DNA of 35,752 bases from a virus. The position numbers were made by a program, and so were the translations under genes. Shown piece by piece: positions 1-35,752 of this stretch. Position 1 is the first letter of the stretch. Each line of letters starts with the position of its first letter. The notes beneath the pieces were generated by a model. It was given only the letters and a program-made list of their open reading frames with translations, had not been told where the DNA came from and searched no databases. The DNA lies in IMG/VR virus record IMGVR_UViG_3300021364_000077, positions 1 to 35,752 of that record. The stretch is one strand, 5' to 3'.

Positions 1-349
1 ACCAAACAGGTCTAATTGCCCGGATGTGCTGTCGGATGTATGGCCATAAGTGTCTTGGGTCGTCTTCTCCTTTTCGCTTCCCTGCGCTACTGAAGGGCTG
101 ACATGGATATCCGGCAGTGATGCCGTGTACTTTTCCACGAAACTCTGATGCAGGGAAGGTTTTGGCATTAGACCACACAGGTGCTGTACATAGTCTCCCT
201 TCTTCCATCGCTTTAACCAATACTGCTTGGACATAAACTTCGATCTCCAGGTAACAGACTGTTCTAACATCCACGCCTGCTCGCTTGATACCAAGTTCAA
301 GCCCGGAGTAGCCGGAACATATTGAGATAATGTTTTGGGTACTATCCAC
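1..349 (-). CDS. DNA cytosine-C5 methyltransferase, N-terminal part (runs off left edge)
   Basis: The 116 codons visible carry the first conserved blocks of a C5-cytosine methyltransferase. The AdoMet-binding motif I is ISICSGYSGLELGI near residues 8-21. The catalytic motif IV is PCQPFSSAGKR at residues 82-92, with the nucleophilic Cys at about 83. The frame then reads IRAIRPVW and leaves the window, just where families of this type continue into the ENV motif. The start is taken as GTG at 349, overlapping the stop of the upstream sigma-like gene; an AGGAG lies about 13 nt upstream, so the start is not certain. The enzyme would methylate phage or host DNA, a common way to evade restriction. 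Its 3' end probably re-enters at 35752-35349. Confidence 0.9.
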   Translation of the reverse strand, partial: MDSTQNIISICSGYSGLELGIKRAGVDVRTVCYLEIEVYVQAVLVKAMEEGRLCTAPVWSNAKTFPASEFRGKVHGITAGYPCQPFSSAGKRKGEDDPRHLWPYIRQHIRAIRPVW

Positions 350-827
350 ACTTCAGAAACTTCTCCTTATTTTTATAGTAATACTCCTTGAAAAAAGGAT
401 GCACATACAATCCATTCTCCACGCGGTATCTCCAACTACTGCCGTGATGCTTCAAGCAATACTCAATGAAATGCGTAGGTACACCAGGTATAGCCTTTCT
501 CAGCTTCTTCCGCTCCTCCTTTTCCGCAACGAGCTTGAGCCTCTTCTTCTCATCATGATCAAAGAGTAAAGACTTCTCATTTATCACAGGTATCGCAACC
601 AACTCCCCCTTAGTCTTACCAAAGTCAATATACCTCATAATCCTCCGGCATTCCTTGAGGATTTTCTCAACCGCAAAGCGAACACAATGACAACTAACTC
701 CAAACTCATAACCCATCCTGCGGTATGACATGTTATGAAAAAACCTCATCTCAAGAAGTCCGCGCTCACTATCAGGCAGTAACTCAAATAAGCACTTAAC
801 CAAATCTCTCTGTTCAACATTAACCAC
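342..827 (-). CDS. Sigma-70 region 4-like helix-turn-helix protein
   Basis: This 161-aa protein has an N-terminal segment of the form LPDSERGLLEMRFF-HNMSYRRMGYEFGVS, which matches the spacing of sigma-70 region 4 and related winged HTH domains (residues roughly 15-60). The C-terminal part is basic and unrecognised. It may be a late-gene activator or sigma-like factor, but function is inferred from the fold only. A GTG start at 827 is preferred because GGGAG lies 7 nt upstream; a TTG at 833 is too close to that site. It overlaps the upstream HTH gene by 8 bp and the downstream methyltransferase start by 8 bp, so the three genes look like one operon. Confidence 0.65.
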   Translation of the reverse strand: MVNVEQRDLVKCLFELLPDSERGLLEMRFFHNMSYRRMGYEFGVSCHCVRFAVEKILKECRRIMRYIDFGKTKGELVAIPVINEKSLLFDHDEKKRLKLVAEKEERKKLRKAIPGVPTHFIEYCLKHHGSSWRYRVENGLYVHPFFKEYYYKNKEKFLKCG

Positions 828-1266
828 GAACAATCTCCCACATATCCCTGTCCAAATGCCTCACCTGCACACTCTCTCCCAACTTCAAATACTTACCGGG
901 CTTGCATCTAAACTTACCATGCGAACCATCCCCAAACTCAATTAACCTCAGAAACCTATTCTTAGGCACTCCATATACCCTAGCCTCCTGCACAAGAGCA
1001 TTCCCCGTACTCTGCCTTACCATCCCCTCAATAATACTTACCCTCTCCTCCTGGGCCTTGTCTATCATCTCATCGACTTCCGCCAACTCCTGCTCAACCA
1101 CCAACTCGCTCTCCAACTCCTCCAACTTCGCAACCATCCTCTTGCTAAACCTCTTCAGACTGAACGCCATCCTCGCTGTACTAGGCTTGACCCCCATCAT
1201 ATCAGCAAACGCCTTCTTCGTAAGACCATGCCTCTCCAATATCTTTCCCGCCCTTTCCGTATCCAT
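820..1266 (-). CDS. HTH DNA-binding protein, possible regulator
   Basis: The 148-aa product begins with a helix-turn-helix-like segment (residues 5-35, GLTKKAFADMMGVKPSTARM). A charged coiled-coil stretch follows (about 45-80), then a compact C-terminal domain ending LDRDMWEIVRG. Transcription is divergent from the 1327 gene, and the intergenic region holds a perfect TTGACCTGTCAA palindrome, so an autoregulating repressor is plausible. No lysogeny repressor is otherwise obvious, which makes this a candidate, but there is no peptidase or other diagnostic domain. AAGGTG lies just upstream of the ATG. Confidence 0.6.
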   Translation of the reverse strand: MDTERAGKILERHGLTKKAFADMMGVKPSTARMAFSLKRFSKRMVAKLEELESELVVEQELAEVDEMIDKAQEERVSIIEGMVRQSTGNALVQEARVYGVPKNRFLRLIEFGDGSHGKFRCKPGKYLKLGESVQVRHLDRDMWEIVRG

Positions 1267-1326
1267 GCGTCACCTTCTGTAGTTTATGCATTGACCTGTC
1301 AACACTTTTGTGCAAAAAAATAACTC
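1267..1326. promoter_or_regulatory. Divergent control region with TTGACCTGTCAA palindrome
   Basis: This 60-bp gap separates the minus-strand HTH operon from the plus-strand 1327 gene. A perfect inverted repeat TTGAC-CT-GTCAA lies at 1291-1302, and each half reads as a -35-like TTGAC on its own strand. No convincing -10 element is seen at standard spacing in either direction. An operator or overlapping divergent promoters are inferred. Confidence 0.4.
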
Positions 1327-1845
1327 ATGGGTAACAAAGCCACCGTGAAAGCGCTCCGTAAGGACCTCAAAAACGATATCATCGATTCAGCCGCAAAAAT
1401 AGCTATGAAGAAAGCAACTGCCGCAGGCGAAACCCGTAAGCTCCAGGCTAAAGCAAACTCCCCCACAAGAAAACAAAAAAATATACAGGACTATACACGC
1501 CACTTCCTGCGCTACCGCCTAGAGATGACCGAGCAGGAATACCTAAACGCAGTATCCAACAAACTATCCGCCATAGTCGGAGACAATCTAAACCTCATCC
1601 ACGAAAAACTAGACCAAATACCCCCGCAGAACCTAGCATACACACTCTCAGTCCTCTTCGACAAACTCATGACCATAAACGGCAGACCCACAAACATCAC
1701 CGCTTCTGCCAATGTAAAACTAGGCGCATCCGATATGACACCGGATAAAGTACGCTCAATCCTAAAAGGTGCAAAATCCGCAACAGATTCCCTACCCAAG
1801 GAAGCATCTCAGGATAAGGTCATCGAAATAACTGATGAAGCGTAG
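1327..1845 (+). CDS. Hypothetical protein, possible small-terminase or DNA-binding protein
   Basis: This 172-aa protein is Lys/Arg/Ala rich at the N-terminus (residues 1-60). A helical core contains IPPQNLAYTLSVLFDKLM followed by NGRPT, and the C-terminal tail is acidic. The segment of the form LAxTLxxLxDKxxxxxGxPT occurs in small phage proteins near packaging genes, so a small terminase subunit is one possibility. This is weak recollection only, and the gene lies about 3.5 kb from terL across the presumed circular junction. It overlaps the next gene by 11 bp. The first ATG is used; no strong Shine-Dalgarno is visible. Confidence 0.55.
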   Translation: MGNKATVKALRKDLKNDIIDSAAKIAMKKATAAGETRKLQAKANSPTRKQKNIQDYTRHFLRYRLEMTEQEYLNAVSNKLSAIVGDNLNLIHEKLDQIPPQNLAYTLSVLFDKLMTINGRPTNITASANVKLGASDMTPDKVRSILKGAKSATDSLPKEASQDKVIEITDEA

Positions 1846-2254
1846 AGGCTCCCTCTACGAACAAACTTTCTTCACCGAAGCACTAGCCCGTAATCTCGAA
1901 GTATTTACACCCCTGGGCGATTACCTACCACAGGATTGCCTAGTCATGAACCAAGCAGGCAAAATCTTTAAAGTGCAAATAAAAGGCACTAAGGATAAAG
2001 TAATCGATAAAGCAAATAAAGGACAGGGCAGATATATGATTACCACTTCCACGGGAAGATCCAAGAAAGAGTCGATAGATTGCACGAAAGTCGACATACT
2101 CGCCGCATATGTCGAAGCCATACCCACTTGGTACATAATACCATGCCTAGAAATAAACCAATGCATACGCATATCCCTATACGCTCATAACCCACTATCC
2201 AAGGGAAAGCACGAAAAGTACCGCGAGGCGTGGGATCTCTTTAAAACACCCTAA
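1835..2254 (+). CDS. PD-(D/E)XK endonuclease-like protein
   Basis: The 139-aa protein has the arrangement seen in PDDEXK_5-type and archaeal Holliday-junction-resolvase-like nucleases. An N-terminal helix (SLYEQTFFTEALA) is followed by a strand with PLGDYLPQDCLVM and then KIFKVQIKGT. The D of QDCLV (about residue 34) and the Q-I-K of KVQIK (about 47-49) fit the catalytic D...[E/Q]xK core. This protein could process branched DNA or act as a restriction-like enzyme. It is translationally coupled to the preceding gene and is the last gene before a long non-coding region. Confidence 0.6.
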   Translation: MKRRGSLYEQTFFTEALARNLEVFTPLGDYLPQDCLVMNQAGKIFKVQIKGTKDKVIDKANKGQGRYMITTSTGRSKKESIDCTKVDILAAYVEAIPTWYIIPCLEINQCIRISLYAHNPLSKGKHEKYREAWDLFKTP

Positions 2255-2286
2255 AACTACATACGGATACTCTGCTATTCGTGAGG

Positions 2287-2430
2287 TGCGGGGAAACGCA
2301 TGATCGGGAACCGATCCGCGTATAAGGCAAGGACTACCGCTTGGTACGGGGAAATGGCATCATAGCGCTAAAACGCTAGGGCAGGATTGCGGGGAAAACC
2401 ATATGGCGAAAAAATTATGCGGGGTGGTGA
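2287..2430 (+). ncRNA. Possible structured RNA with repeated CGGGGAAA motifs
   Basis: CGGGGAAA occurs at 2290-2297, 2347-2354 and 2390-2397, with a partial copy at 2420. Local hairpins are visible: TGCG/CGCA around the first motif, GATCGG-GAA-CCGATC at 2302-2316, and TAGCG-CTAAAA-CGCTA at 2363-2378. The segment has no reading frame of interest. Its sense strand is unknown; plus is assumed because flanking genes read that way. It could equally be a DNA element. Confidence 0.3.
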
Positions 2431-2440
2431 TGATAATACA

Positions 2441-2516
2441 GAATTAGCGCGAGACGCGGCGTGACCCCCTCCCCCCCCTGTGGCGTGGATCGCGTCTAGT
2501 TTTTAGCGCGTAATTC
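2441..2516. repeat. Long imperfect inverted repeat with cytosine-rich loop
   Basis: The left arm is GAATTA, GCGC, AGACGCG (2441-2458). It pairs with CGCGTCT (2491-2497), then GCGC and TAATTC (2507-2516), with a small bulge on one side and an 8-nt bulge on the other. The loop contains ACCCCCTCCCCCCCC. The structure could be a cruciform origin element, a transcript-end hairpin for the 1327-2254 genes, or a single-strand initiation site. There is no U-run, so a standard intrinsic terminator is unlikely. Confidence 0.5.
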
Positions 2517-2557
2517 CGAATCACATGCTAAACGATAGCGTTGAATAGCAACGATTT

Positions 2558-2647
2558 ACGCAAATTAACGCAAGGATTGACGGAAGAAATGCTAGTATTT
2601 AAGCGGTTTTGCGTGGTTGCGTGGACCGGTTTGTACGGTCTTGCGTG
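2558..2647. repeat. TTGCGT box cluster (iteron-like)
   Basis: TTGCGTG occurs at 2609-2615, 2617-2623 and 2641-2647, and the reverse complement ACGCAA at 2558-2563 and 2568-2573, the latter two exactly 10 bp apart. A GACCG/CGGTC hairpin lies between the second and third direct copies. Clustered boxes on the face of one helix turn suggest a protein-binding array, for an initiator or a regulator. Confidence 0.4.
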
Positions 2648-2912
2648 CAATGTCTTACAATCTGCTTTACACGAGTATAGCAAATTTGTGGTGGGGTGCA
2701 GAAATGCATTTCCTTCCGTTACCTTTCGTCATTTGTTTCTCGTCTCCTTCTCGCCATCCCTTTTCCTCGTCAATCATTCCCCTTGCGCTGGATCAAACGC
2801 CATTGATTTTGGAGCTTGTTGCGTTGTTGGCGCTCGATCATTCCGATGGTGAAACCATCTCGGTGATCCGCGTAATAGCGCTTGGCGCTTGTGTAGTATA
2901 TAAGCGGTAGTT

Positions 2913-2965
2913 TACACAAAAAACACTTTTTATTTGACTATGTAACGTGTGTTTGTATTTGTAGT
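2913..2965 (+). promoter_or_regulatory. Early-operon control region with 16-bp shared site
   Basis: TACACAAAAAACACTT at 2913-2928 is identical, in the opposite orientation, to a site at 10045-10060 upstream of the RHH regulator. It is followed by TTGACT (about 2934) as a -35-like element and by TTTGTA repeated three times at short spacing. No good -10 is seen at 17 bp. This is the only plausible start region for the plus-strand early genes. Confidence 0.4.
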
Positions 2966-3008
2966 TTGTAGCGAGGCAATTAAGCCAAGCGGTAAAGAAA
3001 GATATATT

Positions 3009-3251
3009 ATGAAAAACACTACTTACAACGGTTGGACTAATCGCTCTACTTGGTTGATTAACCTATGGTACGAGCCACACACTGAAAGCGATCTTGATTG
3101 GATAAAGGAGGAACTTGAGGAGCGCGTGAGTTCATTATCCAATAGCGATAATGTATGCGACAAGATACTTGCGGACATGCTCAACCTACAGGAAATCGAT
3201 TGGGATGAGTTGAAGGAGCATGTTGAGACAGAAGAAACTTGCGAGGTTTAA
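3009..3251 (+). CDS. Conserved small phage protein of NGWTN-type
   Basis: This 80-aa acidic protein opens with TTYNGWTNRSTWLINLWYE, a signature (YNGxTNxxTWxxxLW) that I recognise from a widespread phage family of unknown function (of the DUF7249 kind). The rest is helical and acidic. The ATG at 3009 follows AAAGAAAGATATATT, a leader resembling that of the 4236 gene. An upstream in-frame start at 2949 would add residues from the promoter region and is not used. It is the first gene of the early plus-strand operon. Confidence 0.75.
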   Translation: MKNTTYNGWTNRSTWLINLWYEPHTESDLDWIKEELEERVSSLSNSDNVCDKILADMLNLQEIDWDELKEHVETEETCEV

Positions 3252-3272
3252 CACTACAGAAAGGTACACACG

Positions 3273-3368
3273 ATGAATGATCACTACATTATATCAATAA
3301 TCATCCTTGCACCTTGGTTCATGGTAGGCGCTTGGGAATTATTACAAGCAATTAAGGAAAGGAATTAA
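3273..3368 (+). CDS. 31-aa single-span membrane peptide
   Basis: The ORF starts at ATG 3273 after AGAAAGG and ends with TAA 4 bp before the next start. The product has a hydrophobic stretch IISIIILAPWFMVGAW over residues 6-21, followed by a short charged tail LLQAIKERN. It fits snugly between two early genes and has its own ribosome binding site, so it is likely expressed. Function is unknown; a small membrane effector is possible. Confidence 0.5.
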   Translation: MNDHYIISIIILAPWFMVGAWELLQAIKERN

Positions 3369-3372
3369 GACA

Positions 3373-3717
3373 ATGACATATTTTAAAGAATCACTTGCAC
3401 GCATTGAAAACTATAATGGAGATGAGAATCATTATTTACTCATATGGGATGATCCAATGGTAATGGAGATTCGCAATGAGAAACAATTGCGGAGCATGTT
3501 TGAGGCGTGCAAAGAGCATCAAAGTGATGATTGGTTATTATGCGGAGAAAGGCGCACATATGATGAGTCAATATGTAAAGACATTGATGAGATCATGGCA
3601 CATCTAAACAAAGAGAAAGAGGTTTCAATCGGAGAAATGCGAGACCCATCTCCGCAATCCGTAACAGATGAAAACGGATATGTGCGTATCCGTAGGATTT
3701 ACAACAATGGAGAATAA
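3373..3717 (+). CDS. Hypothetical early protein (114 aa)
   Basis: This acidic, soluble protein begins MTYFKESLARIENYNGDENH and has no motif that I recognise. AAGGAAAGG precedes the ATG by about 8 nt, a good ribosome binding site. It belongs to the run of small plus-strand genes with tight spacing, where phages often carry host-takeover or anti-defence genes. That role is inference from position only. Confidence 0.65.
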   Translation: MTYFKESLARIENYNGDENHYLLIWDDPMVMEIRNEKQLRSMFEACKEHQSDDWLLCGERRTYDESICKDIDEIMAHLNKEKEVSIGEMRDPSPQSVTDENGYVRIRRIYNNGE

Positions 3718-3722
3718 GAGAA

Positions 3723-4052
3723 ATGAGCTACAAAGAAGAACATCCCGATTGGATCGCCCCAAGTGACTTCCGCTTGGATGAATTAGAGAAACTAGGATTT
3801 GAGGACATCTCATGGCATAATGATGCTTGTCCATTCTTTGAGAATGAGAAACACGGATTAAATCTGCATGTCGATTATCAAGAGAAATTGAGCGATACGC
3901 CAAGCGATCCATTTATGAGGTATCACTTATTGCGATATGATTACGATCAAGAAACCAAGGAATACGATCAAAGCGGATGGAACGCGGATTTGCTCATCTC
4001 ATCGAATACCTTCGCGGATATCATCAAAGCAATAAAGGAGAAACTCGCATGA
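3723..4052 (+). CDS. Hypothetical early protein (109 aa)
   Basis: The product is an acidic aromatic-rich protein (MSYKEEHPDWIAPSDFRLDE at the N-terminus) with no recognised domain. It follows the preceding gene by 5 bp and overlaps the next by an ATGA, so it is co-translated with its neighbours. No membrane segment or signal is present. Confidence 0.65.
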   Translation: MSYKEEHPDWIAPSDFRLDELEKLGFEDISWHNDACPFFENEKHGLNLHVDYQEKLSDTPSDPFMRYHLLRYDYDQETKEYDQSGWNADLLISSNTFADIIKAIKEKLA

Positions 4053-4213
4053 AACACGCCGAAAACCTATTCGCGGAAGCGGTCAATCAATTGATCGAGA
4101 TGGGCGAGAAAGCACGCAAGGAAAGAGAAATGAGGGAACGCAAGGCGGCTGATCGTGAAACGATCCGCGTAAAGCGTAAACGCGCAAGGCAACTTACTTT
4201 ACAACTTAAATAA
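4049..4213 (+). CDS. Small basic helical protein (54 aa)
   Basis: This 54-aa protein is almost all helix-forming and strongly charged. An amphipathic N-terminus (residues 1-20) is followed by a Lys/Arg-rich segment (22-48) that could bind nucleic acid. The ATG at 4049 overlaps the preceding stop as ATGA and sits after AAAGGAG, so the shorter start is chosen over an in-frame one at 3977. No family is recognised. Confidence 0.65.
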   Translation: MKHAENLFAEAVNQLIEMGEKARKEREMRERKAADRETIRVKRKRARQLTLQLK

Positions 4214-4235
4214 CAAACAAAAGAGAAAGATATAT

Positions 4236-4406
4236 ATGAAAATTAACATTGATGAAATACGCCAAGCGGAAAGCACGCTTGAGGATATAAACGAGGAGAT
4301 CCGAGAAGCACGCTTCCATGATGATAAGGAGCGCGAAGAGTTTATGATTAAGGAGAAACGAGAAACGCTTAAATTTTTAGCACTTGCAGAAAAGGAGAAC
4401 GCATAA
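4236..4406 (+). CDS. Small coiled-coil protein (56 aa)
   Basis: The ORF starts at ATG 4236 behind AAAAGAGAAAGATATAT and ends 1 bp before the next ATG. The product is very rich in Glu, Arg and Lys with heptad-like spacing of I/L residues (IDEIRQAESTLEDINEEIRE), so a coiled coil is predicted over most of its length. No function is recognised. The leader closely resembles that of the 3009 gene. Confidence 0.6.
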   Translation: MKINIDEIRQAESTLEDINEEIREARFHDDKEREEFMIKEKRETLKFLALAEKENA

Positions 4407-4407
4407 C

Positions 4408-4746
4408 ATGGAAGCGACAAAAGAGAAACACGCCACATTCACGCCAGGACCTTGGCAAATCGAGGATTGCACTCCAGGAGAAAGCACGGGGTTGCGTTTC
4501 GAGGTAGGCACAAAAGATAGCGTCATTGCACGCACAACGGACGGATGGAAAGAAGCAAACGTCAACGCGCGATTGATCGCGGCGGCTCCGGAGCTATTGG
4601 AGCAATGCAAGCTATTCGAGAAAGTGCTGAAAGCGATTGGCGATATGGGTTACAAGGATGAAATCGATTTAGACTCTCATTCATGGCTTATGCGTACAAT
4701 GGAACTCCGCGAGGTCCTCGCCAAAGTAGAGGGGGGTGAGGGATGA
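4408..4746 (+). CDS. Conserved phage protein with TPGPW / NARLIAAAPELLE motifs
   Basis: The 112-aa product has FTPGPWQIE near the N-terminus (residues about 11-19) and NVNARLIAAAPELLEQCK in the middle (about 51-68). This pair of motifs marks a very common small phage protein family of unknown function. The start at 4408 places the family's usual short N-terminus in front of TPGPW. The gene ends in KVEGGEG and overlaps the next by ATGA, within a 23-bp sequence repeated 161 bp later. Confidence 0.8.
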   Translation: MEATKEKHATFTPGPWQIEDCTPGESTGLRFEVGTKDSVIARTTDGWKEANVNARLIAAAPELLEQCKLFEKVLKAIGDMGYKDEIDLDSHSWLMRTMELREVLAKVEGGEG

Positions 4747-4909
4747 AGTACAAAGTAGAGGTAACGATTTACAATAGCTACGAGATTGAGGCAGAATCGC
4801 AAGAGGAGGCAGAGCAATTGGCAAGAGAATTGGATTGCTTTGAAACGCTACGCGATTGCGATTTCAATGTTAATCATTGCGAAGAGGTAGAGGGGGGTGA
4901 GGGATGAAG
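4726..4909 (+). repeat. Pair of 23-bp direct repeats spanning gene ends and starts
   Basis: The 23-bp sequence beginning GTAGAGGGGGGTGAG and ending GGATGAAG occurs at 4726-4748 and 4887-4909. Each copy encodes the C-terminal VEGGEG of one gene, includes the ribosome binding site of the next, and ends in that gene's ATG and second codon. The intervening gene is therefore bounded by identical junctions, as if inserted or duplicated as a unit. Confidence 0.85.
4743..4907 (+). CDS. Small beta-strand/EAxSxEEA protein (54 aa)
   Basis: The ORF starts at ATG 4743 and ends at 4907, with both junctions inside the 23-bp repeat. The product begins MKYKVEVTIYNSYEIEAESQ and continues with an EEAEQLAREL helix. 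This strand-strand-helix pattern resembles small DpnD/PcfM-like and related phage proteins, function unknown. Translation is coupled at both ends by ATGA overlaps. Confidence 0.65.
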   Translation: MKYKVEVTIYNSYEIEAESQEEAEQLARELDCFETLRDCDFNVNHCEEVEGGEG

Positions 4910-5110
4910 CTTATTGAGGAGAAATATAATACAGCCGCACTTGAGCTTGTCGATTGGGTTGAGAGAAACGCAGAACTCAAAGCCGCACTTGGCGTGCTGT
5001 TCATGGATATGTGCCTAGACTTTTGGTTTAAATGTGCCGGACCTGAGAAATCTATGGAAGCACTTGATTCGATGGTTAAGGAGAAAATTAAACAACTCAA
5101 TGAGCAGTAA
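4904..5110 (+). CDS. Hypothetical early protein (68 aa)
   Basis: This helical protein has an acidic first half and a hydrophobic aromatic middle (LGVLFMDMCLDFWFKCAG, about residues 30-47), followed by a charged tail. The middle segment is too polar to be called a clear membrane span. It is coupled to the preceding gene by ATGA and overlaps the next by 11 bp. Nothing in it identifies a function. Confidence 0.6.
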   Translation: MKLIEEKYNTAALELVDWVERNAELKAALGVLFMDMCLDFWFKCAGPEKSMEALDSMVKEKIKQLNEQ

Positions 5111-5234
5111 AAACGAGTCCGACACAATAGCGCGCCTGGCGTTGGGCCTCCTCGTCTTTTTGGCGATGAGGTTCGCGCCTAGGGCGATTGAAGCTTGGCA
5201 AAAGAGAAAGAATATGAAAGGAGAAATGCGATGA
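5100..5234 (+). CDS. 44-aa single-span membrane protein
   Basis: The ATG at 5100 lies inside the end of the previous gene. The product has a hydrophobic segment IARLALGLLVFLAMRFA (residues about 10-26) flanked by polar N- and basic C-terminal ends. It overlaps the following gene through ATGA at 5231-5234. It is the second tiny membrane protein of the early operon; no family is recognised. Confidence 0.5.
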   Translation: MSSKNESDTIARLALGLLVFLAMRFAPRAIEAWQKRKNMKGEMR

Positions 5235-5551
5235 GTGAAGAAGATAAGCAGTTAAAAGTTATCTACGAAATTGAAACTTTTGAGATAGAGGAACAAGATT
5301 TTAAGCATATCGAGAAATGTAAAAAAGAATTGGGTGCTTGGTTTGAGGCACAAAACATTAAGACGCAACTTGCAATTTTTTACGCTTACACAGTTGAACA
5401 CTTTCATGGTGATACTCTACGGCATTGCCCTTGGTGGAAACTTCTTGAACGGGCAAGGGATGATATTTTCAAAAAACACATGCCTGAAGATAAGTACAAT
5501 GCCGAAGAGAGTTTATCTCTAGTTCCGACCGAAGTAATACTAGATGAGTGA
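5231..5551 (+). CDS. Hypothetical early protein (106 aa), last gene of plus operon
   Basis: The product is an acidic helical protein, starting MSEEDKQLKVIYEIETFEIE, with an aromatic-rich centre (AIFYAYTVEHFHGD). The start at 5231 overlaps the previous stop as ATGA and is preferred over 5195. No domain is recognised. It is followed within 40 bp by a strong bidirectional terminator, marking the end of the early transcript. Confidence 0.65.
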   Translation: MSEEDKQLKVIYEIETFEIEEQDFKHIEKCKKELGAWFEAQNIKTQLAIFYAYTVEHFHGDTLRHCPWWKLLERARDDIFKKHMPEDKYNAEESLSLVPTEVILDE

Positions 5552-5586
5552 AGAAGAGAAATAACTCTTCAACCCCGTACCCCCTC

Positions 5587-5647
5587 AAAAAAGCGTTTTG
5601 TTTCGCAACATGAGTATTTACCCTCGTAAGCGATCAAAACGCTTTTT
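5587..5647. terminator. Bidirectional intrinsic terminator between convergent operons
   Basis: AAAAAGCGTTTTG (about 5588-5600) pairs perfectly with CAAAACGCTTTTT (5635-5647) around a 34-nt loop. On either strand the stem is followed by U-rich sequence, so it can end both the plus-strand early operon and the minus-strand replication operon that converge here. Confidence 0.75.
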
Positions 5648-5704
5648 AGGGCACTCTAGGGTAGCTTAAACGGCAAATCTGTAGCTTTTGTATCCATCTG
5701 TAGT

Positions 5705-6976
5705 TCACCAAGGCGGATCAGATGGTTTTTCATCATTATGCAATCGCGCTTCCGGAGAGAAAGTGCCAATGCTCTTCTCAAATACTAGATGACATGCTCT
5801 GTCCGTCTCTCCGCCACGGTTCTTTGCGAGATGGCAAAGAATCTTGTCCTTCGTATCATCGAGCTTCTTCTCCACGCTAAGGAGAAACGCGACATCGCAG
5901 TCCTGCTCGATGGACCCACTCTCACGCAAATCCGATAGCATTGGCTTGCGGTTGGCGGTTTCGAGTTGCCTGTTCAATTGAGAAAGGGCGAGGATCGGAA
6001 TCTGTAGTTCCATGCTGATCTGCTTCAATGAGCGAGAAATGTGCGACACTTCCTGCACTCTGCTATCAAATCCTGGAGCGGATAGGAGTTGCAGGTAATC
6101 AATCACCGCAAGCCCGACATCTCCTTTCACTCGCTCCTGGGCCAAGAAGGCGCGAAACGAATCAAGCGTAGCCTTGTTATCATCTTTGAAAGTAATGGGC
6201 CATCCCTGCATCCTCGTTGTGGCATCCTCTAGTCTTTTGCGATGGGCGGGAAGAAGCACTCCCGCTTGGCGTGGACGGGCAACCCCGCTTTCGCGGGAGA
6301 GTAACCGTCCTGCGCATTCACTCGCTGACATTTCGAGGGATGCGTAAGCCACGCGGTATCCCCTCTTCGCAATCTCATGAGAGAAATGTATCGCTAATGC
6401 TGACTTCCCTACTCCGGGTCTTGCACCTATGCAGTACAAACGCCCAGGTGTGAATCCACCGCCAAGATAATCATTCAACTTTGGGAACCCCGTGGGGATG
6501 GCGGAGGAGTCTCCCGCATCTATCGAGAGAAACTCCGAGTATGCTTCCTTTGCCGCCTTTCCCGCTTGCACCTGGCCCTTGCCCTGTGACAGGGCTTTTG
6601 CCACTTGCATGTTGAACTTTCCCGCAATCTCCTCCGTTGGTTTTCCTTCCTTGAGAAGATCCATCGATTGCAGGAGGGCGCGTTCCGCGAGTCTCCTGTT
6701 CCGGGAATCCACCAATTGGTCCACATACCTGTCCACCTGTCCACCGCCATACTTCTCCGCAAGCTCGATAGCATCCGAGGCATACTCAGGTAGCTCGATT
6801 GCCACATCCACCTCGTTTAACTCGGATCGGTTCCCGATCAGGCGGAATATAGCGCTATGGGCGGGAGAGGAGAAGTCATCCTCTGTTAAACGCTCAAGGG
6901 CGATGGCAGAGGAGAGATTACTTTCGTCACGCAGACATGCGGAAAGAACTGCCTGCTCGGATGTGAAGTAATCCAT
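5705..6976 (-). CDS. dnaB: Replicative DNA helicase, DnaB family
   Basis: This 423-aa protein has the two-domain DnaB layout. The N-terminal helical domain (residues 1-100) begins with the typical EQAVLSACL. The RecA-like domain carries Walker A GARPGVGKS at 184-192, Walker B VIDYLQLL at about 291-298, and the later LRESGSIEQDCD block. It would unwind DNA at the phage fork. It overlaps the upstream loader-like gene through TGATG and is last in the replication operon, which converges on the terminator at 5587-5647. No phage DNA polymerase is seen, so host polymerase is probably recruited. Confidence 0.95.
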   Translation of the reverse strand: MDYFTSEQAVLSACLRDESNLSSAIALERLTEDDFSSPAHSAIFRLIGNRSELNEVDVAIELPEYASDAIELAEKYGGGQVDRYVDQLVDSRNRRLAERALLQSMDLLKEGKPTEEIAGKFNMQVAKALSQGKGQVQAGKAAKEAYSEFLSIDAGDSSAIPTGFPKLNDYLGGGFTPGRLYCIGARPGVGKSALAIHFSHEIAKRGYRVAYASLEMSASECAGRLLSRESGVARPRQAGVLLPAHRKRLEDATTRMQGWPITFKDDNKATLDSFRAFLAQERVKGDVGLAVIDYLQLLSAPGFDSRVQEVSHISRSLKQISMELQIPILALSQLNRQLETANRKPMLSDLRESGSIEQDCDVAFLLSVEKKLDDTKDKILCHLAKNRGGETDRACHLVFEKSIGTFSPEARLHNDEKPSDPPW

Positions 6977-7503
6977 CAGTCGAATTTGAGCTTTGGCTCG
7001 GAAGACTGTGGAATATTCTTTTTAATCCACATTCGACATGCATTCCGAAAACCTGCGTTCCAATCCACATACGTTTTCCCTTTGCTCTTTGCCCAATCTC
7101 TGAACATTGCAATCGCCTTCTCATGATCAATTCCATGATTCTCCGCAATCTCTCTAGGAGGATCGAAGTCATCGGGAATTAGAGTTTCCTTTTTCCTCTT
7201 AGGCTCAGAAGGTTCAAGTGTCTTGGTGGAGCTATTTTCGCTATATTTAATATAAGAACAATTCGTAGAATTGTCGTGTACGCGCGAGGAAGTGTCTCCA
7301 TGAAGACACTTGGAGTAACTTGAGAGTCCGCAAATTATGAAGTGTTTTAGTCCCTCATGATATTTAAATGTACCCTCGTCCGACACGAAGTCATTATCAT
7401 CCAACCATTGATTAAATCTATACAATAGATTGCCTTTTAGTGTTACAGATGTTTTCTTTTTATCGAAACACACCTCTGTGTTTTTCTGTTTTTTATCCGC
7501 CAT
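6976..7503 (-). CDS. Replication protein with helicase-loader (DnaT/O-like) C-terminal domain
   Basis: The 175-aa product has an N-terminal domain ending near residue 70, a polar linker rich in Ser/Asn/Lys, and a C-terminal helical domain. The last reads IAENHGIDHEKAIAMFRDW ... YVDWNAGFRNACRMWIKK, the pattern of DnaT-like and phage replication protein O/P C-termini that contact DNA and the helicase. It sits directly before dnaB. ATG 7503 is chosen because AGGA lies 7 nt upstream and it overlaps the stop of the 38-aa gene (TAATG). A TTG at 7626 would add 41 residues that overlap that small gene. Confidence 0.7.
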   Translation of the reverse strand: MADKKQKNTEVCFDKKKTSVTLKGNLLYRFNQWLDDNDFVSDEGTFKYHEGLKHFIICGLSSYSKCLHGDTSSRVHDNSTNCSYIKYSENSSTKTLEPSEPKRKKETLIPDDFDPPREIAENHGIDHEKAIAMFRDWAKSKGKTYVDWNAGFRNACRMWIKKNIPQSSEPKLKFD

Positions 7504-7619
7504 TATAATCCTAATATTGTGCAAATTAATCCTATTATTATCGTAAAGAAAATTACTCCGCAGACGGCAAATAGTATGCCCTGAAGGAGTATTTTCAGTA
7601 TGCTTTTTATGTATTCCAT
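7503..7619 (-). CDS. 38-aa single-span membrane protein
   Basis: This short ORF fills the gap between the resolvase and the helicase-loader gene. The protein begins MEYIKSILKI and is almost wholly hydrophobic thereafter (LLQGILFAVCGVIFFTII and on), so it should be an integral membrane peptide. It starts 4 bp after the resolvase stop, and its TAA overlaps the next ATG (TAATG). No family is recognised. A membrane anchor for replication or a small lysis/superinfection protein are both possible. Confidence 0.55.
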   Translation of the reverse strand: MEYIKSILKILLQGILFAVCGVIFFTIIIGLICTILGL

Positions 7620-7622
7620 TTC

Positions 7623-8081
7623 TCAATTATTGATCAAATGATGACGGAGAATTAGGATCGCATCTGCTGTTTTTAATGTGAGTCCCTTCGTTGACGGAAA
7701 GAACTGCTTGGCGTGATTCATGAGCGCTTTCTTGCGCTTATTTGAGGTTAGTCCACTTAGTCCACTTAGCCCTTTCTGCCACTCCTGTGGACGCACCAGG
7801 ACAAACGGAATCTCCAATGCCCTGAGTACGCCTTCCAAGAATCCGCATGATTTACCAAGCTTAAAGCTAGTGCTCGATGGGATATTTCTGCCCGCAAAGG
7901 GTGGAACATGCTCAACCACAGCCTCGATGCTCGTCACATCCGGGTGGTCTTTAAGGTCCTGCAAATGCTCCACAAACTCGAAGTCTTCATCAAGAGTATG
8001 CAGTGCAATCTTATGCTGTCCACCCCATGCAATTGCGTACCCACCGGACTTACCGGGGTCTATGCCAATCGTGAGCTTCAT
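7623..8081 (-). CDS. RuvC-like Holliday junction resolvase
   Basis: The 152-aa protein has an RNase H-fold opening (IGIDPGKSGGYAI, catalytic Asp at about 8), a second acidic strand (IEAVVEHVPPF), a conserved Lys/Arg helix region, and a final KTADAILILRHH with the last catalytic Asp. Length and motif order match phage and bacterial RuvC. It would cut four-way junctions formed during recombination and before packaging. It overlaps the 68-aa gene upstream by 4 bp (ATGA). Confidence 0.85.
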   Translation of the reverse strand: MKLTIGIDPGKSGGYAIAWGGQHKIALHTLDEDFEFVEHLQDLKDHPDVTSIEAVVEHVPPFAGRNIPSSTSFKLGKSCGFLEGVLRALEIPFVLVRPQEWQKGLSGLSGLTSNKRKKALMNHAKQFFPSTKGLTLKTADAILILRHHLINN

Positions 8082-8284
8082 TTCTCATCCCCCTCACCAA
8101 GATCCTCCTCGAAGTGAATGGTAACATCCGAGTCAGGATGATTATTCAAGTCCACACCCTGCAAGTGCGCCACAATCTGTTCGAGAGCGGCGTGCATAAC
8201 GGTAATGGCTCCAAAGGTATCCGCTTTTGAGAGTTTCTCACTCGCCAAATCCAATGCTTTCCTAGTGTTGCCTAAGTAATTCAT
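8078..8284 (-). CDS. Hypothetical protein in recombination operon (68 aa)
   Basis: This small acidic protein has an N-terminal helical half (MNYLGNTRKALDLASEKLSK) and an acidic tail ending DLGEGDEK. Both junctions are ATGA overlaps, with the RecE-like gene upstream and the RuvC-like gene downstream, so it is co-translated with recombination proteins. No domain is recognised. Confidence 0.65.
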   Translation of the reverse strand: MNYLGNTRKALDLASEKLSKADTFGAITVMHAALEQIVAHLQGVDLNNHPDSDVTIHFEEDLGEGDEK

Positions 8285-9258
8285 GCCGCCTTTCCCTCCT
8301 CATCTCGCCTTACCGCATTTGCGAAATCGGTAATATCAATCGTCCGCCTGTTACCGATATTCTTTGTCTCCAGGTTATGCTCGCGGATAATCCGGTAGAC
8401 ATATGTCCGGCTCACGCCAAACTTGTCAGCCATCTGCATGACATTGAGACGATTGTTTCCATGCATGGACCCAAGATCAAGCGTGGTAACATCATCGCTG
8501 TAGCTTGGCCACACTCCACTACTCTCGCATGTTGCCCATAGCTTGCACGCTCTCTCCATGTTTGCCATCTGCTTGTCCACATCACTCGCGGATAAAGTAT
8601 AGGCCGCAGTCAGGTGAGGTTTCGTTTTCTCTACCGCCAGGAAGATGAATTGCTTTGGCTTTGCTCCGAGCAAACGCAATGCGTGCATGTACCAACATGC
8701 TTGGAATGTATATCCAAACTGACGCACACTCTTAGCGAATCCTTTCTCGCTCGCATCTTGCGTGCTTTTTAAATCAATCACCACACCCGCGCCGGGATTA
8801 TAAATGTCAGGTCTTACCTTACATTTCGCTCCTTCCATCTCAAAGAAGCCCGTGCCTTCAACAATTGTGTCACGCTCCGCCAAGTGTGTCTTTAAAAGCG
8901 GATGATCCAATGCGGCTCCCGCCATGTCCATAACCAGGTCATAGTCGCTAGGAGCAAGCCAAGATTTATTCGGCTCATTCTTCTGCATCATCTCAAACGA
9001 CTCCTTGTAATACTTGGTGCGTGGACCCTGCCCCTCTATCTCTTGAGGCTTTACCGCAAACTCGTCATCCAACTTGCCCGGTTCTAGCGTGGCAGTATGA
9101 AATGCACTTCCTATAACCAACGCAGGACTGCTCTCCTTTGGGTAATTTAAATCATGCCTTACCTTTGCAGGGCATGTCGTTAATAGACTCCACGCAGTCG
9201 AGCGAGATAACTCGCCCGACCCGTGGTATGCGTGATTTTCGATACCTTCCTTTAGCAT
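8281..9258 (-). CDS. RecE-like PD-(D/E)XK exonuclease with C-terminal HTH
   Basis: The 325-aa protein has the core of the exonuclease VIII / RecE-like PDDEXK family. GSAFH lies at residues 50-54, RPD at 149-151, IDLKST at 161-166, and a QxxWY-type helix (FQACWYMHAL) at about 185-194. This nuclease would resect double-strand ends for single-strand annealing together with the binding protein upstream. Residues about 275-325 form a separate HTH resembling excisionase/MerR-type domains (MQMADKFGVSRTYVYRIIRE), which the usual family members lack. It overlaps both neighbours. Confidence 0.85.
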   Translation of the reverse strand: MLKEGIENHAYHGSGELSRSTAWSLLTTCPAKVRHDLNYPKESSPALVIGSAFHTATLEPGKLDDEFAVKPQEIEGQGPRTKYYKESFEMMQKNEPNKSWLAPSDYDLVMDMAGAALDHPLLKTHLAERDTIVEGTGFFEMEGAKCKVRPDIYNPGAGVVIDLKSTQDASEKGFAKSVRQFGYTFQACWYMHALRLLGAKPKQFIFLAVEKTKPHLTAAYTLSASDVDKQMANMERACKLWATCESSGVWPSYSDDVTTLDLGSMHGNNRLNVMQMADKFGVSRTYVYRIIREHNLETKNIGNRRTIDITDFANAVRRDEEGKAA

Positions 9259-9437
9259 GATGCCATCTCCCGCTTTAGGATTTCACGCACCCAAGCCGCT
9301 GTGCTCTTCTTCTTACTATGCGCATGTCTTACAATCTTACGCTTCAGCGACAATGGCATACATATAGATAGCGTCTGCCCAGGAATAGGAGGATTCATCT
9401 TGTCACCCTCGCAATATGCTTTGCTTTTATATCTCAT
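9252..9437 (-). CDS. Ribbon-helix-helix-like small protein (61 aa)
   Basis: The C-terminal 45 residues read TLSICMPLSLKRKIVRHAHS ... AAWVREILKREM. This is a beta strand and two helices as in Arc/CopG-type ribbon-helix-helix DNA-binding proteins. It is coupled to the single-strand binding gene (TGATG at 9437). An internal ATG at 9398 with a GAGGGTG ribosome binding site would give a 48-aa protein and is a real alternative. It may regulate the replication operon. Confidence 0.6.
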   Translation of the reverse strand: MRYKSKAYCEGDKMNPPIPGQTLSICMPLSLKRKIVRHAHSKKKSTAAWVREILKREMASC

Positions 9438-9997
9438 CAGAATGGGTCCTCCTCTTTTGCGGGTTCCTCCTCTGCATCAGCAGCAAAAGGATCTTCGCCA
9501 CGGAACAAAGCACTCATGTCCACCTTTGTGTTTTTCACCGCATCATTAATCTCATCACTACGCTTCTTGTGCGGGGATGGAGTCATTGCATAAGAAGTCT
9601 CAAGACCTTCGCCATTGCGGACAATCTTCAGGTCATACTTCCTTGGGTCGCCCCAATCCTCATCCTTCGCAAGCGTCACAATCTCCGTGCGTAACTTCGC
9701 CTGAGTAAGCTCTAATACCTGGAGACACTCCTCATCGTAGTTCCATACGAGCAATGCAAAGAACTGCTTCGGATTCTCCGCAAACTTGCGTGGAGCTTCC
9801 TCTCCTACCTTCCAACGGAAAGGCTTGCGCTTACCTTCTTCATCCTCGCCCCATCCGAGCATACCCTGAATGTTAGTGCCGTCCTCAAAGGAACCTACTA
9901 TGCGAAACTGATTCGCACCTTGCGTTAATTTCATGTACTTACCGCCTGAACTGCCTGAGTTTTGCGGAACATCTGTATATCCGTCTAGGAATGCCAT
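9437..9997 (-). CDS. Single-stranded DNA-binding protein, phage type
   Basis: This 186-aa protein begins with a short leader and KYMKLTQGANQFRIVGSF, followed by aromatic-rich strands (PFRWKV, FFALLVWNYDE). That layout is found in phage single-strand binding proteins with an OB fold. The tail is strongly acidic and ends KEEDPF, the acidic-plus-terminal-Phe signature of SSB and T7 gp2.5. It would coat single strands and recruit partners during replication and recombination. As the first gene of the minus-strand replication operon, it faces the divergent RHH gene across a regulatory gap. Confidence 0.8.
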   Translation of the reverse strand: MAFLDGYTDVPQNSGSSGGKYMKLTQGANQFRIVGSFEDGTNIQGMLGWGEDEEGKRKPFRWKVGEEAPRKFAENPKQFFALLVWNYDEECLQVLELTQAKLRTEIVTLAKDEDWGDPRKYDLKIVRNGEGLETSYAMTPSPHKKRSDEINDAVKNTKVDMSALFRGEDPFAADAEEEPAKEEDPF

Positions 9998-10075
9998 AGT
10001 ATTTTTTGTATTTATTTCGTATTTTTATTATTACTGTTTGACACAAGTGTTTTTTGTGTATTTGTGTAGTCCATT
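9998..10075. promoter_or_regulatory. Divergent control region with 16-bp shared operator-like site
   Basis: This AT-rich gap separates the replication operon from the RHH gene. AAGTGTTTTTTGTGTA at 10045-10060 is the reverse complement of 2913-2928. TTTGTGTA is tandemly repeated at 10053-10060 and 10061-10068, and ACACAA at 10041-10046 gives an inverted half. TTGACA lies at 10038-10043. A repressor-controlled divergent promoter is inferred. Confidence 0.5.
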
Positions 10076-10288
10076 ATGGGACGACAAAATCTATCAAAGC
10101 CAATATCACTCCGCGTAGCCCCGAAGGTTCGCGAAAAAGTTAAGAAAATTAGTGACGACACGGGCCTATTGCAGGCACAAGTGTTCGACACTATCCTGCA
10201 AGCGGGGTGCGAAGCCCTTGACGAGATTGCAAAAGAGGATGTAACTTTCCCTCTGCCTCTCCGCTTTCAGCTAAAGAAAAAGAAGTAA
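10076..10288 (+). CDS. Ribbon-helix-helix regulator (70 aa)
   Basis: The product reads ISLRVAPKVREKVKKISDDT followed by a second helix (AQVFDTILQAGCEAL). This is the strand-helix-helix order of small Arc/CopG/MetJ-like repressors, with a basic tail ending KKKK. It lies immediately downstream of the 16-bp site also found before the early operon, so autoregulation together with control of both operons is an attractive but unproven idea. Its 3' end overlaps the 72-aa gene on the opposite strand. Confidence 0.65.
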   Translation: MGRQNLSKPISLRVAPKVREKVKKISDDTGLLQAQVFDTILQAGCEALDEIAKEDVTFPLPLRFQLKKKK

Positions 10289-10409
10289 GCTCTGCGATCA
10301 AGGTGTCTATTGATACCTTAACGGGTGCTTCTGCAGTCACCGTAACATTCCCATCTCCACTCGTTTCTAGCCTGAGTCCGTCCATAGTTGATGTAATTTT
10401 TGTACTCAT
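10191..10409 (-). CDS. Possible small protein (72 aa) overlapping RHH gene tail
   Basis: The first 45 residues look protein-like (MSTKITSTMDGLRLETSGDG then VTVTAEAPVKVSID). The C-terminal third overlaps the RHH gene on the other strand for 98 bp and is less convincing. No family is recognised, and the ribosome binding site is weak. It may be real with a long antisense overlap, or chance. Confidence 0.35.
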   Translation of the reverse strand: MSTKITSTMDGLRLETSGDGNVTVTAEAPVKVSIDTLIAELTSFSLAESGEAEGKLHPLLQSRQGLRTPLAG

Positions 10410-10465
10410 CTGTAGTTAATTTTACTTGATTAATATTTGGTTTTTCGGGCAAGAAAAATAAGGGG

Positions 10466-11419
10466 TTAGAAGCTCCGCGCTAACTGCGGCATACCAACAT
10501 ATACCTTTGCAGTCATCTCCACGCTCGAATGTCCGAGCGCGCGTTGAGCTATAAATGCGTTATTGCCATTGTCTCGCATCACGCGATGACCGCAATATTT
10601 ACGCAAGCGGTGAACAGGACGATCATCCGTAATCCCGCACCTTCTGCGCAGGAATCCAGGGAACTCGCGGGTAATGCGATCCTCCTGACACGGAACTATT
10701 AAAGCATCGTCCGATGTTTTAAAGGAAAGGACCTCGTCCCACCACGCCGGATCGCATGGTCGATCCTGAAAGTCGCCACCACTTTTTGGGGCGTGGATGC
10801 GGATAAGTTTGTTTCCGTCAAAATCCTCATGCAAGTCGCCAAACTTAGCGCGTTGGATTTCGCTACTGCGTAGACCAAGACCGTACGCTAATGCGTACAC
10901 TAGATACATCTCCTGATCGTAAGTCTTTAGCTCATTGCAGTATTGCTTAATTCTACGCAACTCATTGCGATCAGCGTTAAATGGCGTAATCTGCACGCCT
11001 GTTAATGAAAGTGCTATCCAATTGGCGAACCAAGAGCAGTCGATTCCCAATTGACGATACCTTGCAATCCATCCTTTCGCGAAGATCGAGCGTGCCTGAC
11101 GCATCTCATTGCATCCACGCTTGGTGACCCAATCCTCGCAAATCGGAAGTCCGTCTTCAGTTTTTCGAGCAAACTGACGGATGTCGTGCTTCTTAACATC
11201 GATACCGTAATGCGTCAGTATCTGCTCCATCCGAAGCACATTATTGCGCTTCGTCTTAGGATTAGCCTGACGCTTTGCGACAAGCTTTTGCGTTTGATAT
11301 ATGTTGAATAACTCTGTGATGGGCAAGAAATTCACAGACTCAACGCGAGTGAATCCTGTGTTTTTCATAGGGTATGGTAATTCCCCTATCGTGCTATTCG
11401 GCGTTTGTAAAGTATACAT
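10466..11419 (-). CDS. int: Tyrosine recombinase / phage integrase
   Basis: The 317-aa protein has the complete catalytic set of tyrosine recombinases. Arg184 lies in GLGLRSSEI, Lys about 212 in PKSGG, His270 and Arg273 in HRLRK, His297 in ALGHSS, and the nucleophile Tyr307 in KVYVGM. The N-terminal half (about 30-150) is the core-binding region. It would integrate the phage at tRNA-Lys(CTT) through the adjacent attP. ATG 11419 gives the longest product but lacks a clear Shine-Dalgarno; Met18 is an alternative. No separate excisionase is obvious; the HTH at the end of the RecE-like protein or an RHH protein might serve. Confidence 0.95.
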   Translation of the reverse strand: MYTLQTPNSTIGELPYPMKNTGFTRVESVNFLPITELFNIYQTQKLVAKRQANPKTKRNNVLRMEQILTHYGIDVKKHDIRQFARKTEDGLPICEDWVTKRGCNEMRQARSIFAKGWIARYRQLGIDCSWFANWIALSLTGVQITPFNADRNELRRIKQYCNELKTYDQEMYLVYALAYGLGLRSSEIQRAKFGDLHEDFDGNKLIRIHAPKSGGDFQDRPCDPAWWDEVLSFKTSDDALIVPCQEDRITREFPGFLRRRCGITDDRPVHRLRKYCGHRVMRDNGNNAFIAQRALGHSSVEMTAKVYVGMPQLARSF

Positions 11420-11421
11420 TT

Positions 11422-11484
11422 TGAGAAGCGTTTTTTGTTATTGTTTTATCGTGAATTATCACGCTTCTCAGTACCAACGCTACT

Positions 11485-11490
<6 letters not shown>
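11422..11490. repeat. Nested inverted repeats between int start and attP core
   Basis: TGAGAAGCGT (11422-11431) and ACGCTTCTCA (11461-11470) form a perfect 10-bp inverted repeat, and CGTGA-ATTA-TCACG (11450-11463) overlaps the inner end. Next to it GTACCAA-CGCTAC-TTGGTAC (11471-11490) is a perfect 7-bp inverted repeat ending on the CCA of the tRNA remnant. These are likely integrase, excision-factor or host-factor sites, or control the int promoter. Confidence 0.5.
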
Positions 11491-11540
<50 letters not shown>

Positions 11541-11541
11541 A

Positions 11542-11580
11542 AAAACTTTCAATCAATTTTCAGAAAACTTTTAGTCAATT
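11542..11580. repeat. Direct repeats beside attP, candidate integrase arm sites
   Basis: Two 17-bp copies of the form AAAACTTTyArTCAATT lie at 11542-11558 and 11564-11580. They match at 15 of 17 positions and are offset by 22 bp, about two helical turns. Their position just outside the tRNA core, on the side opposite int, fits arm-type sites for the integrase N-terminal domain. Confidence 0.5.
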
Positions 11581-11668
11581 GCTCTAATCTCTCGGTAAGC
11601 GTAGATGCATCAAAAGCAATTAAAGCAGTATGAGTCAACCCCTAAAGTTAAAAAAAACATATTTGTGC

Positions 11669-11704
11669 AAAAAAAAGAGGCATTGCTCGCTAAAACAATG
11701 CCCC
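11669..11704 (-). terminator. Intrinsic terminator of the late operon
   Basis: On the minus strand, GGGGCATTG pairs with CAATGCCTC (10-nt loop) and is followed by eight U residues. It lies 26 bp after the stop of the 879-aa gene and separates late transcription from attP and int. Confidence 0.85.
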
Positions 11705-11729
11705 TAAAAGATATATATATGCCGCTAGG

Positions 11730-14369
11730 TTAGTCCTTACCGCGCAATCTGTCAAGGCGATCCTGCTTAATCTTCTCCTCTCCCGCTCCAAACCGCCAAT
11801 AAATATCCTTACCTGCCACAGGTAAATACCGAATAAGCTCTTTACTCTGCTTCTTTAACGCTTCTTCTTTATCATCGGCAGCAAGAACCTTAAATGCTTC
11901 ATTTACAAGGGGCATAGGCGGAGCTATTACTGCGGCTAAGAAACCTGGCGCACCATCACTCTTGGCTTTGTAAATTGCATACCTTGAGATACCAATCATC
12001 TGCATAGCCACATCCATCAATTCATCAGATATTTCTACAGGTCTGCCTAGGATTAAATCTTTCGTGGCGTTTACTGCGGCTGTACCTCCACCAAAAAGCA
12101 TTGCGAACCTGGCGGCATTCTGCATTCCCTCTTTTGATGTCTCACGCTTGGCAAGTTTCTGCACAATATCCTCACGCATGACATCAAGTTGCTTAACGAA
12201 AAATGTTTTTAAAGCCCAAAACAATCTGCCTGTTCTACGATTCAAATAAGCGGAGGGCATCTCAGATAAAGTAATTGGTTGGGTTTTTGTAAGTCTACTA
12301 AATAGGTAGTGTTTTACATTCTCATTCTGCGAGTCACCTCTACGAATCGCATCAACTAAATCATCCGTTTCGCTCTCGAAGAATGGTTTATTTTCTTCGA
12401 CAAACTTCTTGTATGCCTTGGAGTTTTTGTTTCGCAATTGCCCCTGTGCCTGACGAAATGCACCACGCAAATTGTTTTCTTTAAGGGCTATATCTAATTT
12501 TTTAAATCCTGTTCTTTTAAATAGTTCATCCATCGCACCCTTCATTGTCCCGGCTTCCGCAAACTCGCTTGCAACATCGTTCAAACCAAATTCTTTTAAT
12601 TTAATTTTAGGACCAAACGGAGAGATCGTATTTATTAAACCATTACGATACGAGTTTAACGCCAGGTCGCCTAACTGTGTGATAGTCGAATATGGATTTG
12701 CTATTGTTGTGGCATAAATAACATTACGAGCAATGTTTGTCTTCTTTCCTATCCTTGCTTCACCGCCCTTGAATCTTGTGCTTATAAGTTTGGTAATCTC
12801 ATCCTGCACTTTTCCATCTTCAATTCTTTCAATGTCCGTAAAAATACTTCTTGCGCTAGGGTCCTGAGATTTACCAAGGAATCTATTCTTATTTACATTG
12901 TAGGTAACATTATCGACATACTTCTGTAGCCCGCCAAGAAAGTCATCGTAATACTTTTGTGTATCATCAGTGATAGACGCAAGCACTCGCTCTTTCTGTA
13001 GCCCCATTTTACCGCTACCACGCAGATTGTTTCCTCCAAAGTAGTCTTGTATTATTTTTATTCTATCAGCAGAGGACAATGTATCCTGCATGTCTGCGTC
13101 ACTTAAAGACCTCTTCATGCCTTCAGGAAGTTCATCCAACTTCTTCTTTTCAGCGGCTCGAAACATTTGCTCAAGTTGTGATCTCGGTTCTTGACCAAGT
13201 GACTTCATAAAACCATCATGATCTTTCATGACGCGGGGTATGTAGTCCTTGCGATACTCAATCTCTATGCCGTTCTTGTTCGCTAATGCATGAAGATCGT
13301 CTAAGCCCTGCCTGACAGCGAGGAAGTTCGCCTTCATTCCATCCATACCCTTACGCTTCTGAACCTTATTGAGCATATCAAAAGCCTTTTCCATAGAGTC
13401 AGGATTGCTTGTTAGGCGCTGAAATAGTTTCTGCTCATCCTTGGAAAGCTTTTTAAATTGATCCGCAAATGGTTGCATTTGATCCACAAATTTCTGCTTG
13501 AGCATGAGGTTATCCAACTCAAACTTATCCATGCGACTAGCAACAAATGGATCTAATTCTTTTATCTTCGATTTGATAGGACGGATAATCGGGTCAATCT
13601 TCTCCAAACCTTTCTCAATCACGCTAAAGGTTTTATTTACTGCGGGTACTAGCGTTTTATCTGCAACCTTTCCTGCGGCTTTAAATCCGCCAAACATCGC
13701 GAGTCCTTCGCCTGCATTCTTGAGCTTACCCATAAATACGCTTTCGCCCTCTTCCTTTTGGAGCGGTCCCATACCAATTGCGTCAGACAAACCTTTCTCG
13801 TCTGCGGATAATGCGATAAATTCTGTAAGTGCCGCACCCACGGGTAGCTTTACTGCCTTGGGTATACTACTAAGTGCCTGTGTAACCTTTGGTGTTTTTG
13901 ATATAACATTTAATGCAGCACCTACGGGAGCCAACTGTGCCCCTACCCTAGCCACATCTCTGACTGTAGACTCCTGGAACTCCTTTTGCGATACTCCGTG
14001 CATTGCACCCATCGCATCACGGAAGAGATTAGGTTTATCTGAGGCTAAAGGGTTATCAATATCTGCTCCAAATAACTCACCTACTGATGACGCAAGCTCT
14101 CCAACTCCTTCCGCACCGCCAAATAATGCATTGAATTTAAACTTATTAAACTCATATAGCATAGACTCGTACCACGGTGCTTCGTCTATCTTTTCTTTGA
14201 GGTCCGGGGAAGGATCTTCTAAAGGAATGGGAGTAAATTTCTGCTCCTCCTCAAATGGAATAGGTGTGAACTCTTTCTCTTCAAATGGAATAGGTGTGAA
14301 ATTTTTTTGATCGAAAGGTAGAGGTGTGAACTCTTTCTCCTCAAATGGAATAGGAGTGAACTCATCCAT
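11730..14369 (-). CDS. Large internal virion / DNA-ejection-type protein (879 aa)
   Basis: The N-terminus carries five FTPxP units (FTPIPFEEKE-like decapeptides, residues 4-55). Long helical and Lys-rich regions follow. The C-terminal part has hydrophobic stretches (FAMLFGGGTAAVNATKDLIL, about 760-780) and ends RYLPVAGKDIYWRFGAGEEK near residue 860. The combination of N-terminal PIPF repeats and a C-terminal LPVxGKxxYWxFG is one I associate with large structural proteins in marine podoviruses, probably injected or core proteins; this is recollection. It is the last of three large genes at the end of the late operon, coupled by TAATG to the gene before. Confidence 0.65.
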   Translation of the reverse strand: MDEFTPIPFEEKEFTPLPFDQKNFTPIPFEEKEFTPIPFEEEQKFTPIPLEDPSPDLKEKIDEAPWYESMLYEFNKFKFNALFGGAEGVGELASSVGELFGADIDNPLASDKPNLFRDAMGAMHGVSQKEFQESTVRDVARVGAQLAPVGAALNVISKTPKVTQALSSIPKAVKLPVGAALTEFIALSADEKGLSDAIGMGPLQKEEGESVFMGKLKNAGEGLAMFGGFKAAGKVADKTLVPAVNKTFSVIEKGLEKIDPIIRPIKSKIKELDPFVASRMDKFELDNLMLKQKFVDQMQPFADQFKKLSKDEQKLFQRLTSNPDSMEKAFDMLNKVQKRKGMDGMKANFLAVRQGLDDLHALANKNGIEIEYRKDYIPRVMKDHDGFMKSLGQEPRSQLEQMFRAAEKKKLDELPEGMKRSLSDADMQDTLSSADRIKIIQDYFGGNNLRGSGKMGLQKERVLASITDDTQKYYDDFLGGLQKYVDNVTYNVNKNRFLGKSQDPSARSIFTDIERIEDGKVQDEITKLISTRFKGGEARIGKKTNIARNVIYATTIANPYSTITQLGDLALNSYRNGLINTISPFGPKIKLKEFGLNDVASEFAEAGTMKGAMDELFKRTGFKKLDIALKENNLRGAFRQAQGQLRNKNSKAYKKFVEENKPFFESETDDLVDAIRRGDSQNENVKHYLFSRLTKTQPITLSEMPSAYLNRRTGRLFWALKTFFVKQLDVMREDIVQKLAKRETSKEGMQNAARFAMLFGGGTAAVNATKDLILGRPVEISDELMDVAMQMIGISRYAIYKAKSDGAPGFLAAVIAPPMPLVNEAFKVLAADDKEEALKKQSKELIRYLPVAGKDIYWRFGAGEEKIKQDRLDRLRGKD
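14208..14361 (-). repeat. Tandem 30-bp coding repeats (FTPIPFEEKE units)
   Basis: Five imperfect units encode FTPIPFEEKE, FTPLPFDQKN, FTPIPFEEKE, FTPIPFEEEQK and FTPIPLEDPS. At DNA level the unit includes TCAAATGGAATAGGTGTGAA on the plus strand with few changes, indicating recent unit duplication or conversion. Confidence 0.9.
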
Positions 14370-15430
14370 TACTGAACCGTAAATTTTTTACCGTTTAGAA
14401 TATAAAACATTTTTCCGCTAGATTTTGCCTCTTCATTAGCAGACTTATGCTCATCAATCGAAGGCTCGTTTATAGAAGTTGGTTCCTCAGTTACTACTGA
14501 GTCTTCGTCCTTAACTTTTGAACGCATACCTAGAATTGTTATTGCTTGCTCCATCATTGGATTTTTCTTTCCACCACCAAAACCAAAAGTTTCTTCCCCC
14601 TTAAAAGTGTAAGACTGTGTTTTTTCATCATATTTATAATTATCCTCTAGATAAACCTGTAAAGCCGCCTGATCTAATCCACGAACTATTGCTTCATCAA
14701 TAGCTTTCTGACTGATTCTATCATTCAGCGGTTGCAAACTGCTACCTGTCCAAACAAAGCTTACCTTATTACCTGATGCCCCCTCAATGTCTACTCTCTG
14801 CCCTGGTTTATAAGTTTCACTATTCTGTTCAGCCTTTGATTTAGCACGATAATATTCTGTTTGAGCGTTTTTTAACTCAGCATCTTGAATTTTATTTGCA
14901 TAATCAGCACTTGCGATACTATTTGCATAATTTGCATTAGCTGCAGATACTTTTGCGTCTGATAAAGCTTTGCTTATAGTGGGATCTTTTAACGCTTGTT
15001 GTAGGGTAAGATTCAACTCATTCATCTTTTGTTGCGTCTGTGCGTTCTGTCTCTTGAGCATCGCATTTTCCTGCGTTGTTTTGCCCGCAAGCAATCCGTT
15101 TGCACGCTCTAAGTCAGCGATACTTGCGTCACCGCTTTGCACCTTATCAAAGAGTTTCATATTCTTCTTATCGCTTGCCTCATCTCCGGTCATTGTGAGT
15201 TGCTGTACGATACTTGGATCAGCGGATAACTGCCCTTCTAGCGTTGCCTGAAGCTTATCCCGCTTCTCCTTATTAAGCCCGTACTGCTGTATCATGCCGC
15301 CTATCTGTTGGCCCATATTCGCAAACATGCGACCCTGGGCTTCGCCTGCCCTCGCGATGAGGTTGGCGGCATTAGCGGTTGATCCGAGTGCCGATCCGTA
15401 GTTACCTGAAAAGAATGGTCGTCTTGCCAT
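14369..15430 (-). CDS. Structural/internal virion protein (353 aa)
   Basis: The protein opens with Gly/Ala/Asn-rich sequence (ARRPFFSGNYGSALGSTANA) and continues as a long helical Gln/Lys/Ala-rich segment with coiled-coil character (about residues 40-200). A Ser/Glu-rich linker and a short C-terminal domain ending YILNGKKFTVQ follow. It sits between two large putative internal virion proteins and has a good AGGAGA site upstream. An ejection or core-assembly role is inferred from position and composition. Confidence 0.6.
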   Translation of the reverse strand: MARRPFFSGNYGSALGSTANAANLIARAGEAQGRMFANMGQQIGGMIQQYGLNKEKRDKLQATLEGQLSADPSIVQQLTMTGDEASDKKNMKLFDKVQSGDASIADLERANGLLAGKTTQENAMLKRQNAQTQQKMNELNLTLQQALKDPTISKALSDAKVSAANANYANSIASADYANKIQDAELKNAQTEYYRAKSKAEQNSETYKPGQRVDIEGASGNKVSFVWTGSSLQPLNDRISQKAIDEAIVRGLDQAALQVYLEDNYKYDEKTQSYTFKGEETFGFGGGKKNPMMEQAITILGMRSKVKDEDSVVTEEPTSINEPSIDEHKSANEEAKSSGKMFYILNGKKFTVQ

Positions 15431-15447
15431 GATTATTTGTCTCCTAT

Positions 15448-18400
15448 TTAAAATATTTTGCCTGCTGACGCTAACCCGCCAAATAGTCCTCCACCTAGTG
15501 AACCTAGCCCGCCAAATAATCCACCCATTGCAGAACCTGATGCGGCGGCTTGAGCGGCGGCTATGTTGGCATCGTTAGCCGCCATCTGCGAAATGAATCC
15601 TAATCCTGCCTCCGGGTTGAGGTATTGCGGTCCGCTTTGTAATCCGTAATTTGCCTGTCCAAGCACACCTTGTCCTGCCTGCAAACTCTGTCCACCTCCA
15701 CGCCCAAGTAGTGCTTGGAACGGATCAAGGGTTGCCTGGTCTTCAAGTGCAGCAAGGCGTGTGGCGGCATCGATGTAGCCGAGTGTGCCTGACTGCTTGA
15801 GTTGCTCATTTAGCCTTTCCGCATCCATCTGTGCCCCAACCTGAAACTGATTAGCCTGTTGTTGCTGTGCCTGATTTGCCAAGGCGGCTTGCTGTGCAGA
15901 TTGTGCACCAAAAGCAGAAGCCTGCTGATCCAATTCAGCCTGTGCTAAATTCTGAGCCTGTCCTAATTGTGCTCGCAATGCATCCTGCTCCAAGCCGGCA
16001 GTAAGACCCATCGCCCTAGCCTGCTGTAAATTCTGTGCATCTGCCAATGCTCGTTGCTGATCCAACTGAGCACCTAGTTGTTCCTGGGCGAGTCCTGCCT
16101 GCAAGCCTGATTCTTGACGCTGTTGCTCTGCTCCAAGATTTGCGAGGGCCGCTTGCTGTGCAAGTTGTGCCTGTGTCTGCTCCTGCCCGATACCTGCCTG
16201 TACGCCAAATTCCCTTGCTCGGTTTACTGCTTGTGCGTCAGCTAGAGCTTTATTCTGTGCCAACTGTGCTCCTAATTGCTCCTGTTGTAAACCTGCCGTA
16301 ACCCCAAACTGAGCGGCCTGATTCTCAGCGGCTTGATTAGCAAGTTGTGCCTGCAATGCCGCTTGATTCGCCTGAGCCTCCTGTTGCAGTCCCGAAGTAA
16401 TTCCAAACTGTTTTGCACGATTGGTAGCCTCTGCATCAGCTAGTGATTTTGCTTGGGCAAGCTGTGCTCCTAGCTGTTCTTGTTGTAAGCCTGCCTGTAC
16501 CCCGAACTGTGCCGCTTGATTCTGTGCTTGTTGGTTTGCAAGCTGTGCTTGGAGGGCCGCTTGATTAGCTTGTGTCTGTTGCTCCAATCCGGCACTAACG
16601 CCAAACTCAGCGGCTCGGTTAGCGGCTTGAGCATCTGCCATTGCCTTAGTCTGTGCTTGCGATGCGGCCAATGCTTCCTGGGCAAGACCTGCTTCTAGAC
16701 CTTGGCTTCGAGCCTGATTGATGGCGGCTTGATTTGCTCTTGCCGCTTCCATCGCAGAAGATGCACCAAATTCACTAGCACGATTCTGTGCGGCTTGGTC
16801 AGCCAATGCCACAGCCTGTGCTTGTTGTGCCGCAAGCGATTCTTGCTGTAGACCTGCTTGCAGTCCTGCTTGAAGTGCCTGATTGGTTGCCGCTTGGTTT
16901 GCTCGTTGAGCTTCCATTGCGGTTGTAGCCGCAAACTCACCTGCTCTGTTTCGAGATGCTTGATTCGCAAACTCCTGTGCCTGTCTCTGTTGAGCCGCCA
17001 ACGCTTCTTGCGACAACCCTGCTGTGACACCTGCTTGACGAGCTTGGTTCGTGGCCGCCTGATTCGCAAGCTGTGCTTGCATATCTTGTGATGCTCCAAA
17101 CTGAGCCGCTTGATTAAGAGCCGCTTGGTTTTGCATTTGTGCCTGTAGCCCACGGGCAAGATCACTTTGTTGCAGGTCAGCCTCCTGACCAAGCACACCT
17201 TGTGCAAATCCACGATTCTGCATACGCCTAGCATTATCTTCAGCGATTACCGCTTGGGCTTCATTAATCGCAGATTGCTGATCAAAAGTTCTACCTGAAA
17301 GCGTGGATCTCGCTCTTGCCGCATTTTCAATTTGTGCAATTTCACGAGCAGTTAATCCTTGATCTACTGCTGTCATCGCCTGACCCATTAGAGCCTGACG
17401 AAGCGGGTCTGCACCTATCTGCCCTGCGTCCAAACCTGCGGTGGCAGTGTAACCTCTACCTGTGACACTTGCAGACGGATCGTAACTCGTAGCCGCTGTA
17501 AGTGCCATCGGGTCACCTGCTAGAGCCGCATCAAAGCTTGTGCCTGTCATGCTCGCAGATGGATCAAATGATGTTGCCGCAGTTAAAGCCATTGGGTCAG
17601 CGGCTCTAGCCGCACCATAAGTTTGTCCTGCCACATTTGCAGAAGGATCAAATGAGGTTGCGGCTGATAGTGCTAGTGGATCAGCTACCTGCGAAGCCTG
17701 ATAGGTTGTACCCCTGTCGAAAGTTCCGCCTTGGACGCTTGCTGATGGGTCGAATGAAGTTGCCGCTGATAAGGCTAATGGGTCAGCCGCTTGTGATGCG
17801 GCATAGCTTGTGCCTCTATCGAAAGTCCCACCCGTAACACTCGCAGATGGGTCAAATGAAGTGTCTGCGGTTAAAGCACCTGGTGCTCTCACTCCACTTG
17901 CTGTATAGGTCGTACCTGCCCCAAGCGTTGGACCTGTGATTTGGTTAAGAGCATCATATGTGGTGTCTGCGGTGAGTGGAGTCCTATCTCCTAAAGTTGC
18001 CGCATCGAAGCTTGTTTGTGCGGTAAGGCCAGGAGTGTTTGCAACTGTAGCCGCATCCATCGTCTGACCTGTTAAACCATCAGCAAAGGTTGTGCCTGTT
18101 GGCTCTGAAATTGCTCCTGCTCCTGTGAGGGTATCTTGTTGAGCATCAAGAATATTTCTAGCCCCTGTCAAAGCCTCCTGCGTACCAGGAGCATAGTCAG
18201 CCATTACATCCTGATAGCGCTGAGACAATCGCTCAACATCTGCTAGATCAGCTTCCCTTTGCCGTGATAGATTGCCTCGCTGTAAATCTTCTGCAAGGGC
18301 GGATAAACCCCTAAAAGATCCATCTGCATCAAAGCCCGGTATTCTGCCATCTGCTGTTCTTTGTGTACTACCAAGCAGATCAACTAACCCATCGCCTGTG

Positions 18401-19062
18401 CGTACCACTTCACCTTCTTTTAAAGCTTCCCCTGTATTTGGATTGGTAAAAGTAAATTCTTGTTCAACAGCATCAGCACCACTTGTATCAATTGTACTCT
18501 GCAGTTTATTAAGTTCTGTAGTGGCAGAGTCTATAGCATCGGCTAAAGCATCATCGCTTCCATCTGAAGATGTGATTGCTGTATTAAATTCTCCCGTAGT
18601 ACCTCCCGTTTGTGTATCCAAAATAGTATAAGTCGGAGATACTCCATCCACAGCAGGTGTACGACCCATCCCGGCTGAGCGAAGTTCACCTTGAGGTACA
18701 TATGCACGACCTGGGTTGGTCATTAAAATTTGATACCTACCACCACCCGCAGTCTGAGCTTCTCCATCTTCGTTTTTAAGAGTTTCTGCACCAGGAATGC
18801 CATACTTAATCTCTCCCGTGTCAGGATCTTCAATTGCCTGAACCTTGCTCTCCGTACCTAATAGCGTCTGACGCAAAACATCCGTATCAGTTTGTGCAGT
18901 CTTCTTCCTGACACTCTCTTCGAGTGGTAACAAACTTTCGAGTGAGCCTGTTTCTTCAAAGTCTCCTGTGCCTTGCAGAAATTCTGCTTGTGCTTTAAGA
19001 GCCTCGGATAAACTTTCGCCATAAGTTGGTTGGGCCGGGTAATTAATGTCAGGACTACTCAT
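15448..19062 (-). CDS. Giant repetitive Ala/Gln-rich virion protein (1204 aa)
   Basis: The N-terminal third has mixed domains. Residues about 330-540 hold repeats with the core TAATSFDPSAS and TFDRGTTY (five FDPSA copies at about 400-535). Residues about 610-1075 are a long array of 30-40-residue Ala/Gln units of the form NQAAQFGVQAGLQQEQLGAQ. The C-terminus is Gly-rich (GGLFGGLGSLGGGLFGGL). A long helical rod or coiled coil is predicted for the Ala/Gln part. A tail/internal virion protein is likely. It is not a typical tape measure, although a rod-like length-setting role cannot be excluded. An AGAGGAG site precedes the ATG. Confidence 0.65.
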   Translation of the reverse strand: MSSPDINYPAQPTYGESLSEALKAQAEFLQGTGDFEETGSLESLLPLEESVRKKTAQTDTDVLRQTLLGTESKVQAIEDPDTGEIKYGIPGAETLKNEDGEAQTAGGGRYQILMTNPGRAYVPQGELRSAGMGRTPAVDGVSPTYTILDTQTGGTTGEFNTAITSSDGSDDALADAIDSATTELNKLQSTIDTSGADAVEQEFTFTNPNTGEALKEGEVVRTGDGLVDLLGSTQRTADGRIPGFDADGSFRGLSALAEDLQRGNLSRQREADLADVERLSQRYQDVMADYAPGTQEALTGARNILDAQQDTLTGAGAISEPTGTTFADGLTGQTMDAATVANTPGLTAQTSFDAATLGDRTPLTADTTYDALNQITGPTLGAGTTYTASGVRAPGALTADTSFDPSASVTGGTFDRGTSYAASQAADPLALSAATSFDPSASVQGGTFDRGTTYQASQVADPLALSAATSFDPSANVAGQTYGAARAADPMALTAATSFDPSASMTGTSFDAALAGDPMALTAATSYDPSASVTGRGYTATAGLDAGQIGADPLRQALMGQAMTAVDQGLTAREIAQIENAARARSTLSGRTFDQQSAINEAQAVIAEDNARRMQNRGFAQGVLGQEADLQQSDLARGLQAQMQNQAALNQAAQFGASQDMQAQLANQAATNQARQAGVTAGLSQEALAAQQRQAQEFANQASRNRAGEFAATTAMEAQRANQAATNQALQAGLQAGLQQESLAAQQAQAVALADQAAQNRASEFGASSAMEAARANQAAINQARSQGLEAGLAQEALAASQAQTKAMADAQAANRAAEFGVSAGLEQQTQANQAALQAQLANQQAQNQAAQFGVQAGLQQEQLGAQLAQAKSLADAEATNRAKQFGITSGLQQEAQANQAALQAQLANQAAENQAAQFGVTAGLQQEQLGAQLAQNKALADAQAVNRAREFGVQAGIGQEQTQAQLAQQAALANLGAEQQRQESGLQAGLAQEQLGAQLDQQRALADAQNLQQARAMGLTAGLEQDALRAQLGQAQNLAQAELDQQASAFGAQSAQQAALANQAQQQQANQFQVGAQMDAERLNEQLKQSGTLGYIDAATRLAALEDQATLDPFQALLGRGGGQSLQAGQGVLGQANYGLQSGPQYLNPEAGLGFISQMAANDANIAAAQAAASGSAMGGLFGGLGSLGGGLFGGLASAGKIF
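15840..17230 (-). repeat. Coding repeat array, Ala/Gln-rich helical units
   Basis: Degenerate units of about 35 codons recur through the second half of the 1204-aa gene, each with an NQAAxNQA-like element, a QAGLxQExLxAQxAQ element and a (F/E)GxxAGL element. The plus-strand DNA shows the same spacing through recurrent TTGCTGTG/GCTTGATT words. Confidence 0.85.
17440..17890 (-). repeat. Coding repeat array, TSFDPSAS units
   Basis: Five copies of TSFDPSA(S/N) or TSYDPSAS occur about every 25-35 residues with intervening ADPLALSAA / ADPMALTAA. The plus-strand DNA unit around GCAGATGGATCAAATGA is recognisable in each. Confidence 0.85.
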
Positions 19063-19397
19063 TAGTTAATTCTCCTCTGAATTTTATTAAAATCATACCA
19101 CCGAATCGGTTGGTTTTTTGTTGCCCGACTCCATCCTACTTTGGGAAGTCTGTACGGGATTTTTCTTATAAATTCTTTTACTCCGCCAATCGCCATATGC
19201 ACATACCATGCATCAGGATTTTTTACATTCCACTGATCTTGCGGTTTTACCTCGCTTTTCGAATCAACCGCTTTGCCTAGAAGAAAACTCTCAGGCGTGA
19301 TAAATACATAGCCATTGCCACAGTAGGCGGCTATATCCTGATGCATATCAATCTCACATTGATCGTACAGATTTTTAGCTTTGAGTAGTATGTTCAT
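19062..19397 (-). CDS. Conserved hypothetical phage protein (111 aa)
   Basis: The start at 19397 is chosen, just inside the end of the tail-fibre-like gene. The protein reads DIAAYCGNGYVFITPESFLL, then AVDSKSE, WYVHMAIG and RLPKVGWSRATK. A family with DIAAYCG, KAVDSKAE and WYVHMA motifs is one I recall beside tail genes in phages, function unknown. It lies between the fibre-like protein and the giant repetitive protein and overlaps both. Confidence 0.65.
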   Translation of the reverse strand: MNILLKAKNLYDQCEIDMHQDIAAYCGNGYVFITPESFLLGKAVDSKSEVKPQDQWNVKNPDAWYVHMAIGGVKEFIRKIPYRLPKVGWSRATKNQPIRWYDFNKIQRRIN

Positions 19398-19942
19398 GTT
19401 GCTGATACTGTTGCTCCTAACGCTACTCTTTTCCATGCAGTACCATCGTCCACTGCTAGGCATTTACTTCCGCTATCTCCATCAGTGCAGAATACTATTC
19501 TTCCGGCGGTTCCTGCACTTGGTAAACTTGAGACTGCGTAGCTTGGCAGTGTGGTCAACACACCGCTCATAGTTCCGCCTGTTACGCTAATTGAATTACT
19601 TGCTTGAGTTGCAATTGTGCCTAAGCCCAAATTCGTCCGTGCGGTAGATGCAGTAGTTACATCACTTAAATTATTACTAGGTTGCAAAAATGCAGTAGTT
19701 GCTTGAGTTGCCGCAGTACCTAAGCCCAACGCACTACGAGCGGCACTTGCGGTAGTCGAGCCTGTACCTCCATCTGCAATTGCAATGGGAGAAGTAAGTC
19801 CACTTATACTACCACCTGTTATCGCAACATCTCCCTCGTTAATCGTGACAGTTGGCTCACCCAATTGATTAAGAGACGCTGAATCCACTTCCACGCCTGT
19901 GGCAAAGGTAAAACCACGGGTAACTGTTGCCGTTATTGCCAT
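19394..19942 (-). CDS. Tail fibre-like protein with GGTGSTTASAARSALGLG repeats
   Basis: The 182-aa protein contains IADGGTGSTTASAARSALGL and a second related unit (TASTARTNLGLGTIATQAS). These are the short repeats typical of phage tail-fibre stalks and collar-fibre proteins. The N-terminus is strand-rich, and the C-terminus has the VFCTDGDSGSKCLAVDDGT-type tip. It probably forms part of a trimeric fibre or spike. Its start is coupled to the stop of the beta-propeller-like tail gene. Confidence 0.7.
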   Translation of the reverse strand: MAITATVTRGFTFATGVEVDSASLNQLGEPTVTINEGDVAITGGSISGLTSPIAIADGGTGSTTASAARSALGLGTAATQATTAFLQPSNNLSDVTTASTARTNLGLGTIATQASNSISVTGGTMSGVLTTLPSYAVSSLPSAGTAGRIVFCTDGDSGSKCLAVDDGTAWKRVALGATVSAT

Positions 19943-21555
19943 TATGCGATCTCCCTCCTCGCATTCGCTCCGCCCGCTATCGCTTCAAGCGATACATGAC
20001 GGAAGCTAGGCCGCCCCGCTTGCACATCAATTTCTACGCTTGCGGCGTAACCTCTCGCGCGTCCACTGCCAAAGCGTATCAGTTTCTCCTCCGCTGATCC
20101 CGAATAGTTCTCCGTGTGGACTGTGTTTGTCCGATCCGGGTCTGTCGTATTCACCTTGATCGTGAATTGATCCCCGTTGTCCACATTGCACCCCAACTGC
20201 CCTCTTCTCCAACTCTTGACATCTATGTTGCCGAATGTGAAGGAGCGGGTCTTCAGTTTGGCACTTATTGCGGTTGAGGTTGTGCTTGCGCTCCCGATTG
20301 TTCCCGTCACATCGGTAGCGGCTTCGTCTACGAGATGCCATCCCTTATCGTTGACTGCAAAGAGTCTTCGCTTCTGAGGGTCACTGCCATGTAATACTGT
20401 GACGAAGTCATCAATTACAAATCCTGTGGGGAATGAATCTACTGAAGTCCATGCTGTGTTTAATATATCGTAAACGAATACCTTGTTATTATCTGTGGAA
20501 GAACCTGTGGGACAGGCTAAGAAATATTTATTATCAAAAACAATACCACATGATTTGTCTGCGGCGGCGTAATTAACTTCCTTGAACTGATCCTGTATTG
20601 GGCGGGATAGTGGAATCGCTTCTCCACTTACCTTCGAGATTGCGACTCCTAATCCTTTTGCGGGGTCTAAGCCTTGTTGCAGGGTAAACACGCCATCATC
20701 AGAGAGGAAGTATATTTGTGGTCCACTTGCGGCTATACTCTTGCGAGCAACACATCCTCTTTGGCGAGTAATCTCAAATACTGCGGCGGCTGATGTAGTA
20801 GCCACATTATTAATCAGATGGATACTGTTCCTAAAAAATACGAGTAGCTGATTTTCGAGGTATGGAGTAAATCCTACCAAGAAGTCTGCCGTTCCACGAT
20901 TGATTCTAAACTGCGAGTCAGTGGCAAAAAAGTTATCTGTGTCTAACAGATCAGACATGATTACTGTGTAATCTGAGTCGCTAGGCTGTGGCACGATTAG
21001 CCTGTTGGAAAAGAATGTGCCAAAATTAGTGCTTGGACATTCAACTCTACCTGCTGTGGGTGATGCATTATTCTTTAGGGTAAAAGCTGTTGGAGTCGTA
21101 TAATCACCATCCCACTCAAGTGGATCTTTACTCTCTCCACGAAAGAGGATGAGTTTTTCCATAGCTTGCACAAAGCTTGCATTATCACCGCTTGCTACTG
21201 TCTGACCACCAGGGTACGCAATATCTATACCGCTATTGTTACTATCGTTCCAAAGGATTACTTTGCTCTTAGTCGCCACTGCAATAAACTCATTTCCTGT
21301 CGCAGGGTCGCTGAATAGAGTTGAGGCAAACACTTGTTCATCGCCTGCGTAGGTCAGAGTTACCGCACCCGCCTTGAACTCTATACCTTTCCGTACAGAT
21401 GCAAGGTCACCATCTAGTCGCATATTTTCTGATGCCTCGACAAGTCCTCCCTCAATGCTAGTCGGCTCCAGGTAACTATCAATACCACGGAATCCACGAT
21501 CACCATCGGTAAGAATAGGATCGTCCATTCTACCCATCTGTTTGTATCTCGCCAT
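19942..21555 (-). CDS. Tail nozzle / stabilisation-type protein (537 aa)
   Basis: The sequence has many short strand repeats with GGLVEASENMRLDGDLASVR near the N-terminus, then blocks such as FVQAMEKLILFRG, NQLLVFFRNSIHLIN, GCVARKSIAASGPQIYFLSD and VFVYDILNTAWTSVD. This is the spacing of beta-propeller tail-tube-B/P22 gp10-like proteins that extend the portal in short-tailed phages. Assignment is by pattern. ATG 21555 is used because it overlaps the holin stop (TAATG); an upstream start at 21588 would add 11 residues. Confidence 0.65.
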   Translation of the reverse strand: MARYKQMGRMDDPILTDGDRGFRGIDSYLEPTSIEGGLVEASENMRLDGDLASVRKGIEFKAGAVTLTYAGDEQVFASTLFSDPATGNEFIAVATKSKVILWNDSNNSGIDIAYPGGQTVASGDNASFVQAMEKLILFRGESKDPLEWDGDYTTPTAFTLKNNASPTAGRVECPSTNFGTFFSNRLIVPQPSDSDYTVIMSDLLDTDNFFATDSQFRINRGTADFLVGFTPYLENQLLVFFRNSIHLINNVATTSAAAVFEITRQRGCVARKSIAASGPQIYFLSDDGVFTLQQGLDPAKGLGVAISKVSGEAIPLSRPIQDQFKEVNYAAADKSCGIVFDNKYFLACPTGSSTDNNKVFVYDILNTAWTSVDSFPTGFVIDDFVTVLHGSDPQKRRLFAVNDKGWHLVDEAATDVTGTIGSASTTSTAISAKLKTRSFTFGNIDVKSWRRGQLGCNVDNGDQFTIKVNTTDPDRTNTVHTENYSGSAEEKLIRFGSGRARGYAASVEIDVQAGRPSFRHVSLEAIAGGANARREIA

Positions 21556-21704
21556 TACTTCTTTAACTCCTGATAGAGTTTGATGCACATGTACACTAGC
21601 GTGACTGCACCTACCGCAATGCCTAAGAATGTATCTATTGTCGAAAGCCCGAAGGTTGCGGCAGTACCGCTTATGCCTGCTACTGAAACTCGATCAATCA
21701 TCAT
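21555..21704 (-). CDS. Holin-like membrane protein (49 aa)
   Basis: The ORF starts at ATG 21704 after GGAGGAAGA and overlaps the preceding stop as ATGA. The product begins MMIDRVSVAGISGTAATFGL and has a second hydrophobic segment (FLGIAVGAVTLVYMCIKLY), then a Lys-rich end. One or two spans, small size and a charged C-terminus fit a phage holin. It lies next to other membrane genes in what looks like the lysis cassette. It is too short for many gene finders. Confidence 0.65.
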   Translation of the reverse strand: MMIDRVSVAGISGTAATFGLSTIDTFLGIAVGAVTLVYMCIKLYQELKK

Positions 21705-22165
21705 CTTCTTCCTCCGGGTGTGAAATAAAATCCGACTATCATCGGCAACACGACTGAGGTTTGGAAGAGGCAGAGGTGGCCGGTGGTGACCACCAAATTG
21801 GCTTGCTCTGATGGAAAACTGAGGAGTCCGAAAAGTATCTCTGTTTTTCCTTCCCCTGTAATGTTTGTTGTACTAAGTAGTGGGACTGATGGGAAAATTG
21901 CTGTGATGCATGTGACGAATGAGATCGTGCCCATTCCAATGAGCGCGAGCATCCTGCGAGTAGCGCGAGTGAAAGCACCACCGTCACCGCTATTGAGGCT
22001 TTCTTGGAACTTAATTGCGAACTCATTGTTTCGCGCTTCTCTTGCCATTTCGATTTCATACTTCTGTTGCCTCGAATCTGTTAGCATTCCAAACACACCC
22101 TTGAGTATGCTTCCCATTGCGGCTGAACCACCACCCGTCAAAAATAGTGTAAGTAGCTCGAACAT
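21701..22165 (-). CDS. Holin-like membrane protein of GTA/3TM type (154 aa)
   Basis: The product has an N-terminal hydrophobic stretch (ELLTLFLTGGGSAAMGSIL), a charged amphipathic segment (about 30-60), then RRMLALIGMGTISFVTCITA and a C-terminal span (VVLPMIVGFYFTP). The arrangement resembles the three-TM holin family found in gene transfer agents and marine phages (PF11351-like). It may permeabilise the inner membrane or regulate lysis. It overlaps the neighbours on both sides by a few bases. An alternative frame inside it encodes a lipoprotein-like ORF. Confidence 0.6.
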   Translation of the reverse strand: MFELLTLFLTGGGSAAMGSILKGVFGMLTDSRQQKYEIEMAREARNNEFAIKFQESLNSGDGGAFTRATRRMLALIGMGTISFVTCITAIFPSVPLLSTTNITGEGKTEILFGLLSFPSEQANLVVTTGHLCLFQTSVVLPMIVGFYFTPGGRR

Positions 22166-22389
22166 TATTTTGCATCCAACTTCTTAAAAAGGTTTTTAAT
22201 ATCAATGCGCCTATCTTCTGCGAGCTTGGTTAGATGCTCGACATCCTTGGATTGTCCGGCATCGCTAATCTCGATTTGTCGAAGACGCTCCTTCATGTCA
22301 TCAATCTCCCACTTGTTGCGCTTAATGAAGAATGCAAGGATTGAGATGGCAACGCCAACTCCTGCAAACATATAGTGGGAAACTTCCAT
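22165..22389 (-). CDS. Membrane-anchored coiled-coil protein (74 aa)
   Basis: A hydrophobic N-terminal segment (MFAGVGVAISILAFFI, residues 7-22) is followed by a charged helical domain (IDDMKERLRQIEIS ... RRIDIKNLFKKLD). One span plus a coiled coil resembles i-spanins and other phage lysis accessory proteins. It immediately follows a second protein of the same architecture and precedes the 3TM holin candidate. Confidence 0.6.
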   Translation of the reverse strand: MEVSHYMFAGVGVAISILAFFIKRNKWEIDDMKERLRQIEISDAGQSKDVEHLTKLAEDRRIDIKNLFKKLDAK

Positions 22390-22390
22390 C

Positions 22391-22735
22391 TCACTCCTCC
22401 ACCCTGTTTCGCAAACGATCCAACTCCTTTTCTATATACTTAAGCCTCTCAAACTGCTGATAGTCGGAAGTAATCGGAGCGTCTTGCATCTCCACCAAAT
22501 GATCGAGATCCGCTTTTGCTTGCTCTGCAAATTTCTCTAAGTGCATCATGCGAGCAGATAAATCCCCAAGCAGAGTACCTTCGTGTTGCACTCTCCCCAG
22601 GCTATTATCGAGTTCATTAATCTTGTTCCATATAACGGAGTAACCCCATACGGCAGTTCCAACGATGGCGATGACCTTCGCCATAAATGCAAGATTGGCT
22701 TTGACTTGTACATTTTCACCAACCTCAGTTGCCAT
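22391..22735 (-). CDS. Single-span coiled-coil protein, i-spanin-like (114 aa)
   Basis: The N-terminal 15 residues are polar, then AFMAKVIAIVGTAVWGYSVI spans the membrane (about 16-35). The remainder is a charged coiled coil with a proline-containing break. This is the topology of inner-membrane spanins, but also of other phage membrane proteins. The ATG overlaps the stop of the small upstream ORF as TAATG. Confidence 0.6.
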   Translation of the reverse strand: MATEVGENVQVKANLAFMAKVIAIVGTAVWGYSVIWNKINELDNSLGRVQHEGTLLGDLSARMMHLEKFAEQAKADLDHLVEMQDAPITSDYQQFERLKYIEKELDRLRNRVEE

Positions 22736-22833
22736 TACTCAATAGGTGTCCACTCAGGACCATCCGGCGAAAAAAAAACAATGGCACAAGGTAGATCATA
22801 ATTACTCGTCCTCTGCGTACCAAGTGCTATCAA
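22735..22833 (-). CDS. Possible 32-aa peptide ending SPDGPEWTPIE
   Basis: A frame opening at TTG 22833 inside the end of the 80-aa gene encodes RTSNYDLPCAIVFFSPDG followed by PEWTPIE, and its TAA overlaps the next ATG (TAATG). The composition is protein-like and the coupling is typical of this operon. The alternative frame from ATG 22799 reads into a nine-U run and gives a poor 24-aa peptide. One base more in that run would join its start to the SPDGPEWTPIE end. Confidence 0.4.
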   Translation of the reverse strand: MIALGTQRTSNYDLPCAIVFFSPDGPEWTPIE

Positions 22834-23044
22834 AATCCACTAGGTCTTCTGCGTTAAATAATTGATCACACTTCCACCTACCCTCTGTCTTAACAGGAAT
22901 AATAAATTTATTGTAATCAACATGTTCTGTATTAGTCACACGCTCAGGTGTGCAATAGTTGGATGCTTCAATGGATGGTATTGACAAAGCGGCATTGATA
23001 GTCGCTATGTTTGTTTCAAAATCGTCCGTTATTAAATACTTCAT
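22802..23044 (-). CDS. Hypothetical protein (80 aa)
   Basis: The protein starts MKYLITDDFETNIATINAAL and continues with a polar region rich in Asn/Glu, then VDYNKFIIPVKTEGRWKCDQ and an acidic end. No family is recognised. It starts 2 bp after the stop of the LamG-like gene and may be an accessory to it or to lysis. Confidence 0.6.
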   Translation of the reverse strand: MKYLITDDFETNIATINAALSIPSIEASNYCTPERVTNTEHVDYNKFIIPVKTEGRWKCDQLFNAEDLVDFDSTWYAEDE

Positions 23045-23045
23045 A

Positions 23046-24653
23046 TTATATTCCGTACTTAGCTTGTGCGTATGCCACTAGTGCAGTTTTATCTGCTGAA
23101 CTTACGATATCATCAAAAATAATTACCTCATAAATCCACCCATTTAATCTATCGCCTGTCCTTTCATTTGGACTAAGACCACTTCCACCGAGTTGTGCAG
23201 TATAATTAGGGAGAGTGCTACTTGGGTAATTGCTTGTTGTTTGAGTGATACAAGCAGAACCCTCCGACTCTATATCGTAAGTGTTGGCAGTAACATCTTG
23301 GTATATCTCTACCATCTGACCATTAGTCGTAGAAAGATTTGCTAGTGCAACACCACCTAGACGAGCTGCTCGAAATGTACTCGCAAGACAAACTCCATTT
23401 GAATACAAAGGCCCAGCAAGATAACGACTATACAACTCATAACTACTATCAGAGTTTGGTTCAAAAATTATTACCGCCGTTTTATCACCATGAGTAAAAT
23501 CTCCTAGAAGCCACTCGTTCCATAGTTCTAAACTCTCGCCTGTGCCATCAAAGTAGATTGCTGAAGATGTGGTGCTTGTTCCTCCAATTGTACGACTAGA
23601 AACAAAATTTGGTTGTCGAGTTGCGGTTGGTTGTGCTGCGTAAAAACCATTAACTTTATCTTTCCAAAATACTACATCATTTCCATCAGTTACATTGTTG
23701 TAAGAAGCGTCAAGAACTGTACCACTTTCGTTTGCATCAAAGTGAAAGATAGGATGGAAGCTAGTGTTATTACTACCATCGAGTGCGTAAGTGGAAGAAC
23801 TTCTTTGAGTGTAAACTGATATACCATACTTGTTACCCAAGTAGTTATGTACAGTATCTAAATCAGAAGCTGATATTACAGAATTAAATATTAGAACTTC
23901 ACAAATAAATCCTTGTAAAGGTCTACCCTCACTCACACCCCCAAGAAGACAACCTCCCGAATTAGTTGCGAAAGACTTTCCTAAAGTAGATAGAGTTTTA
24001 TTAAAAAACTCTCTTCCGTTTGCAAGTCTCCTATAAGATGTATCTACTTGATAAGCTAAAATTTGGGGTCTTGATGTTGATGGTATTGTATAATTTGTAT
24101 TACCTGTATTTGAAGTTCTAGCGTTTAGGAATTGACCTGAATAATCCCCATTACCGACAAAATTATCTTGTGTTGAAATAGCTGCACCTGTCCTTACTGT
24201 ATGATATTGTATATCTTGAGTACCTAGTCCAAATGTTCCTGAGCTACTACCGGGAATCATAACAAAAACAACAGTCGCTTCCTCTCCTGAGAAGTCTGCA
24301 TTAGAGAAAAAGTCAGTATCTGATAATACATCATCAACACCGTCAAACTCTACTCCGGGTTTACCTCGCAATAAAGATGAGCGGAATAAAGGTTGATTAG
24401 TAGCCTCAGTAAAGTCATTACCATTTCCACTTCTGTCACCCCAAGTTGATACTGCTGTACCATCCGATGGGTTATTAGCAGAATCACTACCATCTAATAT
24501 AGAAGCGTCTAGGTGGAGTGAAGGTACTGTATCAATACCAAAATTAGAATCTAGGTTGTAAGCAAAACTACTGCCTCCAGCAGGACGACCGCTCGATGTT
24601 GCAGACTTACCTCCGCCGAGACCTAATCCTAGCGATATGGACGAAGATGACAT
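23046..24653 (-). CDS. Virion protein with two concanavalin/LamG-like domains (535 aa)
   Basis: After a Gly/Ser-rich leader come two similar halves, about 40-280 and 290-535. Each has the order LHLDAS or FHFDANE, V(S/F)WxDxxxG, a central FDG motif (VEFDGVDD; IYFDGTGE) and a final GxIxEVxIFxxxxSxxD followed by YxxxKYGI. This is the pattern of concanavalin A-like lectin/LamG domains common in phage receptor-binding or decorative proteins. It lies between head-completion genes and the lysis cassette, and surface glycan binding is inferred. Confidence 0.75.
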   Translation of the reverse strand: MSSSSISLGLGLGGGKSATSSGRPAGGSSFAYNLDSNFGIDTVPSLHLDASILDGSDSANNPSDGTAVSTWGDRSGNGNDFTEATNQPLFRSSLLRGKPGVEFDGVDDVLSDTDFFSNADFSGEEATVVFVMIPGSSSGTFGLGTQDIQYHTVRTGAAISTQDNFVGNGDYSGQFLNARTSNTGNTNYTIPSTSRPQILAYQVDTSYRRLANGREFFNKTLSTLGKSFATNSGGCLLGGVSEGRPLQGFICEVLIFNSVISASDLDTVHNYLGNKYGISVYTQRSSSTYALDGSNNTSFHPIFHFDANESGTVLDASYNNVTDGNDVVFWKDKVNGFYAAQPTATRQPNFVSSRTIGGTSTTSSAIYFDGTGESLELWNEWLLGDFTHGDKTAVIIFEPNSDSSYELYSRYLAGPLYSNGVCLASTFRAARLGGVALANLSTTNGQMVEIYQDVTANTYDIESEGSACITQTTSNYPSSTLPNYTAQLGGSGLSPNERTGDRLNGWIYEVIIFDDIVSSADKTALVAYAQAKYGI

Positions 24654-24907
24654 TAAATATTATATGCAATTACAGCACCACTTGTTAAAGTGACACTTGT
24701 AAAGTTTCCGTAGATGACTGTCCCTGCGGCTAAAGCAGTTGCGTCTTGCCCTGTGCATATGTCATCCAAGTTGGTTATGTTTGAACTTTGTGCCGCAAGC
24801 ACAGTTTCCTCCGTTGCCTGTATTGCGAAAAAGTTGCCTGTATGGGCCGCAGTATCGTTAATATACTCCCCACCGTTAAGTCCTAATCCTCTGTATTCTG
24901 ATGCCAT
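24653..24907 (-). CDS. Small virion-type protein (84 aa)
   Basis: The product starts MASEYRGLGLNGGEYINDTA and continues with short Thr/Ser/Ala-rich strands. It resembles small head-decoration or head-tail proteins that are strand-rich with ALAAGTVIYGNFTSVTLTSG-like hairpins. The exact role is unknown. It is coupled to the LamG-like gene by TAATG. Confidence 0.55.
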   Translation of the reverse strand: MASEYRGLGLNGGEYINDTAAHTGNFFAIQATEETVLAAQSSNITNLDDICTGQDATALAAGTVIYGNFTSVTLTSGAVIAYNI

Positions 24908-24909
24908 GA

Positions 24910-25749
24910 TTAAATAGATGTTTGAATTGTTGTTCCGTATGTTACGAATTGTATAAAGTTTTGTTGGCCTTGCTGACGCTCAAGCTTATCAAGCTCAACC
25001 GTTATAAGCGCCTCTGCCTGATTATATGCAACCTGTGCTTTATCAGTCTGACCATCCGAGTTTAACCAATCTCCATATGCTCCGTATACCGCATACTCGC
25101 TAAAGATATAAGGAAAGTCAGAACTACCTGATGAATAGTCCGTGAATGGTGTGCGGTATAGCACAAATACAGGTTTAGTGCTTGAGCGGTCTACTAGCGT
25201 AACCTGTCCAAAATCAGAAGATCCTGTGGATGAAAATTCGACACGAAATGCCACTTCATCCGCATGTCCCACATCATATGGGTCATTATTGGTAACACGC
25301 AAAACCTCGCCTATTGTGTTACCAAACTCCAAGACATTCATGGTTGATGCGGTTGCGGTTGCTCCGCTTCCCCCACCACCACTAAATGCCACGGTTGGTG
25401 CTGATGTGTATCCCGTCCCTTGGTTAGTTACCGCAACTCCGTTTACCTTGCCATCCGAGTCGATGGTTGCAGTTGCGGCGGCTGATGAACCTCCTCCGCC
25501 TGAGAAGGATACTGTTGGCGCACTACTGTATGATGATCCGCCATTACCCACAGTTACATTGCGTACCTGTAGATCAGGTGTCTTCTGCTCCAGGCGGATA
25601 GTATCGGGCCATCTAGTGCGTTCCCATGCTAATCTGCCAAAGCGGTTAAAACTCCGTATAGCCGCATTCTGCTCTGTGGTAAGTAGCGAGTCCACTCCAA
25701 CCAAGTGCTGAAGGTTGGTGAGCATTGTGCTTATCGCTACCTGTCTCAT
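24910..25749 (-). CDS. Head-tail connector/adaptor-like protein with Gly-rich insert (279 aa)
   Basis: The N-terminal helical part (TMLTNLQHLVGVDSLLTTEQ, then RSFNRFGRLAWERTRWPD) and the C-terminal helical part (YAVYGAYGDWLNSDGQTDKA ... QAEALITVELDKLERQ) resemble phage connector or tail-tube-A-like adaptor proteins. Inserted at about residues 60-130 are two copies of a Gly-rich repeat, (Y)(S/T)SAPTV(S/A)FSGGGGS. It follows the capsid region, where an adaptor is expected. Confidence 0.6.
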   Translation of the reverse strand: MRQVAISTMLTNLQHLVGVDSLLTTEQNAAIRSFNRFGRLAWERTRWPDTIRLEQKTPDLQVRNVTVGNGGSSYSSAPTVSFSGGGGSSAAATATIDSDGKVNGVAVTNQGTGYTSAPTVAFSGGGGSGATATASTMNVLEFGNTIGEVLRVTNNDPYDVGHADEVAFRVEFSSTGSSDFGQVTLVDRSSTKPVFVLYRTPFTDYSSGSSDFPYIFSEYAVYGAYGDWLNSDGQTDKAQVAYNQAEALITVELDKLERQQGQQNFIQFVTYGTTIQTSI

Positions 25750-26093
25750 GCGGGCTTAAAGCTTGGTGCTGAAAATGATTGCTTGCCTAATGACTTTGCC
25801 TTGAAAGATGGATTATCACGAAGGAACTCTTTTATGAAGCTCTTATCTGACCAACATCCACGATGAGATTGATGCCAACGGAAAAATTCCCTGGCGGGGA
25901 TTGTGGCTTTTAACTGACCTAGTCCTTCAGTCTTTGCCACGCCCATCTCTTCGTTTTCCTTGCGTGCCATTTGTTCACGCATAGATGCTTCGTGTTTTTC
26001 AAGGTCCACTTCGTAACGCAAATAACGATCCAAGTTCTTCATGAACTGTGAACCGTTTCCGTTCTTCCACTGAGGTAAAAGTATGTTAGGCAT
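25746..26093 (-). CDS. Conserved phage protein (115 aa)
   Basis: The C-terminal half reads REFFRWHQSHRGCWSDKSF followed by IKEFLRDNP. A family with HQxxxxCWxDKSFxxEFLRDNPE-like sequence is common next to connector genes in short-tailed phages; function unknown. The N-terminal half is charged and helical. It overlaps the adaptor gene by 4 bp. Confidence 0.65.
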   Translation of the reverse strand: MPNILLPQWKNGNGSQFMKNLDRYLRYEVDLEKHEASMREQMARKENEEMGVAKTEGLGQLKATIPAREFFRWHQSHRGCWSDKSFIKEFLRDNPSFKAKSLGKQSFSAPSFKPA

Positions 26094-26110
26094 AGTCGTT
26101 TAGTTGTAGG

Positions 26111-26149
26111 TTAGGGAGAGGCCCGCTTGGCGAACCTCTCCCCTCCTAA
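26111..26149 (-). terminator. Strong hairpin between decoration and connector genes
   Basis: GGGAGAGG (26114-26121) pairs with CCTCTCCC (26135-26142), and TTAGG/CCTAA can extend the stem with a bulge. There is no U-run on the minus strand, so it may act as a partial terminator, RNase stop or mRNA stabiliser at the end of the highly expressed capsid message. Confidence 0.45.
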
Positions 26150-26157
26150 ATGCGTGC

Positions 26158-26589
26158 TTACGCGAATTGACCGAGATCTACGATGCGCAGACCAATGACG
26201 ATCTTTCCGGCAGTAGCTGATGCGATTGCGGCATCCGTAACTTCGAGAAGTATGGATGTTGCGCTGTTCGTTCCGCCCGCAGGTTGTGATTGATTACCTG
26301 TGAAGGCATCACCTGTGTTGAAGACGGGAGCGGACATTGCGTCCACATCAAGAGCATCGATAAACTCATCGGGATCCCCGGATGTAGTTCCTACATCGAT
26401 AACAAGAGATGTTGTTCCTGCAAACGCTTCGGATTCGTAAACTCCTACCATTTCAACGGCTCCACCCGCAGGGATGGTTGCGATGGTAGCTTGACCACCA
26501 TTGCCGATAGTTTGTAGGTCCTCGTAGGTTGCGGTGTAGATGTGTGTAAACCCGCGTCCTGCTTCGTTGTTACTTAATTCGTTTCCCAT
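26158..26589 (-). CDS. Head decoration-like protein (143 aa)
   Basis: This Ala/Thr/Gly-rich, strand-forming protein (GGQATIATIPAGGAVEMVGV, then SATSILLEVTDAAIAS and KIVIGLRIVDLGQ) lies directly downstream of the major capsid gene. Size, composition and position fit a capsid decoration or stabilising protein. An AGGAGA site precedes its ATG, suggesting strong expression. No specific family is recognised. Confidence 0.6.
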   Translation of the reverse strand: MGNELSNNEAGRGFTHIYTATYEDLQTIGNGGQATIATIPAGGAVEMVGVYESEAFAGTTSLVIDVGTTSGDPDEFIDALDVDAMSAPVFNTGDAFTGNQSQPAGGTNSATSILLEVTDAAIASATAGKIVIGLRIVDLGQFA

Positions 26590-26616
26590 AATTATTTTCT
26601 CCTAAGTCGTTGATTA

Positions 26617-27585
26617 TCAATTAAAATAGCCATGGGCTTTAGGACTCGCACATGAAAGTCCTGCAATTACATCGCAGAAACCGCGTCTTCCGCCGCCTTG
26701 ATTCTCAAGCTCAGAATTAGACTCAGCTTTCAAGGTGTGGATTGCCACATACTCAGGATCAATAAGAAGTCCGGCATCTTTGTCGATAGTGGAACTTCCT
26801 GAAGTCCTGTTAAGCAGAGTACTTGGCACGATTGCCACATTTCCGAAGTCACCTTCGTAGAAATTTACTGACAAGGTGATCTTCTTGCTCTCAGCAGGCT
26901 GAGTAACTTGGAAGGATAATGCAGTAGTTGAACCTTCTTGACGGGCAAAGTCACTAATCTCTTTCTTAAGAGTTGGACCTGCGATCAAGGTGAGTTGTCC
27001 GCCAGGCATTCCGTTGGCTTCGTAGAGTTCCTGAAGAACGCTGTTGAAGGTTGTCTCGGTTTGCGTTCCGGTTGTGTCGTTAGCAACATTTTGGAAAGCG
27101 GCAGGGATGTCGGATGGTTGACCACCAAGACCAAGGAACTTAAACATTCCACGGGTTTTGTATGGTGCGCCTGCTCCGGAATCTGCTTGACGATCCTGTG
27201 CTGAACAAACGGCGGCTTCCATGTCGCGCTTAATTTCGCGAACTGCTTTAGCCTCGGAATTTGCAAACTCGGATGCAACTCCGGCTGTGTCTACAAGTTC
27301 CTGTATGTCCGAGACAGCGTATGATCTGCGGAACTTCTGCACATAGTTTCCGATACGAGCGCGGTTAGCGGCTTTGTTGTCAAAGCTAGTAACATCTTCG
27401 CCTTCATTAACACCATCAAATGAAGCAACAGCCAAGTCATCGACTTGTACTTCAAAGAATGTTCCTGATGCGGTAGCTTTTTTTGCCATACTTACGAATG
27501 GCGTAGATTCGGGTTCCAAAATTGTAAGGACATCCGTTAAGTCCTCGCGGTTCCCGGCGGTATTATAAGAAGCGGCTTTAGCCAT
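26617..27585 (-). CDS. Major capsid protein, SU10/DUF5309-type HK97 fold
   Basis: The 322-aa protein has the motif order of the SU10 major capsid family: DLTDVLTILEPESTPFVSM, KATASGTFFEVQVDDL, FDGVNEGED, RIGNYVQKFRRSYAVSDIQE, then a later AGPTLKKEI and ALSFQVTQPAESK region. It assembles the icosahedral head. AGGAGG lies 8 nt before the ATG, as expected for the most expressed gene. It sits between scaffold and decoration genes. Confidence 0.85.
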   Translation of the reverse strand: MAKAASYNTAGNREDLTDVLTILEPESTPFVSMAKKATASGTFFEVQVDDLAVASFDGVNEGEDVTSFDNKAANRARIGNYVQKFRRSYAVSDIQELVDTAGVASEFANSEAKAVREIKRDMEAAVCSAQDRQADSGAGAPYKTRGMFKFLGLGGQPSDIPAAFQNVANDTTGTQTETTFNSVLQELYEANGMPGGQLTLIAGPTLKKEISDFARQEGSTTALSFQVTQPAESKKITLSVNFYEGDFGNVAIVPSTLLNRTSGSSTIDKDAGLLIDPEYVAIHTLKAESNSELENQGGGRRGFCDVIAGLSCASPKAHGYFN

Positions 27586-27598
27586 TTTTATTTTCCTC

Positions 27599-28699
27599 CT
27601 AAGATTTTCTAAGTTTTAAATATTGTTGATAGTCTGCCATTGACCCGGAAGCTTCGTATTTCTTCTTCGCCGCTTCCACAGCCTTCAGCTTTTTTGATTG
27701 CGGTGTCTTTGCCTTTGCCGTGCCTGCTTCTGTTGATGCCACAGGTGCTTTTGGTTTAGGCGTAGGTTTCGCTTGTTGTGACTGTCTTGCTTTCACCGTC
27801 TTTAAACCTTCTACCATCAGACCAAGCGCAAAGTTAGAATTTGGCATATGGTCCAGGAAAGGCTTATACATCGGTGACTGCTTTACAGTCATGAATAACT
27901 TGTAGTCATCACTTTCCGCATCTCCTAAGAATTGGAATGTCTGCAATGCCTGTTGATTAGATTGTGCTCTTTCCTGTATCCACTTTTGGCGAGCCGGGGC
28001 ATCCTTGCGAATTATGTTTTTTGCATTTGCTCGGATACGCTTGAGATCTGCCTTGGTGTAGGTCTTGTCACCATCCTGCAACACATACTCATTACCATTG
28101 TCATCGTATTGGACTTCGTTGTCCATACCATCCTCTGCCCACTCAATAAGCGTGTTTAGATTTTCGACTTCTTTAGTTAATGACTGTATGTCTGTAACAT
28201 TGTGTAAAGCATTGTCTTTGAGGAACGCAGGTATATCACTGTTTGGCACTTGCTGTGCCTGCTCTGCTTGTGCCTGTAGTTCTGCGTTTTCTGCAAGTAA
28301 TGCTTTTTTCTGAGCAGTAAGTCTACCAAAGCGCTTGACCGCAGATGCATTCAGGGCCTTTGCTAAGTTACGACTTTCTTCCTCAGATAAGTTATCCAGG
28401 TCGATATTGTACTTTGAAAGATCAAATTCCGAAGGTTGTGGGGGCGGCGATGAATCATCCTCCGTTTCCACATCTTCAGCAGACTGTGTTTCCTCTGAAA
28501 CTTCCGTAGGCTCCGCAGTTTCTTCAGCGGGTTCGTCCGTTTCTTCAGTGCTTGCTTTAGGTTGTGCTTCCTTGGCTTGCTTACTTGCTAGTAATTGATC
28601 AGCAAGTTCTGCCATTGATACATTCCCATCAGCGGGCGTTTCTATGTTCGCGGAATTTTCAGAGGACTCCGAGATAACCTCTTCGGTTAATGTTTCCAT
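27599..28699 (-). CDS. Scaffolding protein (366 aa)
   Basis: The product has an acidic, low-complexity N-terminal third (EETDEPAEETAEPTEVSEET), a central coiled coil (LTAQKKALLAENAELQAQAE) and a Lys/Ala/Pro-rich C-terminal tail ending YQQYLKLRKS. This composition and the position just before the major capsid gene are typical of head scaffolds, whose basic tail binds capsid subunits. ATG 28699 is preferred over 28777, whose extra residues are translated from the promoter/terminator region. TATACT at about 28734-28739 on the minus strand could be a promoter -10, but no good -35 partners it. Confidence 0.75.
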   Translation of the reverse strand: METLTEEVISESSENSANIETPADGNVSMAELADQLLASKQAKEAQPKASTEETDEPAEETAEPTEVSEETQSAEDVETEDDSSPPPQPSEFDLSKYNIDLDNLSEEESRNLAKALNASAVKRFGRLTAQKKALLAENAELQAQAEQAQQVPNSDIPAFLKDNALHNVTDIQSLTKEVENLNTLIEWAEDGMDNEVQYDDNGNEYVLQDGDKTYTKADLKRIRANAKNIIRKDAPARQKWIQERAQSNQQALQTFQFLGDAESDDYKLFMTVKQSPMYKPFLDHMPNSNFALGLMVEGLKTVKARQSQQAKPTPKPKAPVASTEAGTAKAKTPQSKKLKAVEAAKKKYEASGSMADYQQYLKLRKS

Positions 28700-28758
28700 A
28701 ATATTCAAGGCGTAACCTAGTGTAGCAAAATGTAGTATATTGGCTTGACAAACGCAAT

Positions 28759-28792
28759 AAAAAACCCCCTGCGCCACCCCAAGCGCAGAGGG
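28759..28792 (-). terminator. Intrinsic terminator upstream of the scaffold-capsid genes
   Basis: On the minus strand a GC-rich stem (CCCTCTGCGC with GCGCAGGGGG, one bulge) with an 8-nt loop is followed by UUUUUU. It lies 20 bp after the 76-aa gene and would reduce read-through into the scaffold gene, implying a separate promoter for the capsid genes. Confidence 0.8.
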
Positions 28793-28813
28793 TAAGTTAT
28801 GAATAATAACAAA

Positions 28814-29044
28814 CTAAAGCTTGTAGAAAGTATCCAACTCTTCGTCTATTGCTTCAAGTTTACCCGTGATATAAAAGTGTCTGTTTGTGTCTGCGATGAT
28901 CTCCGGAGTCTGCAACGCCCGGATAGTTTCTTCACGCATACTTTCACGCATTGCAATATATTGTCGGAAGTTAGGGTCGTTCTTGAGAGCGGACAACGCT
29001 CTAATCGTATCCTCATGATCTAATTCGTGATTTGTTTTACTCAT
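28814..29044 (-). CDS. Hypothetical protein (76 aa)
   Basis: This acidic helical protein (HELDHEDTIRALSALKNDPN, then YIAMRESMREETIRALQ) ends in a coiled-coil-like EAIDEELDTFYKL. It may be a head-completion accessory. It overlaps the membrane peptide gene upstream by ATGA and is followed by an intrinsic terminator. No family is recognised. Confidence 0.6.
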   Translation of the reverse strand: MSKTNHELDHEDTIRALSALKNDPNFRQYIAMRESMREETIRALQTPEIIADTNRHFYITGKLEAIDEELDTFYKL

Positions 29045-29163
29045 TTAAAGTATTCGTAAATTATGCCTATAACAAAAAAGGCAGTGTCTACTATGACCTC
29101 TCGTTCGATGAAGAACATCGCCAACAGTACGATCCAATACATCTCCTTCTGCAAATGAGACAT
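29041..29163 (-). CDS. 40-aa membrane peptide
   Basis: ATG 29163 follows AGAAGAGATGAGAAG, and the ORF overlaps the next by ATGA. The product has two hydrophobic stretches (MYWIVLLAMFFIE and IVDTAFFVIGIIYEYF) separated by a short charged turn, so it is probably a hairpin or single-span membrane peptide. The longer upstream start at 29256 runs through the basic gene and is rejected. Confidence 0.5.
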   Translation of the reverse strand: MSHLQKEMYWIVLLAMFFIEREVIVDTAFFVIGIIYEYFK

Positions 29164-29167
29164 CTTC

Positions 29168-29410
29168 TCATCTCTTCTTACCTTTGTGCAGACCGTGCTT
29201 GGCGTATTGTTTACCTTTGCTAGTTGCGGCTCTTTTCTTTCTGTTTGCCGCCGCAAGTTTTGCTCTACCCGCTTTTGAGCTTTTTAGCTTCTTAATTGTT
29301 TTGGCGGGTGCATAGACCTCGCCTGTCTCGGATGATTTCTTACCTGATGCAGTGCGCCACTTCTGTTTTGTCCATCGCTTGAGGGACTTCTGTGACTTCT
29401 TGAGTGGCAT
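29168..29410 (-). CDS. Conserved basic phage protein (80 aa), RWTKQKWRT type
   Basis: The product reads LKRWTKQKWRTASGKKSSET, GEVYAPAKTIKKLKSSKAGR and KGKQYAKHGLHKGKKR. This motif series belongs to a widespread small phage family (DUF5872-like) that I recognise without a known function. It is very Lys-rich and likely to bind DNA. The start at 29410 overlaps the preceding stop as TGATG. Confidence 0.75.
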   Translation of the reverse strand: MPLKKSQKSLKRWTKQKWRTASGKKSSETGEVYAPAKTIKKLKSSKAGRAKLAAANRKKRAATSKGKQYAKHGLHKGKKR

Positions 29411-29598
29411 CAGCGATATCCTCCGCCTTTCGCCTTGTACTCTTTTGCAAGCATTTGTGCTTTGCGCGCTGACCATTGGCCTGCTCTACCGCCCTTCGAT
29501 CCACGCTTAATCTTCTCAAATAACCTCTTACGCATGGTGGGCTTTGTGTAGTTGCCCGCCTCGTTCACGCGGGACTTAGCTTTTTTCTTCGCAGGCAT
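29410..29598 (-). CDS. Conserved basic phage protein (62 aa), NEAGNYTKP type
   Basis: It contains SRVNEAGNYTKPTMRKRLFE, then GSKGGRAGQWSARKAQMLA and a Gly-rich end. This is a recurrent small phage protein family, often beside the RWTKQKWRT protein. It is basic; a virion or DNA-binding role is inferred. It begins directly after the stop of the 98-aa basic protein. Confidence 0.75.
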   Translation of the reverse strand: MPAKKKAKSRVNEAGNYTKPTMRKRLFEKIKRGSKGGRAGQWSARKAQMLAKEYKAKGGGYR

Positions 29599-29895
29599 CT
29601 AGCAGTTCCACATTTTTCGTGACCAATAATTAGCACTTAATTTAGTACTCTTCCCTTTGATACCACCACTCCTTGCACAATAACTCTTTTTACGAGCAGG
29701 GTTATTTTTCTTAATACTAAGATTAGCATCTCCAAAACGGATAGTTTTCTTCTTACCACCCTCAGATGCTAAGACTACAAACTTCTTCTTACCATACCCT
29801 GGCTCGCCTTTGCGGATTCGTCTTGGCGAATTTACTTTAGTTGGTCTACCGCTTGCCACGCTTTTTGACCATCTTCTTTCCGGTCTTCTTCGCAT
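29599..29895 (-). CDS. Conserved basic phage protein (up to 98 aa), ARKSYCARSGG type
   Basis: The middle and C-terminal part (KKKTIRFGDANLSIKKNNPA, RKKSYCARSGGIKGK, SANYWSRKMWNC) matches a common small phage family with (R/K)KSFxAR(H/S)xC and YWSRKxW motifs and function unknown. The Cys residues could bind metal. The start is uncertain: ATG 29895 overlaps the 37-aa gene by 50 bp, while GTG 29859 (MASGRPTKVN) would overlap it by only 14 bp. Confidence 0.7.
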   Translation of the reverse strand: MRRRPERRWSKSVASGRPTKVNSPRRIRKGEPGYGKKKFVVLASEGGKKKTIRFGDANLSIKKNNPARKKSYCARSGGIKGKSTKLSANYWSRKMWNC

Positions 29896-29959
29896 AAGCT
29901 TTAGCCGCCGCCTTGCCTTTTGTGCCGTAACCGAATTTTTTCTTACCTACCATTGGCAT
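29846..29959 (-). CDS. 37-aa lysine-rich peptide (MPMVGKKKFGYGTKG type)
   Basis: The ORF lies 16 bp after the portal stop. The product starts MPMVGKKKFGYGTKGKAAAK and ends KKMVKKRGKR, with about 40% Lys. Peptides of this form recur in many tailed-phage genomes beside the portal, and DNA binding or packaging is a reasonable inference. A ribosome-binding GGAAA lies upstream. It is too short for many gene finders. Confidence 0.6.
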   Translation of the reverse strand: MPMVGKKKFGYGTKGKAAAKAYAKKTGKKMVKKRGKR

Positions 29960-29974
29960 GATATTGTTTCCTTT

Positions 29975-32050
29975 CTATGCCGCTTGATTTGCGGTTTGCC
30001 CGAACTGCGTTGGAGCCGCACCAAGTCTGCCGATCTGAGCATTTTGCTTTTGTGTGATCTGCATCTGACGCTGTTGCATGTAGTTCTGTATACGCTCCTG
30101 CAATGCCGGATCTTGTTGTGCCTTCTGTTGAATGTCAGGCTGTGATAACCATTGTTGAAATACTTGCATTTTCACTTCATGCGCATCTTGTGGACGAACA
30201 TTCGGAGGCACTCCTGCCACTAACTCTGCAATTGTTTGTCTCTCCTCATCCACCGCTTTCTGAGATGCTGTCTCCTTTGGAATCATGATCTTCTCAGATG
30301 CACCAGGCATAATCTGCCCTACTGCTAGTTGTAAAAGTCTTTCGCTATCCAATGTACCTGATCTGTCAAGCACAGGGGCAAGCTCGGCAATCGCCTTTAC
30401 TCGCTCAAGCATTTGTTGTGGATCTTGTGTCGCAACATCGAACTGTAGGTAAAAGTCAAATCTTTCGCCCGCTCTTCCCTTGCTAAACTTCTGCACATCC
30501 TGCATACCGGTAACGCGGAAAAACTCAGCATCGGGTCCATACTGCTGATATAGCGTCCATACTTGTTCAAACACATACTTAAGATGGGTAAATACTTTAT
30601 TGATTACCGCTTGCTGTTTATTCTGCGATTCTACCTGATCAACGCCTGGAGCCAAGTTGCCGAAGTATTTATCAAACATCTCTTGGATGTATCTGCGAAC
30701 TTCTACATTACCACCATCAAAGCGTGGTGTATCTGCCCAACGAATCTCGCCAGGTGTGCGATACGGAACACGAACCCCTGGCCCCCACTTTGTTGGAGGG
30801 CGACCTAGTGGATGTTCGAGTGGTGGTAAAGTTGCCAATGATTGACGGTCAGTCATGGAGTCAATCTGTACCTTCATTTCCTGCTGAAGCGGCTCACCAA
30901 CTTCAGGTATTGAGCGAGATGAATAAAGTCTTTTGCTTACATTCTCATATTTAGTAATTACAAACGGATACTTGCCATGAGCATAATCTAACAACTCATG
31001 CTTGGCATAAAGATCAGGCACATCAGGATGCATGATCGTGCAGTAGATGCCGGGTATATCATCCTCATCTAACAATCTTTGATAACAGTACACTATTCTA
31101 ATAGTCTCATCATCATCTCGGATTACTTCGTCCATTTGGCGAACATTATACAATGTGTCATCTCTTTGCGTATGCTGAGATAACTCCATCGCCTTCTCCA
31201 CAAACTCCTCATCCCAACCTTCTGATGCAATCTTTGCACGCAACTGTTCGGGAGTCATATGTAACACATGAAATACATATGGTGCTTCCTGCGGATCAAT
31301 TGTGTAGTTAGGCCAAAATACATCCTCATCAGGAGCAAGGGCTTTGAGGCGTGGTCGATTTATGACCTGGCGAGTAACAGGAATTGTCGTAGTCCCATCC
31401 TTACGCAACTCACGAAGCATGGCCTTACCTTTACTCTTGGATACATTAAACTGATCCTTCAAAGTTGCAGATAACTCCTCATCCATGCTTCCGTTCTGAA
31501 TTACTTCTGCAATAGATGGAAGTGCCTGTGCTATTTCATCAAGACGGATAGTCTGCTGTTGTTTTAAGTCTTGGGAATCGTACCACACATAATGGCACAT
31601 AAGCCCTTTCTCAAAGAAGTGATTAAGACCAAGCTCCAACTGATCGTAGAACTCTTCCATCTTCGTGTTGATCAACCAACGAAGGAACATCGATATCACA
31701 TTAGCACGCTCGATATCCCCGGATTCAACCGGAGTGGCGACTATATGTGCCTGTCTTACCGCATTCATAACCATCGCAACACACTTGTTGATCTGATTAT
31801 CCACCATGCGGATTTCTTGGTCACTCGCTCCATCCCACGGAAATACATCTCCTGTGGAGCTAAGATTGGAATGCTTCTTAAAGTCGTCAGATTTACCTGA
31901 CCACATGCAGTTTCTTACATCATAATCCCGCTGTCTGCGATCTAACCACTCGCCTAAGTCTGCTTGTGTACGGCGGTAAGTTTCTGCAAGATAATTTATG
32001 TCAGGTTCTTTGCTGACATATAAAAGTTCGGGATCGGCGGCAGACTGCAT
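29975..32050 (-). CDS. Portal protein, P22-like (691 aa)
   Basis: The protein carries the portal pattern of short-tailed phages. The N-terminal segment (WLDRRQRDYDVRNCMWSGKS, PWDGASDQEIRMVDNQIN) is followed by the stem/wing region (IRIVYCYQRLLDEDD, YAHGKYPFVITKYENVSKRL, SRSIPEVGEPLQQEMKVQID). A Gln-rich C-terminal barrel/crown region follows (YMQQRQMQITQKQNAQ). It forms the dodecameric ring for DNA passage. It lies downstream of the large terminase with a 42-bp gap, the normal order. Confidence 0.85.
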   Translation of the reverse strand: MQSAADPELLYVSKEPDINYLAETYRRTQADLGEWLDRRQRDYDVRNCMWSGKSDDFKKHSNLSSTGDVFPWDGASDQEIRMVDNQINKCVAMVMNAVRQAHIVATPVESGDIERANVISMFLRWLINTKMEEFYDQLELGLNHFFEKGLMCHYVWYDSQDLKQQQTIRLDEIAQALPSIAEVIQNGSMDEELSATLKDQFNVSKSKGKAMLRELRKDGTTTIPVTRQVINRPRLKALAPDEDVFWPNYTIDPQEAPYVFHVLHMTPEQLRAKIASEGWDEEFVEKAMELSQHTQRDDTLYNVRQMDEVIRDDDETIRIVYCYQRLLDEDDIPGIYCTIMHPDVPDLYAKHELLDYAHGKYPFVITKYENVSKRLYSSRSIPEVGEPLQQEMKVQIDSMTDRQSLATLPPLEHPLGRPPTKWGPGVRVPYRTPGEIRWADTPRFDGGNVEVRRYIQEMFDKYFGNLAPGVDQVESQNKQQAVINKVFTHLKYVFEQVWTLYQQYGPDAEFFRVTGMQDVQKFSKGRAGERFDFYLQFDVATQDPQQMLERVKAIAELAPVLDRSGTLDSERLLQLAVGQIMPGASEKIMIPKETASQKAVDEERQTIAELVAGVPPNVRPQDAHEVKMQVFQQWLSQPDIQQKAQQDPALQERIQNYMQQRQMQITQKQNAQIGRLGAAPTQFGQTANQAA

Positions 32051-32092
32051 ATGCGTAGCATAATGTATCTTTCTGTAGCCTATTTGGCAAGA

Positions 32093-33772
32093 TTAATACC
32101 CACCACCACCTGTACACATCAAGCTATTGTGACTAATGTGATCAGCACCGCTAATCATTAGGTATCTGATGCAATCTACGAAATCCTTAAAATGCTCCTG
32201 TCTCGAACTGCCCGTATATTCTAGCATCGAGGATATCAGGTTTTCGCACCTGTCAGACACAAAGAGTTTGGGCCTGTTCTTATCGGTCATTGGCTCAGTA
32301 TCATCCCATGCTAGTGCATCATTGATTTTCGCAATACCCGCTTCCACTTCCACGCCTGGAGCGGGACGCATGACAAAGTCAAGATTCGCCATTGTGTTAA
32401 TTATGTTACTCTCCCCCTCCTTCTCCCTGACGGTGGCCGCTCCCATGCGGGGGTCAACGATTCGCTCGAATATATCCTCGCCCTCCTCCAATGCCTCGAA
32501 GTGATCGCGGTAATCAATGTACCCCCAACCGAGTGGCCTTTGGGCAGGGCCGGGCTTTCCCACGCTCTTGCCTACGGCATTAACATGCGGCAATGCCCAT
32601 TGGCCCATCGATGAATCGGGGAACTCACGATAAACATAGATTGATCCGTCCTCTAGCACACCCGCCCATATCGCCACCCACGGTTTACTTCCGCCAGGAT
32701 CGCCTACAAAGTAGCGAGTGGCACGCACTGTAGGGTCGGCGATGAAGGGGATTCGTTCATGGGGGACGACATTGGTGTCGCGGTTGAACTTAGGGAATCT
32801 CCCCTCCATCGCCTTGCTAGGTATGCCGTATAAGCGTGCGAGTTTTACCTCTTGTGGTTGTTTTGAGTAGGTGCGGATGAGTTCGTTGTAGTCAACGAAC
32901 GGGGACATCTCAGACCAAAAATAATAAATTCTACAATCAGGCCAATTGGTGGATATCTGCTCAATAGGTAACTCACGCCCCAACAATTCGCTGTACTTCG
33001 CCTCCACCGTCTCAGCGCCTTTTAACAGACTATTAATCAATGGGGTCCACCCTTGCAAGGTGGTGAAGGTTAACAGTACCCGTCCGTGGTAGTCCACAGT
33101 TCTGCCTCCTACCAATGTCTCGAATATCTGTTCAGGCGCTTCCTCATCCATATGAATGCAATGCGCTGACCATCCCTCAAATATCTGCGGGTCTGCCTGA
33201 TACTGCCTATAGTTATTAAAAGATATTGTACTCCCCCGTTCCGCACCTGGCGTGGTTGGCGGTAGGATCGCCTTGGCGGAGTTGAATCCATTCTTTTGTG
33301 TGTACTGCAAGGAATGGTTCTCACTCTTCTTCTTTGCCCGTTTGTACCTCATGGGAAGTGCTTCCCATATGTACCTTTGGGCATCCGCAATACTTCGCTC
33401 TTCCGATACATGCAAGGAACGAATCTCAGCTTCGGGAATAGTCTGTGCCATATGTACAAGAAGACGGGAAGCGAAAGTTGTCTTTGATGAACGATTACCG
33501 CCGAGGACCACATGAATCTTCGTATCCTTCCAATTATCCATCACCCGTCTCCATCCCGGAAGAGTCCAACCCCATTGGATTGGATCTTCCTTCTCCGACT
33601 CCGGTTGGTCCAATATCAAACGGGACAAGGTTTCTGCGCGCTCCTGCGGTAAGGCATCGATCTCCTCACTCGATAATGCACACGCAAGCTCGCCCTTCTC
33701 ATACTTCAAATCAGGTATCCAAGGAATACCAAAGTGGGCATCTACCTCATCTGCGTAGGTTATCTTAGCCAT
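32093..33772 (-). CDS. terL: Terminase large subunit
   Basis: The 559-aa protein has an ATPase domain with Walker A-like GGNRSSKT at residues 91-98, Walker B with catalytic acid HMDEEAP at about 207-213, and a coupling motif (LLTFTTLQG) at about 233-241. The C-terminal RNase H-like nuclease begins with VGDPGGSKPW at about 356-365, followed by later acidic residues (GYIDYRDHFEALEEGE). It cuts and pumps DNA into the prohead through the portal. It overlaps the upstream nuclease-like gene by 8 bp. Confidence 0.95.
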   Translation of the reverse strand: MAKITYADEVDAHFGIPWIPDLKYEKGELACALSSEEIDALPQERAETLSRLILDQPESEKEDPIQWGWTLPGWRRVMDNWKDTKIHVVLGGNRSSKTTFASRLLVHMAQTIPEAEIRSLHVSEERSIADAQRYIWEALPMRYKRAKKKSENHSLQYTQKNGFNSAKAILPPTTPGAERGSTISFNNYRQYQADPQIFEGWSAHCIHMDEEAPEQIFETLVGGRTVDYHGRVLLTFTTLQGWTPLINSLLKGAETVEAKYSELLGRELPIEQISTNWPDCRIYYFWSEMSPFVDYNELIRTYSKQPQEVKLARLYGIPSKAMEGRFPKFNRDTNVVPHERIPFIADPTVRATRYFVGDPGGSKPWVAIWAGVLEDGSIYVYREFPDSSMGQWALPHVNAVGKSVGKPGPAQRPLGWGYIDYRDHFEALEEGEDIFERIVDPRMGAATVREKEGESNIINTMANLDFVMRPAPGVEVEAGIAKINDALAWDDTEPMTDKNRPKLFVSDRCENLISSMLEYTGSSRQEHFKDFVDCIRYLMISGADHISHNSLMCTGGGGY

Positions 33773-34196
33773 AACCCTCCACTATCGTGCAATCCTTTGG
33801 GTCTATGCGGAAGATTGGTTCTATATCCTCCGAGTCGCGGGTTGCTCGCGTCCTACCTCCTAGTTCAAACTTATATTTCTTACTGAAATCCCATGTATGA
33901 AAACATAATGCATCCTTGCATCTGAAAATCAGAGTAAACTTCTTACCGCTTGTCTCGTATAACTGCTTGGCCGCCTCGATCTTCTTGTACGAAATCATAA
34001 ACGGGAACTGCCCATAATTAATATTTAAACACTTTAACTCCGCCCATCCGTAGTGATCGCCCTTCTCAATCAGGAAATCCACCTTGTACTTCACAGGATT
34101 GAGCTTATGGAACACACAATTCCATACCTTGCTCAAAAATCCGCATACCTCCTTCTCATTATCGAGGTCCTGCTGTGTCTCGTACCTGGGCCTCAC
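33765..34196 (-). CDS. PD-(D/E)XK-like nuclease adjacent to terminase
   Basis: The product reads LDNEKEVCGFLSKVWNC, then VKYKVDFLIEKGDHYGWAEL followed by KC. The D in KVDFLI and the E-x-K in AELK form the PD-(D/E)XK catalytic core; a downstream YKKIEAAKQL helix follows. Similar short nucleases often sit by terL in phages and may assist packaging or VRR-Nuc-like processing. A GTG at 34196 overlapping the upstream stop (GTGA) is preferred; ATG 34277 would add 27 low-complexity residues over the upstream gene. Confidence 0.7.
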   Translation of the reverse strand: MRPRYETQQDLDNEKEVCGFLSKVWNCVFHKLNPVKYKVDFLIEKGDHYGWAELKCLNINYGQFPFMISYKKIEAAKQLYETSGKKFTLIFRCKDALCFHTWDFSKKYKFELGGRTRATRDSEDIEPIFRIDPKDCTIVEGYG

Positions 34197-34438
34197 TGCC
34201 TCGCCTGTATCTCCATACCCACCACTATCGCTTCCTTGAGCGTTTGGACCGGGATTTTCGCTTCTCCAACGCTCCATCCCTCCGTATCCGTTCCAATGTC
34301 TCTTGGTCGAATTTCGATGGTTGAGGCCCCAGGCTTTTCAAGTCGCACCGTGGTAAGTCTTGTACGGATAGTGGTATTGCTCGCCCATACTTTTTCCAAA
34401 AAATCGGATTCCACCCTGATGGTACTTTCACTTGGCAT
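34193..34438 (-). CDS. Hypothetical protein (81 aa)
   Basis: This strand-rich protein (STIRVESDFLEKVWASNTTI, then TRLTTVRLEKPGASTIEIRP) has no recognised domain. Its ends overlap the coiled-coil gene upstream (11 bp) and the nuclease downstream (GTGA). An alternative frame at 34225-34431 is less likely because it lacks this coupling and reads as basic low-complexity sequence. Confidence 0.55.
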   Translation of the reverse strand: MPSESTIRVESDFLEKVWASNTTIRTRLTTVRLEKPGASTIEIRPRDIGTDTEGWSVGEAKIPVQTLKEAIVVGMEIQARQ

Positions 34439-34616
34439 TGCGTGCTCCCGCCTCTATCACATCCTTGAATAACTCACCGCATCTTCTCTTCAGTTCCAAG
34501 TTTTCCTTTTCCAACTGCTCCACCCTCTTCTTCAGTTCGAGATTCTCCTCGGATAAACGCCCCACCCATTGAGGCCAACCCTCCACCTTTTTTCCTGTTG
34601 GTTCGTACAAATTCAT
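34428..34616 (-). CDS. Small coiled-coil protein (62 aa)
   Basis: The N-terminal part (MNLYEPTGKKVEGWPQWVGR) is followed by a leucine-heptad coiled coil (LSEENLELKKRVEQLEKENL and on) with two near-identical ENLELK units. A dimeric adaptor is likely; the partner is unknown. ATGA overlap with the preceding 56-aa gene indicates coupled translation. Confidence 0.65.
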   Translation of the reverse strand: MNLYEPTGKKVEGWPQWVGRLSEENLELKKRVEQLEKENLELKRRCGELFKDVIEAGARNAK

Positions 34617-34783
34617 TCCGGTTTAAAGTCTATTATCTCCTCATCCAACCACTCCTCAATCGCCTCCACTGCGGCACTTGATAACTCCTCCGCATCCAAG
34701 TCAGACTCTAAGAACCAACGGTCTAAGAGTTTCTTGGCTTCCACTTTATACTGCTTTTGTGCTTCTTGCTCTTCTTCGCTCAT
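34613..34783 (-). CDS. Small acidic helical protein (56 aa)
   Basis: The ORF starts at ATG 34783 within the end of the 84-aa gene and finishes in an ATGA overlap with the coiled-coil gene. The product is acidic with Trp-containing helices (LLDRWFLESDLDAEELSSAA, VEAIEEWLDEEI). No family is recognised. The protein-like composition and the coupling support it. Confidence 0.55.
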   Translation of the reverse strand: MSEEEQEAQKQYKVEAKKLLDRWFLESDLDAEELSSAAVEAIEEWLDEEIIDFKPE

Positions 34784-35000
34784 TCCTAAAATTCAATTCT
34801 GACTTAGCCTTGGGCATCTTGCGCTGAATATCCGTCCTCCAGGTGTTGGGCGGACAATCGGGATCTCGCTCACCCTCGCGGTAGCGTAACTCGCAATTCG
34901 ACCAAAACCTGTGCCATCCACGGTTGACCTCTTCCGTGCTAAGAAGTGCTCCGTATAAATAATCCATGTCATCCATCGCATCCAAAAGGACATTTTCCAT
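34746..35000 (-). CDS. Hypothetical protein (84 aa)
   Basis: The acidic N-terminal half (MENVLLDAMDDMDYLYGALL) is followed by Trp/Arg-containing sequence (GWHRFWSNCELRYREGERD) and a basic tail. No domain is recognised. Its start lies inside the lipoprotein gene and its end overlaps the 56-aa gene, forming a three-frame overlapping cluster. An alternative frame at 34793-35017 looks like a shadow. Confidence 0.5.
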   Translation of the reverse strand: MENVLLDAMDDMDYLYGALLSTEEVNRGWHRFWSNCELRYREGERDPDCPPNTWRTDIQRKMPKAKSELNFRNERRRARSTKAV

Positions 35001-35100
35001 GACCGGGCTTCGGGCAACTCACACCAGGTATATGATCGGGGTGCGGGTTTTTTGCACAGCCGCTAATGAGTAATGCTATCAGTAGTATCACTTCCCTCAT
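34969..35100 (-). CDS. Small lipoprotein (43 aa), possible o-spanin or exclusion protein
   Basis: The ORF overlaps the 3' end of the 65-aa gene and the 5' end of the 84-aa gene. It starts MREVILLIALLISGCAKNPH: a short positive N-terminus, a hydrophobic core and a lipobox ISGC that predicts lipidation at Cys15. The mature part is short and Pro/Cys/Gly-rich. Rz1-like o-spanins are small Pro-rich lipoproteins in overlapping frames, so this is a candidate, although it lies 12 kb from the other lysis genes. Superinfection exclusion is another option. Confidence 0.55.
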   Translation of the reverse strand: MREVILLIALLISGCAKNPHPDHIPGVSCPKPGHGKCPFGCDG

Positions 35101-35260
35101 ACCATTCACCCTCATTTAAATGCTCATCCAATAACCTTGGATGGAACCCTATAGCCACCAACGCACTCTTGAATACCTCGATGTAATCATGCACCTGTAT
35201 GTATCCCTTGCGCTCAATCGTGACGGTCTGCTTATCGTCTGTCTCTATTGTAATTCTCAT
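35063..35260 (-). CDS. Hypothetical protein (65 aa)
   Basis: The product begins with two strands (MRITIETDDKQTVTIERKGY) and continues with a helix (VHDYIEVFKSALVAIGF), then an acidic tail. No function is recognised. It is the first gene after the structured 35270-35349 element, which occupies its 5' leader. That could make the element a regulator of this gene and those downstream. Confidence 0.55.
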   Translation of the reverse strand: MRITIETDDKQTVTIERKGYIQVHDYIEVFKSALVAIGFHPRLLDEHLNEGEWYEGSDTTDSITH

Positions 35261-35269
35261 ACTAAATGC

Positions 35270-35349
35270 AGAGCAATCCTTCCCCGCCGAGTGTCGCGGA
35301 GGTGGTCGTGTTTTCCTAGCGCCGTTAAGCCCACAGGAAGGACTGCTCT
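35270..35349 (-). ncRNA. Structured RNA candidate: 14-bp closing stem with two inner helices
   Basis: On the minus strand AGAGCAGUCCUUCC pairs with GGAAGGAUUGCUCU over 14 bp, with one G-U pair. On the plus strand the same position is an A-C mismatch, which points to minus-strand RNA. Inside, GUGG/CCAC and CCGC/GCGG can form two further helices, giving a three-way junction. The outer stem begins at the stop codon of the -1-frame methyltransferase ending and lies 10 nt before the 65-aa gene start. It matches no riboswitch or ribozyme that I know; a leader regulator, processed RNA or terminator-like element are options. Confidence 0.5.
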
Positions 35350-35377
35350 TAAATTCTCTGCCATAAAGTTCTCCACG

Positions 35378-35752
35378 CTAGTTCTGCGGTTTGTGGGACG
35401 ACTCCGTTGCCCAGGAGCCTAAGTCTGTCCACCCGATGGGTAACCCCATCAACTGCTCCACCCAATTCGGATTGAGTTTTGCTTGTGCCTTCTTTGCCTC
35501 CGGGAACTCTTTCATGTGTGCCTGTGTTGGTAGACCCACAGAAAACTTCTGCCCCGTCTTTCTCACATTCTCTCCCGTCTTTAGTATGTGATTCTCGACA
35601 TCCCTGTAATCTCGACTCTTTGGAGTCAACCACGACCCGTGGTTCTTCCCACTCGTACTGCTCTTCTCCTGGGCGGGCGGGCCAGCGTGTATCTTCGCTT
35701 CCTCCGCCAATATCTTGCCCCCCGTTCCGGGCTTGCGCCTGCCGCGGTTCCC
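35378..35752 (-). CDS. DNA cytosine-C5 methyltransferase, C-terminal part (enters from right edge)
   Basis: The frame is open from the window end and reads GNRGRRKPGTGGKILAEEA, SWLTPKSRDYRD and LNPNWVEQLMGLPIGWTDL. These features match the variable/target-recognition and C-terminal part of phage C5-methyltransferases. The stop at 35378 follows a short tail. The C-terminal motif X-like sequence (VDRLRLLGNGVVPQTAELAW) is present but in the -1 frame, ending at 35349, so the true end may lie there. The gene is probably the continuation of the one that leaves the left edge. Confidence 0.75.
   Translation of the reverse strand, partial: GNRGRRKPGTGGKILAEEAKIHAGPPAQEKSSTSGKNHGSWLTPKSRDYRDVENHILKTGENVRKTGQKFSVGLPTQAHMKEFPEAKKAQAKLNPNWVEQLMGLPIGWTDLGSWATESSHKPQN

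Follow-up and report, generated by a model that had tools for sequence, protein, structure and literature searches.

Extent and Contents of the Gap

What function resides in the one large non-coding gap of an otherwise compact phage genome? The window, by which we mean the whole stretch of DNA that was analyzed, is a 35,752-base record from a virus. Its ends (positions 1 and 35752) are contiguous in relatives, with about 165 bp that the window lacks between them, indicating that the record is a nearly whole, circularly mapping genome. The unstranded gap at 2255–3008 is the only one in the window longer than 310 bp, and its position is conserved in relatives. It extends from the stop of an ORF at 1835–2254 (+ strand), which encodes a protein of the PD-(D/E)XK nuclease family (PDDEXK_5), to the start of the ORF at 3009–3251 (+ strand), and two overlapping TTG-start ORFs (2541–2852 and 2617–2910) lie within it. 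The original prediction had described a large gap holding repeated words, hairpins, an inverted repeat, TTGCGT boxes, a polypyrimidine tract, and an AT-rich end, and all of these are present. It had also called the gap a candidate origin or control locus, and the locus is both real and clearly conserved in relatives. Two other identities were discarded, namely a known RNA family, since no tRNA or Rfam match was found in the gap, and an attP site, since the integrase lies 8 kb away.

The heart of the gap is a 70-bp module read on the + strand. It is composed of an A/T tract (2409–2416), the G-run GGGGTGG (2421–2427), a highly conserved AT-rich element, GATGATAATACAGAA (2429–2443), that is similar to a -10 box or to a melting element, and the C-run C5TC8 (CCCCCTCCCCCCCC; 2465–2478). 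Counted from the C-run, the A/T tract sits at offset -56 to -49 and the G-run at -44. The pattern C5TC7 occurs once in the window and in none of 100 shuffles. Across the clade, the order of elements is GCGAAAAA, the G-run, GTGATGATAATAYAGAA, some 20–30 variable GC-rich bases, and C5NC7. The window does contain the long imperfect inverted repeat that had been noticed around the oligo-C, but some relatives have not kept its arms, and a conserved hairpin around the C-run was ruled out by their loss in L050, L090, L105, L133, and L202.

Upstream of the module, degenerate iteron-like repeats occupy 2287–2407 (+ strand), and the repeated word CGGGGAAA is indeed found there three times, at 2289, 2347, and 2390. 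Repeats of this type are not significant in the window alone (p=0.07). Direct repeats reach p<0.05 in 38 of 72 non-redundant upstream regions from the clade, and the consensus in relatives is TGCGGGGAAACCGTATGGC. Exact tandem copies of 20–22 bp abut the core in several relatives; in some, there are three identical 21-bp copies that extend into the core. A 25-bp stretch that includes GATCGGGAACCGATC (2297–2321) also has a 92% match at 6820–6844, on the other strand and inside the DnaB gene.

Conservation of the Core Within a Viral Clade

Relatives were retrieved through the upstream 172-aa gene, the small downstream gene, and DnaB, and they align across the gap. A block at about 2390–2715 is kept in close relatives, and the core at 2398–2485 persists even where the flanking genes no longer align. 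When loci were collected independently by means of the 172-aa gene, the element was found at a fixed position in 66 of the 68 with enough sequence, the exceptions being a variant (L263) and a core without the C-run (L292). Both L292 (845–1100) and the end of L300 present the full core with neither C-run nor GC arms, which may reflect natural deletion or assembly collapse. At the end of L261, the contig departs from phage sequence within the C-run and continues into an unrelated tail that may be vector or chimeric sequence.

A degenerate core pattern matched 110 viral contigs. The same pattern gave a single convincing match among 84,980 bacterial and archaeal species genomes, on a Kapaibacterium MAG contig (L230, 1–1042) in which the phage core stands at the end, beside a frame running into a truncated host gene. 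This contig is probably a chimera and the MAG is without the neighbor gene; a prophage in bacteria was accordingly rejected. Phage isolates and plasmids scanned for the core yielded chance matches only.

Gene order around the core is fixed in the clade. A repressor-like gene points leftward, the 172-aa gene and a gene of 139–202 aa point rightward, and the core follows about 50–300 bp past the latter, succeeded by roughly 500 bp free of genes and then by variable small genes. In the window, the conserved left side of the locus features a sigma-70 region-4-like protein beside an HTH repressor-like protein (342–833 and 820–1266, both on the - strand). The 172-aa gene (1327–1845, + strand) adjoins the core in the clade, and profile comparisons match its family to genes in the TerS position of other phages, at 7.7e-9, 5.9e-7, and 0.002, as well as at 63% in an hhalign comparison with a TerS-position gene. 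These scores are weak and the structure model was too poor to use, but they suggest that the 172-aa protein is small-terminase-like. A profile match of 99.9% between this family and L364 was set aside, as the query contained a clade member.

The Motif Outside the Clade and Its Link to Terminase

A pattern-only scan for GGGG and then C5TC7, unconstrained in any other way, returned 116 viral loci of many kinds outside the clade. TerL was recognized in 70 of these, spanning at least 21 TerL clusters, and in all 70 it lies to the left of the C-run on the opposite strand, within 2.5 kb in 65 cases. Since the seed proteins for this count came from the same locus set, the search was repeated with an independent PHROG HMM (phrog_2), which recognized TerL in 35 of 50 records; DnaB was present in 13 of the same 50. 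Among the 19 whole contigs that were readable from coordinates, orientation was the same in every one and the distance was within 2.3 kb in 18. The adjacency to terminase in constant orientation that characterizes a packaging site is thus observed outside the clade, and within the clade it is the TerS-like gene that adjoins the core. In the window, TerL (32093–33772, - strand) is about 4.5 kb from the C-run on the circular map. The C-run is again upstream of TerL and on the opposite strand, so that it reads as a G-run on the terminase-coding strand.

The resemblance extends beyond the C-run itself. Aligned on the C-run, the 116 loci give a consensus with an A/T tract near -55 and a G-rich segment at -40 to -30, offsets that are as in the clade, and the A/T tract stands at its fixed offset in 52 of 116 loci vs. 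11 of 109 controls. The deposited genome C75C1, whose TerL is 31% identical, carries CCCCCTCCCCCCC immediately upstream of the terminase genes. In L364 and L352, the C-run and the start of TerL overlap, and this is a known kind of location for a packaging site, as the pac site of SPP1 overlaps gene 1, encoding TerS (PMC6316719). The sequence GGGGGAGGGGGGGG between TerS and TerL of ctKR88 was considered and rejected, its polarity being reversed and its TerS being without a match.

The mirrored motif C7TC5 had been intended as a control, and it also proved to be linked to TerL, in 22 of 36 records and in the same orientation in 11 of 13 readable whole contigs. Such mirrored runs upstream of terminase in other phages make up L432–L523. 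An initial TerL control (3/109) was biased, having been seeded from the test set, and is contradicted by the unbiased search. Strict specificity of C5TC7 is therefore not claimed; either both kinds of interrupted C-run are used, or the main gap upstream of terminase is simply where long C-runs persist. Near the site, contig ends are modestly enriched on one side only and share no single position. Such scattered ends speak against simple cohesive ends in the present data and fit headful packaging or cellular DNA; no cluster of contig termini marks precise cos ends.

Packaging Initiation as the Favored Reading

The recurrence of a terminase-tied motif outside the clade, together with the TerS-like 172-aa neighbor, favors initiation of DNA packaging. 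We hold it to be somewhat better than an even bet that the core (about 2287–2532) is a packaging-initiation site, cos- or pac-like, and a packaging start is more likely than a replication start as the signal in this gap. The small terminase, probably the product of 1327–1845, would bind the upstream repeats, by analogy to lambda, in which cosB carries an IHF bend in addition to three TerS sites (PMC4669245). The A/T tract would help with bending or positioning of the DNA. TerL would then be loaded and introduce the first cut at or close to the G-run and C-run, the latter being the putative region of docking or cleavage.

Known packaging sites offer partial parallels. Like lambda cos (cosQ-cosN-cosB), the locus is a non-coding site near terS/terL with one-sided repeats proposed to bind TerS, a proposed bending element, and a conserved proposed cut region. 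It differs from lambda cos in that no lambda-like cosN was recognized and no contig termini fall at the site, in the 4.5-kb distance to TerL in the window, and in that the module is common to divergent TerL groups. Like SPP1 pac (pacL-pacC-pacR), it lies beside or overlaps TerS, is two-sided, and fits circularly permuted contigs. A reference title cited in PMC6316719 reports that SPP1 cutting needs no sequence specificity at the cut, whereas the C-run here is strictly kept.

Several observations count against packaging. In the clade of the window, some 4.5 kb separate TerL from the site and the TerS-like gene is encoded on the other strand, and the linkage of C7TC5 means that part of the TerL association may be an effect of genome layout. 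Contig ends form no sharp cluster, L292 and L300 carry a core without the C-run, the GC-skew minimum described below is left unexplained, and the identity of TerS depends on weak scores. The fixed A/T tract and the strict conservation within the clade nevertheless argue for a function, even if the specificity of the exact motif is unproven.

Packaging sites are usually considered phage-specific. It is a tentative proposal, with the chances leaning against it, that the A/T tract, G-run, and interrupted C-run at fixed spacing constitute a packaging-start signal common to many divergent terminases in uncultured phages. If the packaging reading is true, one recognition or cutting motif can be common to divergent terminases, and the module provides a sequence handle for the packaging start in many contigs of uncultured phages, and hence for their true map ends.

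Replication Origin and Other Alternatives

An alternative possibility, which we regard as rather unlikely, is that the gap is also, or instead, an iteron-type theta origin. An initiator, for which the replication-initiation-protein-like gene at 6976–7626 (- strand) is the candidate, would bind the tandem repeats, melting would occur at the A/T tract and at GATGATAATA, and DnaB (5705–6976, - strand) would be loaded; the promoter-like sequence may activate the origin. The gap had been named the best candidate for the origin, with cumulative GC skew suggested as a check, and the skew minimum does fall at 2280. In most relatives it lies no more than 200 bp upstream of the core (near it in 46 of 52), and the change of sign, which lies between two same-strand gene blocks, is visible at third codon positions. 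In addition, initiator-like and DnaB genes are both in the genome, and the tandem iterons beside an A/T-rich unwinding region that typify such origins are found in relatives, the repeats being degenerate in the window. Iterons beside an A/T element are likewise a feature of lambda ori, which has four 19-bp iterons and an AT-rich region (PMC3985674; PMC7466680); here the tandem repeats of about two helical turns abut the A/T element, and lambda shares with this genome the presence of DnaB and a GC-skew minimum. Unlike lambda ori, the site is outside the initiator gene, has an added G-run/C-run module, and is linked to terminase elsewhere. Against the origin claim, in unrelated phages the most conserved part is tied to terminase rather than to DnaB: the same core is found beside terminase in phages mostly without a recognizable DnaB, and the switch in skew polarity seen in the clade is absent in these other core-bearing phages, in which it is not seen on the right side. 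Were the gap an origin instead, an uncultured marine clade would have in this core a conserved signature of its origin.

Mitochondrial CSB II is a C-run with a G-quadruplex RNA primer. The interrupted C-run here is of the same kind, but the likeness is one of resemblance only, with no shared machinery, and no leftward promoter is shown here.

Less probable still is an activator-dependent promoter, with the upstream repeats as activator sites and GATAAT as the -10 box, driving a leader or small RNA that would include the C-rich segment and the hairpin of inverted repeat IR2 (2502–2532, + strand). The sequence [N]ATAATAYAGAA is strictly conserved at fixed spacing, and the arms of IR2 covary between groups, pairing at 5.8 of 8 positions vs. 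3.76 ± 0.24 when permuted, with G-U exceeding A-C mismatches (44 vs. 18) when read on the + strand. However, no sigma-70 promoter was found, the GATAAT box is replaced in L260 and L263, and early genes have their own TTGAC motif. The suggestion that the gap might encode a structured RNA is weakly supported, by one hairpin that covaries between groups; the lack of an Rfam match speaks against it, and covariation within groups is nearly absent (3 of 41 pairs), too little to support a within-group consensus structure. The IR2 hairpin may be part of a transcript, although neither a promoter consensus nor an RNA family supports this.

That the C-run is mostly tolerated low-complexity sequence in the largest non-coding gap, its TerL link following from genome layout, is very improbable: mirrored C7TC5 is similarly associated with TerL, but the conservation of C5TC7, of the A/T tract offset (with its excess over controls), and of the core sequence exceeds that expected of a neutral gap.

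Downstream Part of the Gap

The remaining features on the list lie to the right of IR2, all on the + strand. TTGCGT boxes were found at 2609, 2617, and 2641, forming a cluster (2609–2646), and again at 2819, and the word is abundant in downstream regions of the clade (84 observed vs. 14 expected). The polypyrimidine tract (about 2708–2769) is kept mainly in close relatives. The AT-rich end contains a promoter-like TTGAC motif (2934–2939) just 5' of the first small ORF, and this motif recurs in relatives. Lastly, a 43-bp palindromic element (GATCATTCCGAT...GATCCGCG) is present at 2830–2872 of the window, at 3997–4039 of L241, and in other relatives. Relatives have it again, with altered arms, about 2 kb farther downstream, which suggests a small mobile or regulatory hairpin.
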